Below are positions 1-64,000 of a DNA stretch of 64,000 nucleotides, piece by piece. A program made the translations under genes and the position numbers. The DNA is taken from the NCBI RefSeq assembly GCF_004342905.1, contig NZ_SMAN01000018.1:1-64000 (forward strand). The letters are read 5' to 3'. Below the pieces are notes generated by a model. That model was not told the DNA's origin. It was given only the letters and a program-made list of their open reading frames with translations, and did no database searches. The stretch's first letter is position 1; each line of letters begins with the position of its first letter. The stretch is from Melghiribacillus thermohalophilus. GTDB taxonomy: Bacteria; Bacillota; Bacilli; Bacillales; Alkalibacillaceae.

Positions 1-403
1 GAACTTCCTCTCTATCGGTATTGGTTGGTTACTATTAACGATAGAGGAAGATTCTGCATTTTTCAATTTTCAACACACTTCATTGGGGAGAGCCAAATTA
101 TTCAAAACATGCAATAAATGTAAAGCCTAATAAAAAACTTCGCCATTTCGTCAAGAGACGAAGGTAGGTTAACCGTTTTATATGGAGTATCGGGTATGAC
201 AGCATTTTCAACGAACCCTTATTTTCCTGAATACCGAAAACATGGCCAGCCGATCATGTAGCGTAGATGCTCGGCGGCAAACATCCTTCTCTCTATCTGA
301 TCAGTAATCAGCACAAAATAACGACGCCACAGTAAAAAAGTTATTTTCATCTATAAAGACCATGATTAATTCATTGTATTCCAATAAGATTTGAGGTGTC
401 TTT
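1..403. other. Gene-free left edge with an inverted repeat
   Basis: I see no convincing gene here. Positions 4-17 and 42-53 form an imperfect inverted repeat (CTTCCTCT...CGATAG against CGATAGAGGAAG) that could be a terminator-like hairpin of a gene ending left of the window. The rest is A/T-rich and leads into the ribosome site of the next gene at about 393-398. Confidence 0.4.
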
Positions 404-940
404 TTGAATTTCATTGCCTGGATGATCGTTGCCTGTGAAATAGGATTTTGGATCGTAATTGCATTGGGCTTATTCACAAGATATGTACGAAAAAAAGATA
501 AACTGGGATTGTTTTTCTTAGCCTTAACCCCTGTAATTGATTTAATTTTATTGGTTATTACTGGCCTGGATCTGTATTGGGGGGCTACCGCAACAACTGC
601 ACATGCAATTGCTGCAGTTTATATTGGAATTTCGATTGGCTTTGGAAAAAGCATGATTAAATGGGCTGACGAAAGATTTCGCTACTATGTAACAAAAGAA
701 GGTTCAAAGCCGATAAAACGGTATGGAATGGAATTTGCAAAACACTATTTAAAAGGGTGGGGAAGACACCTTCTTTCATATTTAATAGGTTCTGGTATAT
801 TGGCAGGGCTAATTTTCTTCATAAATGATTCTTCCCGAACCGAGGCATTCTCGCGAGTTTTATTACTCTGGACACTTGTGTTGGGTATTGACCTCATCAT
901 AACGATTTCATATTTCATTTGGCCCCGAAAAAAAGAATGA
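404..940 (+). CDS. Integral membrane protein, about 178 aa
   Basis: A hydrophobic protein with about five predicted membrane segments: residues ~5-25, ~38-58, ~65-80, ~120-140 and ~150-172. A charged loop around residues 85-115 is rich in Lys and Arg and probably lies in the cytoplasm. It resembles the uncharacterised YmcC-like membrane proteins of bacilli, but I recall no biochemical role. The start is TTG at 404, chosen because a GAGGTG ribosome site lies 5-10 bases upstream and no better start exists nearby. It ends in a basic tail (WPRKKE). It seems to be monocistronic. Confidence 0.75.
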   Translation: MNFIAWMIVACEIGFWIVIALGLFTRYVRKKDKLGLFFLALTPVIDLILLVITGLDLYWGATATTAHAIAAVYIGISIGFGKSMIKWADERFRYYVTKEGSKPIKRYGMEFAKHYLKGWGRHLLSYLIGSGILAGLIFFINDSSRTEAFSRVLLLWTLVLGIDLIITISYFIWPRKKE

Positions 941-1027
941 CGGATTACAAAGGTATACATGAATACAAGTTTTGTTGCTGATCGGCCGCAAGTTCAAATA
1001 CACTTGTCATTTTTCTCTAGCAATATC

Positions 1028-1165
1028 TCAATCAAATATTATTTCAGAACATCTGCCGCAGTGGCCCCACTGGACCTGGGGCATCTCCTCATACATACAG
1101 AAACGTTCAAGGAGCAGCTGGGTAGTATAGCCCATAAATGGGACAAGTGTTGCTAAAACACACAC
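1028..1165 (-). other. Possible gene remnant with a Cys pair, 45 codons
   Basis: The minus strand has a GTG-initiated frame of 45 codons behind a GGAGG motif 11 bases upstream. Its translation ends with WGHCGRCSEIIFD, a CxxC-type pattern that looks like a real protein tail rather than random sequence. Nothing upstream continues it. I read it as either a very small protein or the remnant of a larger gene and assign no function. The forward frame across 959-1156 has no such support. Confidence 0.25.
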
Positions 1166-1333
1166 TGTTTGTATTCCTCCTCAACCAATCCCTTTTCCTG
1201 TTTTTGACCGCTCCACTTTAAAGAATGGCAAAGCGTAATAAACATTTACCGTATTTAAATAATCATTTATTGTAAAACAATAAACGGTATATTATAATCT
1301 TTTCACAAGTTACAAACGGGTGAGGTGTTTGTG

Positions 1334-1815
1334 ATGAAAGGTGAAATCTCCTTTTTTAAAGTTCGCAGTTGTTCTTTTGGAACTTCCTGTTCTTGCTTTA
1401 TGTATATTTGTATTACCTGAGATAACGGAGTACTTTGTGGAATTAGTACCTGCATTAGCTTTTTTACAATACCCGTTTTTAATCGGACTGTATGTAACAG
1501 CCGCGGTATTTTTCATAGCATTGTACCAAGACGTTAAAGCTGTTAAGCTTTATAGACAAGAATGAGGCGTTTTCGGAATGGTCTGTGAAGGCTTTAAAAT
1601 AATATCCAAATCTGTGCTATTGCTATAGGGACATTATATGTCGTTTTTATGCCACTCATATATCTCATGGGAGAGGTAGCGATGCTCCGGGGATAATTCT
1701 GATAGGAAAAATCATTATATTTGGCTGCATGGTGATTGCCTTTTTTGCTACTGTTCTTAAAAAGCTGTTAATAAAGGCGATCGATATCAAATCAGAACAC
1801 GATTTAACGATTTGA
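1334..1815 (+). pseudogene. DUF2975 membrane protein, broken by several frameshifts
   Basis: Joining frames gives a complete DUF2975 (YoaS-like) protein. MKGEISF starts at ATG 1334 behind GAGGTG, then shifts frame in a T-run near 1350-1357 to continue as LKFAVVLLELPVLALC. A second shift near 1556 gives DKNEAFSEWSVKAL, a third near 1597 gives the segment containing GTLYVVFMPLIYLMGEV, and a fourth near 1680 gives DAPGIILIGKIIIFG through to IDIKSEHDLTI and TGA at 1813-1815. Each piece alone is too short for the family (about 150 aa, four membrane segments). The gene normally sits directly before a small XRE regulator, as here. Four separate shifts argue for real decay unless the assembly is poor. 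Confidence 0.7.
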
Positions 1816-1825
1816 GGTGGTTCAC

Positions 1826-2047
1826 ATGCCAATTATAGTCCATATTGATGTGATGCTGGCCAAAAGGAAAATGAGTGTGACCGAACTTTCCGAAAAGGTG
1901 GGAATCACGATATCGAACCTTTCGATCCTGAAAAATGGCAAGGCAAAAGCAATTCGATTTTCAACTTTAGAGGCAATTTGCGAGGCATTAGACTGTCAGC
2001 CTGGAGATATTTTAGAATATCGAAGTGATGAAGAAGTTCAAGTATAA
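1826..2047 (+). CDS. Small XRE/Cro-type regulator (YozG-like)
   Basis: A 73-residue helix-turn-helix protein. Residues ~12-60 hold the HTH: KRKMSVTELSEKVGITISNL is the recognition region and LEAICEALDCQPGDILEY is the typical closing motif of the YozG/HipB-like Cro class. It has no effector domain. Start ATG 1826 follows GAGGTGG at 1814-1820, which overlaps the stop of the broken DUF2975 gene, so the pair was once translationally linked. The family usually works with its DUF2975 partner; with the partner broken, its present role is unclear. Confidence 0.85.
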   Translation: MPIIVHIDVMLAKRKMSVTELSEKVGITISNLSILKNGKAKAIRFSTLEAICEALDCQPGDILEYRSDEEVQV

Positions 2048-2092
2048 TAATAGAAAGGACCGAATAGCCGCTTGTAATGGGAAAGGAAAGAG

Positions 2093-2731
2093 ATGCCAAT
2101 GCAAGATCGTAAAATAAGGTCGGTTTATGTATTATTAACTGACACAGGTACACTATTTACGAAAATGATTAAATGGTTTACACATGCGCCTTACAATCAT
2201 GCTTCCATTGTTTTAGACAAAAAACTCAATGAAATCTATAGCTTTGGACGAAAATATCCGAGAAATCCTCTGGCTGCTGGCTTTATCAGAGAGGATATCT
2301 ATTACGGTACCTACCGATACTTTTCTAACACAAGGTGCCTTTTATTAAAGATCAATGTGTCATCAAAGGAATACATTCGAATTCGAAATGTTATCCAGGG
2401 ATTTAATCAGAATAAAGATCTGTATTCATATAATTTATTGGGGCTCTTTGGTGTAGCTGTTCACCATCCGGTTTACCAGCGAAACAAATACTTTTGCTCT
2501 CAATTTGTTGCAGATGTTTTTGAAACAAGTGGCCTGAATTTATGGGATCGTCCTTCCGCCCTTATCACTCCCAATGACTTTAAAGAGCACCCGCGTTTTG
2601 AGATCGTTTATGAGGGAAGATTGTATGACTATCCACTATTGGATCAGGAAATGCTGTCTAAGCCTGCAGCAGGGTTTGAGCACGTGTTTATGCACTCCTT
2701 TCAGCTCATTTTAAAGAAAATGCAATTGTAA
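2093..2731 (+). CDS. Permuted NlpC/P60-type (YiiX-like) cysteine hydrolase family protein
   Basis: A 212-residue protein with the layout of the circularly permuted NlpC/P60 or YiiX-like papain-fold families. A His motif lies near the N-terminus (WFTHAPYNHASIVLD, residues ~25-40) and the nucleophile Cys lies in FCSQFVADVF (~residue 138). There is no signal peptide or obvious membrane segment, so it is probably cytoplasmic or associated with membrane lipids. Substrates of this family include amide or thioester bonds, but none is established here. AAAGGAAAG precedes ATG 2093; ATG 2099 is an alternative start. It lies 45 bases after the XRE gene, possibly in the same transcript. Confidence 0.7.
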   Translation: MPMQDRKIRSVYVLLTDTGTLFTKMIKWFTHAPYNHASIVLDKKLNEIYSFGRKYPRNPLAAGFIREDIYYGTYRYFSNTRCLLLKINVSSKEYIRIRNVIQGFNQNKDLYSYNLLGLFGVAVHHPVYQRNKYFCSQFVADVFETSGLNLWDRPSALITPNDFKEHPRFEIVYEGRLYDYPLLDQEMLSKPAAGFEHVFMHSFQLILKKMQL

Positions 2732-2888
2732 TTTTACTAGATCGTAGCCCTAAGAGAGTTAGATTATCCAGAAAAAATGAATTGAATTGATCAAATGAAG
2801 TTCAACCTTCTTCTTTTAAACGTTTACGGGATATCCAGGACCTTATTTGGAATATGGGGATGTGTAAGCCCTTCTAGGAGGCCTGGGA

Positions 2889-2966
2889 ATGAAAAGAATG
2901 ACTTCAAGCACGCATTTTTATATTATGGAGGGGAATGATCCAGTAAAAAACGAAACATTTTCCTAA
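2889..2966 (+). CDS. Possible 25-aa peptide
   Basis: A short frame starts at ATG 2889, 7 bases after AGGAGG at 2876-2881, and ends at TAA 2964-2966. The peptide is hydrophilic with no recognisable motif. The good ribosome site is the only support; it may be chance. Confidence 0.25.
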   Translation: MKRMTSSTHFYIMEGNDPVKNETFS

Positions 2967-3011
2967 TGCTCACCGTAGTTCATCTTAACAAAGAAAAAGG
3001 AGGGAATTCTG

Positions 3012-3230
3012 GTGAGTGTCGCAGTTAATCAGAGTGATTCCGTCAATGTAGTTTTTGTCTTTCAAAAAAATGAGGAAACGGAAGAAGTAACCCTTAATAC
3101 AGCTCAAGTTATGGCGTTATTGCATGCAAAACAGATCTGGATTGAAAAGTTCAGTGCAAACCTGAAAATAGAAAGCACGGTATGGTCTTATGCCGGTGAT
3201 CAAGTGTCATTGCAAATATATTTAAAATAA
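3012..3230 (+). CDS. Unknown 72-aa protein, possibly cut short by an in-frame stop
   Basis: The frame begins with GTG 3012 behind AAGGAGGG and encodes an unrecognised mixed alpha/beta protein (FQKNEETEEVTLNTAQVMAL...). After TAA at 3228-3230 the same frame stays open for 38 codons to TAA 3345-3347 and still looks like protein (YLIDDFEGVTIKVELD). The original product may have been about 111 aa with a nonsense mutation at codon 73. Alternatively the downstream part is chance. I know no family for either part. Confidence 0.5.
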   Translation: MSVAVNQSDSVNVVFVFQKNEETEEVTLNTAQVMALLHAKQIWIEKFSANLKIESTVWSYAGDQVSLQIYLK

Positions 3231-3458
3231 TTGACCATAGCAGGATATCTTATTGACGATTTTGAGGGAGTAACGATAAAAGTTGAACTCGATTCAGCGA
3301 ATGACATTGATCCCAAACGGCTTAAAAATAGACGGCAGGTTGAGTAAATAGAACGATTTGCGAATGAGGATCGTTTTTGCTGAACCGTCCCTTCCTCTGC
3401 TAAGGTATGGATATATGGTGAGTTCATAAAAATGAAAATGTGAAAGGAGGCATTAAAT

Positions 3459-3665
3459 ATGGCTTCTGCATTTGAACAAATCAAAACCTATCTCCTTCAT
3501 TTTATTTTCATGCTGATTGCTCAAGTACTCTGGTATTATATCATCATGCGTGATCCGATCGAACAGGTATGGATGGATATACTTGCCGTTTCGTTATTAT
3601 ATGCGATATTCTGGTGGATTTTTGATAAATATTTCTTCAAAAAGAAAGATAAACATGATTCATAG
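3459..3665 (+). CDS. Small two-helix membrane protein, 68 aa
   Basis: Residues ~8-28 and ~38-55 are hydrophobic and the tail is very basic (FFKKKDKHDS), which suggests a two-pass membrane protein with a cytoplasmic C-terminus. It starts at ATG 3459 with GAAAGGAGG 7-8 bases upstream. I do not recognise a family. The next (broken) gene starts 25 bases downstream, so the two were probably cotranscribed. Confidence 0.6.
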   Translation: MASAFEQIKTYLLHFIFMLIAQVLWYYIIMRDPIEQVWMDILAVSLLYAIFWWIFDKYFFKKKDKHDS

Positions 3666-3690
3666 CATGGGTGGAAAGAAGGTTCGATAT

Positions 3691-4002
3691 CATGGGTTGG
3701 CTGAACTTAGGAAGTCTTGTACCTGGGTTCATTGCCTGCATTCTCCCCGTTATCAGTCTTCTGTTTTATAAGGACCGTGAACCTGAGACTCTGACTATTG
3801 ACTGTTTTGAGCATAAGTGCTTGCGTTATTTCATTATATTTTCAGGTTTTATATGGATTATATCTGGTAAAAATGGAGGACTGGTCAGCTCTTACGGACA
3901 CAAGAAGTGCTGCGGCAATTTGCCGGCGGCGTTCTTCTCACCGTTACCATCTTCTTAAATGCCATTACGCTGTTTTTATGGAAAATTAAGAATGCAAAAT
4001 AA
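3691..4002 (+). pseudogene. Small membrane protein (YdzF/COX4-like type), frameshifted twice
   Basis: The N-terminal piece (MGWLNLGSLVPGFIACILPVI) runs from ATG 3691. It shifts near 3795 into the frame with LSISACVISLYFQVLYG and VKMEDWSAL, then shifts again near 3925 into FAGGVLLTVTIFLNAITLFL, ending at TAA 4000-4002. Joined, these give a protein of about 103 aa with three membrane segments, typical of small Bacillus membrane proteins that I know only as uncharacterised. No single frame covers it, so it is probably non-functional, or the sequence has indel errors. Confidence 0.6.
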
Positions 4003-4552
4003 AGCAGTGTTCATTCATCTTCCTTAAAAGCATATTCGATTAATAATTGAAACACTTCCATCCATCCTACCCCATAAAACTCTATTTTCCAATATCTTAT
4101 AATATCTGCGTTTCGATTATTAAGATTCATCGAGTGTTCCATTTGTGAAATTTCCGCACTGAACATTTTTTCGTGATGACCAAAATGCTACTGCGAAGGC
4201 TCAGCGGCTGATATTGGCTGGCAGTGATCGAAATTTTGCTTGAGACATATGAAAGAAGCTCAGGTATCGATCAAAAAGGTTCAACAAACGCCAGATTTAT
4301 TCCAGCAACGACCGTGATTCGTTCAGTTCATTCCACGTGTGTTATTCGGCATTTTTTTTGCAGAACTGAGAAGGATTCACGTGGGTTTTATTTTGTATGT
4401 CTTTTTATCGGCTTTTCACATTCAAATGAAAAATAGGGGTATGAAATCCGGAATTTTTCCCAATCTATAAGTGAAACAGCGTCCGTGAGGCTGTCATTTT
4501 TTGACTTGCTTTCATCATGAACGACAACTTATGGAATATGCAGGTGATGCTT
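4003..4552. other. Gene-free stretch with a terminator-like hairpin
   Basis: No frame here has a credible ribosome site and protein-like composition together. The 70-codon frame at 4224-4436 begins with GTG without a site and has random composition. A short hairpin ACAGC/GCTGT at 4476-4480 and 4490-4494 followed by a T-run to 4502 could be a weak terminator. Confidence 0.5.
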
Positions 4553-5269
4553 GTGATTGGCTGTTTGTTTATTCATGGATTTACTGGAGCCCCTGATGAA
4601 ATTGAACCGCTGGCCGATCATCTGAAGCGGAGAGCAGACTGGGAGATTCGCACGGTAACTTTACCTGGACACGGTGAAACGGAGACGTTAAAAGGGATTC
4701 GTTATCAGAGCTGGGTTGCGGCCGCAGAAGAGGAATTAAAACTTCTTGTGAAGTCCTGTGACACGGTGTATCTGGTTGGATTTTCCATGGGCGGAGTGAT
4801 CGCCGGGCATCTGACTACGAAATACCCGGTGACAAAGCTGGTATTGCTAAGTACAGCGGTTTATTATATCAATCCTAAACAGATGCTTAAGGATCTGAAA
4901 AAAATGGCTGCCGATTTCTTAAAAGGTGAACTGAAACACAATACTCTGTTTAAGCATTATCGGAAAAAAATGCAGGAGACACCGTTTCGTGCGACGGTTG
5001 AGTTTCAAAAATTAGTCAGGGAATTAAAACCATCATTCCAGCACATTCATATACCTACTCTTATTGTCCAGGGAGAGCGGGATGGAGTTGTGCCTGTCAA
5101 AAGCGCGAACTATTTGTATAACACGATTCCGGCAAGTGAAAAAACACTTGTCTTTCTTCCTCATTCTTCTCATCATATCTGTCAGGGCGAGGACCAGGAT
5201 GAGTTGCTCAAGACAGTGGAAAGCTTTCTAGCTGAAAAACCGGCTGAGGTTGAGCACGTGACTTCTTAA
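4553..5269 (+). CDS. Est30-like carboxylesterase, alpha/beta hydrolase
   Basis: A compact serine hydrolase of the Geobacillus Est30/carboxylesterase family, about 238 aa. The oxyanion-hole HGF motif is in IHGFTGAP near the N-terminus. The nucleophile Ser is in GFSMGG, the acid Asp in QGERDGVVP, and the catalytic His in LPHSSHHI near the C-terminus. The family hydrolyses short to medium acyl esters in the cytoplasm. Upstream in-frame codons exist (ATG 4517, ATG 4547), but I prefer GTG 4553: homologues begin MIGCL and AGGTGAT at 4542-4548 is suitably placed. The very short tail after the His is normal for the family. Confidence 0.85.
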   Translation: MIGCLFIHGFTGAPDEIEPLADHLKRRADWEIRTVTLPGHGETETLKGIRYQSWVAAAEEELKLLVKSCDTVYLVGFSMGGVIAGHLTTKYPVTKLVLLSTAVYYINPKQMLKDLKKMAADFLKGELKHNTLFKHYRKKMQETPFRATVEFQKLVRELKPSFQHIHIPTLIVQGERDGVVPVKSANYLYNTIPASEKTLVFLPHSSHHICQGEDQDELLKTVESFLAEKPAEVEHVTS

Positions 5270-5339
5270 AAATGGAATAAAGATGTTTCATTCGAGAAGG
5301 GTGATGGATGAGAATCGAGTAATGGGTTCTTCAGTCCTA

Positions 5340-5540
5340 TAAAGGGTGTACAAATATTAACGCAGAAGTTTGGACAACACCGGCGTTGCTTTTTTCTATA
5401 CTTAATGGACAAAAAACGGGTAGATACACAGGGAAATGTTCTTCATAAGGACGGTGAGGGACAAAAGGAGCCAGAAACGCAAGGAAAGTGTCCTTCATAA
5501 AACGGAAAACGTATATCTGGATTGGGCTCCAATTTGTCAA
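5340..5540. repeat. Two degenerate copies of a ~51-bp intergenic repeat
   Basis: A unit beginning GGACAAAAAACGGGTAGATA near 5407 and ending ATGTTCTTCATAAG recurs about 51 bases later as GGACAAAAGGAGCCAGAAAC, ending GTGTCCTTCATAA. The two copies are similar but not identical. No gene is evident on either strand; the minus frame across it is simply open. A loosely similar phrase (GGACACTTTATCAAACGCGG) occurs near 38900. Confidence 0.45.
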
Positions 5541-5600
5541 TGACTGATTTCCGTCAAGATCAGAGATGTTCCCTCAGTAAAATTTCTTCGTATAAGAAAA

Positions 5601-5683
5601 AAGCACCTTATGAGTGCTGGTGACTCAAACCCGTATCCTACTATAAGGAATGAGCTGAGATCAGGCATTCTCATAAGGTGCTT
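5601..5683 (-). terminator. Branched terminator-like structure after katG
   Basis: A perfect 14-bp inverted repeat, AAGCACCTTATGAG at 5601-5614 and its complement at 5670-5683, encloses two smaller hairpins (TGAGT...ACTCA and GAATG...CATTC). On the minus strand it is followed by a T-run (complement of 5595-5600). It lies 68 bases after the katG stop and most likely ends that transcript. Confidence 0.6.
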
Positions 5684-5751
5684 GTGGATGATATCAATGG
5701 TGATGGCCTTCTGGAAAATGTCTCTATGATATTGTAATAACCGCAGCAGGT

Positions 5752-8465
<2,714 letters not shown>

Positions 8466-8972
8466 ATGACTGAAAGCTGGAAACGTCCGAAACTACAGCT
8501 GCCAAAGACAAAAAGTGAATGGATAGGGGATATCATCGGCTACTCCATATATGTGGGGTCGATTCTGTTCCTCATCCTGGTCTGGAATAGACTTCCCGAC
8601 GAGGTGCCCGGACATTATAATGCGCTGGGTGAAGTGGACCGCTGGGGATCGAAGTGGGAGCTTCTGGTTTTGCCGGGTTCGGGGGCATTCATTGCCCTTC
8701 TGATGCAAATACTGGAAAAGTTTCCAGAGGTTCATAACTATCCAAAGCGACTGAATGAATCCAATGCCAAACAGTTTTATCTGTTAAGTCGAAAACTCAT
8801 GAATCAATTGAAAAATGTTTGCTTAATCCTATTTTCACTCGTTTTAATGGAATCGATTTTCATTGCCCTGGGGAAGGAAATTGGGTTCGGAATATGGTTT
8901 TTGCCCATTACCATTATGGGAACAGGCATCCCAATTATACTTGCCTTAATCAGACAAAGAAACATTCAATGA
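8466..8972 (+). CDS. DUF1648-type membrane protein, 168 aa
   Basis: Four likely membrane segments. The first is followed by the DUF1648 signature, here LPDEVPGHYNALGEVDRWGSK (~residues 44-64), which has the usual form 'potential pairing of P, H, N and G then W'. Related proteins include the SdpI/YhdL-like small membrane proteins, some of which act in immunity to the SDP toxin; that role cannot be inferred here. Start ATG 8466 follows AAGGTGGTG at 8450-8458; the longer frame from 8397 lacks a site. The next gene, an XRE regulator, begins 119 bases later. Confidence 0.75.
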   Translation: MTESWKRPKLQLPKTKSEWIGDIIGYSIYVGSILFLILVWNRLPDEVPGHYNALGEVDRWGSKWELLVLPGSGAFIALLMQILEKFPEVHNYPKRLNESNAKQFYLLSRKLMNQLKNVCLILFSLVLMESIFIALGKEIGFGIWFLPITIMGTGIPIILALIRQRNIQ

Positions 8973-9091
8973 ACATCTGTTTTATACTATATGGCAAATC
9001 TATCTGTCAAACTTGTTTGACACCTATTAAAAAATGGTTTATTTTTGAACTGTAAAGGGTTTTTTACAAGCTGTGGTGGTGAGACGTAGGC

Positions 9092-9301
9092 ATGAAAAAC
9101 AGAATCAAAGAATTCAGAGAAAAAAATGAGCTTTCCCAGGGAAAACTGGCCGAATTATGCCAGGTGAGCAGGCAAACCATTAATGCCATCGAAAATGACA
9201 AATACGACCCCAGTTTAAAACTAGCATTTGATCTTGCCAGACAGTTAGGGGTCAAGATGGAGGAGTTATTTCTACCAGAGGGAGGGAGACAGAATGAGTA
9301 G
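9092..9301 (+). CDS. XRE-family transcription regulator, 69 aa
   Basis: A pure helix-turn-helix protein of the common YgzD/YvaO-like class. KNRIKEFREKNELSQGKLAE forms the first helices, CQVSRQTINAIENDKYDPS the recognition helix, and LKLAFDLARQLGVKMEELFL the closing part. It binds DNA as a dimer and normally controls its own operon. ATG 9092 follows GGTGGTGAG. It overlaps the next gene by 8 bases, so the pair is translationally coupled, the usual arrangement of an XRE regulator with a small membrane protein. Confidence 0.9.
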   Translation: MKNRIKEFREKNELSQGKLAELCQVSRQTINAIENDKYDPSLKLAFDLARQLGVKMEELFLPEGGRQNE

Positions 9302-9689
9302 AACAAGAAACATGATTGCTGTGATTGCCTTTCTTGCGTTTGCCGTGATCGCAGGATTCACGATCTACAAATATGTGAGATATGGAATCGTTGAAGGGGG
9401 AGGGATATTTGCAAGCAGTCTGGCTGTATCCTACTTTTTGAATTGGGTGAAATGGGGCGATCATGAAGGGGGAGGAGAAAAGGATGAATTAGACAGGCAC
9501 ATTGAAACCCAGAGCGCCAAAATCGGTTATTTTCTGCTGATGATCCTGGCAGCACTTATTTTATTTATCTCAGAAGGGGTAACCAATCTGAACGATATTC
9601 AAAATTACCCATTGCTGCTTGTCGTTAGCCTATCGTTTGTGATCCTTCCCATAACAGAGCTGATCTATTCCAGAAAGTTTAAATCATAA
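9294..9689 (+). CDS. Small membrane protein paired with an XRE regulator
   Basis: 131 aa with four predicted membrane segments (~8-26, ~34-50, ~75-93, ~103-120) and a charged loop GDHEGGGEKDELDRHIETQ. It overlaps the XRE gene by 8 bases. I know no activity for this family. Its last codons and terminator are duplicated 4.9 kb downstream at 14536-14589, on the far side of the bacteriocin island; the far copy would encode IYHRKFKS and stop where this gene has IYSRKFKS and stop. Confidence 0.8.
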   Translation: MSRTRNMIAVIAFLAFAVIAGFTIYKYVRYGIVEGGGIFASSLAVSYFLNWVKWGDHEGGGEKDELDRHIETQSAKIGYFLLMILAALILFISEGVTNLNDIQNYPLLLVVSLSFVILPITELIYSRKFKS

Positions 9690-9724
9690 ACCCATGACAG
9701 AAAGCGATGTTTTCCTGTCAGTTT
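9671..9724 (+). repeat. Left copy of 54-bp direct repeat (gene 3' end plus terminator)
   Basis: It matches 14536-14589 at 53 of 54 positions by my count. It begins in the last codons of the membrane protein gene, includes its stop, and ends with the hairpin TGACAGAAA...TTTTCCTGTCA. The bacteriocin island lies between the two copies. A second, GC-rich hairpin (ACCCCTGG...CCAGGGGT, about 9739-9760) follows this copy only. Confidence 0.85.
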
Positions 9725-9725
9725 C

Positions 9726-10602
9726 ATGTTTTAGAAAACCCCTGGCTATGCCAGGGGTTCCGGAAAGCTTTTGGCGTGGGAAAAAAAGCCTCACTTCATG
9801 GTAAGGTATAGTAGGATATACGATATAGATTCCGATCAACACTTTCGTGTTAGAGCCTATCCATTTCTGTGGATTGAATGGCTTTAAAAACCACTCTGTG
9901 ATGACCCCGTATGTAACGGATATATCGTCGATGGATTTCCCCCAAGAACACCATCGCCAGCTCAGTATGTTGTTTTTGATGAATAAATTTACGACAATTT
10001 CAATTTCCCCCTTACTTTCTTTGTCGGACTTCCGACACATGTAATGCTGAAGTTTTCTTTCCTGTCGGTAGGCTTGAACATCATTCGTTAAGATTAAGTC
10101 TCCGGATGTTCGCTAACCAAAATTAACGAATCCTCCATACGTAATTCCTAAATTTGAGAGGCCAAATCCGGATGTTCACTCAACCAGGTTTGGATTACCA
10201 TTTCATAGGAGTCCATCTTCTGCTTTCTCGTTTTCGTAGAGGCCATCCATTCACTCATCTCCACCTGGGATTATTTATAAACGGTAGTCCTGGATATTCA
10301 TAACTTTCGAGCGATCTGTCGGACACGGAATTCTTGTTGCTTCAACTGATAAATTGGCATATACATGTTCCACTATTCCACCCTTTTCACTCCATTACTG
10401 TGAGATAGCTAGCAACTCAAATTATATCAGTAACAGAGTTTGATTGAGTGTTCAGAGGAGAAGGTCATAAACAAGTGATCCTCTTTTAGCCCCCGTATTG
10501 TTAAGTGGAAAAGTGTTCATTATTATTTAGCGAAGTTGTCCATTTTAATTAGTAATTACAGATACAGCACTCATTATTTTGTAAAATAGTAAAAAGTTAC
10601 TA
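9726..10602. other. Gene-poor left part of the island
   Basis: No intact gene. A hairpin of the ACCCCTGG/CCAGGGGT type lies near 9739-9760. The 118-codon minus frame at 9684-10040 runs through this hairpin and the terminator repeat and looks accidental. The right half contains the IS21-type remnant described separately, and then A/T-rich sequence leads to the bacteriocin promoter. Confidence 0.5.
10090..10366 (-). mobile_element. Decayed N-terminus of an IS21-family IstA transposase
   Basis: The minus strand from 10366 reads MPIYQLKQQEFRVRQIARKL, a stop, ISRTTVYK, a frameshift, then EMSEWMASTKTRKQKMDSYE and IQTWLSEHPDL. This follows the start of IS21-type IstA proteins: a helix-turn-helix with the RTTVYK recognition helix, then DPYE...WLSEHPDL. 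At least two stops and one shift interrupt it, and the catalytic DDE part and istB are absent. I identify the family from remembered sequence, not a search. It marks past transposition at the left side of the bacteriocin island. Confidence 0.55.
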
Positions 10603-10644
10603 TTGGATAACCCGGGTAAAAATGTATAATTAAGGTAGTATAAT
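10603..10644 (+). promoter_or_regulatory. SigA-type promoter of the bacteriocin gene
   Basis: TTGGAT at 10603-10608 and a perfect TATAAT at 10625-10630 are separated by 16 bases. A second TATAAT at 10639-10644 could serve an alternative start. The ribosome site GGGAGGGG at 10663-10670 follows. Confidence 0.6.
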
Positions 10645-10679
10645 GTAAAATATTCCTTTTATGGGAGGGGGTGAGAGGT

Positions 10680-10982
10680 ATGGTTAATACATCTGTTCAT
10701 TCTAGAGTTATTTCTATCATATCTCTACTAACTATTACATTATCTATTACAGTGATTTTAGTATTTTTAGGGACTTCTTCTACAATGCCGCTGGTGGAGT
10801 TAACTGCTACGTATCCATGGTTGCCGAATTGGGCTATCACTTCAATAACTTGGGTGTTAAATGGAATCGCAACCGCAAGTGCTGTAGCAGCCATTCTAGG
10901 AACTTTTGGGCTTGCTGCAATTGCATCATTAGTAGTTAGTTATGCAAGGCGTTATGGCGTTAGATATGCAATTGCATGGTAA
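10680..10982 (+). CDS. Circular bacteriocin precursor, circularin A/AS-48 class
   Basis: A 100-residue, very hydrophobic peptide. Its C-terminal part (TASAVAAILGTFGLAAIASL, then a basic helix with YARRYGVRYAIAW) matches the pattern of head-to-tail cyclised bacteriocins such as amylocyclicin (...KKYGKKYAAAW) and AS-48 (...KRAVIAW): helices of small hydrophobic residues, then a cationic helix ending in aromatic/aliphatic residues and Trp. An N-terminal leader of about 35-40 residues would be removed before the new N-terminus is joined to Trp100; the cleavage site is not certain. Four Trp residues are unusual. ATG 10680 lies 9 bases from GGGAGGGG; GTG 10671 is too close. The genes downstream are those expected for maturation, export and immunity. 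Confidence 0.82.
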   Translation: MVNTSVHSRVISIISLLTITLSITVILVFLGTSSTMPLVELTATYPWLPNWAITSITWVLNGIATASAVAAILGTFGLAAIASLVVSYARRYGVRYAIAW

Positions 10983-10998
10983 AATAAACACAATAGAT

Positions 10999-11057
10999 AA
11001 AGCGAGCATGATTGGATTTGGATGTGAATAATTCCTCCTTAATATCGTGCTCGCTTT
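10999..11057 (+). terminator. Long-loop hairpin after the bacteriocin gene
   Basis: AAAGCGAGCATGA at 10999-11011 pairs with TCGTGCTCGCTTT at 11045-11057 (12 of 13 bases). It lies 16 bases after the precursor stop. In such clusters a partial terminator here would let the precursor be made in excess over the transport genes; that role is inferred. Confidence 0.6.
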
Positions 11058-11213
11058 CCTAATCATATTATTCCTTGATTATTCTTATGAAATCTTAAAT
11101 CGATCGTTTGTGGTAAATAAATATATATTCAGATATTAATTCAAGTAGATTTTAAGACTTCACTTTTATCTTTACAAAAAACTAAAATTACATTAAACGA
11201 AAGGCGCTTCAAT

Positions 11214-12680
11214 ATGAAAAAACTTATAATCTATATGATTTTGTCTGCTAAAAATTTAATACAACAGTTGGAAGGAAAAAAGAAAAGAAATCTTAGTGTT
11301 TTTTTTCTAATTGTAAATGCTATTGTTATTCCTGTAGCGTTCGGGATGATTTTGTATCCTGTCTTAAAATTTCACAGTGGTTTGTTTCTTTTAATACCAA
11401 TAATTGTAATCCTATTGGACATAGATAAAGCAGTATATCGAGTCAAATATTCCGAGGATATGAAGCAGTTACATAACTTAAAATTTTCATTGTTTGAGTA
11501 TATTATTGCAAAAGATTTAAGTAAATATTACACCCGTATCACATTTATATTTATGTTTCTGTTGTCATTTTTTATGTTAAGAATTGTTAATCATGATATA
11601 CCAATAACGGTTATATCACTAGAAATGATATCCTTTATCATGCTTCTCATGATCGGTTATTGCATGCGTATATATTTTATACTTTTTTTATCTTTGTTCT
11701 ATAAAGTTTATGTTTTAAGTATATTTAATTATTTTTTATTAGGATCTGTTTCCTTTTTTCTCTATTTAAATTATAAATTTCATATTTTTAGCACTCAATA
11801 TCTCCAACACCCTATCTTGTATAACATCCTTGCTCTTACATTATATCTTATAATTTTATGGCTGATTCGATTGCCTTTTCGCCACCTTCATAGAACCTCC
11901 ATTCAACAAATATATGACTCTCATAAATCAACAGTTCTTTTTAAGAGACGTGGTTTAGATCATAAAAGTGTAATCAGTAATAGTAAAGTTAAATATGAGT
12001 TATTGTTATTGATAAGAAATCCACCAGTAAGCATAGGAGTAATTTTGCTCATGGTAGCATTATCTATGGGATTATTTGGTGTTATGATCTTTATTATTGA
12101 AAATAACAATGATTTTACAAATTATAAAAACTCAGCATTAGCTTACCCGCTGGTCATGTTACCAGGAATTATAACGAGTTATATGATCCAACCTTTTGTA
12201 AGCTTTGATTTGGATGGGAAAATGATGCAACTAAAAAAAAATAACGACGTATTTATTTTAAATAAAATTGTAGTCAAAGAAATTATATCTTTAATTTTTA
12301 ATCTGATTTTGTTTGGTATTTATTTAACATTGACACTGCTATTTTTAAAAAAACCATTTAGTCTACTTAGTATGATTATAGTGTTCTTTTCGTATGTTTT
12401 GATCTCAATTTCAATTGTTACGTCTACAATAGCATTTCCTAACTTTAAGTGGAACTTTTTTTATGAAATCCCTTCTACACTTAGCAAAATATTATTGGCG
12501 GTTGTTCTAGGTGGTATTTTATTGATAGGAATTGCTGGGGTATTAGCTGATGGTTATTTTTCAATTCTTGTTATAATTACACAAATTATTTTAATTATCT
12601 TTCTTTTAATGATTAATCGGTCTCTCTGGAAAAAAACCATTCATAAAAATTTCTTTTCATTTCGACTGTTAAGGGAGTAG
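11214..12680 (+). CDS. Large membrane protein of the bacteriocin cluster (B-type component)
   Basis: 488 aa with about twelve hydrophobic segments over the whole length and a basic loop around residues 225-260 (FRHLHRTSIQQIYD...KRRGLDHKSV). It has no enzymatic motif. Position and size match the large polytopic proteins next to AS-48, circularin and amylocyclicin precursors, which are needed for maturation or secretion and in some cases thought to aid cyclisation. It could also be the permease for the ATPase in the next gene, 6 bases downstream. ATG 11214 follows GAAAGGCG. The gene is very A/T-rich compared with its chromosomal neighbours. Confidence 0.7.
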   Translation: MKKLIIYMILSAKNLIQQLEGKKKRNLSVFFLIVNAIVIPVAFGMILYPVLKFHSGLFLLIPIIVILLDIDKAVYRVKYSEDMKQLHNLKFSLFEYIIAKDLSKYYTRITFIFMFLLSFFMLRIVNHDIPITVISLEMISFIMLLMIGYCMRIYFILFLSLFYKVYVLSIFNYFLLGSVSFFLYLNYKFHIFSTQYLQHPILYNILALTLYLIILWLIRLPFRHLHRTSIQQIYDSHKSTVLFKRRGLDHKSVISNSKVKYELLLLIRNPPVSIGVILLMVALSMGLFGVMIFIIENNNDFTNYKNSALAYPLVMLPGIITSYMIQPFVSFDLDGKMMQLKKNNDVFILNKIVVKEIISLIFNLILFGIYLTLTLLFLKKPFSLLSMIIVFFSYVLISISIVTSTIAFPNFKWNFFYEIPSTLSKILLAVVLGGILLIGIAGVLADGYFSILVIITQIILIIFLLMINRSLWKKTIHKNFFSFRLLRE

Positions 12681-12686
12681 AAAGTT

Positions 12687-13367
12687 ATGTTAAAAATAAG
12701 AAATATTACAAAGCAATACGACAACATATATGCGTTAAACCAGGTTAATGTAACTATTTCTAGCGCAGAAATAGTTGGAATTATTGGAAGAAATGGAGCT
12801 GGGAAAACGACTTTTTTAGAAATTATTGCTGGACTGGTTGAACCTACACGAGGAGAAATTGTCATAAATAATAAAAAAAATTTTGATCAAAAACTCATTG
12901 GATATCTGGAGGATGATCCATTCTTTTATGAGTATCTAACAGTCAAAGAAGTTATTCATTACTTTTCCTTAATGCAAAATCTATCGATATCTTCCGATGT
13001 ATCAGATCAACTACTAAAAGAATATAGGTTGTTGGATAAAAAAGATTATAAGATTAAAGACTTATCCAGAGGAATGAAGCAGAAGCTAGGGTTTTTATTA
13101 ACAATACTTCATGATCCAGAGATATTGTTATTAGATGAACCATTTACTGGTCTAGATCCAACTAATTTAATATCAATGAAAAAAAAATTAAATGAATTAA
13201 AAGATCGGGGGAAAACAATTATTATCTCAACTCACATATTATCCTTTGCATCTGATATTTGTGATCGTATTTTGTTGTTGGACAGAGGTGAAATTAAATA
13301 CGAAGCTGAAGGTCAAAATTTAAATGAGAAAAAACTGGAGGCTTTATTTAGTGAATACATTAAATAA
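12687..13367 (+). CDS. ABC transporter ATPase of the bacteriocin cluster
   Basis: 226 aa, complete nucleotide-binding domain: Walker A GRNGAGKTT (~35-43), signature LSRGMKQKLG (~130), Walker B ILLLDEPFTGLD (~150), and the H-loop ISTHIL. It belongs to the CcmA-like class that pairs with separate permeases. It lies 6 bases after the large membrane protein and overlaps the SpoIIM-type gene. In circular bacteriocin clusters such ATPases serve export and/or producer self-protection; which one applies here cannot be seen. Low GC like the rest of the island. Confidence 0.92.
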   Translation: MLKIRNITKQYDNIYALNQVNVTISSAEIVGIIGRNGAGKTTFLEIIAGLVEPTRGEIVINNKKNFDQKLIGYLEDDPFFYEYLTVKEVIHYFSLMQNLSISSDVSDQLLKEYRLLDKKDYKIKDLSRGMKQKLGFLLTILHDPEILLLDEPFTGLDPTNLISMKKKLNELKDRGKTIIISTHILSFASDICDRILLLDRGEIKYEAEGQNLNEKKLEALFSEYIK

Positions 13368-13878
13368 AATAATAAAGATAAAAAATTTAATACTAATATA
13401 TTTTTTGTTGTTTTTTATAGGTTTTTTTTTGAGTTTAATGTTTTTACCTGAAAGTTACGACTTAAGTGAAAATATTACAGATATTTCCTCTTTCATGGAT
13501 GTTTTTCTATATAATCTCAAAGTAGCATTAGTAATCATCATAACTGGTATATTTAGTGTGGGCCTAATATCCTCATTTATCGTATTTTTTAATGGTCTAT
13601 ATTTCGGGTATTTTTTCTTTTCTAATATGCCCTTTCTTGAACCGCTACATTTTATTGCTCTATTCATATTTCATGGACCTTTTGAGATAGTAGGACTGTC
13701 TATCGGCTATGCATTATCAATTTTAATTCCTTGGTCAATCATAAAAACAATATGGAAACATGATTTTCAAATAAAAACGGGGACAGCAAGGAAATTCCTA
13801 ATCTACTACACATTCCACATTTTGTTATTGTTTATCTCAGGAATTATAGAATATTTTGTAATTACCCATTATAAGTAA
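13351..13878 (+). CDS. SpoIIM/DUF95-family membrane protein of the bacteriocin cluster
   Basis: 175 aa, about five membrane segments, with the SpoIIM/DUF95 hallmark HGPFEIVGL (~residues 108-116; typically HG.fEi). This family is a near-constant companion of circular bacteriocins (As-48C1, AcnC, CirC types) and is implicated in immunity and maturation. The open frame begins at 13324, but GTG 13351 has GGAGG at 13337-13341 nine bases upstream; this start overlaps the end of the ATPase gene by 17 bases, indicating coupled translation. Confidence 0.82.
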   Translation: MNTLNKIIKIKNLILIYFLLFFIGFFLSLMFLPESYDLSENITDISSFMDVFLYNLKVALVIIITGIFSVGLISSFIVFFNGLYFGYFFFSNMPFLEPLHFIALFIFHGPFEIVGLSIGYALSILIPWSIIKTIWKHDFQIKTGTARKFLIYYTFHILLLFISGIIEYFVITHYK

Positions 13879-13967
13879 AATTGTCATATCGATGGTCCTG
13901 GTTAAATTATTGGTAAGGTTAACAAAGCATTATATTTGAAAAGTTTACTATTTCAGAGGTGGTAATA

Positions 13968-14510
13968 TTGAAAAACAGTTATAAAGTTCATCTGCTAGTC
14001 ATCTGCTTTTTATCTGCAATTATTTCTCTTATTGCATCTTTAAATGTTGATAATGAAATTCAACAAGAAATGATAAATACTTTTAATGAATTTGAGGATT
14101 CCCAAAAAATTATCAAATTATCCTATTGGATAGGAATTATATTGGGTACATTATTTTCATTTTTTCAACCAGTTTTGGTTTTAGGTTTTTTAACATTATT
14201 ATTATGGCTATTTATTATGGTGAATAATTCAAGTCTTAAATTTAGGAGTCTCTTTCAAAATGGTATTAAACCATATTATGTGATTTTAATAGGGCAAGTT
14301 ATAACTTTTTGGATTATTCTCCCTTTTGATTTGAAAATGGTTATTCAATATAATATTCATTCTATTACATATACATTTTTCTTTTTGTTAGGATGGTGGC
14401 GAAACTGCCATAAGAGTTACGAACAACTTAAAAAAAACATCAATTTTGCTTTTATAGGTACAGTTGGAATGATAATATTATTCACAAGCATAAGTTATTC
14501 TATAATATAA
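13968..14510 (+). CDS. Small polytopic membrane protein, last gene of the bacteriocin cluster
   Basis: 180 aa with about five membrane segments. The order of helices and a short amphipathic N-terminal stretch are reminiscent of Yip1-type proteins, but I do not claim membership. TTG 13968 follows AGAGGTGG at 13955-13962; GTG 13959 would overlap that site. It may supply immunity or an accessory transport function. I found no separate small cationic immunity peptide in the 89-base gap before it, so immunity probably rests on this protein or on the ATPase/SpoIIM pair. Confidence 0.55.
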   Translation: MKNSYKVHLLVICFLSAIISLIASLNVDNEIQQEMINTFNEFEDSQKIIKLSYWIGIILGTLFSFFQPVLVLGFLTLLLWLFIMVNNSSLKFRSLFQNGIKPYYVILIGQVITFWIILPFDLKMVIQYNIHSITYTFFFLLGWWRNCHKSYEQLKKNINFAFIGTVGMIILFTSISYSII

Positions 14511-14535
14511 CCTAATTAAACTAAGTCATCTATCA

Positions 14536-14589
14536 CAGAAAGTTTAAATCATAAACCCATGACAGGAAGCGATGTTTTCCTGTCAGTTT
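14536..14589 (+). repeat. Right copy of 54-bp direct repeat flanking the bacteriocin island
   Basis: Same sequence as 9671-9724 apart from one A-to-G change (14566). It retains stop-codon context (AGAAAGTTTAAATCATAA) and the hairpin TGACAGGAA...TTCCTGTCA, so it also serves as terminator for the last island gene. Upstream similarity to the left copy continues imperfectly for about ten more bases (ATCTAT). Confidence 0.85.
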
Positions 14590-14680
14590 TCATTCATAGG
14601 TATAAACAGATTCTGTTATTTCGTTAAGTATGACTAAACATTAGCTTGATCACTCTTGAGTATCACTGGCAAAACAATTC

Positions 14681-14696
14681 ATCAAATTAATTTGAT
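14681..14696. promoter_or_regulatory. Palindrome, ArsR-like operator 1
   Basis: ATCAAATTAATTTGAT, a perfect 16-bp palindrome 71-86 bases before the arsR start. It shares ATCAAA half-sites with 14744-14759 and 15156-15171, as expected for an ArsR/SmtB-family dimer site. Confidence 0.6.
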
Positions 14697-14743
14697 TTTA
14701 TCCTTGCATGATATGATTTGTTCTTATATACTAAAAGCAATTA

Positions 14744-14759
14744 ATCAAAAATTTTTGAT
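14744..14759. promoter_or_regulatory. Palindrome, ArsR-like operator 2
   Basis: ATCAAAAATTTTTGAT is a perfect 16-bp palindrome ending seven bases before the arsR start codon, so bound repressor would block transcription or the ribosome site. Confidence 0.65.
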
Positions 14760-14766
14760 GTAGGGT

Positions 14767-15141
14767 GTGAGCGGAATGGAAATGGAACATACGTTGAAAG
14801 ATGTCTCCATGGAAGAAGTATTTCAAAAATATGAAAAGAAATATAAGGCTGTCGCAGATCAAAAGAGATTGCAGATTCTTCATGAGCTAACTCAGAACGG
14901 ATCTGTTTGTGTGTGTGAATTAGTCGAAAAAATGGGCATGCTCCAGTCTAAGTTATCGTATCATTTAAAAATTTTGCTGGAAGCTGAACTGATCAAAAAG
15001 GAAACAAAAGGGACATGGAGCTATTATTCGCTCAATCATTCAGAAGTGAATCATCTGTTATCCGAAGAGCTTTGCTGTTTATTTCGCACTCGGCCGGCTA
15101 ATGAAAAGGCATCAGACAGCAGCTGCTGCCGGATGCCGTAA
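14767..15141 (+). CDS. arsR: ArsR-family arsenic-responsive repressor
   Basis: 124 aa winged-helix repressor. Residues ~28-100 form the ArsR fold with recognition helix LQSKLSYHLKILLEAELI. The CVCEL motif (GSVCVCELVEKMGM) in the helix before it is the classic As(III)-binding site of plasmid-type ArsR. Extra Cys pairs lie near the C-terminus (LCCLF and SSCCRMP) and could add a third ligand. It should repress itself and arsI through the palindromes. GTG 14767 or ATG 14776 may be used; both follow GTAGGGTG. No arsenite efflux gene lies next to it, suggesting a response to trivalent organoarsenicals. Confidence 0.85.
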   Translation: MSGMEMEHTLKDVSMEEVFQKYEKKYKAVADQKRLQILHELTQNGSVCVCELVEKMGMLQSKLSYHLKILLEAELIKKETKGTWSYYSLNHSEVNHLLSEELCCLFRTRPANEKASDSSCCRMP

Positions 15142-15155
15142 TTTTTCTCTTATTC

Positions 15156-15171
15156 ATCAAACTTTTTTGAT
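15156..15171. promoter_or_regulatory. ArsR-like operator 3, before arsI
   Basis: ATCAAACTTTTTTGAT, imperfect (6 of 8 half-site positions) version of the palindromes upstream of arsR, placed between arsR and arsI. It suggests that arsI also has its own repressed promoter. Confidence 0.5.
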
Positions 15172-15197
15172 ATAGAAATTAATAAAGGAGTGGTTTC

Positions 15198-15629
15198 ATG
15201 AAAATCCATATGGGGTTAAACGTAACCAATTTAGAACAGTCCATTCAGTTTTACCGGAAAGTGTTTGGGGTCGAGCCAGTCAAAGTGAAAGCTGATTATG
15301 CGAAATTTTTATTGGATCACCCGGGAGTGAATGTCACATTAAATTTAAAAAATAAAGTGACAGGAAATCAGGTAGGACACTTTGGATTTCAGGTCTCATC
15401 GATGGATGAGTTAAGCGTGCAGCGGGAGAGAATCCGGAATGAAGGTCTAGAAATTGAGGATGAAATGGATACAAATTGTTGTTACGCGAACCAGGATAAA
15501 TTCTGGATAACGGATCCTGACGGGAATGAGTGGGAATTTTTCTATACCAGACAGGATATAGAGTCCCATGGCAAGAACGAATCCAGTTGCTGCAACCCCT
15601 CTGCGGTTTCTGTATCGTGCTGTTCGTAG
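15198..15629 (+). CDS. arsI: ArsI-like C-As lyase (vicinal oxygen chelate family)
   Basis: 143 aa glyoxalase/VOC-fold protein. The Fe(II) ligand pattern is visible as His4 or His5 region at the N-terminus (MKIHMGLNV), GHFGFQV in the middle and WEFF near the end. The pair of adjacent Cys in TNCCYANQDKFW matches the C96-C97 substrate-binding pair of ArsI, which cleaves the carbon-arsenic bond of methylarsenite and related aromatic arsenicals with O2. The tail is Cys-rich (SSCCNPS...SCCS). The neighbouring arsR and operators support this over the related CadI annotation. ATG 15198 follows AAAGGAG. Confidence 0.85.
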   Translation: MKIHMGLNVTNLEQSIQFYRKVFGVEPVKVKADYAKFLLDHPGVNVTLNLKNKVTGNQVGHFGFQVSSMDELSVQRERIRNEGLEIEDEMDTNCCYANQDKFWITDPDGNEWEFFYTRQDIESHGKNESSCCNPSAVSVSCCS

Positions 15630-15638
15630 AGACTCAGA

Positions 15639-15672
15639 GACACCGGAAGGACAAAACTTTCCGGTGTCTTTT
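15639..15672 (+). terminator. Terminator of arsRI
   Basis: GACACCGGAA at 15639-15648 pairs fully with TTCCGGTGTC at 15659-15668, followed by TTTT. It starts ten bases after the arsI stop. Confidence 0.85.
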
Positions 15673-15857
15673 AATGCAAGCAGATGAATGCTATCGGGAA
15701 CATACATCCAGTAGAACATGCACACGTGATGGTTTCATCTGGTTCATGTGATAAAATGAAACATGATATGAACTGGAGTCATCAGAACATCTGCAGAGTC
15801 GTATATGAGAAAAAACCAGAGTGTTGGAGAAATATAAAAACGGATGGTGATCATGGC

Positions 15858-16031
15858 ATGGAAAACAATGAGTATTACGTTGGATGGGGAACGCTTGCAC
15901 TGATTAATGCCGGGCTCGCACAGGGGAAAAACAGGTCTGGGCTCAACTGGTTTTTTATTTCTCTCCTTCTTGGTCCGTTTGCGACACTGATCTTGCTTGT
16001 ACAGGAAAAATTGCCGGAAGAGGATAGCTGA
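15858..16031 (+). CDS. Small membrane protein, 57 aa
   Basis: One or two hydrophobic segments: WGTLALINAGLAQG and LNWFFISLLLGPFATLILLV (residues ~8-50), separated by a basic turn (KNRSG), and an acidic tail. The motif 'GK.RSGLNWFFISLLLGP..TL.L' is shared by many short, uncharacterised bacterial membrane proteins. The open frame extends to 15684, but composition becomes protein-like only from ATG 15858; ATG 15853 is out of frame. No clear ribosome site (GGTGAT at 15845-15850 only). Confidence 0.5.
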   Translation: MENNEYYVGWGTLALINAGLAQGKNRSGLNWFFISLLLGPFATLILLVQEKLPEEDS

Positions 16032-16054
16032 GGGGAGTTTACCGCAATTTACAT

Positions 16055-16092
16055 ATAAATGTCCTTCCTGTTAAACAGAGAAGGACATTTAT
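16055..16092. terminator. 13-bp perfect stem between convergent genes
   Basis: ATAAATGTCCTTC at 16055-16067 pairs perfectly with 16080-16092. It lies between the convergent small membrane gene and a broken minus-strand gene and may terminate both. Confidence 0.65.
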
Positions 16093-16157
16093 AAAGTGCA
16101 GAATAGGAACGTTTTAGATGATTTCTTACATCTACCATACTACTAAACAACCGCGGG

Positions 16158-16444
16158 TTAATTTTCATGCATATCGTCAAATTCCAGTTCCAGCCCGCCA
16201 AATTTTTGTTATTGTAAATGATAGCACCTAACTTTCCGAGTAGACCGTAAACAAAAATCCCCAAAACAGGCATGATGATAAAAGGAAATCCCGCAACAAT
16301 CACGGTGTAATCTCCCGTTGCAAGACCGATCAGGGCCATAATGATCCCCACTGAAAAAATAAGTGCAAACGGGATGCTCATGGCGTAAATCGTAACTTTG
16401 AAAGCGGATGTTGACCCTATTTATTTTACTTCGATTTTTCGCAT
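16158..16444 (-). pseudogene. DUF3566-like small membrane protein, broken
   Basis: On the minus strand, MRKIEVK from ATG 16444 meets an in-frame TAA or needs a shift; it continues as SAFKVTIYAMSIPFALIFSV and two further membrane segments. It shifts frame in an A-run near 16200-16207 to end as KFGGLELEFDDMHEN and TAA (16158). The joined 95-residue protein has the features of DUF3566-like small membrane proteins of Firmicutes (start MRKIEVK, end NKFGGLE.E). Two defects make it a pseudogene unless the sequence carries indel errors. Confidence 0.6.
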
Positions 16445-16534
16445 AAACGATCACTCTTTCTCTTTATGGTTTATATCTCAAATATCGGTAACAACCAGCA
16501 AACTTTAAAACTGAATGTTTTGGAGTGTGAGCAT

Positions 16535-17023
16535 ATGTGTCAGCCAGTGAACGATGTAAGACTGGATTTCTATCGACCTGAGTACGATGAAGTTTTATAC
16601 CGTTTTCATTTGCCCGAGGAAGAGGCGCGATTCACTTCACTTCCAAGTCACCTCATTCAGGAAGCGGTGCGGGACAAAAATCAGCATCCAGTCGTTATTC
16701 TTCAAGGGAAGAACCCGGTCGGTTTTTTCGTACTTCACTCGGGGGATCGGGTGAAGGCGTATACAGACAACCCGCGCGCTTTATTGCTTGCCTCACTGTC
16801 CATCGATGCCACCAGTCAGGGAAAAGGCTATGGAAAAAGTGGAATGGTGCTTATGCGGGGTTTTGTAAGACAACATTTTCCCGAATGCAATGAAGTGGTT
16901 TTAGCTGTCAACCATAAAAATATCCCTGCCCAGCAGTTGTATAAACGGGCCGGATTTGTGGATACAGGACGAAGAAAAATTGGAACGATCGGTGAACAAT
17001 ATATTTTGTCATGTAACATTTGA
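16535..17023 (+). CDS. GNAT-family N-acetyltransferase
   Basis: 162 aa single GNAT domain. The acetyl-CoA loop appears as SQGKGYGKSGM (Q/RxxGxG/A, ~residues 91-101), followed by VNHKNIPAQQLYKRAGFVDTG, the usual last helix and strand. Substrate unknown; the family acetylates small amines or protein N-termini. The frame opens at 16466, but ATG 16535 has TGGAGTG at 16521-16527 and gives a normal GNAT length. Confidence 0.88.
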   Translation: MCQPVNDVRLDFYRPEYDEVLYRFHLPEEEARFTSLPSHLIQEAVRDKNQHPVVILQGKNPVGFFVLHSGDRVKAYTDNPRALLLASLSIDATSQGKGYGKSGMVLMRGFVRQHFPECNEVVLAVNHKNIPAQQLYKRAGFVDTGRRKIGTIGEQYILSCNI

Positions 17024-17088
17024 ATCAAGCAAATTGAAAGAGGAGTCTGCTCTGGTGGAATCTCAGAACCGCTTTTCGGAGGGATTGG

Positions 17089-17469
17089 ATGGCGAAAATA
17101 AGAATCACTTTCGTATGGGTGTTGCTATGTTTGACGGTTATAGGATGTCAGGAAAACCATCTCAATGTTTCTAAACCCGTTACCTATATTGAGATCTATG
17201 ACTGGGAAAGCGAACAACTGAAAGGGGTCATCGACGATAAACCATTTATTGAAAAGCTCGTAAAAGAACTGAATTCGGCAAATACCGCATCAACTGCCAA
17301 TTTAGACTTTCGCATGCCAGATGACAAACTTCTTTTCAAACATCAAGAAGAAGTTCTTTTGGAAATAGGGTATTTTATTGACTTGATGAACGTAAAGGTG
17401 AAAGGCCGTTACTGGGATTTTCAAGAGGATGAGTTTTATGCGGTCAGACTTGAGCTGCCTGATTTTTAA
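17089..17469 (+). CDS. Predicted small lipoprotein
   Basis: 126 aa. The N-terminus MAKIRITFVWVLLCLTVIGC is a type II signal peptide with lipobox LTVIGC, so the mature protein should carry a lipid on Cys20 and sit outside the membrane. The mature part (VTYIEIYDWESEQLKGVIDD...) is acidic and unrecognised. ATG 17089 is 4-5 bases from GGAGGGATT. Confidence 0.75.
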   Translation: MAKIRITFVWVLLCLTVIGCQENHLNVSKPVTYIEIYDWESEQLKGVIDDKPFIEKLVKELNSANTASTANLDFRMPDDKLLFKHQEEVLLEIGYFIDLMNVKVKGRYWDFQEDEFYAVRLELPDF

Positions 17470-17585
17470 TCATGGGGCGATTAACAAATATATGCACATG
17501 ATGAATATTTTTCGATTGAAAAAAAGAGAAAAATATATTATGTTTATATGTTGGGGAAGGATTTAGACAGTTAGCAACCATTCAT

Positions 17586-17658
17586 GCTGGTGTAGCACAG
17601 CTGGTAGTGCACTTCACTCGTAATGAAGGGGTCGCAGGTTCGAATCCTGTCACCAGCA
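17586..17658 (+). tRNA. tRNA-Thr (anticodon CGT)
   Basis: A cloverleaf of 73 nt: acceptor GCTGGTG pairs with CACCAGC, D-arm GCAC...GTGC, anticodon arm CTTCA-CTCGTAA-TGAAG with anticodon CGT, and T-arm with GGTTCGAATCC. Discriminator A; no encoded CCA. Confidence 0.95.
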
Positions 17659-17667
17659 TCTCAAGTG

Positions 17668-17714
17668 AACAGGCTATAATCCTGGAAAGAGCAAGGGTTA
17701 TAGCCTGTTTTTTA
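17668..17714 (+). terminator. Terminator after tRNA-Thr
   Basis: AACAGGCTATAA at 17668-17679 pairs with TTATAGCCTGTT at 17698-17709, followed by T-rich sequence. The reverse strand has a weaker A-run, so it may also serve the convergent dehydrogenase gene. Confidence 0.85.
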
Positions 17715-17740
17715 ATCTGTACCAGAGAAACGATTTATGA

Positions 17741-18499
17741 CTAAAACGCTGTCCAGCCTGCATCTGCGGTAATCACCGTTCCATTTATGAAACTGGATTC
17801 GTCGGAAGCGAGGAACAGTGCAATGTTTGCGATTTCCTCGGGTTTTCCGGAACGGGGGTTGACAGCCAGTCCAGGCTGTGCCCGGCTCATGCCGAACTCG
17901 TTAATGTTTGTCATAGAAGCGGCAATATTGGTTTCGACTCCCCCTGGTGCGATGGCATTACATCGAATGCCTTTCTGGGCGTACATAAATCCAGTGTTTT
18001 TGGTAAACCCGACAACAGCGTGTTTCGAAGCGGTATAGGCAGCTCCGGCGCGGGCACCGTTTAATCCCCCGACTGATGCAATGTTAATAATCACACCGCT
18101 TTCTTTTTCAAGAAAAATGGGCAGTGCTTTGCGGGTGGCGCGCATCACGCCGGTTGTATTGACGGCAAAAACCCGGTCCCATAGAGCATCATCCACGTCT
18201 GCAGCCGGAACAAAATTATCCATGATTCCGGCATTATTGACAAGAATGTCCAGGGTACCATATGTGTCTACGGCTGTATCCACAAGATTCTGGATATCCT
18301 CTTCTTTTGCGACATTGGCCAATACGGAAATGGCTTCACCACTATTGGTTTTGATTTCCTCAACAGTCGCGCTTGCTGACGATTCATTGATGTCAGATAC
18401 CACCACTTTAGCCCCTTCTCTGGCATACAGAACGGCGATTGATTTTCCCATTCCTGAACCTGCACCAGTTACGATAGCCACTTTACCTTCGAGTTTCAT
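17741..18499 (-). CDS. Short-chain dehydrogenase/reductase, 252 aa
   Basis: Classical SDR: NAD(P) loop TGAGSGMGKSIA (~12-23), NNAGIMD (~90), catalytic Ser in IINIASVGG, and YTASKHA with catalytic Tyr and Lys (~155-159). The Asp at the end of strand 2 (VVVSDINE) favours NAD(H). The family covers 3-oxoacyl reductases, glucose dehydrogenases and many others, so the substrate is open. ATG 18499 has GGAGGGG just upstream. The TetR gene diverges 190 bases away and is its probable regulator. Confidence 0.88.
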   Translation of the reverse strand: MKLEGKVAIVTGAGSGMGKSIAVLYAREGAKVVVSDINESSASATVEEIKTNSGEAISVLANVAKEEDIQNLVDTAVDTYGTLDILVNNAGIMDNFVPAADVDDALWDRVFAVNTTGVMRATRKALPIFLEKESGVIINIASVGGLNGARAGAAYTASKHAVVGFTKNTGFMYAQKGIRCNAIAPGGVETNIAASMTNINEFGMSRAQPGLAVNPRSGKPEEIANIALFLASDESSFINGTVITADAGWTAF

Positions 18500-18688
18500 A
18501 AAACCCCTCCGGAAATGTAAACGATTTCATTTCGTTTGTGAACAAATGCTTATTATTGAACACTTGTCTATAGTATACTGTTCATAGATGGGTTTATACA
18601 ATCATTAAAATACGATCAATCTGTTGATTAGTTAACAGAAAGTATACGTTTTGTTTATTATTCAAAAATCTTTGGTGGAGGTTATTCC

Positions 18689-19300
18689 ATGAAGGATACA
18701 CCGGCAAAATTAGACCGAAGAGTGAGGAGATCCAAAAAAGCCCTGCAGGAGTCATTGATTCAATTGATGAAAGAAAAGGACTTTAAGGAAATCACCGTGA
18801 CCGAAATTGTCCATCACGCCGATCTCAACCGGGGCACGTTTTACAAACATTTTCAGTACAAAGAGGATTTATTGAGAGAAATGATGGACGAGGTCATGAA
18901 CGATCTGGTTGCATCTTACCGGGAACCATATAAAGACGGCCGCACACTGAAAATGAAAAACCTGACTTCTTCTGCAGTTAGGGTGTTCGACCATGTTTAT
19001 AAATATTCCAGCTTTTACACCCTTCTTTTCAAATCAAATTCCCTGGTTGATTTTCAAATGAAAATCGGGAAAGTTTTACGGGATCTCGCATTAAAAGACC
19101 TTGATGAGTATGCACCTGATCCAAAAATCAACCGGGAAATACATGCCAGTTACCGGGTTTATGCCATTATTGGGATGATCATCGAATGGGTCAACAGCGA
19201 CTTCAAGTACAGCTCCCGCTACATGGCTGAACAGCTGGTGGAAATCCTGAAACTGGATCAGAAAAAAGCAGCCTATAAGCCGAGGGTTGAGGGGGAGTAA
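18689..19300 (+). CDS. TetR/AcrR-family regulator
   Basis: 203 aa. The N-terminal HTH is visible as RVRRSKKALQESLIQLMKEK with recognition helix HADLNRGTFYKHFQYKEDLL (~residues 42-61). The C-terminal ligand domain resembles the TetR_C_33 type common in bacilli (FYTLLFKSNSLVDF...). It is divergent from the SDR gene; the gap contains GAACA...TGTTC half-sites (GAACA at about 18558, TGTTC at about 18580) that could be operator. ATG 18689 follows GTGGAGG. Confidence 0.88.
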   Translation: MKDTPAKLDRRVRRSKKALQESLIQLMKEKDFKEITVTEIVHHADLNRGTFYKHFQYKEDLLREMMDEVMNDLVASYREPYKDGRTLKMKNLTSSAVRVFDHVYKYSSFYTLLFKSNSLVDFQMKIGKVLRDLALKDLDEYAPDPKINREIHASYRVYAIIGMIIEWVNSDFKYSSRYMAEQLVEILKLDQKKAAYKPRVEGE

Positions 19301-19447
19301 TTGGATTGTAAAATATAGACATCAAAATATGACAAGGGAGAGTAGGGGGCAGCCAAGCAAAATCATAATTATTGTTAAAATGGAATTATTATAAAGGGGC
19401 CCATCCTTAACGGGATGGTCTTCTCCTAATGTGTAATTGTGTAAGGA

Positions 19448-19486
19448 AAAAGGACACTAACCCTCACAGGAAAAGTGTCCCTTTTC
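19448..19486. terminator. Bidirectional terminator
   Basis: AAAAGGACACT at 19448-19458 pairs with AGTGTCCCTTTT at 19474-19485 and has T-runs on both strands. It lies 147 bases after tetR and before a minus-strand gene remnant. Confidence 0.75.
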
Positions 19487-19525
19487 TTTTTCTGCTCTCC
19501 AGTTGACAAGTATTTCAAAGAAATA

Positions 19526-19885
19526 CTACCTATCATTGGGATGAACCAAAAAACCACCTGCTCGGACTACCTCACCATCTTTAACAATGTAAAGGTGATA
19601 CTTATACTCACCTTTTAAAAGTACTGCTACTTGATATTTTTTTTTCCTTTTTGACATGTTTTGAGTCAAACCTGGGATAAATATCAACTACCTGTTCTTT
19701 TCCATATAGTTCATAAATATATGACTCCACCTGTTTAAATACTTCTTCTTGAACTTGTTCGTTTGGATATATCCCCCTATATAGTCTAAGACTAAAAATA
19801 GTAAGTAATCCTTAAACTCATCCATATTGTGATAAGTGGATGAGTAATAGGATTTAGTAACTTGTCCATCAGCCGCAGCAACCAT
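19526..19885 (-). pseudogene. Unrecognised small protein gene, frameshifted
   Basis: Three overlapping minus-strand pieces look like one protein: MVAAADGQVTKSYYSSTYH... from 19885, shifting near 19755 to EQVQEEVFKQVESYIYELYG and DIYPRFDSKHVKKEKK. It shifts again in an A-run near 19640 to KYQVAVLLKGEYKYHLYIVK and ends GGFLVHPNDR. I do not recognise the family. The upstream start is unclear, so the N-terminus may also be missing. Confidence 0.5.
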
Positions 19886-20056
19886 GGTTTTATCTGAATA
19901 TAGCGGAAAAAACGGACAACATCACCACACCCCCAACTTCAACTGTCCGATTTAAACCGACCCCGTATCACCGGGGATTTTTTTGTGAGGAAATGCAGAA
20001 CTTTTGGCTTATCCATCCGATATATACAGTAATGATTTTGACGAAGGAGGATAAGG

Positions 20057-21960
20057 ATGACCGAACAGAAATATTTAGAATTGATTCAAACGTTTGAGGT
20101 TCAATATGCCCAGGATCCACAAAAATATCGAAAACGCCTCGGCCATTTTGCGTTATTCGGATATGCTTATATCTGGCTATGGATTCTGGTCGCGACAGGT
20201 CTTGCTGTTGCATCCATCTATGTCATTATTTTCATTAAAGGACATTATGGGTATTTTAAGCTATTATTCTTATCGCTATTATTTCTTTTCATCGTTTTAA
20301 GAGCTGTAACCTTTAGAATCAAACCTCCCGGAGGACTGGAGATCAAAAAAGATCAGGCCCCTTTGCTTTTTGACATGCTGGAAGACATAAAAAAGAAAAT
20401 CCAATCTCCGAAAATACATAAGGTTTTAATCACATCGGATTTTAATGCGGCCATTTCTCAAGTTCCAAGACTCGGAATGTTTGGGTTTCATAAAAACTAT
20501 TTAATTATAGGCCTTCCGCTTATGCATGCATTGACTGCTGATCAATTTAAATCGGTAATCGGTCACGAACTGGGACACTTATCAAGAAAACACGGGAAAT
20601 TTTCAAGCTGGATCTATCGTGTAAGGGAAAGCTGGCTAAAAGTGATCGATGTACTAGAACACAAAAAAACTTACGGTCTTTGGATTTACAAGAAATTTTT
20701 CAACTGGTTTTTCCCAAGATTTAACGCATACTCCTTTGTGATTCGGAGAGAAAATGAATATGAGGCAGATCAGCAGGCTGCCATCGTTACGGATTCAAAA
20801 ACGGGGATACATTGGTGCGCATCGGTGTGGCTGGCCGCTGGCTAGGGGAAAAGTTCTGGCCGGTGTTCAACCGGAAAGCATATGATGAAAAAGATTGCTC
20901 TTCGCCAGTTCAGCCGATGATTCATAGTCTAAAAAATGCCGAATATTTGAATGAGGTAAATGTTCTTTTAAAGAAAGAAAAGATGGTAGAAACGGATTAC
21001 CATGATACTCATCCGTCGTTAAGCGACCGTTTAAACGTGTTAAAGGAAGACGCTTATGTGCCGGGCAAGATTGAAAATACTGCAGCTGAAATCTTTTTAG
21101 GTGAACAGCTGGCAGAAAAATATCTTCATTTGCTGGATAAAGATTGGGTTGCCCATAATCAGTCCATCTGGAGGGAAAGGTACGAAGAAGGCCAGAGGAT
21201 GCAAGTGTTGCTTGAAGAAAATCAAGATAAGGAACTGGATATGGATAAAGCAACCGAACAGGCAAATATGTTAATTGAACTGCATGGGATAGAATATGTA
21301 ACGGAACATTTTGACGACATCCTTGCAACATACCCTTCTCTAAAGGAAAATACGGACTGGCTGTTCCGGGTTGGAACGATTATGCTGGATAACGGGGATG
21401 AAAAAGGAATCGAGATCATCAACCAGATTATCGACAACCACTGGAATTATAAGTTTAACGGGCTGTATGAGTTAATGAGGTATTATCATTTATTTGGAGA
21501 TCAGGAGCAGGAGAAGGAAACGAAAGAAAGACTGGAAAGCTGGGAAAAACAGCTTGAAAAATCGAATGCAGAGTTGAATTCCATACATGTGGATATGGAA
21601 TACGACGAAGTTAAAGATGTTTCGATTCTAGATGATGTAAAAAATAGGCTATCTGAACGAAATGAAGTGGAACGGGCTTATTTATTTGCCAGAACATCTA
21701 AAGCTATTCCTGATCGAACAGCTCTGTATTTGCTGATCGAATTCAATGATTATGCCTTTAAAAGGGATATGAGAAAAATACGGGACAATATGTACGAGGA
21801 ATGGTCTTTCCCGCAAGAACTGTATGTAGGCATTATCAATTTCGAATCGGTTTTTGAAGAATTAGCCGATAGAAACCAGCAGTTCCACATTTATCAAAGA
21901 GAGAAGAAGAAAAAAGAGAAGAAAAAGAAAAATCAGGAAGAGCTGAAACAAGCCGAATAA
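20057..21960 (+). pseudogene. M48-family metalloprotease with one frameshift
   Basis: ATG 20057 (site AAGGAGGATAAGG) opens a frame with two membrane segments (~40-90) and the zinc motif SVIGHELGHLSRKHG (HExxH, ~residue 172), plus the third-ligand region ENEYEADQQAA. Near 20795-20812 the frame shifts: the second frame resumes with LVRIGVAGRWLGEKFWP and continues to TAA 21960 with a long, charged C-terminal domain. M48 homologues read straight through this point (…ALVRI..YGRWL.E.FWP). A single shift could be a sequencing error; if real, the protease core lacks its C-terminal half. Confidence 0.75.
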
Positions 21961-21976
21961 ATTAGTCAATGATACT

Positions 21977-22017
21977 AAAGCCAGAATCATGCGGGTACAG
22001 CGTGTATTCTGGCTTTT
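21977..22017 (+). terminator. Terminator after the M48 gene
   Basis: AAAGCCAGAAT at 21977-21987 pairs with ATTCTGGCTTT at 22006-22016. Confidence 0.8.
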
Positions 22018-22109
22018 CCATTTGTTCGGAAGGTCCTGGAGAGTAAAAGGTTGCCTTCTGTCGTTTTCTTTCCTTTTTTGTTGTTTTATAATTGAGGAGG
22101 GGTGAGATC

Positions 22110-22685
22110 ATGGTAAGAGAGCGGAAGTTTTCGGATGAAGATTTGTTTCTGGCGACAAAGGAACTGCTTCTGGATTATGGGTATGAGGGGTTTACCTTCG
22201 GGCTTCTGGCGGAGCGGCTGGGGGTTTCCAGAAGTGCGTTGTATAAGTATTTTGGCAATAAAGAAGAACTGATCATGGAGTTTATGATGTATGAGTTGGA
22301 TCAGTTTATGGATAAGTTAAGAAAAATCAATGACTATAACCGTTTTGAGGACCAGTTTGATTATTTGCTTGAGTTGCTGATGAACCACCCTCAAATTCAT
22401 CAGCTGATAGAAATTGGCCGGCATGTTCCGGTAAATAATCAGAAACTGAAAGAGAAAAATGATAAGCTGGATGGACTTCACCTGGATATGTATCAATCCC
22501 TTGTCGGGTTTGTTCAGCAGGGCAAGGGAGAGGGGAAGTTGAAGCCGCATATTCCTGACACACTGATTGTGGGCTACATTCTGCAGTCATTTTTGGTTCC
22601 TAATTTTGCCCAAATCCCTCATTCCGAGTGGGTTCAATCCATAAAGGAAATCATCCGTAACGGTATGTTCACAGATGATCATTGA
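22110..22685 (+). CDS. TetR-family regulator of an MMPL exporter
   Basis: 191 aa. N-terminal TetR HTH FTFGLLAERLGVSRSALYKY FGNKEELI (~residues 30-57), followed by an all-helical ligand domain. ATG 22110 follows GAGGAGGGGTG; the frame itself opens 18 bases earlier inside that site. It lies 111 bases before the MMPL gene on the same strand, with a perfect 28-bp palindrome between them, so it most likely represses the exporter. Confidence 0.88.
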   Translation: MVRERKFSDEDLFLATKELLLDYGYEGFTFGLLAERLGVSRSALYKYFGNKEELIMEFMMYELDQFMDKLRKINDYNRFEDQFDYLLELLMNHPQIHQLIEIGRHVPVNNQKLKEKNDKLDGLHLDMYQSLVGFVQQGKGEGKLKPHIPDTLIVGYILQSFLVPNFAQIPHSEWVQSIKEIIRNGMFTDDH

Positions 22686-22738
22686 CACTTCTGTTACTTT
22701 AGATAATAATAATGGGTAATGGAAGTGTTATTTTTATA

Positions 22739-22766
22739 CCCAAAGTGACACATGTGTCACTTTGGG
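22739..22766. promoter_or_regulatory. Perfect 28-bp palindrome, likely TetR operator
   Basis: The half-site CCCAAAGTGACACA is followed directly by its exact complement. The core TGACACATGTGTCA is typical of TetR-type operators in front of efflux genes. It ends 30 bases before the MMPL start. It has no T-run after it, which speaks against a terminator. Confidence 0.75.
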
Positions 22767-22796
22767 CTTGAATTGAACAAAGAAAGGAATGACACG

Positions 22797-24908
22797 ATGA
22801 AATCCTTATTAAATAAGCTTACGGACAGGGTGTCGACGAAAAAGGGAATGTGGGTGACCCTGGCTGTCTGGTTGATCGTGACCATGCTGCTTGCGGTTTT
22901 TGCACCGAATGCGAAGGACTATGAAGTGTCCACGGTCAACTTTTTGCCGGATGACGCAAAGTCGATGATTGCTCAGGAAAAGCTGGATGAATATTTTCCT
23001 GCTAACGAAGGAACTCCGGCGGTTTTGGTGTTTCAATCGAATGAAGGAGAAATAGAAACGCCTAAGCTTGTGGAGGTGCTGGACAGCATCCGGGCTGCAG
23101 ATGTTCCTGGTGTGGAAGAGCTCATTCCCCTGAGTACATTGCCGCCTCAGGCACAGGCCTCATTTTTTTCAGAGGATAAAGAAACAGCTGCGTTACCATT
23201 AACCTTTGCCCCTGGACTCGAGACAGCAGAACTCAGGGATTCGAAGGAACAGATTGAGGCTATTGTGGAGGAAGAATCGAATCTGCAGCTGTATATGACA
23301 GGCCCGGCGGGAATTGCGGTTGATTCACTGGATCTGTTCTCGCGAGCGGATCTCGTTCTGCTTTTTTCAACCATTGGAATCATTCTTGTATTACTAATTG
23401 TGATTTATCGTTCCCCGTTACTGGCACTGATTCCGCTGATTGCAGCTGCTTTTGTCTATGAGGTGTCCATTCAATTGCTCGGCATTCTCGGAAAAGCCGG
23501 ACTGACGTTAAGCAATCAGACGATATCCATCGGTTCTATTCTATTATTTGCAGCTGTCACGGACTATTCTTTGTTTGTGTTTTCCAGGTTCCGTGAAGAG
23601 TTAAAACATGACGAAGATAAATTCGAAGCCATGAAAGCAGCTATGAGGGAGACAGGTGTGCCGGTGTTCTTCTCTGGCGGTACCGTTTTAGCGGCGATGC
23701 TAGTGCTATTTTTTGCGAAATCCGGGGATTATCAGAACTTTGCCCCGACCTTTGCTACAATCATGGCTGTAGTTATGCTGGCATCGATTACTTTTACGCC
23801 TGCACTCTTTACTCTGTTTGGTAGAAAGTCCTTCTGGCCGAGAATTCCACGGGTTGGAGATGAAGCAGCTAAAAAGAATTCTTTCTGGAGCAGGGTAGGC
23901 CGCTTTGTTGTGAAAAAGCCAGGGCTATCCGTCACCGCTATTATCCTGTTACTGCTCGTGTCTGCAGGAAACATGGTGAATCTCCAGTATGAATATGACA
24001 CGATTAAGTCATTCCCGGAGGATATGCCATCCAGACAGGGGTATGAAATTTTAGGTGAAAAGTTTGCAAAAGGTGATCTTGCTCCAACTACTGTACTCTT
24101 TGAAGGAGAAGAAGCACTGTCACCGGATCAGCAGGAGAACCTGCGAAACGCATTGGCAGATCAGCCGCTGGTGAGCAGTGTTCAGATCAATGATGTTACT
24201 GATGATGGAAACGTGATCAACTATAGCCTGACCTTTGAAGAAAATCCTTATGAAATTGAGACGATAGACACGCTGGAAAAGATCATTGCTGATCATGACG
24301 AAATCTTGGAGGAAGGCAATGTAACGGGAGAACTTTATTTTGCGGGTGAAACGGCGAAAAAAGTAGAGGAACGAACGCTGAATAATCGGGATGTTATCGT
24401 GATTGTGCTTTTAGAAACCATCTTGATTTTCTTAATGCTGATTGTGCTGACGAAATCGGTAAAAATGCCGATTTACATGATGGGAACAATTCTGGTCTCC
24501 TTCCTGGCTGCACTGGGACTGGGTATTTTCCTGACAGATCTTTTCTTTGATATTGGCACCATCAGTCCAAGGGTACCCCTTTACGCCTTTGTTTTCTTAG
24601 TGGCCCTCGGGATCGACTATAATATTATACTGGTCTCACGGTTTCAGGAGGAACGGCGGAAGCATTCAGTTAAAGAAGCAACAAAGCGGGCGGTTGCTAG
24701 CACGGGAGGAGTCATTTCCTCGGCCGGAATTATCCTGGCCGCCACCTTTGCGGTCCTCATGACCCAGCCGATTCAGCTTCTGTTCGTGTTCGGATTCATC
24801 GTCGCTGTAGGTATTATTCTCGATACCTTCCTGATCCGGGGTGTGCTGCTTCCAGGATTCATTGTCCTGCTGGAAAAGGATAAGAAAGCAGAAGCCGAGC
24901 GGGGATAA
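22797..24908 (+). CDS. MMPL/RND-type exporter
   Basis: 703 aa with the MMPL layout: one N-terminal membrane segment, a large external domain (~40-180), five segments, then a repeat of the same plan. The two proton-relay-type motifs are VTDYSLFVFSRF (~residue 260) and LGIDYNIILVSRF (~residue 605). Such proteins (YdfJ, ActII-3 types) export lipids, dyes or drugs. ATG 22797 follows AAAGGAATG and matches the common MKSLLNKL start; the longer open frame runs through the palindrome. Probably repressed by the upstream TetR. Confidence 0.93.
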   Translation: MKSLLNKLTDRVSTKKGMWVTLAVWLIVTMLLAVFAPNAKDYEVSTVNFLPDDAKSMIAQEKLDEYFPANEGTPAVLVFQSNEGEIETPKLVEVLDSIRAADVPGVEELIPLSTLPPQAQASFFSEDKETAALPLTFAPGLETAELRDSKEQIEAIVEEESNLQLYMTGPAGIAVDSLDLFSRADLVLLFSTIGIILVLLIVIYRSPLLALIPLIAAAFVYEVSIQLLGILGKAGLTLSNQTISIGSILLFAAVTDYSLFVFSRFREELKHDEDKFEAMKAAMRETGVPVFFSGGTVLAAMLVLFFAKSGDYQNFAPTFATIMAVVMLASITFTPALFTLFGRKSFWPRIPRVGDEAAKKNSFWSRVGRFVVKKPGLSVTAIILLLLVSAGNMVNLQYEYDTIKSFPEDMPSRQGYEILGEKFAKGDLAPTTVLFEGEEALSPDQQENLRNALADQPLVSSVQINDVTDDGNVINYSLTFEENPYEIETIDTLEKIIADHDEILEEGNVTGELYFAGETAKKVEERTLNNRDVIVIVLLETILIFLMLIVLTKSVKMPIYMMGTILVSFLAALGLGIFLTDLFFDIGTISPRVPLYAFVFLVALGIDYNIILVSRFQEERRKHSVKEATKRAVASTGGVISSAGIILAATFAVLMTQPIQLLFVFGFIVAVGIILDTFLIRGVLLPGFIVLLEKDKKAEAERG

Positions 24909-24938
24909 AGGATTGAATAGCGTATTCGATGAAAAGGT

Positions 24939-24967
24939 GCCCGGGGCTTTATGACCCCGGGCTTTTT
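24939..24967 (+). terminator. Terminator of the MMPL gene
   Basis: GCCCGGGG at 24939-24946 pairs with CCCCGGGC at 24955-24962, followed by TTTTT. Confidence 0.9.
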
Positions 24968-25012
24968 ATGGTTTAAATAAGGAGGAACAGCTGCTGAAGT
25001 ATTCTGTTTTCA

Positions 25013-25048
25013 CAAAAAATCCCGCTATCCCTTTTCAGAACTAGCGGG
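25013..25048 (-). terminator. Terminator of the dioxygenase gene
   Basis: CCCGCTA at 25021-25027 pairs with TAGCGGG at 25042-25048. On the minus strand the stem is followed by a T-run (complement of 25014-25019). Confidence 0.8.
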
Positions 25049-25080
25049 TGTCGTACATTTTCTTGTAGCCTCTCTGACCA

Positions 25081-26019
25081 TTAATCCAATTCCCTTACTT
25101 CAAATGGCAATAGCACTTTTTCAATTTTTTCCCGATGGGGTTCGTACTGTTCAGGCAGTTTCAGACTGCTGCCCAGCTCTTCTTTTGATTCATCAATAGC
25201 AAACCCAGGTGGATCGGTGGCAATTTCAAACAAAATGTCACCGTGTTCCCTGAAGTAAATGGAGTTAAAATAATTTCGGTCCTGTACAGGTGTTACTATA
25301 TAGCCATTACTGCTGAGATGGGCTTTCCACTCCTGTTGATCGGCATCGTCTCTGGCCCGAAAGGCGATATGATGAACCGTGCCTGCACCCATTTGCCCGC
25401 GAATTCCGGGGGTTTTTCTAACATCAACGGTATTCCCGATATCAGCGGATGATCGGAAGCGGATGCAATCACTGTCTTCATCCACTTTTTTAAATCCCAT
25501 CAGATTCTCCAGTAATTCCCCGGTTTGTTCCGGTTGGGAAGAATACAGAATTCCTCCTGCAAAACCTTTGATAGCTACATCTGGGGTAACGCCACCAAAA
25601 CTCCAGGTATTGATTTTGCCTTCATTCCGTTCGACGAGATCAAGGATCAGACCATGGGGATCTTTTAATGTTAGGACTGGTTCTCCAAACCGCTCCTGTC
25701 TGGTAAAGGGAACGTCGAACTTTTGCAGCCGTTCTTTCCAAAATGGCATGGCTCCTTTTGGGATGGCGTAAGAAGTGACACCGACCTGACCATCGCCAAT
25801 TCGTCCCGGTCTGGCTCCTGACCATGGGAAAAAGGTAATCAGTGTGCCGGGAGTGCCCTCTGCATCACCAAAATAAAAGTGGTATGTTCCCGGATCATCG
25901 AAATTAACGGTCTGTTTGACGAGACGCAAACCCAGAACCCCAGCATAAAAATCGACATTCTCCTGCGGGTGGCCCACAATAGCGGTAATATGATGGATCC
26001 CTGCTGTTTTTTTATGCAT
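25081..26019 (-). CDS. Ring-cleaving dioxygenase, MhqO/MhqA-like
   Basis: 312 aa with two vicinal-oxygen-chelate modules. The metal ligands appear as GIHHITAIVG (His, N-terminal module), GTVHHIAFRA (His, second module, ~residue 220) and DILFEIATDPPGF (Glu, ~residue 265). The Bacillus MhqO/MhqA family opens catechol or hydroquinone rings and serves quinone detoxification. It normally depends on the MarR-type MhqR, which is not next to it here. ATG 26019 has a GGAGCG site. Monocistronic. Confidence 0.9.
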   Translation of the reverse strand: MHKKTAGIHHITAIVGHPQENVDFYAGVLGLRLVKQTVNFDDPGTYHFYFGDAEGTPGTLITFFPWSGARPGRIGDGQVGVTSYAIPKGAMPFWKERLQKFDVPFTRQERFGEPVLTLKDPHGLILDLVERNEGKINTWSFGGVTPDVAIKGFAGGILYSSQPEQTGELLENLMGFKKVDEDSDCIRFRSSADIGNTVDVRKTPGIRGQMGAGTVHHIAFRARDDADQQEWKAHLSSNGYIVTPVQDRNYFNSIYFREHGDILFEIATDPPGFAIDESKEELGSSLKLPEQYEPHREKIEKVLLPFEVRELD

Positions 26020-26189
26020 AACAAGCGCTCCTTTTTGATATCTTTACTTTAATTTATCATATCATGCCATTATTACGAATTCGAGATATTTGTTTTTGAG
26101 ATAAATTCAGATAAGCATTTATGTAGAATTGTGGTAAAACGCTGTGAGCATCTCACAAAAGTTTGATCAGCATAGTTAATCAAGGAAAT

Positions 26190-26455
26190 TTGGGACTTGA
26201 CAGAAAAATCAGGGCTCGCGAGCGGGAAATCAGGGTTCACGCACGAGGAATCAGGGCTCGCGAACGGGAAATCAGGGTTCACGCACGAGGAATCAGGGCT
26301 CGCGAACGGGAAATCAGGGTTTACGCACGAGATATCAGGACTCGCGCGGGAGAAATTAGTGTTCACGCACGAGATATCAGGGTTCACGTGGAAGATATCA
26401 GGACTCGCACGCAGGATATATGGATTCATCCCAAGCAAATGAGGACTCTAACGCG
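26190..26455 (+). repeat. Array 1 of a degenerate 21-bp tandem repeat (about 12 units)
   Basis: Units of exactly 21 bases follow one another without spacers; the consensus is close to AATCAGGGCTCGCGAACGGGA alternating with AATCAGGGTTCACGCACGAGG. Regularity is best at 26205-26330 and fades to the right. Because 21 is a multiple of three, several frames stay open on both strands (for example IRVHARGIRARERE), but no frame has a ribosome site, so I treat it as non-coding. It sits directly after the NERD gene stop. Confidence 0.9.
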
Positions 26456-26465
26456 AAAAATATGT

Positions 26466-27431
26466 TCAATCATCTAATTTAATTAAATATTTCCTTCCTC
26501 TATTATTTCCCCTTTTTTCACATCCTGCACTTATAACTAAATGTTTTGCTGTATCCATGGATGATACACCAAGAAATTTTCTTGCTTCATAGTTTGTTAT
26601 AACCGGACCATAAATCCAACCATATTCCTGTAGTGCAGGGATATGAGCAAGCTTATCTTTATGAAAACATTTTTGACAGTGCCAATTTCTTTTCTTCCAG
26701 GTCATAATCCCAACTCTGCAATTGGTACACCAGACACCATTCTGTATTCTTGATGGATGAATGTTATATTCTTCAATTACTTTTTGATTATTAGGAGTAT
26801 GTGCTTTAATTAAATGCTGCCCCAGAGCGATAAGTTCTTGATGAGATAAGAAACGTTGATTATGCTGCTTTTGAAGAAGTGGGATTCGCTCCATTAATTT
26901 CTGTGCAAGAATGAAGTCGGGTTCATGACCATTCAGTTTGAGGATGACGTTAGGATTTGAAAAAACAATGAGGCTGTGTATAGAGGGGATCTGTTGAAGG
27001 CCAAGTTTTTTGAGGAATATTAGCAGTTGTTGTTTTTGAATCAGCGTTTGCATTTTCGGATCATCAAAGCGTTTGATGCCACCCTGAGAGGTTTCTTGAG
27101 TGAGTAAACCTGTTTGACTATCGTAAGTTACAATACCAGTAAAATTTTTCACTTCAATCACCAGGAAAAATTCAGGAAAAAGGATGAGGGTGTCCATCTG
27201 AAAACAGGAATGATGATGATTAGGCAAGCGCAATCCATGTAGTATAGGAAAGGAGTCAAGGCCGAGCTGCTGATAATAATAATCAAGAGATAACTCTCCT
27301 TGATATCCGGATTGCTTACGTAACAGCAAATCCTTTAGCTTTGGGTAGAGAGGATCGTTAGAGCTTAAGCGAGGAATAAGAGCTTCTAATTGATGTAAAA
27401 TAGGGGGTTTTTTATGGGGTAGTACAATCAA
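26466..27431 (-). CDS. NERD-domain protein with C-terminal zinc ribbon
   Basis: 321 aa. Residues ~45-160 form a nuclease-related (NERD) domain; the core QMDTLILFPEFFLVIEVKNF holds the D...E.K pattern of this nuclease-like fold. A C-terminal zinc ribbon follows (CTNCRVG...HCQKCFHK, ~residues 233-265), then a basic tail with SMDTAKHLV resembling a small helix-turn-helix. This layout is common in bacilli with unknown role, presumed DNA-related. ATG or near-start at 27431 with GGAGTT upstream. It is bracketed by 21-bp repeat arrays 1 and 2. Confidence 0.85.
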   Translation of the reverse strand: MIVLPHKKPPILHQLEALIPRLSSNDPLYPKLKDLLLRKQSGYQGELSLDYYYQQLGLDSFPILHGLRLPNHHHSCFQMDTLILFPEFFLVIEVKNFTGIVTYDSQTGLLTQETSQGGIKRFDDPKMQTLIQKQQLLIFLKKLGLQQIPSIHSLIVFSNPNVILKLNGHEPDFILAQKLMERIPLLQKQHNQRFLSHQELIALGQHLIKAHTPNNQKVIEEYNIHPSRIQNGVWCTNCRVGIMTWKKRNWHCQKCFHKDKLAHIPALQEYGWIYGPVITNYEARKFLGVSSMDTAKHLVISAGCEKRGNNRGRKYLIKLDD

Positions 27432-27568
27432 TTTTCAAAACTCCTTTATTCAATTTGTATATATTATAGTGTATTTTGCTTGTTATGGAAAGTATCTGAG
27501 ACCGAACAACTGTTTTTTGTATCGGGAAAGTTAGGACTAATAGAGAGTAATCAAATTTCTAGTCCGAA

Positions 27569-27780
27569 GAATCAGGTTTTATGCAGGTGAAAAAGTTCAC
27601 GTATGAAGAGTTAGGTTTCAGCGTGAGAAATTAGAGTTCACGCGCGGGAAATCAGGGCTCGCGCGGGCGATATCATGACTCACGCACGAAATATTAGGGC
27701 TTGCGCTCGAAATATCATGACTCAGGCACGAAGAATCAGGGTTCACGCACGCGAAATCATGACTCACGCACGAGTAACTA
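27569..27780 (+). repeat. Array 2 of the 21-bp repeat (about 10 units)
   Basis: Same unit and orientation as array 1, more degenerate: units such as ATTAGAGTTCACGCGCGGGA(A) and ATCATGACTCACGCACGAAA(T) follow at 21-base steps from about 27610. One unit near 27590 is shortened. It lies between the NERD promoter side and the terminator of the MFS gene. Confidence 0.85.
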
Positions 27781-27810
27781 AAAAGGGGATCTCATGCTTG
27801 AGATACCCCC
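27779..27810 (-). terminator. Terminator of the ArsR-MBL-MFS operon
   Basis: On the minus strand GGGGGTATCTCA pairs with TGAGATCCCC around a 4-base loop and ends in TTTTT (complement of 27780-27784). It lies about 20 bases after the MFS stop. Confidence 0.85.
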
Positions 27811-27830
27811 TGTAACAACGATATAAGAGA

Positions 27831-29057
27831 TTACTCCTCCAGTGTTTCCTTCATCCTGACAGCAGCACTGATTCCAGCCAGAAGCGGCAGAAAACCGACG
27901 AGGCCAATAGCCCAGCTCACCCCCAATAGATCAGCCAGAATCCCGGCAATGATAGCCCCAAAGGCATAACCGCTGTCCCGCCAGGAGCGATAGACCCCAA
28001 GGGACGAGGCTCTCCATTCAGGTTTGGCAACGTCACTAATCGCTGCCTGAAGAGTTGGATATACCATGGCGGTACCGATTCCGAGGATAACGGCTCCCAT
28101 GATCCAGGAAATATAGGTTTCGGAGAATAGAATCCACCAGATGCCGGCTGCCTGGGTCCACATCCCAAACACGATCATCCATTTACGTCCAACCCGGTCG
28201 CTTAATCCTCCAGTGAAAAGCTGGAACACACCCCATGCAGCCGGGTAAATGGCCACAACGACTCCAATTTGATCAACCGGTAATTGAGAGGCAGCGAGAA
28301 AAATCGGGAGCAGTCCCCAGATCATCCCGTCTTTCAAGTTTGTTGTCAGTCCTGAAACCGTTGCACTCGAAAGGTTTTTGTCTCTCCATGTGGTTTGAAC
28401 AAATATTTTTTTCATGGATATAGCAGGGGCTGGTTTAGCCTGCTGTGCCTGGGCTTTTAGATGTTTTCCAGTATCTCTGGCAAAAAAGGATAACAGAAGT
28501 CCAACTGCAGCAATTCCTATTCCAAGATAAAAGGGTTCTGGACGGAGAGCATAAGTATAGGCTACATGTCCAGAAATCATGGCCATGAGCCCAACCCCTA
28601 CGTATCCCGCAAATTCATTTAATCCAACGGCAAGCCCCCGCTGGGTGGACTTTGCCAGGTCCACTTTCATATTTACGGTCATAGACCAGGTGAGAGCCTG
28701 ATTAATTCCTAATAAAACATTAGCAAACACAATCATCCACCAGTTCGGTGCAAAAATAACGATGACAGGTACAAACAATCCAATTGCCCATCCGAGTACC
28801 AGTACCTGTTTTCGCCCAATGTGATCGGCAATGTTTCCTGCAAAAAAATTCATAATGGCTTTGGAAAAACCGAAACTGACAATAAAGGAGAGGGCGGCAC
28901 TAGCTGAAGCGAGTCCAAATTGCTCCTCTCCGATGATCGGCAGCACCGTCCGCTCCAGTCCAACCATAGAACCTACGAATAGATTGATGAATACTAGTAG
29001 CGAAAATTGTATGATGTTCTCTTTGATTCCGATCTTGACTTGGTTTTCAGCAGACAT
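27831..29057 (-). CDS. Major facilitator transporter
   Basis: 408 aa with twelve predicted membrane segments in two halves. The MFS loop motif is seen as GNIADHIGRKQVLV (~residue 75) and its second-half copy GGLSDRVGRKWMIV (~residue 285). Substrate unknown. It starts 30 bases downstream of the MBL gene on the same strand, so it is the third gene of the ArsR-rhodanese operon; this suggests export of a sulfur compound or related anion, an inference from context only. ATG 29057 follows AGGAGTGG. Confidence 0.88.
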   Translation of the reverse strand: MSAENQVKIGIKENIIQFSLLVFINLFVGSMVGLERTVLPIIGEEQFGLASASAALSFIVSFGFSKAIMNFFAGNIADHIGRKQVLVLGWAIGLFVPVIVIFAPNWWMIVFANVLLGINQALTWSMTVNMKVDLAKSTQRGLAVGLNEFAGYVGVGLMAMISGHVAYTYALRPEPFYLGIGIAAVGLLLSFFARDTGKHLKAQAQQAKPAPAISMKKIFVQTTWRDKNLSSATVSGLTTNLKDGMIWGLLPIFLAASQLPVDQIGVVVAIYPAAWGVFQLFTGGLSDRVGRKWMIVFGMWTQAAGIWWILFSETYISWIMGAVILGIGTAMVYPTLQAAISDVAKPEWRASSLGVYRSWRDSGYAFGAIIAGILADLLGVSWAIGLVGFLPLLAGISAAVRMKETLEE

Positions 29058-29087
29058 AGTTAACCACTCCTAAAAGTCACTAACTGC

Positions 29088-29819
29088 TTATAACTTTCCC
29101 TGATTCTTTTTTCTTATTTCTTTAAAGTTATCTGGTCTTGGAGGAACGTCTTTTGTCATGTAGTCAATAAATTCCTCTTTGTTTCCAATTTGAAGAGCAT
29201 GGTTGAACCGTTTTTCAAAGCCAATAGTAGAGGATGGTTTTCCGCTTAATTTTCGTCCGCAAACCGAACCTGAAAATGCTCCAGGGTATACTTCAATGTG
29301 ATCCTCTAGTGATGTAAGTTTTTTTAAACTTTCGAACAAGTCTTTGGCACCTTCTTCTATAGAAGAAGCCAGCTCTGTTCGTCCGGCATCCCCAACCATT
29401 AAGGTGTGTCCAGTTAAAACAAACCACGGTTGATCTCCTCTTGTTGTATCTGTCACCACAACAGAAATGTGTTCTGGTGTATGTCCGGGAGTATGAAGAA
29501 AAGTCAGCTTGGTATTCCCGGCCATTAATTCATCCCCGTCTTGAACAGGTGTAAAGTCATAGCTGGTATCAGCAGATTGGTGGAGTATATACTGTGCTCC
29601 AGTTTTTTCAACCAGTTTTTTAGCACCAGAAACATGATCAGCATGAAGATGAGTATCGATCACATAAACAATATTCATCCCCAGTTTTTTGGCTTCTTCA
29701 ATATAGATGTCAACCTCATCTTCTAATGGATCAACCACAACTCCCTGTGACAAACTTCCGCAGCCCAACAGATAAGATGCGGCTATAGGATTGGTGAGTA
29801 AATATTGACGAAATAACAT
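29088..29819 (-). CDS. MBL-fold protein (ETHE1/persulfide dioxygenase-like) with altered ligands
   Basis: 243 aa. The first metal motif is intact (THLHADH, ~residues 56-62) and FLHTPGHTPEH gives the next His. Two usual ligands differ: where relatives have TGDTLFVGD this has TGHTLMVGD, and where they have YPGHG or YPAHD this has YPGAFSGS. The rest follows ETHE1-like proteins closely (GDAGRTEL, CGRKLSGKPSSTIGFEKR). It may oxidise glutathione-type persulfides or have lost or changed that chemistry. It lies between an ArsR-rhodanese regulator and an MFS gene in one operon. ATG 29819 follows AAAGGAGG. Confidence 0.85.
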   Translation of the reverse strand: MLFRQYLLTNPIAASYLLGCGSLSQGVVVDPLEDEVDIYIEEAKKLGMNIVYVIDTHLHADHVSGAKKLVEKTGAQYILHQSADTSYDFTPVQDGDELMAGNTKLTFLHTPGHTPEHISVVVTDTTRGDQPWFVLTGHTLMVGDAGRTELASSIEEGAKDLFESLKKLTSLEDHIEVYPGAFSGSVCGRKLSGKPSSTIGFEKRFNHALQIGNKEEFIDYMTKDVPPRPDNFKEIRKKNQGKL

Positions 29820-29842
29820 AAAAATCTCCTCCTTTAAAATGA

Positions 29843-30511
29843 TTAATGAAATTCATCCTTTTGATGCATCTTCCATTCATGAACACCAGCATCCAGCCGG
29901 TAAGCGTTATAGCCTTCTGACTTTAGGAGTTCGACCGCCTCGGTTGCATAGACACAGTAAGGACCGCGGCAGTAGGCGATGATTTGTTTGTCTTTTGGAA
30001 TTTTTGATAATAAATCATGGAGCTCATCAATTGGGATGGAAACAGAACCTTCGATGTGTCCGGCTTCATATTCTTCTTTAGGACGGACATCGAGAAGCAC
30101 ATAATCATCTTGATCCACCCGATTCAAAAGTTCCGGCAGTTCAATGGATTCCAGATGATCCGGGCGTTCAATAAATGCTTCCCTAAGCATATTCACTTCC
30201 GGCAGCTGATGTTCCGCCAGTCCTCTAATGGCAAAGAGCAGATCCACCACTTCTTGACTGGCAAGCTGATAAATGACGTAATTTTTTTCTTTGCGGAATC
30301 GGACGAGCCGGGCTTCCAGCAGAGCCTGCAGATGCTTCGACGTATTGGCAACGCTCATTTCAGTCTCCTTTGCGAGTCTTTCCACGGTTTTTGGAGACTG
30401 GGAAAGGAGGTCCAGAAGTTCGATGCGTTTCGGGCTGGATAGTACTTTTCCGATCCGGGAAAAATGATGGTAAACGTTGTCCTTAAATTCCCTTGATTTC
30501 ATTACAAACAT
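29843..30511 (-). CDS. ArsR-family regulator fused to a rhodanese domain
   Basis: 222 aa. Residues ~12-85 are an ArsR/SmtB winged helix (SVANTSKHLQALLEARLVRF is the recognition part) and ~110-215 a rhodanese domain with active-site loop YCRGPYC, giving a sulfane-sulfur-accepting Cys and a second Cys five residues on. Such fusions are thought to sense or handle reactive sulfur and to regulate an adjacent ETHE1-like gene, which is what follows here. A perfect 20-bp palindrome lies just upstream. ATG 30499 (MKSREFKD) is an alternative start to 30511; GAGGAGATG is the site nearby. Confidence 0.88.
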   Translation of the reverse strand: MFVMKSREFKDNVYHHFSRIGKVLSSPKRIELLDLLSQSPKTVERLAKETEMSVANTSKHLQALLEARLVRFRKEKNYVIYQLASQEVVDLLFAIRGLAEHQLPEVNMLREAFIERPDHLESIELPELLNRVDQDDYVLLDVRPKEEYEAGHIEGSVSIPIDELHDLLSKIPKDKQIIAYCRGPYCVYATEAVELLKSEGYNAYRLDAGVHEWKMHQKDEFH

Positions 30512-30528
30512 CTCCTCTTAATTCAACT

Positions 30529-30548
30529 ATTCAACTAATTAGTTGAAT
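30529..30548. promoter_or_regulatory. Perfect 20-bp palindrome before the ArsR-rhodanese operon
   Basis: ATTCAACTAATTAGTTGAAT, with an additional half-site ATTCAACT at 30521-30528. It is 18 bases upstream of the regulator's start and is very likely its autoregulatory operator. Confidence 0.75.
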
Positions 30549-30629
30549 TATATAACATATGATCGCTTAAAATCAATGAAAATGACTGGGTCGGTCCATG
30601 AAGCAGATAGGTTTGTCCCTTATTAAAAA

Positions 30630-30661
30630 AAGCACATCCCCATCTAATCGGGAATGTGCTT
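30630..30661 (-). terminator. Terminator of the Mn-catalase gene
   Basis: AAGCACATCCCC at 30630-30641 pairs with GGGAATGTGCTT at 30650-30661 with one mismatch; on the minus strand a long T-run follows. Confidence 0.85.
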
Positions 30662-30668
30662 CATCTCA

Positions 30669-31550
30669 TCACTGTACAGGCTGATTGCTGTAGGATGGTT
30701 CCAGTTTTCCTGTACCCTGAATTTTTCTAAGTTCTTCCGGCGGTGTACCGTGAATATAAGCGGGTGCTGGCTGGAGCTCAGGTTTTTGCCCCATGGCCTC
30801 AGGCTTCTGAATATATTCAAAATTACCCTGTCCATCAAAGGTTGGTCCGCTTGCCCAGCGGCCTTCACGGCTTTCTTCTCCCTCTGAGAAGTTCATAAAG
30901 GAATAGGATACTTCCTGTTTTTCGTATTCCTGGTTGAAGGTGCTCGGAACAATGGCTCCCTGAGTTTGTTCAAGCTCTTCAATGGCTGCCATCCACTGGT
31001 TCTGGTGCATCGTGTCACGAGCAATTAAAAAGGAAAGCATATCTCTTACACCAGGGTCAGTGGTCATTTCATACAGACGGGTAACTTGCAGGCGCCCCTG
31101 GGATTCCGCATTGAGATTAGCGCGGAAATCCGCAAGCAAGTTTCCGCTGGCAATGGTATAACGAGCAGTCCACGGGAATCCGACACTGTCATTGGGCTGT
31201 GCCCCCAATCCGTTTACAATGGCATGCTGGGGGTTCATTCCTCCAAGCACAGCTTCTACTGCGGGGTCCTGAGCAGCTTGCTCCTGATCATGTGCCGGTG
31301 CCCCGTCTAAGAGCTGAGCAATCATGGTTGCAATCATTTCCACATGGGCAATTTCTTCGGTGGCAATGTCTAGAATCATATCCCGATATTTATTGTCAGC
31401 CCGACAGTTCCATCCCTGGAAAAGGTACTGCATCATCACGGACATCTCACCATATTGTCCGCCTAAAATCTCCTGTAGTTTCTTTGCATATACCGGATCC
31501 GGCTGACTCGGTTTTGCATCATATTGCAATTCCTTTACATGATAAAACAT
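30669..31550 (-). CDS. Manganese catalase
   Basis: 293 aa, ferritin-like four-helix protein with a dimanganese centre, decomposing hydrogen peroxide without heme. Ligand motifs: E in QEILGGQYGEMSVMMQY (~35), EEIAHVEM (E...H, ~66-72), E in ANLNAESQGRLQVTRLYEMT (~150) and DTMHQNQWMAAIEEL (H, ~183). The C-terminal extension (FEYIQKPEAMGQKPELQP) is typical of the Bacillus YdbD-type enzymes. ATG 31550 follows GGGGAGG. It complements katG in this window. Confidence 0.93.
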   Translation of the reverse strand: MFYHVKELQYDAKPSQPDPVYAKKLQEILGGQYGEMSVMMQYLFQGWNCRADNKYRDMILDIATEEIAHVEMIATMIAQLLDGAPAHDQEQAAQDPAVEAVLGGMNPQHAIVNGLGAQPNDSVGFPWTARYTIASGNLLADFRANLNAESQGRLQVTRLYEMTTDPGVRDMLSFLIARDTMHQNQWMAAIEELEQTQGAIVPSTFNQEYEKQEVSYSFMNFSEGEESREGRWASGPTFDGQGNFEYIQKPEAMGQKPELQPAPAYIHGTPPEELRKIQGTGKLEPSYSNQPVQ

Positions 31551-31727
31551 TCATTTACCTCCCCTGGTCATGGATTTCATGACTCATCCTTAGTATGAAT
31601 TCTGTCGACTGAATACATTCGGCCCAAAATAAACCTTCAATGGTGAAGAAATTATCCCGGACAAGATTTTATCAGGATTCTGATTACTTGAGCGCGGATC
31701 TCTACCTCCTTGCATCGTAATCTGATT

Positions 31728-32085
31728 TTTTATGCGCGAGTCCTGATTTTACATGCGCGAGCTCTGATTCTTCGTGTGTGAACCCTGATTACGTGCGCGT
31801 CAGTCCTGATCTTCGCGCTTGATCTCTGATTCTTCGTGCATGAACCCTGGTATTTCGTGCACGAGTCCTGATATCTGATGAGCGAGCCCTGATTTCGCGC
31901 GCGTGAGCCCTGAATTCTGGCATGTGAACCCTGATTTTGCACCCGTGAACTCTGATATTTCGAGGCTGAGCCCTGATTTCTGACATGCGAGCCCTGATAT
32001 TTCGAGGCTGAGCCCTGATTTCTGACAAGCAATTTCTGATTTCTTCAAGGTGAAACCTGATTCTTTACGTGCGAACCCCGAAGAA
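31728..32085 (-). repeat. Array 3 of the 21-bp repeat (about 17 units, inverted)
   Basis: Read on the plus strand the unit is near CCCTGATTTCTGACATGCGAG or CCCTGATATTTCGAGGCTGAG, that is, the complement of the unit in arrays 1 and 2. The 21-base step is kept over most of the array. Several frames stay open; none has a start with a ribosome site. It lies between the Mn-catalase gene and a small hydrophilic protein gene, and the stretch 31551-31727 before it holds no gene. Confidence 0.9.
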
Positions 32086-32172
32086 CACGCCGCTTTTTAG
32101 GATAAATCTGTTATGCATGTCATTGCCCCTTCATCACAACCTAATAAAAAATCGATGAAGGAGCTTAATCTC

Positions 32173-32340
32173 ATGCCGCAAAAAGATAAAAATCAGTACC
32201 AAATGGATATAAACAACATGAATAAAGGGAAAGTCAACGTCGGTTATGAAGCGACAACGGGAAACGACACGCCGGATCAGTTTCAAAATCATGAAGATGT
32301 TTCCACAAAGCAGACACGGGGAAAGGGAAATAAAGATTAA
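32173..32340 (+). CDS. Small hydrophilic protein, 55 aa
   Basis: A Lys/Asn/Gln-rich protein with no hydrophobic core (MPQKDKNQYQMDINNMNKGK...), probably unstructured. The composition recalls small spore or stress proteins of bacilli but I cannot place it in a family. AAGGAG at 32158-32163, nine bases before ATG 32173, supports this start over the longer open frame. Confidence 0.55.
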   Translation: MPQKDKNQYQMDINNMNKGKVNVGYEATTGNDTPDQFQNHEDVSTKQTRGKGNKD

Positions 32341-32819
32341 TAAAGTCTTTCTGCGAGCTTGTTAGTTGTAGTTCAATTTTTCACATCGCCAATTAAAATT
32401 AGCTTCTATATTGTGCGCATTCTGTAACTGGAATGCGCATGTCTCTATGCTGTTAAAAAAAGATCCGGATAGTTTAAAATTTTTTGTTGCTATTGTTATA
32501 ATCGGTTAATGGATGAGAAGATGGGAAGTCGGGCATAACAAAATCGACGGAAAGCAGACTTATTTTATCTACTGCCTTCATGAATTCCGGCAACATGGCA
32601 GCATTACATTCAGCGCCAACGTTGAAAATGATTGAATATTTTTAGGCTTTAATTTCTGCAACATATATCCTTCATCAAAAATTAAACATACAGGGAAAAC
32701 AACGTTATTGGCTAATGTAAATGCAGGTTCGGAAAATTAAAAGGGCAATGCTGGATCAATCATAAATGCCGTTTCCCATTTTTTATCCGTTCCAATGTTC
32801 GAAAAGGAGAGGGAGAAAC
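32341..32819. other. Gene-free stretch with a hairpin
   Basis: TGCGCATTC at 32414-32422 pairs with GAATGCGCA at 32431-32439, a hairpin without a strong T-run. A fragment near 32521-32590 looks slightly protein-like (WEVGHNKIDGKQTYFIYCLH) but has no start or continuation; it may be a gene remnant. Confidence 0.45.
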
Positions 32820-33206
32820 ATGGCCTCCAATATCCAGATCAAGCGGGTCTACGAAAAGTCTTCTGTTAATGACGGCAAAAGGGTTTTGATTGATCGCTTA
32901 TGGCCAAGGGGTATGTCAAAAGAAAAGGCTAGAATTGATGTGTGGCTGAAGGATGTAGCTCCAACTCCTAAATTGAGAAAGTGGTTTGATCATCGTCCGG
33001 AACGATTTGAAACGTTTGCTGCTGAATATAAAAAAGAACTGAAGACATGTAAAGTCCAAATAGAGGCTCTGGAAAAATTGCTAAGGTGGTCCGAATCCGG
33101 GCGTTTAACCCTTTTGTATGCTGCGAAGGATCCGATTCATAATCATGCCGTTGTGCTGCTCGAAACACTTCAAGAGGTCAAGGGAAATCATACAGGAATT
33201 GAATAG
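32820..33206 (+). CDS. DUF488-family protein (YeaO-like)
   Basis: 128 aa, DUF488 type: IKRVYE (strand 1), DGKRVLIDRLWPRGMSKEKA (the family hallmark, ~residues 16-35), WFDHRPERFETFAAEYKKEL, and TLLYAAKDPIHNHAVVL near the end. Function unknown; the fold may bind nucleic acid. ATG 32820 follows AAAGGAGAGGG; the open frame extends further upstream without a site. Confidence 0.9.
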   Translation: MASNIQIKRVYEKSSVNDGKRVLIDRLWPRGMSKEKARIDVWLKDVAPTPKLRKWFDHRPERFETFAAEYKKELKTCKVQIEALEKLLRWSESGRLTLLYAAKDPIHNHAVVLLETLQEVKGNHTGIE

Positions 33207-33263
33207 TCGGCTGTAGAAATACATACATATGAATGGGGAGTGAAGTATAAGGGGGGTGATCCT

Positions 33264-33725
33264 ATGAAGGCCATTGAAGTTTTTCTCCACGTCAATGACC
33301 TGCGCAACCGTTTTTTCCCGGCATACAAGAAATTGACAGAAGAACAGCTGGAATGGAAGACAGAAGGATATAAAAACAATATTTCTTTTTTACTGCGTCA
33401 CACAGCTCAGGCAGAAGACTGGTTCCTCAGAGGTGTCATCCAGCAGGAAAAGATGATGCCCAGACGAAAAAGGGAACTGGATACCAGAGACAAGCTTTTT
33501 GACTATTTAGAGTGGACAAGGGAAAATACCCTATCCTTTCTGGAGAGCCAGGATATTTCGATTCTTCAGGAAACCCGGCAACTTCCAGAAGGTTACCGTG
33601 GAGAACCGATCGAGAATCCAACCATTGGCTGGATCCTGCACCGTGTCTTTCAACATGAAGTGTATCATTTAGGTCAGGTAAACCTCATGATGAGATTGCA
33701 GGGGATTGAACCTCCAAATATGTAA
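33264..33725 (+). CDS. DinB/DfsB-family protein
   Basis: 153 aa four-helix bundle of the DinB/YfiT class. The three His of the putative metal site are visible as LLRHTAQAEDWF (~50), and HRVFQHEVYHLGQV (~130-137). Members act as thiol-transferases or are of unknown function. ATG 33264 follows GGGGGTGAT at 33250-33258. Confidence 0.85.
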   Translation: MKAIEVFLHVNDLRNRFFPAYKKLTEEQLEWKTEGYKNNISFLLRHTAQAEDWFLRGVIQQEKMMPRRKRELDTRDKLFDYLEWTRENTLSFLESQDISILQETRQLPEGYRGEPIENPTIGWILHRVFQHEVYHLGQVNLMMRLQGIEPPNM

Positions 33726-33731
33726 AATCAC

Positions 33732-33762
33732 ATGCGCCGACTGGCGTCTTTTTTTTTTTTTG
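33732..33762 (+). terminator. Terminator of the DinB gene
   Basis: GCGCC/GGCGT stem with a 4-base loop, followed by a run of about twelve T. Confidence 0.8.
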
Positions 33763-33864
33763 AAAAAAATAAAACTTTTGCAAATGGAGCAATAATAATC
33801 AAAAAATAAATAGAGCTTTATGAAAAAATAGTTTTACATAGTTGGAACGATTGAGGTGAATCTT

Positions 33865-34722
33865 TTGAGTTATTTAAACGAAATTCAAAAAGCAGTAGAC
33901 TATATTGAGAATAATCTGAGAAGCGATTTGACGATTGCCGAAGTTGCCCATCAGGTCAATTTCTCTGTGCATCATTTCCATCGTATTTTCAAAACTTTTG
34001 TCGGCGAGTCACTGGGAGATTATATCAGACGCCGCCGCTTAACAAACGCGGCTCAGCTGCTGAGGGACAACAACTATCGGATTATTGACATAGCTTCCGA
34101 ATATGGATTCAGTTCACAAGAATCCTTTACACGGGCTTTTCAAAAAATGTTCGGGGTCACACCCGGGCAATATCGGAGGAAAAATGAGAGGCTGTTATTA
34201 AAAGAGAAACCCCGGCTGACCAGCTCCATCTTAAAACATTTAGAGGGTGGATCATTCATGAAACCGAGAATAGTGGAAAAGCCATCCTTTACAGTTGTAG
34301 GTTTGAAGTGCACGTCAACGCTGAAAGAAAATCATATTCCTGAATTGTGGAATGAATTTATCCCCAGAATCAGGGAAATCCAAAATCAGGCCAATCAAAA
34401 TGTCACCATAGGGCTTTGTGAATTTTGCATGAATCCATATGATGATGAATTTACTTATATGGCTTGTACACCGGTCACCAATGTGAAAGAGGTGCCGGAT
34501 GGCATGGAAGTCAAAACGGTTTCGGCTCAAAAATATGTGGTGGTTACCCATAAAGGAAGTGTAGAAACCCTGGGTGATGCCTATGATTATATTTATGCGA
34601 TTTGGCTTCCGAAATCCGGCTATGAGTTGGCGGAAGCAGATGATTTTGAATGGTATGATGAACGTTTTCTCGGGCCAGACCATGAGGAGTCCGAGGTTGA
34701 TATTTATGTTCCCATACAATAA
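33865..34722 (+). CDS. AraC-family regulator with GyrI-like ligand domain
   Basis: 285 aa. Two AraC HTH motifs at ~8-100 (LTIAEVAHQVNFSVHHFHRI and IIDIASEYGFSSQESFTRAF, then FGVTPGQYRR), followed by a GyrI-like effector domain (~125-285: PSFTVVGLKC... to VDIYVPIQ). The SbmC/Rob/BmrR-type domain binds hydrophobic or cationic compounds. TTG 33865 is chosen because GAGGTG at 33852-33857 precedes it by seven bases and homologues start at YL..IQ.A.DYIE. Its end is close to a convergent MFS gene. Confidence 0.9.
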   Translation: MSYLNEIQKAVDYIENNLRSDLTIAEVAHQVNFSVHHFHRIFKTFVGESLGDYIRRRRLTNAAQLLRDNNYRIIDIASEYGFSSQESFTRAFQKMFGVTPGQYRRKNERLLLKEKPRLTSSILKHLEGGSFMKPRIVEKPSFTVVGLKCTSTLKENHIPELWNEFIPRIREIQNQANQNVTIGLCEFCMNPYDDEFTYMACTPVTNVKEVPDGMEVKTVSAQKYVVVTHKGSVETLGDAYDYIYAIWLPKSGYELAEADDFEWYDERFLGPDHEESEVDIYVPIQ

Positions 34723-34741
34723 TCCGGAAGATTATGTAAAA

Positions 34742-35950
34742 CTATATGGCTGTTTCGGCAAACCATGCATTTCTTCTAAGAAAGATCATTGAGTACATGA
34801 ATACACAGATCAGAGGAATCAATAGAATCATATATCCTGCATTAGCCCCATGGGATTCACTGACGAATCCGAGAATTGGACTGGCGATGACCACAGATCC
34901 CTGGTTCATAACCATACGATAGCTGGCCATTCTCCCATGATATAAAGGTTCCGTGAGCATTTGCTGAATGGATTGGGTGCTGACCCGTAACAGTGTAGTG
35001 CCAATACCAATAAGAAAAATGCCCAGAAAAGATAGATGGACGGAATGGCTGAACGATAACAAAGAAACTCCAGCTATCATGGTCAGGTTAGCGTAAACAG
35101 TTATCCAGTACTTCAGTTTTCTGAGCGCCCATGAAGCGGCAACACCGGCCGCTATAGCCCCGGTTGACAGCGTGCCTTCCAGCAGCCCGAAAATATGACT
35201 GGATTCTCCCAGGTAAGAGCTTGTATAAACTGGGAGAAGTCCAGTATTGGAATGAAGAACCAGCTGACCGACAAAGCCGATGATCATCATTCCTGCAATA
35301 GTCGTATGATTCAACAGATAGCCGAAACCATTCTTCAGTTCGCTGAGCATCGATTGGTGAGGTATTGGCTGCATCTCATGTTGATCTCCTGCTGATTTTA
35401 ATAAGGATAAACAGAGCAACGCGAGCAGACTGATGAAAAAGATAAACCCCATCATCCATGCATCCCCCAGTACAACCAGAAGAAAGCCGGCTATACTGAC
35501 TCCGGCAATCCACCCTAACTCACTTAAACTGGAAGAAAGTCCGATCATTTTGGCATATTGATCCCTGGAAAACAGCTGCGTCAAATAGGCCTGAAGAGCC
35601 GGTCTGTTCATGGAATTCATCAGCTGGATAACGGCATGAAATAATAAAATCATCCAGACTTCCATGACATTTGTGAGGATGGTCATTGTAAAAACCAAAA
35701 ATACAAGACTGGACACACTAAAACCTGCCAAAGCTATTTTCCATCGATTGAACCGGTCAACAAATACCCCAAAAAAGAGGTTGAACAGAAGACCTGGCAA
35801 AAAACCGACCCCGATCAGCATTCCTGAATAAAAGGCATTTCCTGAAATCTCATATAAAACCCAGGCAACGACGATGGTGTACATCGAAGTAGCAATAGAA
35901 GAAACGAGTATCATAACAATATATAACAACGATCGAGAGAGCTTGAACAT
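34742..35950 (-). CDS. Major facilitator transporter (MFS_3/MdtH-like type)
   Basis: 402 aa with twelve predicted membrane segments; loop motif NLFFGVFVDRFNRWKIAL (~residues 56-73) typical of the macrolide/drug MFS_3 class. It lies downstream of a second, interrupted MFS gene (56-base gap) with a LysR gene divergent from both. Its ATG at 35950 follows AGGAGG. The pair could have formed a two-step or redundant export system; substrate unknown. Confidence 0.88.
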   Translation of the reverse strand: MFKLSRSLLYIVMILVSSIATSMYTIVVAWVLYEISGNAFYSGMLIGVGFLPGLLFNLFFGVFVDRFNRWKIALAGFSVSSLVFLVFTMTILTNVMEVWMILLFHAVIQLMNSMNRPALQAYLTQLFSRDQYAKMIGLSSSLSELGWIAGVSIAGFLLVVLGDAWMMGFIFFISLLALLCLSLLKSAGDQHEMQPIPHQSMLSELKNGFGYLLNHTTIAGMMIIGFVGQLVLHSNTGLLPVYTSSYLGESSHIFGLLEGTLSTGAIAAGVAASWALRKLKYWITVYANLTMIAGVSLLSFSHSVHLSFLGIFLIGIGTTLLRVSTQSIQQMLTEPLYHGRMASYRMVMNQGSVVIASPILGFVSESHGANAGYMILLIPLICVFMYSMIFLRRNAWFAETAI

Positions 35951-36006
35951 GCCGGCTTCCTCCTAAACAGGTTTTGGGCAGAGATGACTGAAGCATGGGC
36001 TTTTTC

Positions 36007-37200
36007 CTAAAGGGCTAACTGCTTCTGAAACATTTTTGTCAGAAAGATGATTACTAAAGTGATGAGAAGCAGGGCAGCGAAGATGAGATAAATAAAATGA
36101 ACACCAAAATTGGCAGCGAATAAGCCGGTTAACAATGAGGATGTGACTTTAACTGCTGATGCAAGGATCGTTCTGACGCCTATAACTCTTCCAATCATCT
36201 CATGGGATGAACGTAATTGAATATATGTGTGCGAGACGATTAAATGCCCCGTTACAAAGACCCCAAACAGAAATAGCATCAGAACGGCAATGGCCGCATT
36301 ATGATTGATGGAAATGACAATGGATGTGCCCATCATTCCCGCAACGGTACTAATGAACACGCCTTTTGGCTGCTTTTTTAAAATGATCCCCAGTATTAGA
36401 CCAGCTGCTATCCCCCCTGCGGTAAAAGTGATATCAAGGATTGCATAAAAACTTCCCTCTCCTCCTAGTTGGTAAGCCAGTGCAGGTAAGACGGTGATGG
36501 TGAGTTGTAGGCCAAAGCTTCCTAAGACGGATATCAACAGCAATCATTTGAGATCAGGCTTAGATTTAATATATTGGATACCTTCCGCAATCATGGAGCG
36601 ATAAGTATGATGGTTGATCGTTTTTTCAGGATTCGCAACCAATGATATATAACGGAACAGTAGGCCTGTCAGCACAAATGATATACCATTCAGTCCGATG
36701 GTAATGCTTACAGGTAAAATTGTAATCAAGTATCCAGCTAGCCCTGTTCCCAGAATATACCCGACTTGTTCGAGAGAATTGGAAAGTGCCATGATTGATG
36801 GGATTTCTTTTCTGTAAAAGCTGTGCTTAATAAAACGCTGTGAAGCTGGTTTATAAATCGTATAAAGAATTGCCATGATCCATTGAAATAGATACAGTAG
36901 ATAAAGACTGCTGACTTCAAACCAGATGACAAGTGCCAGGATCAAAACGGCAATCCCTCGAAAGAAGTTGACGATGATCGTTAGTCGTTTAGGGTGGATC
37001 AGGTCGGAAAGAGCACCTGCAAATGGTGACAGCCCCATAGATGGCAGATAATAAATAGCAATCATGATCCCAATGGATAAAGGGCTGCCTGTAAGGGTGT
37101 AAATATACCAGTACAAAGCGATTTGCTGCATCCCATCTCCCATATTCGATATCAATTGAGCGTTCGTATACAAAATTTTTCGCATGATTATCCTCTCCAA
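36007..37200 (-). pseudogene. MFS transporter interrupted by one in-frame TGA
   Basis: The minus strand encodes a continuous MFS protein of about 397 codons except for TGA at 36546-36544, between IQYIKSKPDLK and LLLISVLGSFGL; both sides are in the same frame and together give the normal twelve segments. DLIHPKRLTIIV (~74) is the loop motif. One base change (for example CGA or TGG to TGA) suffices to explain it. Reinitiation at the TTG directly after the stop would give a half transporter. True start is ATG 37185 (MRKILYTNAQL, GGAGAGGATAATC upstream) or 37200. Confidence 0.8.
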
Positions 37201-37339
37201 AGGATGAAGGAAAAGGGAAGGCTGGATGCTTTCTCCGTTTCCAGGCTTTTTTATTCACTGAAAAGTATATATAATGTTTAGTGATAAGGAAAATACTTAT
37301 TTTTTATCAAAAATGATAAGTAAAATCAATAGGAGAGTT

Positions 37340-38203
37340 ATGATGAAAATAGAAGATTATCAATTGCTGGTGGCTTTGAATCAAATTGGAACGGTCAGGG
37401 GAGCAGCAAGGGAGTTGTTGATTTCCCAGCCTGCCCTCAGTCAGCGTTTGAAACAGATTGAGGAACAATGGGGAAAGCAGATATTTGTCAGATCACATAA
37501 AAAATTGCTGCTCACACCTGCTGGGGAAGAAATTGTCCGTTTTGCTGAGAAAATCATAAAGGAAGAAGTAAAAGTAAAAGAGAAAGTGGATGCTATGTCA
37601 GATCGAGTGGCAGGCACTCTATCCCTGGGTGTGTCATCCGTGATCGGACAGTATGTGCTTCCGACAATTCTGGAAAGCTTCATAGACACTTATCCTGATG
37701 TCAAAGTGGAACTTCAGACGGGTTTAAGTGAAATGTTCAGAACCTCTTATGAACATTATCACCTTTGTATTGTCAGGGGCGAAAAAATACCGAATTTAAA
37801 TGGTTATGAACTGTTTTCGGATAAGCTGTATCTGGTAGAAAAGAAGAAGGAGGGATCCATCCATGGTGAAAAACCGTTGATTGAGTTTCAAAGTGATCCC
37901 ACCTTTTACTCTACTGTCAATGAATGGTTTATAAACAATAGCAGAAACTCTTCTTTTTCCAGGAAAATCAAAGTGGACCAGATCGAAACCTGTAAACAAT
38001 TGATGTCAAAGGGGCTTGGGATGGCTGTCCTTCCTGAAATAGCTATTAGAGATTTGAAACGGGAAGAGTATCATTTCATTCCTCTCACGATAAATAAAGA
38101 GCAGGTAAGCAGAAAAACATGGGTATGTTTTACAGAAGATGCCCGAAAACTCCCGCAGGTTCAAGCCTTTCTGAATATATTAGAAAGACAGAAGAACCTT
38201 TAG
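37340..38203 (+). CDS. LysR-family regulator
   Basis: 287 aa. N-terminal winged helix (LVALNQIGTVRGAARELLIS QPALSQRLKQIEEQWG, ~residues 8-43) and a LysR substrate domain to the end (VAGTLSLGVSSVIGQYVLPT from ~90). ATG 37340 and ATG 37343 both follow AGGAGAG at 37331-37337; the open frame from 37274 lacks a site. Divergent from the two MFS genes, 140 bases away, so probably their regulator. Confidence 0.9.
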   Translation: MMKIEDYQLLVALNQIGTVRGAARELLISQPALSQRLKQIEEQWGKQIFVRSHKKLLLTPAGEEIVRFAEKIIKEEVKVKEKVDAMSDRVAGTLSLGVSSVIGQYVLPTILESFIDTYPDVKVELQTGLSEMFRTSYEHYHLCIVRGEKIPNLNGYELFSDKLYLVEKKKEGSIHGEKPLIEFQSDPTFYSTVNEWFINNSRNSSFSRKIKVDQIETCKQLMSKGLGMAVLPEIAIRDLKREEYHFIPLTINKEQVSRKTWVCFTEDARKLPQVQAFLNILERQKNL

Positions 38204-38242
38204 TATATAATAAAAGTATAAAAATTTGGAAGGAGCAGTGAC

Positions 38243-38767
38243 ATGAACTTTAAACTGGAAGAAGCTATAGAAGTGCTGGAGCGGACACCGAAATCGCTGG
38301 AATATTTTTTGTCCGGTTTATCTGAAGGGTGGCTGACCTGCAATGAGGGTGAAGGAACATGGAATGCAACAGAAGTGGTCGAACATCTGATTGAGGGGGA
38401 AAAACATAATTGGATTCCGAGAATTGAGACGATCCTGACGGAAGGTGAAAATAAGCCTTTCCCTGAATTCGACCGTTTCAGTCACCTGAAACAGGAGTCA
38501 GCAGCGACTATTGAAGAAAAGCTAAAAGAATTTAGAGCTCTGAGAAAAGAGAACTTATCCAGGCTTAAACCATTCATCACATCTGAATCAACCCTGGAAT
38601 TAACAGGAACCCATCCGGCTTTTGGGACTGTGAAGCTGAGAGAATTGATTTCCACCTGGGCGGTTCATGATTTAACCCATATTTCACAAATTGTGAGGGT
38701 AATGGCCCATAGATATCGCGAAGATGTCGGCCCCTGGAAAGAATATCTGGGGATATTAAAAGAGTAA
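38243..38767 (+). CDS. DinB-family protein
   Basis: 174 aa DinB_2-type four-helix protein: putative metal His in [13 protein letters not shown] (~50) and [22 protein letters not shown] (~140-150). Distantly related to the DinB protein at 33264. ATG 38243 follows AAGGAGCAG. Probably cotranscribed with or just after the lysR gene (39-base gap). Confidence 0.87.
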
Positions 38768-39230
38768 TAGGGCCTGTCTTATGAGAATTCGATCTTTCTC
38801 TATTTTTTTACTATCGGGAGTTTTCTTTTTCCATAAAAAGTCTGTCCATTGACTTTCATGACACAAGTTCTAGAAGGAGAACCATAAATGGTTACGGACA
38901 CTTTATCAAACGCGGCACAAGGGCAGATAGACGGGAAAAGGGTACAGGCCAGGAAATTCAGGAATTTCTTTGGTTATGTGCGGCTAGTTTTTGATTGATC
39001 TATAACTTTTCCTCATGATAGTCATTTTCTACACGGACATGTATACCCTGGTAGGCACATTCCCAAACTTAAGTACATCTTGCTTCGATTTCTTTTTTAT
39101 TTCTTCTTTCAGCTATTTCATTATTCATGTAGGGCAATCTTCCTTCTTCAAAAATACCCGTATTCATACGAATGTTTCAAAACATGAGGGCGGAGTGCTA
39201 CCAGAACCTTTCTGTTGATGAGATGCTATC
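38768..39230. other. Gene-free stretch
   Basis: No supported gene. The 67-codon frame at 39015-39218 is Phe/Ser-rich with no ribosome site and reads like translated A/T-rich filler. Around 38850-38970 lies a phrase with GGACACTTTATCAAACGCGG that loosely resembles the ~51-bp repeat at 5.4 kb. Confidence 0.5.
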
Positions 39231-40001
39231 TCACGGATTGATTACTGTAACAGGAGCAAGTATATCATAAGCATTATCAGGTGCTCCCGGAGAATAACGC
39301 TGATCAAACATTTCAAGCCAGGGGCGGTTATGATCGATTTCATAAGCGTGCTGTTTCAGCCAGTCGTAAATGGAATAATAGGTGCGATCAATAGCTGTCT
39401 TATCCAGAGCGCCACGATGAGTAAAGCGAATATAGCTTCCGCTTTCAACCCTGGTCAGCACCATATCAGATGGGAGGGTTACTTCCTGTTTCACTTCAAA
39501 TGTAACATAGTATGTAAACCCTTCTTCTTTCATCCATGATATTCCAATTTTTGTTTTGGTGTCTCTTATCTGAGAAATTTCATTTACCCGTTTTTTCAGT
39601 TCAATCCACATTTTAGGTACGATTAAATGCATCTCTTCCCGGGCATCATAGGGAGCCTCTACGCAGAAGCCTGCTGCATAGAAACTGTCCAGGTATTCAA
39701 GGTTCCCGAAAACTTTTTGTGCCGATGGTGTATATTGGCGGGGAAGCGCCCCTTGATTGATCAGGCGATAACCACCGTTTACTCCAGGCTCTGAATAAAG
39801 GGGAACCCCCATCTCGATCAACTCCTGCAAGTCCCGCTGGATGGTGCGGTAGGATACTTGAAAATGATCGGCCAGTCTTCTGATGGTAAATTTGGGGTTG
39901 ACATGAATATACATCAGAATCTGAATCATTCTTTTCGACTTTTTCAGTTGGAGCTGCTCCTTTCGAAACAACATTTTAAAAATATGACATGTTTTGTCCA
40001 T
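39231..40001 (-). CDS. HTH_11 regulator with GyrI-like ligand domain
   Basis: Up to 256 aa. An N-terminal DeoR-type helix-turn-helix (FTIRRLADHFQVSYRTIQRDL, typically HTH_11) is followed by a hinge and a GyrI-like effector domain (~residues 120-256). Start uncertain: ATG 40001 and ATG 39974 have no ribosome site, whereas AAAGGAG (complement of 39957-39963) stands nine bases before CTG 39947, which would give MKKSKRMIQIL as in relatives. It diverges from a lone GyrI-like protein gene 47 bases away; the two likely share a ligand and regulation. Confidence 0.85.
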   Translation of the reverse strand: MDKTCHIFKMLFRKEQLQLKKSKRMIQILMYIHVNPKFTIRRLADHFQVSYRTIQRDLQELIEMGVPLYSEPGVNGGYRLINQGALPRQYTPSAQKVFGNLEYLDSFYAAGFCVEAPYDAREEMHLIVPKMWIELKKRVNEISQIRDTKTKIGISWMKEEGFTYYVTFEVKQEVTLPSDMVLTRVESGSYIRFTHRGALDKTAIDRTYYSIYDWLKQHAYEIDHNRPWLEMFDQRYSPGAPDNAYDILAPVTVINP

Positions 40002-40048
40002 ATTCTATGGTATAAAGAAGATAATCACAACGAAAAGAGGGAAATCAT

Positions 40049-40522
40049 ATGAATATCGTCAAAAAAGATTCGATTATGGTTATGGGGTATGGATGGTCGG
40101 GATCCTATCAGGCAGCTGAAAGAGGAGAAGTTCAAAAGGTATGGGCACGTTTTTTAGAAGATATCAGAAAAATCTCGTACTCGACCGATAAACCCAGAGT
40201 CATCTGTCCTTTCCATGACCGGGAAACGGAATTCACTTATTATATCGGTCTTGAAGTTGGAGATACGGAATTATCCGAGCTGCCGCCGGAGATGACAAAA
40301 ATACACATCCCGGCCAGGGAGTATGCAACTTTTACCCATAGTGGACCGGTGGAAAAAGTATTTGAAACCTATAAACAGGCCTACCGTGAATTGGAGAACA
40401 AGGGAATTCAATTGCTTCACGACACATTGAAGCTGGAAGTTTACAGCATGGAACAGGCTGAACAAATAACGTCTGCTACAGAATTAACATTTGAGATTAA
40501 TCTTCCTGTAAAAACCCTATAA
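40049..40522 (+). CDS. GyrI-like small-molecule-binding protein
   Basis: 157 aa single GyrI/SbmC-like domain without a DNA-binding part (MVMGYGWSGSYQAAERGEVQKVWARFLEDI... to LTFEINLPV). Stand-alone members bind or hydrolyse small cationic or aromatic compounds. ATG 40049 follows AGAGGG. Divergent from the regulator with a similar ligand domain. Confidence 0.85.
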   Translation: MNIVKKDSIMVMGYGWSGSYQAAERGEVQKVWARFLEDIRKISYSTDKPRVICPFHDRETEFTYYIGLEVGDTELSELPPEMTKIHIPAREYATFTHSGPVEKVFETYKQAYRELENKGIQLLHDTLKLEVYSMEQAEQITSATELTFEINLPVKTL

Positions 40523-40542
40523 TTTATATGGAGGTTTTTGAA

Positions 40543-40635
40543 ATGGGAAATGGTGCTTTTGTTGCCATGTTTACGGTTTTTGTAGGTGCATTTGTGTGTA
40601 TCCTTGCGGCAATGAACGTACGTAAACGAAAGTGA
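40543..40635 (+). CDS. 30-aa single-helix membrane peptide
   Basis: MGNGAFVAMFTVFVGAFVCI (residues 1-20) forms one membrane helix; the tail NVRKRK is basic, so it would sit inside the membrane with its C-terminus in the cytoplasm. TGGAGG at 40529-40534 lies eight bases before ATG 40543. It is followed directly by a strong terminator, which supports a real last gene of the GyrI-like operon. Confidence 0.65.
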   Translation: MGNGAFVAMFTVFVGAFVCILAAMNVRKRK

Positions 40636-40643
40636 TTCATGTG

Positions 40644-40677
40644 AAACAGGATGCCCGCAGGCCCGGGCATCCTGTTT
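40644..40677. terminator. Strong terminator between convergent operons
   Basis: AAACAGGATGCCCG at 40644-40657 pairs perfectly with CGGGCATCCTGTTT at 40664-40677, loop of six bases. Confidence 0.85.
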
Positions 40678-40780
40678 AGTGACTGTGATTCTTTGTTTTG
40701 ATTTTAAACCCGCAGCCGCACCGGGTTGAATGCTTGAGCACCTTTACTGTGCGTTTGCACGTCGGACAAATCATGATCAT
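40676..40780 (-). CDS. 34-aa zinc-ribbon peptide coupled to hemH
   Basis: The minus-strand frame from ATG 40780 reads [20 protein letters not shown] and then [14 protein letters not shown]. Its four Cys (CPTC...CGC) form a plausible treble-clef or ribbon knuckle. Its start overlaps the hemH stop as ATGA, an arrangement typical of coupled translation, and it ends at the terminator. I know no function; a metal- or RNA-binding role is conceivable. Confidence 0.6.
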
Positions 40781-41724
40781 CCACTCACTTTGCTTGTTTT
40801 GGATTGCCCTGCCCGCCTGAACACTGCGTTTGCCAGTGCTTTTATAAATTGGGGGTCGGTATTCGGCATTGGCGGTCGATCGTAACGGGCGTTCAGTTCA
40901 TCGGTAACCGCTTTACATTCAATATCATTATCATACAGGACTTCTAAATGATCGGCTACAAACCCAACGGGAGCATAAATAAAAGACCGATAGCCTTTAC
41001 AAAATAACTCACGGGTTAAATCCTGTACATCAGGTCTCAGCCAGGGTTCGGGGGTATTGCCTTCGCTTTGCCAGCCAATGTGATAGGGAACAGGATCAAT
41101 GTTTTCAGCGATCAGTCTGGCTGTTTCCTCAAGCTGAACGGGATAGGGATCGTTCAACTGTTTGATTTTTTCTGGTAAGCTATGGGCTGAGAAGATGATG
41201 GTTGTTTGTTTTTTTTCGGATTCGGTCATTTCTTTCAAGATGTCCTGAATATGTTTCGCCCAATATTGAATAAGAAGGGGTTCATCATACCAGCTGTCTA
41301 TGGTATAAATGATAGGACCACCAATTCGTCTGGACTCGTTAATGGCCCGTCTGTTGTAAATCTCTGCACTGTATGTGGAGTAGTGAGGGGCAAGAACAAT
41401 ACTGACAGCCTCTCTTATCCCATCTTTTTTCATTTGCTGGACGGCGTCTTCAATGAATGGATCGATATGTTTGAGACCTAAATACATTTTAAACGTTATC
41501 TCATGTTGTGCGGTATTGATCGCTTTTTCGATAGCTTCGGCCTGTTTTTGCGTGATTGCTGCCAGCGGCGAAATACCTCCAATGGCTTCATAACGTTTTC
41601 TAAGATCTTCTACAAGTTCTGGGGACGGCGTTTTTCCGTGACGAATATGTGTGTAATAGGGAAGAAGATCGTCTTCTGAGTATGGTGTTCCGTAAGCCAT
41701 CACTAATAATCCCATCTGTTTCAA
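40777..41724 (-). CDS. hemH: Ferrochelatase (coproporphyrin type, CpfC/HemH)
   Basis: 315 aa. Firmicute ferrochelatases insert iron into coproporphyrin III in the last-but-one heme step. Signatures are [20 protein letters not shown] (~9-28, GTP/ThrHis region), [12 protein letters not shown] (catalytic His, ~183) and [16 protein letters not shown] (Glu, ~260). TTG 41724 with GGGGTGAT as site overlaps the regulator gene by the four bases TTGA; ATG 41715 is the alternative. Located directly behind a PerR-like gene, linking heme supply to peroxide or iron status. Confidence 0.94.
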
Positions 41725-42164
41725 GAAGAATCACCCCGGTTAGACGTTTTGCATGTTTGACAAAGGCCATAAATCTGAAGGTTATGCCCCTTAATTTGGA
41801 AATGAGAAAGCTGGTTGGCCAGTTCTTCAATTTCTTTTAAATGTGGATATTGAAAATCCACAACAGTCCCGCAAGACTCACAAATGACATGATAATGGCC
41901 CGCATCTTTCCACTCATATCTGGACAGTCCTTCTCCAAAAGGAAGTTCGTTGATGACACCATAATCGGTTAATAATTTTAAATTATTGTAGACCGTTGTT
42001 AAACTAAGGCCAGGCACATGGTCCTTTAAAGCTTTATAAATTTCTTCAGCAGAGGGATGTCCCCGATTTTCTTCAAGATAGCGCAAAATTTCAATGCGCT
42101 GCTGAGTGAGACGGAGCCCCATACGGGAAAGAGTTTGAAGGGTATCATTTAATGTTTTCACCAT
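41721..42164 (-). CDS. Fur-family regulator, PerR-like
   Basis: 147 aa. Winged helix at ~10-85 ([45 protein letters not shown]), then a dimerisation domain. Structural zinc pairs CESCG and CQTC are present. The PerR-type regulatory ligands His37 (GHPS), His91/93 (GHYH) and Asp104 (VVDFQYP) are conserved, but Asp85 of B. subtilis PerR is Glu here (LSRYEW). It should sense peroxide or metal and probably controls its own operon with hemH, and perhaps katG. ATG 42164 follows AAGGGTG. Confidence 0.88.
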
Positions 42165-42167
42165 CAC

Positions 42168-42872
42168 ACACCCTTTTTAAAAGTTTTCATTTCAAGAAGA
42201 TCAAAAGGTCGAATCTTCTCGATATCCTCAAAATCGTGTGTTTCATTGGGTATTCGGGGAATCGGGCACACGGTTTCGCACCCGATTTTTTGCTATGTCC
42301 AGCACCCTCCGAATGCCCTGCGATGGGGGAAAGATAAAATATAACTCATTTCGTGAGAACAGATTGAGAATCTGTTCTTACTATAAATAGGCTCGAAATA
42401 GACGGTTCTGTATGCAAGAAGTCCAAACAGAACCAAAGCTCAACAATCGATACGAGTCTCAAGGTTGTGTGGAAAGATCACCATGATCATAAGGTACACG
42501 TTCAGCCACATGTATAGGCTCACCGTTTCAGTATGATTATTATTATCACTTACATAAATGAGAACAATAATGCATATCTGGAGTGTGATCTCCCGGGAAA
42601 AAGCGTATGAATCCCTACAATTAAGTGCCTTTACTACCTATTATATAGATTCCGTAATAAAAATGAATATCTAATTAAAATTATTTTAAATACAAAACAT
42701 GTTTAACATGCTGATCAGCCGATATTTCTGCCAAACAACCTGGCTGAGTTCACGGGACTATAAAAAAGGTCAGGAGGGAAAAAGCGTCTGATTGGTTTTC
42801 CATTATTTTTTACATATTCTTTTATATGGACGGCAAACTATAGAAGAAAAAAATTCATAAGGAGGTGAGTTG
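42168..42872. other. 705-bp region without intact gene
   Basis: AGAACAGATT (42357-42366) and AATCTGTTCT (42370-42379) form a perfect 10-bp hairpin with a 3-base loop. The stretch 42470-42530 translates in one frame to VVWKDHHDHKVHVQPHV, which looks like a worn fragment of a His-rich protein, without start or continuation. The last 90 bases are promoter-type sequence of the next gene. Nothing else is recognisable. Confidence 0.45.
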
Positions 42873-43226
42873 ATGAAACGGCTGACCATTTTATGTATTA
42901 CTTTTATGACTGTATGGTTGCTTGCAGCTGTGACTCCTGCAAGTGCAGAAAATGAAGAAGAGGATGTAAAAACCGAAGATGTCACACTGACGGATGAGCA
43001 AAAAAAGGAACTGGATGCCATGTATCAGGAGTATTTTGCGGTGCACAAAGATATTATTAACAAGTACGTCGAATTCGGTATCATGGACCAGGAAAAAGCG
43101 GAGAAGAAAATTTCTTTTTTGGACAAGCACTACGAGAAGCTAAAAGAAAACGGTTTTGTGATGAAATGGGATGACAAAAAACATAAAAAATTTCGTGATC
43201 AGGACAAAAAAACATCTGATGAATAG
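42873..43226 (+). CDS. Secreted DUF2680-type protein
   Basis: 117 aa. Signal peptide at residues 1-26 (KRLTILCITFMTVWLLAAVTPASA). The mature part is highly charged with TLTDEQKKELDAMYQEYFAVH and FGIMDQEKAEKKISFLDKHY, the DUF2680 pattern of exported helical proteins. Function unknown. AAGGAGGTGAG precedes ATG 42873; TTG 42870 would be three bases earlier. Confidence 0.85.
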   Translation: MKRLTILCITFMTVWLLAAVTPASAENEEEDVKTEDVTLTDEQKKELDAMYQEYFAVHKDIINKYVEFGIMDQEKAEKKISFLDKHYEKLKENGFVMKWDDKKHKKFRDQDKKTSDE

Positions 43227-43229
43227 GGT

Positions 43230-43265
43230 GAAAAACCGGGATGAGGACCCGGTTTTTCCATTTTT
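43230..43265 (+). terminator. Terminator of the DUF2680 gene
   Basis: GAAAAACCGGG at 43230-43240 pairs perfectly with CCCGGTTTTTC at 43248-43258, followed by TTTTTTT. Confidence 0.9.
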
Positions 43266-43368
43266 TTGATAAATAAATTGCCCCCCAGATGTTTCCAATG
43301 GTACCAGCAACATTTTTATTGCCAGACGTTGAGACTGTAAGTATAATTAGCTTGCCAAACTATAGGAA

Positions 43369-44472
43369 ATGGGGAATGAAGGATTGAAACAGCGAGTTCT
43401 TTTTCTTTATAACTGGGTTCCGGATCATGAACGCACTTCCCGTTTTCATGAATGTGCAAAGATGGATACGGTGAAACGAATTACACAGGCCCTCACTGAT
43501 TTTGAAATGGATGTGGTTCCGGTTAATCTCTTTAACCCTGCTCAATTAGAAGAGGTTATTCAGTCAAACGCACCACTGGATATAGCTTTTGTCATTGCTG
43601 AGGGCTTTCTGGATCATCCGGAGTCCCTTTATGACGGCTCTGGGCCTTTAGAGATACGGGCTATTCTTGAATCCCATCGGATTGCTTACACTCATTCAGG
43701 TGTGGAAACCATGGAGGCATGTCGGAACAAAGATTTGACCTATGAGGCTTTATCCAGGAGCGGGATTGCTATTCCCCGATTTTATGCTTTTTCCGGCAGA
43801 GAAGAACGTCAGGATATTTTGAGGGCTGAACAGGCTGTAGGTTATCCGATGTTTGTAAAGCCCGCTGGCGGGGGAGGAAGCATAGGGGTTGACCCTCAAT
43901 CAGTAGTCTACCATCGTGAACAGTTTTTGAACAAAGTTTCACAGCTACGGAAACTGATCGGGGACCAGCCAATCATTGCGGAAACCTATTTATCTGGAAG
44001 GGAATATACTGCTGGTGTAATTGGCAACGGAATCCCATATGTGTTTCCTATTATCGCATTTCCTGAATATTTCTCTGTACGAAGCCAGAAGGTCAAGTCA
44101 GTAGAATATCAGAACAGAAACGAATTTGAGTTATTGGAAATGTCAGATCCAAAGGGAATCATAATCAGAGAAGCAGCTGTTCAAGTGTTTCAGGCACTTG
44201 GGGCACGGGATCTCATCCGTATTGATTTAAAGGAAGATGATCATGGAAATGTATATGTGATTGATGTAAATGGAACTCCATCGCTGGCAACGAAAGGTTC
44301 ATTAGCATACATGGCAGAAAGGTTGACTATTTCCCATTCCGAGCTGGTCGGATTCTTATTGTATGTTACGATGACTCGCGAAGGTTTATGGATTCCTCCT
44401 ATTTTGCAGGAAACAGGGAAAAAGGTTATCAGCATGCTTCAAAATGGCATAGATGGCGACCGGGTTGCATAA
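43369..44472 (+). CDS. ATP-grasp ligase of the D-Ala-D-Ala ligase superfamily
   Basis: 367 aa. A pre-ATP-grasp domain (~1-110), then ATP-binding FVKPAGGGGSIGVDPQSVVY (Gly-rich loop, ~165), LSGREYTAGVIGNG and the metal site RIDLKEDDHGNVYVIDVNGTPSLA (D..E replaced by D...D.N, ~285-305). The family joins an amino acid or peptide carboxylate to an amine; the true MurF-partner Ddl is usually more conserved, so this may be a secondary-metabolite or peptide ligase. Start at ATG 43369 or TTG 43384; both have weak G-rich sites. Confidence 0.85.
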   Translation: MGNEGLKQRVLFLYNWVPDHERTSRFHECAKMDTVKRITQALTDFEMDVVPVNLFNPAQLEEVIQSNAPLDIAFVIAEGFLDHPESLYDGSGPLEIRAILESHRIAYTHSGVETMEACRNKDLTYEALSRSGIAIPRFYAFSGREERQDILRAEQAVGYPMFVKPAGGGGSIGVDPQSVVYHREQFLNKVSQLRKLIGDQPIIAETYLSGREYTAGVIGNGIPYVFPIIAFPEYFSVRSQKVKSVEYQNRNEFELLEMSDPKGIIIREAAVQVFQALGARDLIRIDLKEDDHGNVYVIDVNGTPSLATKGSLAYMAERLTISHSELVGFLLYVTMTREGLWIPPILQETGKKVISMLQNGIDGDRVA

Positions 44473-44481
44473 CTTTTCTGG

Positions 44482-44515
44482 ATACCACAGTAAATGGGCT
44501 GTGGTATTATTTTGT
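44482..44515 (+). terminator. Terminator of the ATP-grasp gene
   Basis: ATACCACAG at 44482-44490 pairs with CTGTGGTAT at 44499-44507, followed by a T-rich tail. Confidence 0.85.
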
Positions 44516-44716
44516 TTGTACCTTAAGATTAGAGTGACCACCCAAAGGTGCGAGCTACCTTTTCGCTAATCGCCCAGGAATATATGCTGATTATCCAGTG
44601 AATGAATTGACAGAGAACTCTAACCAGAAAACAGTTCCAGGATGAAGGGTAGGAGCACTCGATTTCTATAAGGTTTTCTCTCAGTATTGACACAGATGAA
44701 GATAAATATCTATAAT

Positions 44717-44731
44717 TGAAAATGAATTTCA
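44717..44731 (+). promoter_or_regulatory. Fur box before the FhuF-like gene
   Basis: TGAAAATGAATTTCA fits the Bacillus Fur 7-1-7 pattern TGAWAWTnAWTWTCA at all fixed positions, 22 bases before the TTG start. Iron repression is therefore likely. Confidence 0.65.
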
Positions 44732-44753
44732 TTATCGCCATGAGGTGTTAAAC

Positions 44754-45521
44754 TTGATTACCATTCTTCAAACGTGTATTCAAAATAATTTTCCCGTCGT
44801 TCTGGAAACTGACCATCAAAAGCCTGTGATTCAAGGCGAATGCTTGTTGGATCAATCAGAACTGTACCGGGTGTTGCAAGATGTTCAAGATTCTTTAAAG
44901 GCTACTACGTTTTTTGCAGCAGGGTCATTGTTTGGAAAGCGCTATGCCGGTTTATCAGGTATCGTGTTTTTTCTTTTAACTCATCAAACATCCATGCTGG
45001 ACGTATCACTGAACAATATTCAATTGCAATTTGATGGAAAGCAATTAAACTTCCATTTTAAAGATTCGAGGGCTTATACAATAACAACCCGAAAGCAGCA
45101 TGAGGACGCTATCAAACGCATACTGGAGGAAAATATAACACCAGTTTTTCAATCCATTGCAGACGTCAGCGGCATTCCTGTGCAGACGCTCTGGTCACAC
45201 ATGGCTTTTAAGTTATACCAGATCAAACATAGTCTAATGGGACAGACACTGGACCATTCCATAAAGAAGGCCATGGAAGAGGATTATGTTTTTTTGACCA
45301 AAGAAGCGAATCCGACGTGGTTTGGCTTGGACCGCAACCCTTTAGATATCGAATTTGTTCCTATTCCCCATGCCTATGACGATGATAAAAAGACCATTCA
45401 GCGCCATCGCTGCTGTTTTCATTACTTGACCGAAGGAGGACGTTGTTGCTATACGTGTCCTTCCATGAGTGATGTGGAGCGAGAGGAGAGACGAAAAGAA
45501 TTAAAACGGAAACAAGTTTAA
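44754..45521 (+). CDS. FhuF-like ferric-siderophore reductase
   Basis: 255 aa. The C-terminal HRCCFHYLTEGGRCCYTCPSM gives the Cys-Cys...Cys-x2-Cys set of FhuF-type [2Fe-2S] proteins, which reduce ferric siderophores in the cytoplasm to release iron. The body (~20-200) is the FhuF/IucA-like region. TTG 44754 is preceded by GAGGTG at 44742-44747; a Fur box overlaps the promoter region. A siderophore importer lies 4 kb away on the other strand. Confidence 0.8.
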   Translation: MITILQTCIQNNFPVVLETDHQKPVIQGECLLDQSELYRVLQDVQDSLKATTFFAAGSLFGKRYAGLSGIVFFLLTHQTSMLDVSLNNIQLQFDGKQLNFHFKDSRAYTITTRKQHEDAIKRILEENITPVFQSIADVSGIPVQTLWSHMAFKLYQIKHSLMGQTLDHSIKKAMEEDYVFLTKEANPTWFGLDRNPLDIEFVPIPHAYDDDKKTIQRHRCCFHYLTEGGRCCYTCPSMSDVEREERRKELKRKQV

Positions 45522-45582
45522 GAAGCTTAGCATTTACTTTTCAGTTCATCATTGTTATAGTAGTCATTGACAACTGTATATA

Positions 45583-45680
45583 GAAGTGTGGGGAGCCAGG
45601 CGGAACCTGGCTGAGAGGATACCAGAAGCGGGTATCGACCCTTGAACCTGATCTGGGTAATGCCAGCGTAGGGATAGGAC
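45583..45680 (+). ncRNA. TPP riboswitch (THI element)
   Basis: Conserved aptamer parts are in order: GGGGAGCC, GGCTGAGAGGA, ACCCTTGAACCTGATCTGGG and TAATGCCAGCGTAGGGA. It lies upstream of the thiamine-type transport genes and is followed by a terminator, so binding of thiamine pyrophosphate should shut off the operon. Confidence 0.95.
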
Positions 45681-45741
45681 TCAAAACCTTTTCTTCTTGT
45701 ATAGTATGAGCTCGTGGGAAAAAACGAGTGTTGGATGTCTG

Positions 45742-45767
45742 GCTGCCCGTTTGCGGCAGCTTTTTTA
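45742..45767 (+). terminator. Terminator of the TPP riboswitch
   Basis: GCTGCC at 45742-45747 pairs with GGCAGC at 45755-45760, followed by TTTTTT. An alternative short hairpin CTCGT/ACGAG (about 45711-45728) stands just before and may be the competing structure. Confidence 0.8.
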
Positions 45768-45906
45768 TTTGGGCGAAAAGGCAGTCAATAAAAGAGGGTT
45801 TGATCCCGGGACTAATTCATGAACTGCCGGTACAAAGTCCAAAAAAAGATCCCAAGATTTCATTATGGCAAGAATCCTTATGTTCAGGAAAGGAGAGGGA
45901 TGTTCC

Positions 45907-46203
45907 ATGCCGGATGTAAATGTTGCTTTTCAGGTGATTCCAAAAGCAGAAGGCAAAGATATTTATCCAATAGTAGATGAAGCAATTAAAGTCGTTCAGG
46001 AATCCGGGGTTAAACATGAAGTTTGCCCATTTGAAACGGTAATGGAAGGCGAATTGGATCAATTGCTGGATATTGTGAAGAAAGCTCAAGAAGCCTGTAT
46101 AAAAGCTGGTGCTACAGATGTTTTTACGAATATTAAAATACAATACAGTGCTCACAGGAGTGTCACAATAGATGAAAAGGTTTGCAAATATAGGAAGTCT
46201 TAA
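45907..46203 (+). CDS. Thiamine-binding protein, MTH1187/YkoF type
   Basis: 98 aa, one domain of the MTH1187/PF01910 class (VNVAFQVIPKAEGKDIYPIV... HEVCPFETVMEGELDQLL...). YkoF-type domains bind thiamine or its pyrimidine part in the cytoplasm. It is the first gene after the TPP riboswitch. ATG 45907 has AAGGAGAGGG at 45890-45899; the longer frame from 45865 lacks a site. It overlaps the permease by 32 bases. Confidence 0.88.
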   Translation: MPDVNVAFQVIPKAEGKDIYPIVDEAIKVVQESGVKHEVCPFETVMEGELDQLLDIVKKAQEACIKAGATDVFTNIKIQYSAHRSVTIDEKVCKYRKS

Positions 46204-46960
46204 ATGGATTTCACGCTGGTTCAACGGTTTGCTCCCTGTGTCCGTTGTGTTGATGGCACTGGTTGTCTGGGAGATCAGTGTCTATCTTTTTAAGGTACCT
46301 GCCTGGATTTTGCCCGCTCCTACTAAAGTGTTCGTAACGCTCATTCAAGATGGTCCTTTAATCATGTACCATTCTTTAACGACCATCAAAGAATCAGTAA
46401 CCGGTCTCCTCTTAGCCACGGGTACAGCCGTGACATTGGCTGTTGTGATGGATTCCTCCCGCTGGGTGCGAAAGGCTTTTTATCCCCTGCTGATTACTTC
46501 CCAGACGATTCCAATTATCGCACTGGCCCCCCTGTTTTTGATCTGGTTTGGATATGGGATGCTGCCCAAAGTGTTGATTGTTGCTCTTGTCTGTTTTTTT
46601 CCGATTGCTGTTAATGTATCAGATGGTTTTCGGGAAGTGAATCCTGAGATGATGAAGCTGATGAAAGCAAATGGGGCAAAAGGCAGACATATTTTCTGGA
46701 AAGTAAAGCTTCCATCGTCATTGCCCTTTTTTTTCTCGGGAATGAGAATCGCAGCAACTTACAGTGTAATGGGTGCTGTCATAGGTGAATGGCTGGGCGG
46801 CAGCCGCGGGCTTGGAATTCAGCTTGTTCGAGCAGCCCAATCCTACCGTACTGACCTTCTATTTGCGGTTATCGTCGTCATTGTTTTGTTAAGTTTGCTG
46901 GTTTTTTTTATTGTAGAAATGTTATCAAGAGTTATGATGCCATGGAACAATCAATCATAA
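46172..46960 (+). CDS. thiX: ABC permease ThiX-like
   Basis: 262 aa with about six membrane segments; EAA-type loop GFREVNPEMMKLMKANGAKGRH (~residues 150-170) which contacts the ATPase. Belongs to the SsuC/TauC-like class that includes ThiX of the B. halodurans ThiXYZ importer for formyl-aminopyrimidine from degraded thiamine. In the TPP-riboswitch operon between the thiamine-binding protein and ThiY. Start ATG 46172 overlaps its neighbour. Confidence 0.88.
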   Translation: MKRFANIGSLKWISRWFNGLLPVSVVLMALVVWEISVYLFKVPAWILPAPTKVFVTLIQDGPLIMYHSLTTIKESVTGLLLATGTAVTLAVVMDSSRWVRKAFYPLLITSQTIPIIALAPLFLIWFGYGMLPKVLIVALVCFFPIAVNVSDGFREVNPEMMKLMKANGAKGRHIFWKVKLPSSLPFFFSGMRIAATYSVMGAVIGEWLGGSRGLGIQLVRAAQSYRTDLLFAVIVVIVLLSLLVFFIVEMLSRVMMPWNNQS

Positions 46961-46977
46961 ACAGGAGGAGATGCAAA

Positions 46978-47976
46978 ATGAAGAATATACTTACTTGGAT
47001 CGCTGCTGTCTTTGCTATGTTTGTCACCACAGGCTGCAGTCAGGAGAACGTTCAAAATTCTCAAGAAGAGAAAAAACAGGTGAGCATCATGCTGGACTGG
47101 TACCCTAACACCAATCATACCGGGTTGTATGTGGCAAAAGAAAAAGGCTACTTTGAAGAACAGGGGTTAGAAGTGGAAATCTTGCAGCCTGGCCAAAATG
47201 CTGGAGTCGATTCAATGGTAGCTTCAGGGGAAGTTGATTTTGGCATCGGAAGCCAGGAGGGTGTCACACAGGCGAGAGCAAATGGAATACCAATTGTTTC
47301 CATTGCCGCCATTATTCAGCACAACACGTCGGCTTTTGCTTCCTTAAAAGAATCAGGGATTGAATCCCCTAAAGATTTTGCTGGCAAAACATATGGCGGT
47401 TGGGGGTCAGCATTCGAGGAAGCGATGATCAAGGCTGTGATGAACCAATCAGGTGCAGACTTCTCTCAGGTAGAAATGGTTACCCTTGGAATTTCGGACT
47501 TCTTCCAGACAATCGGAAGAAATGCTGATTTTATGTGGATTTTTTATGGCTGGGATGGAGTCGAAGCGGAAAAGCGCGGAATCGATCTAAATGTAATGTG
47601 GCTTCGGGATCTTCATCCAGCCCTGGACTATTATACTCCGGTTGTACTTACAAACGAAAAGCGAATTCAGGAAGACCCGGAGACCGTTCGGAAATTTATG
47701 AAGGCACTGAGTTCAGGCTATGAATATGCCATTCAGAACCCTGAAGAAGCAGCAGAAATCCTATTGCAATTGAATCCAGAATTAGACGAGGAGCTAGTTA
47801 TCAGTAGCCAAAAATGGCTCAGTCCCCGTTATCAGGACGAAGCTGAGCGATGGGGGGAGCAGAAGGAAGAAGTATGGAAGCGGTATGCGGACTGGATGTA
47901 TGAACAGGGTCTGATTAAGAAAAACATCGATCCGCAAAACGCATTTACCAATGAATTTCTTCCTGATGCGTCATGA
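46978..47976 (+). CDS. thiY: ThiY-like substrate-binding lipoprotein (NMT1/THI5 family)
   Basis: 332 aa. Lipoprotein signal MKNILTWIAAVFAMFVTTGC, lipobox VTTGC. The NMT1/THI5-like body starts VSIMLDWYPNTNHTGLYVAK and has VASGEVDFGIGSQEGVTQAR. ThiY binds N-formyl-4-amino-5-aminomethyl-2-methylpyrimidine outside the membrane. ATG 46978 follows AGGAGGAG; overlap with ThiZ is four bases (ATGA). Confidence 0.92.
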   Translation: MKNILTWIAAVFAMFVTTGCSQENVQNSQEEKKQVSIMLDWYPNTNHTGLYVAKEKGYFEEQGLEVEILQPGQNAGVDSMVASGEVDFGIGSQEGVTQARANGIPIVSIAAIIQHNTSAFASLKESGIESPKDFAGKTYGGWGSAFEEAMIKAVMNQSGADFSQVEMVTLGISDFFQTIGRNADFMWIFYGWDGVEAEKRGIDLNVMWLRDLHPALDYYTPVVLTNEKRIQEDPETVRKFMKALSSGYEYAIQNPEEAAEILLQLNPELDEELVISSQKWLSPRYQDEAERWGEQKEEVWKRYADWMYEQGLIKKNIDPQNAFTNEFLPDAS

Positions 47977-48722
47977 CCATACTAAGAGTCAATCAGATTT
48001 CTAAAACCTACCGGGCCCAGCAAAAAAATATTCAGGCCCTGAATGCCGTCTCTCTCTCAATTGGGAAAAAAGAATTTGTCTCGGTCATAGGACCAAGTGG
48101 CTGCGGCAAGAGTACCCTGCTGAACATTATAGCTGGTATCGAAAGACCGGATCAGGGAGATATTCTTTATATGGACCAGTCAGTAACAGGAAAAACCGGT
48201 TTATTTGGGTATATGCCCCAGAATGATGTGCTCATGCCCTGGCGAACGGTTCTGGATAATGTCATTCTTGGTCTTGAGTTAAAAGGGGTTCCAAAAGGTG
48301 AAGCCAGACAAAACGCTGAACACTATCTTGAATCCTTTGGTCTGATCGGGTTTCAGCATAAATATCCAGGATCATTGTCCGGGGGGATGAGGCAAAGAGC
48401 TAATTTTTTACGCACCGTACTCCCCGAACACCCTTTACTGCTTCTCGATGAACCCTTTGGCAAATTAGATGCCATCACAAGGCGCCATATGCAAAAGTGG
48501 CTGATGAAAAGGTGGGAAGAACTGCAAGTCCCGGTCTTACTAATCACCCATGATATTGATGAAGCCCTTTTCCTTTCGGACCGTATTTACATGATGTCAA
48601 GCCGGCCAGGAAGCATTAAAAAAATGATAACGGTTCCATTTGATCGACCCAGAAATTCAGAAATAGAATATTCCCTTACCTTTATGGAATTAAAACGGGA
48701 AATTACGGGTTTGCTTCTGTAA
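47973..48722 (+). CDS. thiZ: ThiZ-like ABC ATPase
   Basis: 249 aa. Walker A GPSGCGKST (~40), Q-loop YMPQNDVLMPW, signature LSGGMRQRANFLR (~132), Walker B LLLLDEPFGKLD. TauB/SsuB-type ATPase energising ThiXY. Start overlaps the thiY stop (ATGA). Last gene of the operon; a terminator follows. Confidence 0.93.
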   Translation: MTILRVNQISKTYRAQQKNIQALNAVSLSIGKKEFVSVIGPSGCGKSTLLNIIAGIERPDQGDILYMDQSVTGKTGLFGYMPQNDVLMPWRTVLDNVILGLELKGVPKGEARQNAEHYLESFGLIGFQHKYPGSLSGGMRQRANFLRTVLPEHPLLLLDEPFGKLDAITRRHMQKWLMKRWEELQVPVLLITHDIDEALFLSDRIYMMSSRPGSIKKMITVPFDRPRNSEIEYSLTFMELKREITGLLL

Positions 48723-48759
48723 TCCGCCAGAGGCTGGACAAAACTTCATCAGAAAATGA

Positions 48760-48811
48760 AATATCCGAACGATATTCAATCATCACATGAATAAGTTCGG
48801 ATATTTTTTGC
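48760..48811 (+). terminator. Terminator of the thi operon
   Basis: AATATCCGAAC at 48760-48770 pairs with GTTCGGATATT at 48795-48805, followed by TTTTT. Confidence 0.85.
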
Positions 48812-49000
48812 TTCGTCAACATGCTTCGCTTTCCGCGGGCATGGCCTGAGGCTTCCTAAGGCAGCTCATCCTCCTGTCTTTAGGGATTTTCGGTACCTGC
48901 TGTTCCTGCGACGAACAGGACGTGCTCGTGTCGACGTTGGCCACAGGACGTGGCCGGTTTTAATCGAACTGGAGTCTTGTATTGTAGTCCAACACATAAT
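48812..49000. repeat. Possible GC-rich intergenic repeat element
   Basis: A block with CTTCGCTTTCCGCGGGCATG, GGCCTGAGGCTTCC and GACGTGCTCGTGTCGACGTT...CCACAGGACGTGGCC is clearly richer in GC than the flanks and contains short inverted repeats. It resembles the mobile intergenic repeats common in Bacillaceae genomes, as far as I remember them. There is no gene in 48723-49303. Confidence 0.4.
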
Positions 49001-49246
49001 CATTAATTAATGCTTTCAGTTCTTTGATAGTTTGGCAACTTTTGATATTCACATAAAGGTATCAATGGGCATTAAAAAAGATGACCTCGAATCAATATCG
49101 GGGATCATCTCTTAGCTGCATAGGTTTTTATAACTGTCCACTTTTCGGGGCACAATTCAATTCAGAAAATGGGGACATTTTAGGAGAAATTTTAATAAGA
49201 GAAGACGTTACGGCTGAAGTGATGAATGATCCATGAACATGAAAAA

Positions 49247-49285
49247 CATGAACACCCGGTTAACCACAATAGCCGGGTGTTCATG
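49247..49285 (-). terminator. Terminator of the siderophore importer operon
   Basis: CATGAACACCCGG at 49247-49259 pairs fully with CCGGGTGTTCATG at 49273-49285; on the minus strand a T-run follows (complement of 49242-49246). Confidence 0.88.
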
Positions 49286-49303
49286 AGAAAGAATGCATGT
49301 TCT

Positions 49304-50251
49304 TTATTTTATGCCTTCAGATACTTCATCGATCATTTCAGTCATAGAAATTAATCCTCCACCTGAAAGGTACCAGTAGTTTGGATCGAGATAGATGATC
49401 TTGTCATTCTGATAAGCTTTTGTTTGTTTCACGAGCTCGTTTTCAATCACTTCTTTTGCAGATTTTTCACCACCAACTACCGCATCACGGTCGATTACAA
49501 ACAGATAATCAGGGTCTTTCTCCGCAATGAATTCAAAAGAAATACTCATGCCATGTGTGGATGCTTCAATATTGTCGTCGGCTGGAGTCAATCCAAATAC
49601 GTCGTGAATAAGACCGAATCTGGATCCCGGGCCATAAGCGCTCACTTTCCCGCCGGTTGTTAAGGTCACAAGTGCCTTGCCGTTATTTTCTGATGCTGTT
49701 TCTTTTAATGTTTGAATTTTTTCTTCGATCTTAGCCAGTTCTTCTTCTGCCTGAGATTCTTTTCCAAAAATCTTTCCTAATGTTAATACATTGTTTGTAA
49801 AGGATTCCATATAATTTGCAGTATCAATACCTACATAGATAGTCGGGGCAATTTCGCTGAGATCTTCATATAGTCCAGACTGTCTTCCGGAAATAATAAT
49901 TAGATCAGGATCCAGACCATAAATTGTTTCGAAATCTGGCTCTTTTAAACTTCCTACATTCGTGTATTCTTCAGCAGCATACTTTGACAGGTACTCAGGA
50001 AGATTGGACTTAGGCACACCTGCTACTTCTACTCCAAGTTTGTCTAAGGTATCTAAAGCTCCAAAGTCAAACACAACGACTGTTTCCGGATTTTTTTCTA
50101 CTTCTGTTTCATCGAGTTCATGGGTAATCGTTAACGATTCCTTTTCTTGCTGGTCTCCTGAAGCTTCCCCGTCCGATCCTTCAGCATTTCCGCAGGCTGT
50201 TATTAAAATAGCGAGCAAGGCTAAAACAACAATTGTCATAAGCTTTTTCAT
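49304..50251 (-). CDS. yclQ: Siderophore-binding lipoprotein, YclQ-like
   Basis: 315 aa. Lipoprotein signal MKKLMTIVVLALLAILITAC. Body with NPETVVVFDFGALDTLDKLG and LDPDLIIISGRQ, closely following B. subtilis YclQ, which binds petrobactin and its Fe(III) photoproducts. Last gene of the minus-strand yclNOPQ order. The gene starts at ATG 50251 behind GAGGTG. Confidence 0.88.
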   Translation of the reverse strand: MKKLMTIVVLALLAILITACGNAEGSDGEASGDQQEKESLTITHELDETEVEKNPETVVVFDFGALDTLDKLGVEVAGVPKSNLPEYLSKYAAEEYTNVGSLKEPDFETIYGLDPDLIIISGRQSGLYEDLSEIAPTIYVGIDTANYMESFTNNVLTLGKIFGKESQAEEELAKIEEKIQTLKETASENNGKALVTLTTGGKVSAYGPGSRFGLIHDVFGLTPADDNIEASTHGMSISFEFIAEKDPDYLFVIDRDAVVGGEKSAKEVIENELVKQTKAYQNDKIIYLDPNYWYLSGGGLISMTEMIDEVSEGIK

Positions 50252-50340
50252 AATCGTTCACCTCTACATCATTTTTTTTTTTTTATATAAGAATCAGGTT
50301 TTTTAACCTGAATGAGACCGTTTAAGCAATCGATCCTTTT

Positions 50341-51099
50341 TTACGTAAAATAGACACAGATTTTATTTTCGTTTATATTTTCAATTTGAATATCCATATC
50401 GTATATTTCTTTTAAAATCGATGATTCAATAATCTCTCCTGTCTCTCCTTGATATGCCATTTTGCCATCTTTTAAGGCAACAATATAATCGGAATAACAG
50501 GAAGCGAAGTTAATATCATGAAGTACGATGACAATGGTTTTTCCCAGGTCATGAACCATCTGTTGCAGCGTTTTCATAATCTGAACCGAATGTTTCATAT
50601 CCAGGTTATTTAACGGTTCATCCAGTAAAATATATTCAGTATCCTGGGCCAGGATCATGGCGATCAGTGCCCTCTGGCGCTGTCCGCCGCTTAACTGATC
50701 CAGATATTTATGCTGTATATTTTCCAGCTGCATATATTGAATCGCTTCATCCACCGCATGCCAGTCTTCCCTGGAAAGTCTTCCCTGAGAATATGGAAAG
50801 CGGCCAAAACTAATCAGTTCCCGGATGGTTAAACGTACATTAAAGTGATTGGATTGTTTCAGTATTGAGATTTTTTTGGCCAGCTCCTTGTTGTTCCAGT
50901 GGCTGATTTCCTGACCATCAATCAAAATTTCTCCCGCATCTTTTTTCAACAGACGGCTGATCATGGACAGCAGGGTACTCTTCCCGGCACCATTGGGCCC
51001 AATAAAGGAAGTAATCTTCCCCTTCTGAATGGTAACCGAAATTTGATCCACGACAATCTTATCTCCGTATTGTTTGCTTACATCTTTTACAACGATCAT
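50341..51099 (-). CDS. yclP: Siderophore ABC ATPase, YclP-like
   Basis: 252 aa. Walker A GPNGAGKST (~35), signature LSGGQRQRALIAM, Walker B YILLDEPLNNLD. FepC/FhuC-class ATPase for the YclNO permease pair. It overlaps yclO by four bases and is separated from yclQ by 89 bases. Confidence 0.9.
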   Translation of the reverse strand: MIVVKDVSKQYGDKIVVDQISVTIQKGKITSFIGPNGAGKSTLLSMISRLLKKDAGEILIDGQEISHWNNKELAKKISILKQSNHFNVRLTIRELISFGRFPYSQGRLSREDWHAVDEAIQYMQLENIQHKYLDQLSGGQRQRALIAMILAQDTEYILLDEPLNNLDMKHSVQIMKTLQQMVHDLGKTIVIVLHDINFASCYSDYIVALKDGKMAYQGETGEIIESSILKEIYDMDIQIENINENKICVYFT

Positions 51100-52043
51100 G
51101 TTTGACGCTCCCTTAGCAAGAGATAGATAAAGTAAATTCCCCCGACAAAATTCACAATGACACTCAATGTTGTGGAGAAGGTAAAAACCCGCTCAACCAT
51201 CCATTGTCCGCCTACAAGAGCAATGATGCTGATGAGAATGGAACCGGCTATTAAGTATGAATGCCTGTATGTTTTTAAAAATTCATGGGCTACATTGGCC
51301 ACAAGAAGGCCTAAAAAAGTTATGGGACCTACCAGGGCTGTTGCGATTGAAACGAGAATAGCAATGATTACTAATAGCTGTTTTATGACATGGTCGTAAT
51401 GTATTCCGAGATTAATCGCATGATCTCTCCCGAGGGAAAGGGTGTCTAGAAATCTTGCAAATCGCTTAAAGTAAAGCCCGACGATCAAAAATAACCCGAT
51501 CGTAAGATAAAGGATATCTGTGTTGATGTTGTTGAAACTGGCAAACATCCGATCCTGTACAATCAGAAATTCGTTCGGGTCTATTAAAACCTGCATAAAG
51601 GAAGACAAACTTTCAAAAAAGGTTCCAAAGATAATTCCTACTAGCAGTAAAAAATATATGTTGTTTCCCTCTCCTCTGAACAATATTCGGAACAGCAGAC
51701 CGGCAAACACGATCATCAATCCGACAGACAGGAGAAAATGGGCATGCTGATCCATCATCGTCAGAGTAGTGGAACCGAATACAAAGACAATGATTGTCTG
51801 AATCAATAAGTAAAGGGAATCCAGGCCAATAATACTTGGCGTCAAAATTCGGTTATTGGTGATCGTCATAAAAATAATGGTTGAAAAAGCGATGGCACCA
51901 CCTGTTATAACGATAGCAAGTATTTTATTTAATCTCCGGGGCAGCACATAATCCCAGTGGGGTCCGATTTCGGTAAATAGAAACAGAGAAATTACGGTCA
52001 CTGATAGAATGGCAAGCATGGTCATTTTGAACTTAAGTTTCAT
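51096..52043 (-). CDS. yclO: Siderophore ABC permease, YclO-like
   Basis: 315 aa with about nine membrane segments, FecCD family; the conserved GPITFLGLLVANVAHEF (~255-272) is the usual FecCD motif contacting the ATPase. Together with YclN it should form the heterodimeric channel. Overlaps yclN by 11 bases and yclP by four. Confidence 0.9.
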   Translation of the reverse strand: MKLKFKMTMLAILSVTVISLFLFTEIGPHWDYVLPRRLNKILAIVITGGAIAFSTIIFMTITNNRILTPSIIGLDSLYLLIQTIIVFVFGSTTLTMMDQHAHFLLSVGLMIVFAGLLFRILFRGEGNNIYFLLLVGIIFGTFFESLSSFMQVLIDPNEFLIVQDRMFASFNNINTDILYLTIGLFLIVGLYFKRFARFLDTLSLGRDHAINLGIHYDHVIKQLLVIIAILVSIATALVGPITFLGLLVANVAHEFLKTYRHSYLIAGSILISIIALVGGQWMVERVFTFSTTLSVIVNFVGGIYFIYLLLRERQT

Positions 52044-52986
52044 GGGTTCTGCTCCTTATTAACAAATAAAGAAATACAGCACTGCCAATGACCCCTACGG
52101 TCAAGCCAATAGAAATTTCGTATGGAAAAATAATGATGCGCCCCAGAATATCACAGACCAGCACAAATACAGCTCCCAAAAGCGCCGTGTGGCCAAGATT
52201 CTTTTTTACATGATCCCCGCGAAAGATCGTTACAATATTGGGGATGATCAAACCTAAAAACGGCAGCATGCCCACCGTCAGTAAGACCGATGTAGACACG
52301 AGGGCTACGATCGTCAGACCGATATTGACAACCTGCCGATAGTTCAGTCCCAGATTGGCAGAAAACTCTTCACCCATTCCTGCAATCGTAAATCGGTCGG
52401 CAAATAGATATGCGATGATCAGCAGAGGAATGCTGATATAAAGTAGTTCATATCTCCCTTTTAAAATCATGGAAAAATCCCCATGCAGCCATGTTCCGAT
52501 ACTTTGAATCATGTCATATTTGTAAGCAAAGAACGTGGTAATGGAACTGATGATATTTCCAAACATCAACCCGACCAATGGGATAAATACCGCGTCTTTG
52601 AATTTGATTTTTTCAAGGATTTTCATAAAGATAAATGTTCCAGCCAGTGCGAAAATAAATGCTACTACCATCTTTTCCAGCATGCTAGCGGAAGAAAAAA
52701 TCACCAGTGAAACAAGCACACCCAACCGAGCTGAGTCCATGGTGCCGGCGGTTGTTGGTGAGACGAATTTGTTGCGACTCAGCTGCTGCATGATCAGTCC
52801 CAGAATGCTCATGCTCATACCGGCAATGACGATGCTGATAAGGCGTGGCATGCGACTGATCAGGAGGATCTCACGCTGATCCTCCGTTAATTGAAATAGA
52901 TCCACAGGAGAAAGATCTTTTACACCTATAAAAAGTGAGAAAAACGATAATAGAATCAAAGATGCTAGCAAGTATCTTTTTTTCAT
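52033..52986 (-). CDS. yclN: Siderophore ABC permease, YclN-like
   Basis: 317 aa, FecCD-family permease with about nine segments; motif LPFLGLIIPNIVTIFRGDH (~243-261). First gene of the operon. Two Fur boxes stand 147-183 bases upstream, so iron should repress the four genes. Confidence 0.9.
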   Translation of the reverse strand: MKKRYLLASLILLSFFSLFIGVKDLSPVDLFQLTEDQREILLISRMPRLISIVIAGMSMSILGLIMQQLSRNKFVSPTTAGTMDSARLGVLVSLVIFSSASMLEKMVVAFIFALAGTFIFMKILEKIKFKDAVFIPLVGLMFGNIISSITTFFAYKYDMIQSIGTWLHGDFSMILKGRYELLYISIPLLIIAYLFADRFTIAGMGEEFSANLGLNYRQVVNIGLTIVALVSTSVLLTVGMLPFLGLIIPNIVTIFRGDHVKKNLGHTALLGAVFVLVCDILGRIIIFPYEISIGLTVGVIGSAVFLYLLIRSRTHET

Positions 52987-53132
52987 TGCATGTACTTCCT
53001 TTTTCTTTTTGATTCAGGCTCCTGGAATGGGCTTTCTTTTTGAACGGTCGGCACTCTTCATCGGAATAGGTTACATAACAGATGGATACCAGGTCGTTTG
53101 TATAGAATGTCTCCCCCTTCCCGGAAAGATAA

Positions 53133-53169
53133 TGAGAATCATTTTCAATTATATTGATAATGATTCTCA
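53133..53169. promoter_or_regulatory. Two Fur boxes upstream of yclN
   Basis: TGAGAATCATTTTCA at 53133-53147 and TGATAATGATTCTCA at 53155-53169 both fit the 7-1-7 Fur pattern; the second is close to the ideal. They stand between the divergent yclN and rhodanese-MBL genes, nearer to yclN's promoter side. Confidence 0.85.
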
Positions 53170-53264
53170 ATGTCAATAATAAAACCACCATTTTCCAATA
53201 CACTTTTTCACCAGGTTAAAGATCTTTTGTTAGATAGGTTTACAACATAACCAGGTTGTTTAAC

Positions 53265-53293
53265 TTGAAAAATACCCATGAGGGTATTATAGT
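53265..53293 (+). promoter_or_regulatory. Promoter with embedded CsoR/CstR-type operator
   Basis: TTGAAA (53265-53270) and TATAGT (53288-53293) are 17 bases apart. The spacer holds the palindrome AATACCCATGAGGGTATT (53271-53288), matching the ATACCC-n4-GGGTAT form used by CsoR-family repressors such as the persulfide sensor CstR. Repressor binding would hide the promoter. Confidence 0.75.
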
Positions 53294-53348
53294 GGAAGTA
53301 ACATCCCACAGATGGGATAGAAATTAATATATAAGGAGGATGTATAAC

Positions 53349-54470
53349 ATGGCAAAGCTTATTTCAGCGAAACATATAGCCAATAAGGTAGTTAACAAAG
53401 AGGATCTTTTCATCTTAGATGTTCGAAATCAGGATGAATTCAAGGACTGGAAAATTGAAGGGGAGTCTGTGGAAATCATTAATGAACCATACTTTAACTT
53501 AATTGATGGTGTGGATTCCATTCTTGATCAAATTCCTGAAAACAAACCAGTCGTAACCGTCTGTGCAAAAGGTGGATCTTCTGAATTCGTGGCCGATTTG
53601 CTTGAAGAAGCGGGCAAAAAAGAAGTGTACTCCCTTGAAGGCGGTATGAAGGCCTGGAGTGAACACTTGAGACCCGTAAAAATCGGTGATCTGGAAAATG
53701 GTGGTGCCATCTATCAGTTTGTACGCCTGGGGAAAGGTTGTCTATCTTATTTAGTAGAATCAAACGGTGAAGCGGCAATGATTGATGCCAATCGGATGAT
53801 TGACCAGTATGAGAACTTTATTGAAGAGAATCATCTCACGTTAAAGCATGTACTGGATACGCACCTTCATGCTGACCATATTTCCGGGGGAAGAAAACTG
53901 GCCGAAAAAGCAGGTGCGGAGTACTACCTTCCACCAAAAGACGCCGGTGAAGTGACGTATGAATATAATCAGATTCAAGATGGTGATGTTATTCAAGTGG
54001 GGAATACAACGATTAAGGCTGTTTATACTCCTGGTCACACGATTGGAAGTACGTCCTATATTGTAGATGACAACTATCTTTTGACGGGTGATATCCTGTT
54101 CATTGATTCTATTGGACGTCCTGACCTTGCCGGTAAAGCGGAAGACTGGGTAGCGGATCTAAGAGAAACTCTTTATAAGCGTTATAAAGAACTGGCTGAC
54201 GATATGATTGTCTTGCCTGCCCACTTTATGATTATGGAAGAGCTAAATGAGGACGGCAGCGTGGCAGAAAAATTGGGTATCCTTTACAAGCAAAATCACG
54301 GCTTAAATATTGATGATGATAACGTATTTAGAAAAACGGTAACAGAGAACCTGCCACCGCAGCCAAATGCTTACAAAGAGATTCGTCAGACCAACATGGG
54401 TAAAATGATACCGGACGAAGAAAAACAGCGCGAAATGGAAATTGGGCCAAACCGCTGTGCAGTGAAATAA
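53349..54470 (+). CDS. Rhodanese-MBL fusion, persulfide dioxygenase-like
   Basis: 373 aa. Residues ~1-105 are a rhodanese domain with the loop VCAKGGSS (active Cys); ~115-345 an MBL domain with [37 protein letters not shown] and LPAHF, i.e. a full ETHE1-type ligand set. It should oxidise thiol persulfides to sulfite and/or transfer sulfur, like CstB, but with the rhodanese part first. The CstR-type operator in its promoter fits. ATG 53349 follows AAGGAGG. Monocistronic with its own terminator. Confidence 0.9.
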
Positions 54471-54480
54471 TCTTACTCAA

Positions 54481-54520
54481 TCAGTCCATGCAGGGCAACT
54501 CTGTATGGACTGATTTTATT
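54481..54520 (+). terminator. Terminator of the rhodanese-MBL gene
   Basis: TCAGTCCATGCAG at 54481-54493 pairs with CTGTATGGACTGA at 54501-54513 and is followed by a T-rich run. Confidence 0.88.
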
Positions 54521-54551
54521 TTTTAGGAGGATCCGCCGATAGCAACTGGTT

Positions 54552-54633
54552 GGGAATGTGGTTTATCGTAAGGATAACCATACATTCTGCTTTACCCTTG
54601 CTTCCTGTATGAATCGGACAGGAAGTTTTTTTG
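54552..54633 (+). other. Structured stretch ending in a second terminator
   Basis: GAATGTGGTTTATC (54552-54565) pairs imperfectly with GATAACCATACATTC, and CTTCCTGT (54601-54608) with ACAGGAAG (54618-54625), the latter followed by TTTTTTT. Two terminators in a row with no gene between suggests either a small RNA or a back-up terminator. Confidence 0.45.
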
Positions 54634-54803
54634 CAAATCCCCCGGTTCATTCGATACTTCTAACACGCCACTCCGACCCATTATCGTTTGTATTAACTCT
54701 GGAAAAATTTAAGCCAAAGGATCATTTTTTTTGAATGAAATATTGCGAAAATTCAAACACCATGTTACCATATAAAAAATTATAAACTTCAAAAATGATA
54801 AAA

Positions 54804-54821
54804 ATGAAGGTTAAACTTCAT
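54804..54821. promoter_or_regulatory. Possible RpiR operator
   Basis: ATGAAG GTTAAA CTTCAT, an inverted repeat just before the rpiR-type gene and after a promoter-like TTGCGA-n17-TACCAT (54743-54771). Autoregulation is an inference. Confidence 0.4.
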
Positions 54822-54850
54822 CCTATACCACTTTTAAGGAGAATTCATCA

Positions 54851-55696
54851 ATGGAAGACATTAAATCAAAAATAGAGCAGAACTATTCCACCTTTTCTGC
54901 TGGTTTAAAAAAAGTAGCAGAAACGCTGTTGAAAAATCCATCGTTGTTTGCGATCCAAACGGCTAATCAATTGGGAAAAGAAATCGGTGTCAGCGAAACA
55001 ACCGTTATCCGCTTTAGTCGAGCCATCGGCTTTTCGGGATATAGCAGTCTCCAAAAAGAAATAAAGGAGAAAATGCTGAATCCCAGGAGTAGCCTCTGGG
55101 AATATGAAGCAGATAAATCGCAGGCTAATCTGAAAAAACCCTTGCATCAGCATGTCATGGAATTAGATTCAGATCACATCAAACAGGCAGCCAGACAAAT
55201 TGATCAGGAAATCTATCAGCTGGCAGTCGAAAAACTGTTTCATGCGCAACAAATTACGGTTACGGGTGCACGATCTTCTTTTTCTATGGCCCACTGGTTT
55301 GTCTTTGCTCTGGATTTGATACGAGGCGACACACGTTTACTCCGCCCGGATACGGATGATATTATCCTTCGTCTGGCTGAACTAAATGAAGAGTGTGTAT
55401 TTGTGACCGTTTCTTTTCACAGGTATACCTTAAATACATTAAATTTAGCATTAGAAGCGAAAAAACGAAACGCATTCGTCATTGGGATTACTGACAGTGA
55501 AGTAGCACCGATCCGGGAAATCGCTGATCTGGTGATTCCGGTACAACTGCCGGTGAAATCAACGTTAGATGCCGCTCCGGCGGTGATATCCCTTTTGAAC
55601 TCCCTCGTTGCAGGTGTGGCTTTAAAGGATCGGAAAACGTTCGAGCAAAGAAGAAAAGCTTATGAGGAGATTCATCTTCATCATTTTTTTGCATAA
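54851..55696 (+). CDS. RpiR/MurR-family regulator with SIS domain
   Basis: 281 aa. N-terminal RpiR-type HTH (ANQLGKEIGVSETTVIRFSR, ~residues 38-58) and a C-terminal SIS domain (~125-265; VTGARSSFSMAHWFVFALDL). SIS domains bind phosphosugars, but members of this group regulate amino-acid and peptide operons as well. ATG 54851 follows AAGGAG. First gene of a five-gene operon with 3-30-base gaps. Confidence 0.9.
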   Translation: MEDIKSKIEQNYSTFSAGLKKVAETLLKNPSLFAIQTANQLGKEIGVSETTVIRFSRAIGFSGYSSLQKEIKEKMLNPRSSLWEYEADKSQANLKKPLHQHVMELDSDHIKQAARQIDQEIYQLAVEKLFHAQQITVTGARSSFSMAHWFVFALDLIRGDTRLLRPDTDDIILRLAELNEECVFVTVSFHRYTLNTLNLALEAKKRNAFVIGITDSEVAPIREIADLVIPVQLPVKSTLDAAPAVISLLNSLVAGVALKDRKTFEQRRKAYEEIHLHHFFA

Positions 55697-55711
55697 TCAG
55701 GAGGAATTCAG

Positions 55712-56836
55712 ATGAGAGACCAGATCGAAGAGTTACGTCCACAGATTATGGAGATGTTCCGTCATCTCCACAGCACCCCGGAAATCAGCTGGGAGGAATT
55801 TGAAACGACAAAGTATCTCAAACATTTTCTTGAAAAGCAGGGGCTTCAGGTCCGTACGTTTGACAGCAGTACAGGATTGGTTGCTGATCTGGGTAGAGGC
55901 AAACCTGTTGTTGCCTTAAGAGCTGACATTGATGCTCTGTGGCAGGAAGTAGACGGAAAACTTCAGGCCAACCATTCCTGCGGACACGATGCCCATATGG
56001 CGATGGCTGCCGGGGTTGTTTTAGTATTAAAAGACTACCTTTCTAAAAATGAGGGGACGGTCCGCTTTCTTTTCCAGCCTGCTGAAGAAAAAGGGACGGG
56101 TGCCCTTCACTTTATAAACGAAAAAGTAATTGACGATGTAGATTATCTTTATGGAGTGCATCTGCGCCCTGTCCAGGAAATCCCGGACGGAACTGCATCT
56201 CCTGCCATTCAACACGGTGCAGCAAGATTTATCAGTGGAAAAATCAGCGGGGAGGATACTCATGGAGCCCGCCCCCATTTAGGGGTCAATGCCATAGAAG
56301 TCGGTGCTGCTCTGGTCAACTTGATAAAAGGCATTCATGCAGACCCAATGGTCCCCCATTCCATAAAAATGACCAGGTTTCATGGCGGGGAGAAAAATGC
56401 CAATATTATCCCCGGATCTGCTTCGTTTTCCCTGGACCTACGGGCACAGACCAATGAAGTGATGGAAGAATTAACCCGAAAAACATACGAAATTGTGAAC
56501 CATCTGGCAAAGCTGCATGAGGTAGAGATCGAATTAGAGGTTGCTGCGGATGTGGCCGCTGCCAAAATCCATCCGGAAGCCCAGCAAATCATGGCGATTT
56601 CCATTGAAGAGACGTTAGGGAAGTTCTGTCTCAAGGAACCTGTGGTAACCACCGGAGGAGATGATTTTCATTTTTACACCATTAAACGTCCCCATGTAAA
56701 GGCGACGATGCTCGGGCTAGGATGTGGCTTAACTCCAGGTCTTCATCACCCGAAGATGACCTTTAATCATGACGCGATTCTGGTTGGCGTGGAAATTTTA
56801 TCTCGTACCATCATGCGCACATTGAGGGGTGGGTGA
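55712..56836 (+). CDS. M20 amidohydrolase, probable N-succinyl-L-amino acid desuccinylase
   Basis: 374 aa, M20D/AmhX-like dipeptidase fold: metal sites in NHSCGHDAHMAM (~90-101) and QPAEEKGTGA (Glu, ~127), and a His in HHPKMTFNHDA near the end. Such enzymes remove N-acyl groups from amino acids. In this operon, with a GNAT and an N-acylamino-acid racemase, it would cleave N-succinyl-L-amino acids, as shown for the Geobacillus kaustophilus cluster. ATG 55712 follows AGGAGG. Confidence 0.85.
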   Translation: MRDQIEELRPQIMEMFRHLHSTPEISWEEFETTKYLKHFLEKQGLQVRTFDSSTGLVADLGRGKPVVALRADIDALWQEVDGKLQANHSCGHDAHMAMAAGVVLVLKDYLSKNEGTVRFLFQPAEEKGTGALHFINEKVIDDVDYLYGVHLRPVQEIPDGTASPAIQHGAARFISGKISGEDTHGARPHLGVNAIEVGAALVNLIKGIHADPMVPHSIKMTRFHGGEKNANIIPGSASFSLDLRAQTNEVMEELTRKTYEIVNHLAKLHEVEIELEVAADVAAAKIHPEAQQIMAISIEETLGKFCLKEPVVTTGGDDFHFYTIKRPHVKATMLGLGCGLTPGLHHPKMTFNHDAILVGVEILSRTIMRTLRGG

Positions 56837-56839
56837 AAA

Positions 56840-57700
56840 ATGGCCATTGAGATTAAACCTCTGGAAAGTCTTAATGATATGAAAAAAGTACAGGATCTTG
56901 AGAAAAAAGTATGGGATATGCAGCCCATACCGGTACATCAGACTTTTACAGCAGTTAAAAATGGGGGAATTTTAATCGGGGCATACGATGGAAAAGAACT
57001 GATCGGTTTTTCTTATGGATTTGCTGGATTTAAGAATGGTGAAGTTTATTTATGCTCCCATATGATGGGGATTTTGCCTGACTATCAATCTCGAAATCTG
57101 GGGGAACGATTAAAACATGAACAAAAACGAATGGCCCTGACAAAGGGTTATACACTCATTACCTGGACCTTTGACCCCCTTGAGAGTGTCAATGCTTACC
57201 TCAATCTCCATAAACTCAGGGCCATAACAGGCTGTTACCATGTCAATCTATACGGGGACATGGATGATGCCTTAAACAGGGGACTTCCAACGGACCGGTT
57301 TCAACTGGAATGGTGGATTGCAGAACCTCATGTGAATTCATATGGTAGAGGCCCTTTAACTGAGGATGATGAGAACAGTCTGCTGGAAACGGAGATCAAT
57401 AGGGACGGGCTGCTTTTCATTCAAGGTCAAAAATCCGTTGCTGATCTGGAGGAGAGAGACAGATGGCTCGTTCCGATCCCGGATCACTTTCAGTCTATTA
57501 AAAAGAAGGATCTGCAGCTGGCCATTGACTGGAGAATGAAAACGAGGCCTCTTTTTCAGCAATTGCTCCGTAAAGGATTTGTGGGAACGGATATCGTCCG
57601 CAAACCTGAAGAAAAATTATGTTACTACGTTTTTGAATATCGAACATCACTGGCTGTACCGGCTGCTTTTTTTAAGGAGGAGACCAATGACAAATACTGA
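56840..57700 (+). CDS. GNAT acyltransferase, probable D-amino-acid N-succinyltransferase
   Basis: 286 aa. N-terminal GNAT domain (~1-150): [36 protein letters not shown] (acyl-CoA loop), [21 protein letters not shown]. The C-terminal half is typical of the longer acyltransferases that accompany OSBS/NSAR racemases. Expected role: succinylate D-amino acids with succinyl-CoA. ATG 56840 lies three bases after the M20 stop; its end overlaps the racemase start by 14 bases. Confidence 0.82.
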
Positions 57701-58817
57701 ACAACCAATTAAAATGGAAAAATTGATTTTACATCAACTCAGAATGGCCTTAAAATCACCTTTCAGCACCAGCTTTGGAACCTTTCGGGAAAAAGATTTC
57801 TTTATCGTCGAGATCGATGATGGGGAAGGGAATCAGGGATTTGGTGAATCCGTTGCCTTTTCTAGCCCCTGGTATAACGAAGAAACCGTCAAAACCAATG
57901 AGCATATAATGAAGGATTTTTTAATCCCCCTATTATTTGAACATGACATATATCATCCAGACGAGGTCATTCAATTATTTGCCCCGATTCGCCGCAACCA
58001 GATGGCGAAAGCGGCTATTGAAGGAGCTGTATGGGATCTGTATGCCAAACAAAAGGAGTTGACACTTGCTGAAGCCCTTGGCGGAAAGAAAACAACTATT
58101 GATGTTGGCATCAGCATCGGGATTCAGCCTACTGTTGAAGATCTTCTGGAAGTGATTGAAAAACATGCAGCAGAAGGATACAAGCGAATCAAGCTAAAAA
58201 TTAAGCCCGGCTGGGATGTAGATGTGATCAGACAGGTCAGAAAACCATTTCCGGATATTTCGTTAATGGTGGATGCCAATTCTGCATATACGTTGAAAGA
58301 TCTGGATCATCTAAAACAACTGGATGAATTTAACTTGATGATGATTGAGCAGCCTCTGGCCCATGATGATATCATCCAGCATGCAAAACTGCAAAAAGCA
58401 ATCCAGACACCTATCTGTTTAGATGAAAGCATTCATTCGTATGACGATGCCAGAAATGCCATTGAGCTGGGCAGCTGCAAAATAATCAATATCAAGATTG
58501 GACGAGTCGGAGGTCTGACGGAGTCAAAGCGCATTCATGATTTATGCCGGGCAAATGATATTCCGGTCTGGTGTGGGGGGATGCTCGAGGCAGGGGTAGG
58601 ACGGGCACATAATATTGCGCTTACAACCCTGGATCATTTTGTCTTTCCAGGTGACACAGCCGGATCATCCCGTTACTGGGAGGAGGATATTATTCATCCG
58701 GAAGTAGTAGTGAAAAATGGGGAAATTCGAGTTCCGGATAAGCCTGGCATCGGTTATGATATCAACCGTTCTGCCCTTGGCAAGTATACAGTCGACCAGC
58801 ATGTTTTTTACTTTTAA
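57687..58817 (+). CDS. N-succinylamino-acid racemase / o-succinylbenzoate synthase-like enzyme
   Basis: 376 aa enolase-superfamily protein. Catalytic K in [11 protein letters not shown] (KxK, ~residue 170), metal ligands MVDANSAYT (Asp), IEQPLAHDD (Glu), CLDESIHS (Asp), and the second Lys in [10 protein letters not shown]. This is the MenC/NSAR family. The neighbours (GNAT, M20, no other men genes) point to N-succinylamino-acid racemisation in D- to L-amino-acid conversion rather than menaquinone synthesis. ATG 57687 follows AAGGAGGAG; the longer frame from 57579 runs inside the GNAT gene. Confidence 0.88.
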
Positions 58818-58848
58818 TCATCATGAAAGTTATGAAGGAGGAGATCTT

Positions 58849-60018
58849 TTGAAAGAAAATGGGCAATTGTCGATGTTTGATGGCGCTTTTGGAAGGTATA
58901 TCCTTCCGGGAATTATCCTTCAGTCGGTTTTGATTGGAGGAGGATTTGCAACAGGCCGGGAGATTGTAGAATACGGCGCCAAATTTGGAGCGTTAGGCTG
59001 GCTTGGGGGTATCGGCATTTTTATCGGTTTTACGGTGATGGCTATTCTGTCATTTGAACTGGCACGGATGTTTCAGGCATATGACTACCGAAGTCTGCTG
59101 AAAAAATTAATTGGAAAAGCATGGTTTTTGTATGATATCATCTACTTGCTCCTTGCCGTATTAATTATAGCGGTGATGGCTTCTGCTACCGGGGAAATTT
59201 TACATAATACACTTGGATTAAACTACTGGGTTGGGGTAGTCGGAATTACCTTTATTGTCGGGCTGTTAAATTTCTTTGGTGCAGGCTTAATCGAACGATT
59301 TAAAACATTAGGAACGATGGCTCTTTTTGCTGGATATATAATTTTTGGCGTCATTGTAATCAGTGCAACATGGGGGGATGCTAAAGACGTTCTGGCTTCT
59401 GGAAACACGAGCTTTATGGAAGAAAATGTGAGTATTTTTGCCGTTCTTTGGAGTGGGATTTTGTATGTCGGTTACAATCTGGCTGTATACCCGGCCGCCC
59501 TTTTCTCTATACGAAGACAAAAATCCCGGAAAGAATCGGTCACAGCAGGGCTTATTGCCGGAATCTTGATGACTGTGCCGTGGTTTTTAACGTATATTGC
59601 GATCCTTGGATTTTACCCATCTGAAGAAGTGCTGGGAGCTTCTGTGCCGTGGCTGGTCATGCTGGATGGAATTGCCGGCGGCTGGGTGGTTATACTGTTT
59701 GGAATTGTGGTAGGATGGACACTGATTGAGACAGCTACAGGAATGATTCATGCGTTTATTGAACGGGTCAACCACCACATGGAAGAAAAATCAAATCATC
59801 ATTTATCCGGTGTTCAAAGTGGACTCATTGCCGTCGGTGCCCTTGTCCTCGCCGTTATTTTTGCCCAGGTTGGTATTATTGATTTAATAGCCAAAGGGTA
59901 TACGATGATGGCCTATGGCATGATTGCCGTTTACGCCGTCCCTATGCTTACCATCGGAATATATCATATTTTTAAAGGAAAAGAGAACATAAAAGAAGCG
60001 TCTAGTTTAAAAATATAG
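58849..60018 (+). CDS. YkvI-like membrane transporter
   Basis: 389 aa with about ten membrane segments (first QSVLIGGGFATGREIVEYGA, ~residues 20-45, with the GGGFATGRE motif of this APC-like family). YkvI-type proteins are uncharacterised amino-acid/ion transporters. Last gene of the operon, so it may import the D-amino acids or peptides processed by the upstream enzymes. TTG 58849 is preceded by AAGGAGGAG at 58835-58843. Confidence 0.82.
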   Translation: MKENGQLSMFDGAFGRYILPGIILQSVLIGGGFATGREIVEYGAKFGALGWLGGIGIFIGFTVMAILSFELARMFQAYDYRSLLKKLIGKAWFLYDIIYLLLAVLIIAVMASATGEILHNTLGLNYWVGVVGITFIVGLLNFFGAGLIERFKTLGTMALFAGYIIFGVIVISATWGDAKDVLASGNTSFMEENVSIFAVLWSGILYVGYNLAVYPAALFSIRRQKSRKESVTAGLIAGILMTVPWFLTYIAILGFYPSEEVLGASVPWLVMLDGIAGGWVVILFGIVVGWTLIETATGMIHAFIERVNHHMEEKSNHHLSGVQSGLIAVGALVLAVIFAQVGIIDLIAKGYTMMAYGMIAVYAVPMLTIGIYHIFKGKENIKEASSLKI

Positions 60019-60114
60019 ATGATCCATCATTTTTACAAAAAAATTCGATTTGCGTCAGTTGACGACAATCCATATTTGCTATACCATAAGGCTAACTAAA
60101 ACTGAATAAATGTA

Positions 60115-60290
60115 CCATCAGGTGTGAACCGTTTCAAGTTCACTGAAAAGGGAAGACCGGTGAAAATCCGGCGCGGACCCGCCACTGTAATTGGGAGTGA
60201 CCTGAAAATCCACTGTCTCCAAATGGGAGATGGGAAGGTTCAGGGAGCGATGACCATAAGCCAGGAGACCTGCCTGATTGGACGTTAGCT
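60115..60290 (+). ncRNA. Cobalamin riboswitch
   Basis: Contains the ordered conserved parts: CAGGTG, GGGAAGACCGGTGAAAATCC, GCGCGGACCCGCCACTGTAA, GGGAG, and the B12 box AGCCAGGAGACCTGCC at about 60260-60275. It lies before nrdIEF with a terminator in between, so adenosylcobalamin should lower expression of this B12-independent reductase. Confidence 0.95.
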
Positions 60291-60365
60291 GATTTCCTTC
60301 GGGTCTAAGGAATAGGCAATAAAATGGAAGCAGTGTATCGGTTTGACTGCTGATAAAGCTATTTT

Positions 60366-60405
60366 ATGCCTTGATTTCTTTCGGAGGAAATCAAGGCATT
60401 TTTTT
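60366..60405 (+). terminator. Riboswitch-controlled terminator before nrdI
   Basis: ATGCCTTGATTTC at 60366-60378 pairs perfectly with GAAATCAAGGCAT at 60387-60399, followed by a T-run. Confidence 0.9.
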
Positions 60406-60454
60406 GTGAACTTCAATGACAAAATAGATGATCAGGGAGAAAGGAGGGATGGGG

Positions 60455-60823
60455 ATGCTTCTCGTTTATGACACAAAGACCCGGAATGTAGAGCGATTTG
60501 TACACAAATTAAGGGGCTTTCGTCTTCAAAAAATACATGAACAACTCCAGGTACGGGAACCCTTTATCCTCGTTACTTATACTACAGGATTTGGGCAGGT
60601 TCCGGAGACCACGCGGACATTTCTTCAACAGAATCATCGACACATCATCGGTGTTGCAGTAAGCGGCAATCGGGTGTGGGGAAGTCATTTTGGGAAGAGT
60701 GGGGATGCTATTTCCAGAGAGTATCAAGTTCCACTTATACATAAATTTGAACTGGCAGGCACAAAAAAAGATGTGGAAATCTTTCAACAGGGGGTATATG
60801 AAATTGTCAAACAAAGTTCCTGA
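60455..60823 (+). CDS. nrdI: NrdI flavodoxin, class Ib ribonucleotide reductase activator
   Basis: 122 aa flavodoxin-like protein (LLVYDTKTRNVERFVHKL, VTYTTGFGQVPETTRTFL, GVAVSGNRVWGSHFGKSGD). NrdI supplies oxidant to form the Mn2(III)-tyrosyl radical in NrdF. ATG 60455 lies seven bases from AAGGAGGG; ATG 60449 is too close. It overlaps nrdE by 26 bases. Confidence 0.95.
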   Translation: MLLVYDTKTRNVERFVHKLRGFRLQKIHEQLQVREPFILVTYTTGFGQVPETTRTFLQQNHRHIIGVAVSGNRVWGSHFGKSGDAISREYQVPLIHKFELAGTKKDVEIFQQGVYEIVKQSS

Positions 60824-62903
60824 ATGGATTCGATTGAATCATGAAGTAGTTACACAAAAAGATGGGGTATATCAGCTGGAAAGGGATCAGGAAGCGGTGT
60901 ACCGATATTTTGTTGATTACGTTAATCAAAATACCGTCTTTTTTCACAATCTGAAAGAAAAAATGGATTATTTAATTGAAAACGACTATTACGAAAAAGA
61001 ATTTCTTGAAAAATATAGCTTTGAAGAAATTCAGGAGATTTTCGATCTGGCATATGCTAAAAAATTCCGTTTTCCCTCTTTTATGAGTGCCTTTAAATTT
61101 TATAACGATTATGCTTTAAAAACCAATGACAATAAAAAAATATTGGAGCGCTATGAGGATCGGGTGGCCATTGTTTCTCTTTATCTGGCAGATGGAGATT
61201 TTACAAAAGCGAAAGCCTTTGTGCAGATGCTTATTAACCAGGAATATCAGCCGGCTACCCCGACTTTCCTGAATGCAGGGAGGAAACGGCGTGGTGAGCT
61301 TGTCAGCTGCTTTTTAATAGAAGTCAATGATTCCCTGAATGATATTTCAAAGGCAATCGATACAGCGATGCAGCTGTCGAAAATCGGGGGAGGGGTCTCC
61401 TTAAATCTATCAAAGATCAGGGCAAAAGGTGAACCGATCAAAGGGATTGAAAATGCCACCAAAGGTGTAGTTGGGGTGATGAAACTTCTGGATCATGCCT
61501 TAAGGTATGCGGATCAGATGGGACAGAGACAGGGTTCAGGTGCAGCTTATCTCAATGTATTTCATGCGGATATTCAGGATTTTTTAGATACCAAAAAGAT
61601 CTCTGCTGATGAAGACGTCAGGGTCAAAACTCTTTCCATCGGGGTGGTCATTCCAGATAAATTTATCGAGCTGGCCCGGGATGATAGGGACATGTATGTG
61701 TTTTATCCCTACTCGGTATTGAAAGAATATGGGAAACACTTAGATGAAATGGATATTAATGAGATGTATGAAAAATTGGTGGACAACCCGAATGTCAGAA
61801 AGGAACGAATGAATGCAAGAAAATTGCTGCAAAAAATGGCTGTTCTGCGTTATGAATCTGGATATCCATATATTTTATTCCAGGATAATGCTGATCGGGC
61901 CCATGCAGTCGGCCACTTATCAAAAATTAAATTTTCCAATCTTTGTACGGAAATTCTCCAGCCTTCGATCGTATCGGAGTATACCGATTATGGAGAGAAG
62001 GATATCATTGGTCAGGATATTTCCTGTAATTTAGGTTCGTTAAACATAGCCAATGTGATGGAAAACCGATCCATCAAAGCAACCGTAAAACTCGCCATGG
62101 ATGCCCTGACTGCTGTTTCCGAGAAGTCCAACATTCAAAATGCACCGGCTGTACAGAAGGCTAATCGATTGATGAGAAGTGTCGGACTAGGAGCGATGAA
62201 CCTCCATGGGTATCTGGCAAAAAATAAAATTCCTTATGAAAGCGATGAAGCGAAAGACTTTGCCAGCACTTTTTTTATGATGGTCAACTATTACTCCCTG
62301 GAGCGTTCTATGGAAATGGCCAGAGACAGAAAATCAACGTTTTTTGGTTTTGAAGACTCGGATTATCAATCCGGCAAGTATTTTGAGCAGTATGTAAAGG
62401 AAGACTTTTTGCCGAAATCGGAAACCGTGCAAAACCTATTTGAAGGAATGAAGATTCCAACCAGAGAAGACTGGAAAAACCTGAAGGAGAAGGTGCAGAA
62501 ATACGGGCTCTATCACAGTCATCGGCTGGCGATCGCCCCGACAGGGTCTATCAGTTATGTTCAGTCTGCCACTGCTTCGGTGATGCCGATTATGGAAAAA
62601 ATTGAGGAGCGGACGTATGGAAACTCCAAAACCTATTATCCTATGCCTTATTTAAGTAAGGAAACCTGGTTTTACTATAAAGAGGCCTATCACATGGACA
62701 TGTTTAAAGTGATTGACCTTATTTCTACCATACAGAGACATGTGGATCAAGGCATATCATTTACCCTGTTTTTGAAAGATACGATGACAACCAGAGATTT
62801 AAATCGAATTGATTTATATGCCCATCATAAGGGGATCAAAACCCTGTATTATGCCCGTACGAAAGATACGACAAGGGAAGAATGTTTAAGCTGTGTTGTT
62901 TAA
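60798..62903 (+). CDS. nrdE: Class Ib ribonucleotide reductase alpha subunit NrdE
   Basis: 701 aa. Reduces nucleoside diphosphates to deoxynucleotides in the cytoplasm. Visible hallmarks: [13 protein letters not shown] (Cys of the redox pair), SNLCTEI...NLGSLN (active site Cys-Glu region), PTGSISYVQ, and the C-terminal CLSCVV thiol pair. ATG 60798 has GGGGG seven to three bases upstream, inside nrdI. The nrdF gene follows after ten bases. Confidence 0.97.
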
Positions 62904-62913
62904 AGGAGGAGAC

Positions 62914-63885
62914 ATGGATATGGTATATACTGCTGCAGACTGGTCCAGGCATGAAGATGACTTCACCCAGATGTTTTACCAGCAGAATGTCAAACAATTT
63001 TGGCTGCCAGAAGAAGTGAGCTTAAATGGGGATTTATTAACATGGAAACAACTATCCAGGGCAGAGAAGGAAACCTATAAAAAAGTTCTGGGCGGATTAA
63101 CCTTGCTGGATACAGAGCAGGGAAATGTCGGGATGCCCCGGATTGCCATGCATGTCAAAGGGCATCAACGCAAAGCGGTCCTCAACTTCATGGGAATGAT
63201 GGAAAATGCCGTTCATGCGAAGTCTTACTCCAATATTTTCATGACTCTGGCCACAAAGGAAGAAATCGATGACGTGTTTGAATGGGTGAAGCATAATCAA
63301 TATCTCCAGAATAAAGCCAGGTGGATGACAGAGGTTTATGAACATATTAAAGATGGTGATGATGGTTCTTTATACAGGGCCATGGTGGCATCGGTTTTTC
63401 TGGAAAGTTTTCTGTTTTACAGCGGATTTTATTATCCCCTCTATTTTTATGGACAGGGAAAACTGATGCAAAGCGGGGAAATCATTAACTTGATTATACG
63501 GGATGAAGCCATTCACGGGGTTTATGTCGGTATGCTGGCCCAGGAAATTTACCAGCGGCAGAACGGTCAGAAGAAAGAAGAACTGAAAACATTTGTATAT
63601 GAACTGCTGTTCAAGTTATATGAGAATGAGCTGCAGTATACATCGGAGCTTTATGACCCTGTTCAGCTGAGTCATGATGTAAAAAAGTTTGTCAGATATA
63701 ATGCCAATAAAGCGCTGATGAACCTGGGATTTGGTCCTTATTTTGAAGAAGAAGAAATCAACCCGATTGTATTAAACGGTCTCAATACAAAAACCAAATC
63801 CCATGACTTTTTTAGCATGAAGGGGACCGGTTACCAGAAAGCCATTGTTGAACCTTTAACTGATGAAGATTTTATGTTTGATTAA
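62914..63885 (+). CDS. nrdF: Class Ib ribonucleotide reductase beta subunit NrdF
   Basis: 323 aa. Ferritin-like fold with metal ligands [10 protein letters not shown] (D, ~60), [11 protein letters not shown] (E, H and the radical Tyr, ~95-105), [13 protein letters not shown] (E) and [11 protein letters not shown] (E, H). ATG 62914 follows AAGGAGGAG. Needs NrdI and manganese or iron. End of the operon. Confidence 0.97.
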
Positions 63886-63895
63886 CACGGATGAG

Positions 63896-63980
63896 GCTGG
63901 GACATTGAAGGATTTAGCGGCGGGAAAGTCGAATTTTATTGGATAAATGATTCATTTTTCAGTTTTGTCCCAGCCTTTTT
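63896..63980 (+). terminator. Long-loop terminator after nrdF
   Basis: GGCTGGGAC (63896-63904) pairs with GTCCCAGCC (63967-63975), then TTTTT. The 62-base loop holds no gene; this kind of long GGCTGGGACA hairpin is a frequent intergenic element in bacilli. Confidence 0.7.
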
Positions 63981-64000
63981 CAAAATGAAAATCTACGATG

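Follow-up and report, generated by a model that had tools for sequence, protein, structure and literature searches.

The window, a 64,000-nucleotide stretch of Melghiribacillus thermohalophilus DNA, contains five intact open reading frames in the order precursor, large membrane protein, ABC ATPase, SpoIIM protein, and small membrane protein, enclosed by two copies (X and X') of the tail of a host gene. The features of the region are as follows.

9294 to 9689, plus strand: host gene for a 131-amino-acid membrane protein with a weak match to DUF6442 (Pfam, below cut-off), 3' tail duplicated
9671 to 9724, plus strand: left copy X, gene tail and terminator hairpin with one stem pair lost
9722 to 9815, strand unassigned: left-end relic of a presumed IS200-type element, from matches in the assembly
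9880 to 10393, minus strand: presumed istA relic, IS21 type, with stops, frameshifts, and internal deletions
10510 to 10560, strand unassigned: terminal end of a presumed IS21-type element, from sequence matches
10663 to 10671, plus strand: ribosome-binding-like site GGGAGGGGG preceding the precursor ATG
10680 to 10982, plus strand: gene A, precursor of 100 amino acids (putative leader 1 to 40, putative core L41 to W100)
10800 to 10979, plus strand: proposed core of 60 amino acids, 6396.4 Da by calculation when cyclic, with a pI of 10.0 and a charge of about +3
10999 to 11057, plus strand: predicted mRNA hairpin between A and B with a 14-pair stem
11214 to 12680, plus strand: gene B, membrane protein of 488 amino acids
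12687 to 13367, plus strand: gene D, ABC-transporter ATPase (PF00005, ABC_tran, E 1e-27, above the Pfam cut-off)
13351 to 13878, plus strand: gene C, SpoIIM/DUF95 protein (PF01944, E 6.9e-16, above the Pfam cut-off)
13959 to 14510, plus strand: gene E, small membrane protein (sub-threshold NCBIfam match to YknW_fam, E 4.4e-6)
14536 to 14589, plus strand: right copy X', gene tail and terminator with a perfect stem

The complete gene set that the sequence-only reading had claimed, in that order, was borne out, with the SpoIIM and ABC_tran domains above Pfam cut-offs. The precursor, whose start codon was picked by the ribosome-binding-like site, indeed carries the four tryptophans it had counted, at positions 47, 51, 58, and 100 of the 100 amino acids. 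The gene B protein matched no Pfam or NCBIfam model above cut-off, and its structure model was poor (pLDDT 48.7). The best NCBIfam match of the gene D protein was the lantibiotic-protection ATPase TIGR03740 (E 3.1e-50, below its cut-off). Gene E probably encodes an immunity protein. The hairpin between A and B folds at -24.7 kcal/mol (z -4.0), and hairpins of different sequence occupy the same place in two of the related clusters described below (L026 and L027). Promoter-like sites were not in excess (27, versus 31.8 in shuffles); the nearest one listed before A on the same strand, 10498 to 10526, lies inside the IS21 end.

The same five genes in identical order were found in three Bacillus lineages, at loci L010 (genome G063), L026 (Bacillus haynesii), and L027 (Bacillus stratosphericus). 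At a fourth locus, L025, the contig runs through A, B, and D and breaks off within C. Across the main alignments, the proteins of the related clusters are 29 to 49% identical to those of the window. The B proteins are 29 to 33% identical, and the L010 counterparts of D, C, and E are 45%, 38%, and 34% identical, respectively, the last across 117 residues. The related clusters sit at other chromosomal sites, which were named by eye as pheT (L026), sfp (L027), and srfAD (L010). Plasmids gave no match to the precursor, B, or the SpoIIM protein, phages gave no precursor match, and viral contigs gave none to the precursor profile. A literature search with core words of the L026, L027, and L010 precursors found no paper. 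Two further precursor matches were dropped: one in G003 (E 5.7e-4) falls in what looks by eye like a sigma-factor/primase region, and one in G163 (E 7.7e-4) has internal stops, with only the ABC gene matching nearby. Additional weak matches were seen for the precursor in G565 (E 8.0e-4) and for B in G683 (E 2.2e-5).

The precursor frame recurs in the related clusters, where its absence would have counted against the sequence-only reading, and it is the core that is conserved and the leader that varies. Over the last 60 residues, 37 to 39 (62 to 65%) are identical to the window precursor in all four relatives, two of which (L025 and L026) represent nearly one locus, and the same range holds for L026, L027, and L010. 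In the leader, only 8 or 9 of 37 residues (22 to 24%) are identical in those four. The first core residue is leucine and the last is aromatic in all five precursors, the last being tyrosine or phenylalanine in L026, L027, and L010 and tryptophan in the window. Because of this step in conservation and the invariant leucine, the start of the core was placed at L41. A variable leader, a conserved core, and hydrophobic first and last residues, features looked for in a circular bacteriocin, are all found here.

So too are the genes. The published minimum set comprises a precursor, a SpoIIM protein, and a transporter protein (PMC8659200; PMC8534725), and the cluster has all three, the transporter being represented by the ATP-binding protein. 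For altitudin A, a product shown to be circular, the genes are listed as altA to altE, and this list, as distinct from a gene map, gives the same gene sequence as in the window (PMC10888436). The window precursor shares with the group of NKR-5-3B, amylocyclicin, and altitudin A a leader followed by a core in which a basic stretch leads into an aromatic end, and its C-terminal similarity to NKR-5-3B reaches the last residue of that peptide. Unlike that group, its core begins L-x-A-x-YP-x-x-P-x-WA and scores below the TIGR03651 cut-off.

Comparison with curated models, the check proposed for the precursor, was formally negative. TIGR03651 (circularin A/uberolysin) gave 8.2 bits (E 3.2) against a cut-off of 30.7, and PF09221 (AS-48 type, an accession taken from the sequence-only reading) did not appear among the matches at E≤1 or E≤10. 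TIGR03651 matched three of the five precursors at E≤10, with a best E of 0.0057, and gave no match in the window's own genome at E≤1e-4. We therefore regard the precursor as belonging to a divergent subfamily and not as a plain member of a modeled family. Among PDB sequences, where no match was significant taken alone, a search with the precursor by itself listed two, headed by NKR-5-3B (E 0.69). The precursor profile listed five, with carnocyclin A at the top (E 0.49) and NKR-5-3B in third place (E 1.2). Carnocyclin A likewise has 60 residues; its alignment is limited to residues 14 to 59. In shuffle tests, which were run on stretches chosen by profile search, a choice that favors low counts, the window core gave 0 of 5000 shuffles against NKR-5-3B, 8 of 5000 against carnocyclin A, and a nonsignificant 378 of 5000 against flexusin A; the B. 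haynesii core gave 4, 0, and 7 of 5000, respectively. The earlier suggestion of a possible new member fits a precursor that falls below curated cut-offs, yet resembles NKR-5-3B and carnocyclin A beyond shuffles.

A quite improbable alternative is that A encodes a linear membrane-active peptide, or one with a non-killing role, and that the SpoIIM protein acts outside any cyclization. The rejection of the precursor by curated circular-bacteriocin models is in keeping with such a peptide, as is the AF2 model of the core, built from three sequences, which is a single long helix (pLDDT 72.9, pTM 0.40) and gives no support to the saposin-like fold of four or five helices looked for in circular bacteriocins; the ring itself is something we infer. 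The invariant leucine at the leader/core step, the aromatic residue (W, Y, or F) that closes five of five sequences, and the likeness to NKR-5-3B through its last residue argue against it, as does the presence of the published minimum gene set (PMC8659200; PMC8534725). We instead favor, with a probability of roughly 0.8 for the explanation as a whole, that positions 10680 to 14510 encode an intact pathway for a head-to-tail cyclized bacteriocin of a new subfamily, carried in foreign DNA that is bordered by a duplicated gene tail. In this pathway, the 100-amino-acid precursor would lose its hydrophobic 40-residue leader by cleavage before Leu41, and Leu1 and Trp60 of the cationic, hydrophobic 60-residue core would be linked to close a ring of about 6396.4 Da. 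Maturation and export would fall to membrane protein B together with the ABC ATPase and the SpoIIM protein, and E, perhaps with the ATPase, would provide self-protection. The ring would be expected to permeabilize membranes of related Gram-positive bacteria.

The host flanks have 41 to 42% G+C, the IS relics (9725 to 10560) 40%, the precursor gene 38%, and the other four genes 25 to 29%. The A/T-rich block of 4.8 kb described in the sequence-only reading thus holds for the last four genes, in its right four-fifths, and not for the precursor gene or the relics. The decayed transposase noted there, putatively of IS21 type, was confirmed on the minus strand by matches to an intact counterpart in a relative. 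Pieces of the relic match residues 2 to 86, 217 to 265, and 415 to 445 of an intact 522-amino-acid protein in genome G005 (tblastn), which adjoins a 266-amino-acid protein; we take this pair to be IstA and IstB of an IS21 element. The end at 10510 to 10560 is 77% identical to sequence adjoining the intact element in G005 and 84% identical to a lone fragment on contig C3. The relic comprises three istA pieces and one end, with no istB match. An additional relic that had been overlooked, at 9722 to 9815, is 94% and 92% identical to two other places in the same assembly, both adjoining an open reading frame that begins with, or contains, MKDKNSLAHTTWNCKYHIVFAPKYRRQ; the IS200 label is presumed from the protein of those frames. 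The bacteriocin genes are intact, whereas the neighboring IS relics are decayed.

The two near-identical flanks were confirmed and extended. X and X' agree at 53 of 54 positions (one mismatch), and the longer segments 9663 to 9724 and 14528 to 14589 agree at 59 of 62 (three mismatches), with a local alignment score of 110 against a best of 28 in 100 shuffles. The repeat consists of the final codons of the host gene followed by a hairpin terminator, which in X' may also end the bacteriocin operon. No third copy was found in the assembly (query 9663 to 9760, E≤0.001). The favored reading is that the block is foreign DNA lying directly behind the host gene, with gene tail and terminator on both sides. 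Homologs of the host gene occur in 7 of 40 genomes, its own included. Toward the proposed check of the same flank in strains lacking the cluster, loci around homologs of the host gene were compared. No single-copy version of the site was seen, and L028 and L029, the two loci read of four retrieved, lack the island's right-hand neighbors among their listed open reading frames.

Tail duplication was seen at three of the four sites, namely the window, pheT, and srfAD. At pheT, the gene-X-cluster-X' layout has a 114-bp repeat of 93% identity, and at srfAD a diverged repeat; both have single-copy sites in relatives. No tail repeat was found at sfp in L027 (61/300 shuffles) or in partial clusters at srfAD in G694 (276/300 shuffles) and G705 (a 17-base match only, 3/300 shuffles). 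The displaced copy in G679 matches the B. haynesii pheT tail exactly over 114 bp, and G679's own pheT tail is 93% identical to it, so that the tails of two lineages meet in this genome. Strong straddling repeats were present at 2 of 20 other circular-bacteriocin loci and at 0 of 18 controls. The repeats at L132 were rejected as a gene-tail duplication, being parts of a duplicated gene.

When an integrase targets the 3' end of a gene, the outcome is a gene-X-insert-X' layout in which the gene is kept whole, and direct repeats of the gene end likewise enclose the foreign DNA of such islands and of cis-mobilizable elements. The window shares this arrangement, the hairpin in X has the form of an inverted repeat around a short spacer, and the pattern occurs at three different genes, so the repeats might represent the attL and attR sites of an island that integrates site-specifically and whose recombinase has been lost or acts in trans. 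We consider this unlikely. The X sequences at the window, pheT, and srfAD look unrelated, and three recombinases would therefore be needed. The block consists of five genes and two transposase relics, and no integrase or recombinase was recognized by eye in the lists of open reading frames for the window and for L010, L026, and L027, in which most translations cover the first 110 to 160 residues and a part was run against profile models. RecA-dependent integration, by a single crossover, of a circle carrying one tail copy would be expected to leave direct repeats that match the shared segment in length, and it accords with the meeting of two tails in G679 (114 bp identical versus 93%). A repeat of 54 to 62 bp is short for RecA, and the donor must already carry the same gene tail, so such a crossover could explain spread at one site and not a first landing at a new gene; we rate it about as improbable as the attachment-site explanation. 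Least probable is a composite transposon, with the repeat incidental. The IS200-type and IS21-type relics at the left border are consistent with it; against it, the right border yielded no IS, related clusters with duplicated tails have no recognized IS in their open reading frame lists, and neither family, to our knowledge, makes 54-bp target duplications.

For the duplication itself, we tentatively lean, at somewhat less than even odds, toward a model in which each direct repeat would stem from a one-off event, either repair of a staggered break or integration through one-sided homology, after which the cluster would pass from one species to another through ordinary homologous recombination in the flanking gene. 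A broader proposition, which we regard as rather doubtful, is that the clusters of this subfamily travel as cargo islands without a recombinase and insert, by an undescribed mechanism, at the 3' ends of genes that have intrinsic terminators, so that each gene stays whole and its tail and terminator flank the insert; the lack of a recognized recombinase and the unrelated repeats from site to site distinguish them from known islands in gene 3' ends.

On the favored reading, circular bacteriocins would gain a subfamily that escapes the curated models, and its product could be sought at a precise mass. New here is that the duplicated gene tail recurs and is no peculiarity of one genome. Since it is found at two other genes, with single-copy sites in relatives, how bacteriocin clusters lacking a recombinase move becomes a question testable by strain comparison.

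The sequence-only reading had placed the bacteriocin island between two nearly identical sequences, and this position was borne out, with bases 9671-9724 and 14536-14589 differing at 1 of 54 positions. The repeat can be extended to 62 bases with 3 mismatches, and alignment of the flanks scored 110 versus a maximum of 28 among 100 shuffles. Each copy contains the final codons of the host gene (ORF 9294-9689) followed by a hairpin terminator, the stem of which is perfect in the right copy and has lost one pair in the left; no third copy was found in the window's own assembly. The A/T richness ascribed to the whole block held for the genes of the large membrane protein (B), ABC ATPase (D), SpoIIM/DUF95 protein (C), and small membrane protein (E), at 25 to 29% G+C, but not for the part with insertion sequence relics (40%) or the precursor gene A (38%), with 41 to 42% outside. 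The A/T-rich part is therefore shorter than had been stated. The following relics lie at the left border.

9722-9815, IS200-type relic, with matches elsewhere in the assembly at two positions (94% and 92%)
10393 to 9880, minus strand, IS21-type IstA relic in three pieces (residues 2-86, 217-265, and 415-445)
10510-10560, end of an IS21-type element, by comparison with the element of the relative G005

Both assembly matches of the first relic adjoin an ORF that, by eye, we take to be an IS200-type transposase. The reference for the IstA pieces was an intact 522-amino-acid protein of G005, encoded beside a 266-amino-acid IstB-like protein. On these matches, the bacteriocin genes are intact and the two insertion sequences next to them are decayed. 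Elsewhere in the window, a transporter-like gene on the minus strand (36007-37200) is read as a pair of neighboring ORFs, which a frameshift may have separated, and ORFs of short repeated peptide units at 26073-26438 (SPDISCVNPDF-like) and 31730-32032 (NQGSASKYQGS-like) are probably tandem-repeat DNA and not genes.

Gene A encodes 100 amino acids from an ATG at 10680. The ABC ATPase and SpoIIM proteins both exceed Pfam cutoffs; B matched no Pfam or NCBIfam family above cutoff, and E showed a below-cutoff likeness (NCBIfam) to YknW, part of a toxin protection operon in B. subtilis. The three clusters folded each have a strong hairpin without a T-run between A and B (window, 10999-11057; L026 of B. 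haynesii, 8289-8362; L027 of B. stratosphericus, 8193-8260); its sequence differs among them, and it may stabilize the precursor mRNA.

Within the order, B matched 3 of 299 genomes, including its own and one discarded as spurious. When a collection of species genomes was scanned with a pair of short motifs taken from two precursors, 48 stretches matched and three relatives emerged, from Bacillus haynesii, B. stratosphericus, and a contig (L025) of a Robertmurraya MAG, which is probably misbinned since its neighbors equal those of B. haynesii. Within the class, a five-precursor profile matched 3 of 398 genomes: the window's own, the Bacillus relative G063, and a third with a weak match. In the genus of G063, a B profile matched 7 of the 44 genomes; the match in G705 is a broken fragment and that in G683 is weak.

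In the last 60 residues of the precursor, 37 to 39 positions are identical to the window in all four relatives, two of which (L025 and B. haynesii) are nearly the same locus; in the leader, the figure for these same four is only 8 to 9 of 37. The core begins with Leu in all five precursors and ends with W, Y, or F. A circular-bacteriocin HMM, by which the sequence-only reading had proposed to place the precursor, did not do so: TIGR03651 matched three of the five precursors (best E value, 0.0057), the window's at only 8.2 bits. Against the PDB, the single precursor gave NKR-5-3B as the first of two matches (E value, 0.69), and the profile gave carnocyclin A first (0.49) and NKR-5-3B third (1.2) of five listed, none significant alone. 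With the window core, shuffles equaled NKR-5-3B in 0 of 5,000 cases and carnocyclin A in 8 of 5,000, for stretches picked by the profile, which favors them; flexusin A gave 378 of 5,000.

The gene set altA to altE of altitudin A, as listed in its paper, is that of the window: precursor, membrane protein, ABC protein, SpoIIM protein, and immunity protein; altitudin A was demonstrated there to be circular from a loss of mass and a peptide spanning the junction (PMC10888436). The papers on safencin E (PMC7617318), pumilarin (PMC5695211), and flexusin A (PMC11943950) liken each to another known group. For two mining papers, the minimum set is a precursor, a SpoIIM protein, and a protein for ATP binding or transport (PMC8659200; PMC8534725); PMC7132975 is a third mining paper. 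Four core words of the window subfamily were found in no open-access paper, and the Bacillus relatives may stand in the mining papers' supplementary tables.

Counting the window, three of the four sites holding an intact cluster have the order gene, tail copy, cluster, tail copy. The names of the flanking genes (pheT, srfAD, sfp, rnhC, EamA, and "lipoprotein") were assigned by eye. In the Bacillus relative G679, a lipoprotein-like gene is followed by a pheT terminator and tail copy (2250-2363 of locus L061), the cluster, and pheT with its own tail (6378-6491). The two tail copies are 93% identical over 114 bp, and the displaced one is 100% identical over 114 bp to the B. haynesii pheT tail. 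B. haynesii has a left copy shortened to 67 to 72 bp; by comparison with G679, this copy would have been joined to the lipoprotein-like gene through a deletion. Four relatives fetched (G682, G691, G294, and G130) have a single pheT tail, no cluster there, and no match to the B profile; their upstream neighbor differs, since the lipoprotein-like gene is absent from their ORF lists.

The cluster of G063 has srfAD on one side and a convergently oriented EamA-type gene on the other. These two genes are only ~45 bases apart in 8 of 13 loci compared; of the remaining five, one is that of G063, two hold partial clusters, one carries a different insertion, and one is rearranged. Junctions were aligned for five of the eight, and the far-side tail of G063 (7985-8075) was native-like in four of these comparisons and matched less well in that with L076; srfAD of G063 itself bears a different tail. 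The two tails have diverged (score, 33; 0 of 300 shuffles, shuffle maximum, 29), so this case is weaker than those of the window and pheT. The sfp site of B. stratosphericus has no tail repeat (61 of 300 shuffles). Remnants of other cluster versions lie in the srfAD-EamA interval of G694 (3269-5394 of L089; B, 58%; ABC, 74%) and G705 (4625-4936 of L087; B, 55%); the interval is a repeatedly used site. A cluster-free srfAD locus (L088, from G689) carries a short stretch between two terminator copies (~1630 to 1875), which is another insertion duplicating a terminator.

Since the tail segments show no evident relationship among the three genes, a single integrase is unlikely to act at every one of these sites. 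No recombinase was recognized in the window block; it is possible that recombinases acting in trans made the repeats, and possible too that RecA circles did. At srfAD and pheT, tails from two lineages meet, which points to later exchange via the flanking gene, by homologous recombination. A repair-type event leaving a long target duplication, or homology on one side only, is weakly favored for the initial landing.

A TIGR03651 search listed 40 rows, or about 30 distinct loci, of which 20 were taken irrespective of cluster completeness, two of them running into the end of a contig near the precursor. Of the 18 control windows, 17 lay on the contigs of these loci and 1 came from G679; two more did not exist. 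Strong straddling direct repeats were found at 2 of the 20 loci and 0 of the 18 controls. At one, a different circular-bacteriocin locus (L133, from G760), the repeat (7752-7822 and 11970-12038; 91.5% over 71 bp) holds a terminator-like hairpin and the last 12 bases of the neighboring gene. At the other, from the same genus (L132), the repeats are parts of a duplicated gene and not a gene tail alone. The same test detected repeats at three of five loci of the window subfamily, equivalent to two of four sites because the pheT site accounts for two of the loci and the test missed the diverged pair at srfAD. Given 3 of 5 loci versus 2 of 20, tail duplication is frequent in the window subfamily and rare elsewhere at this test's sensitivity.
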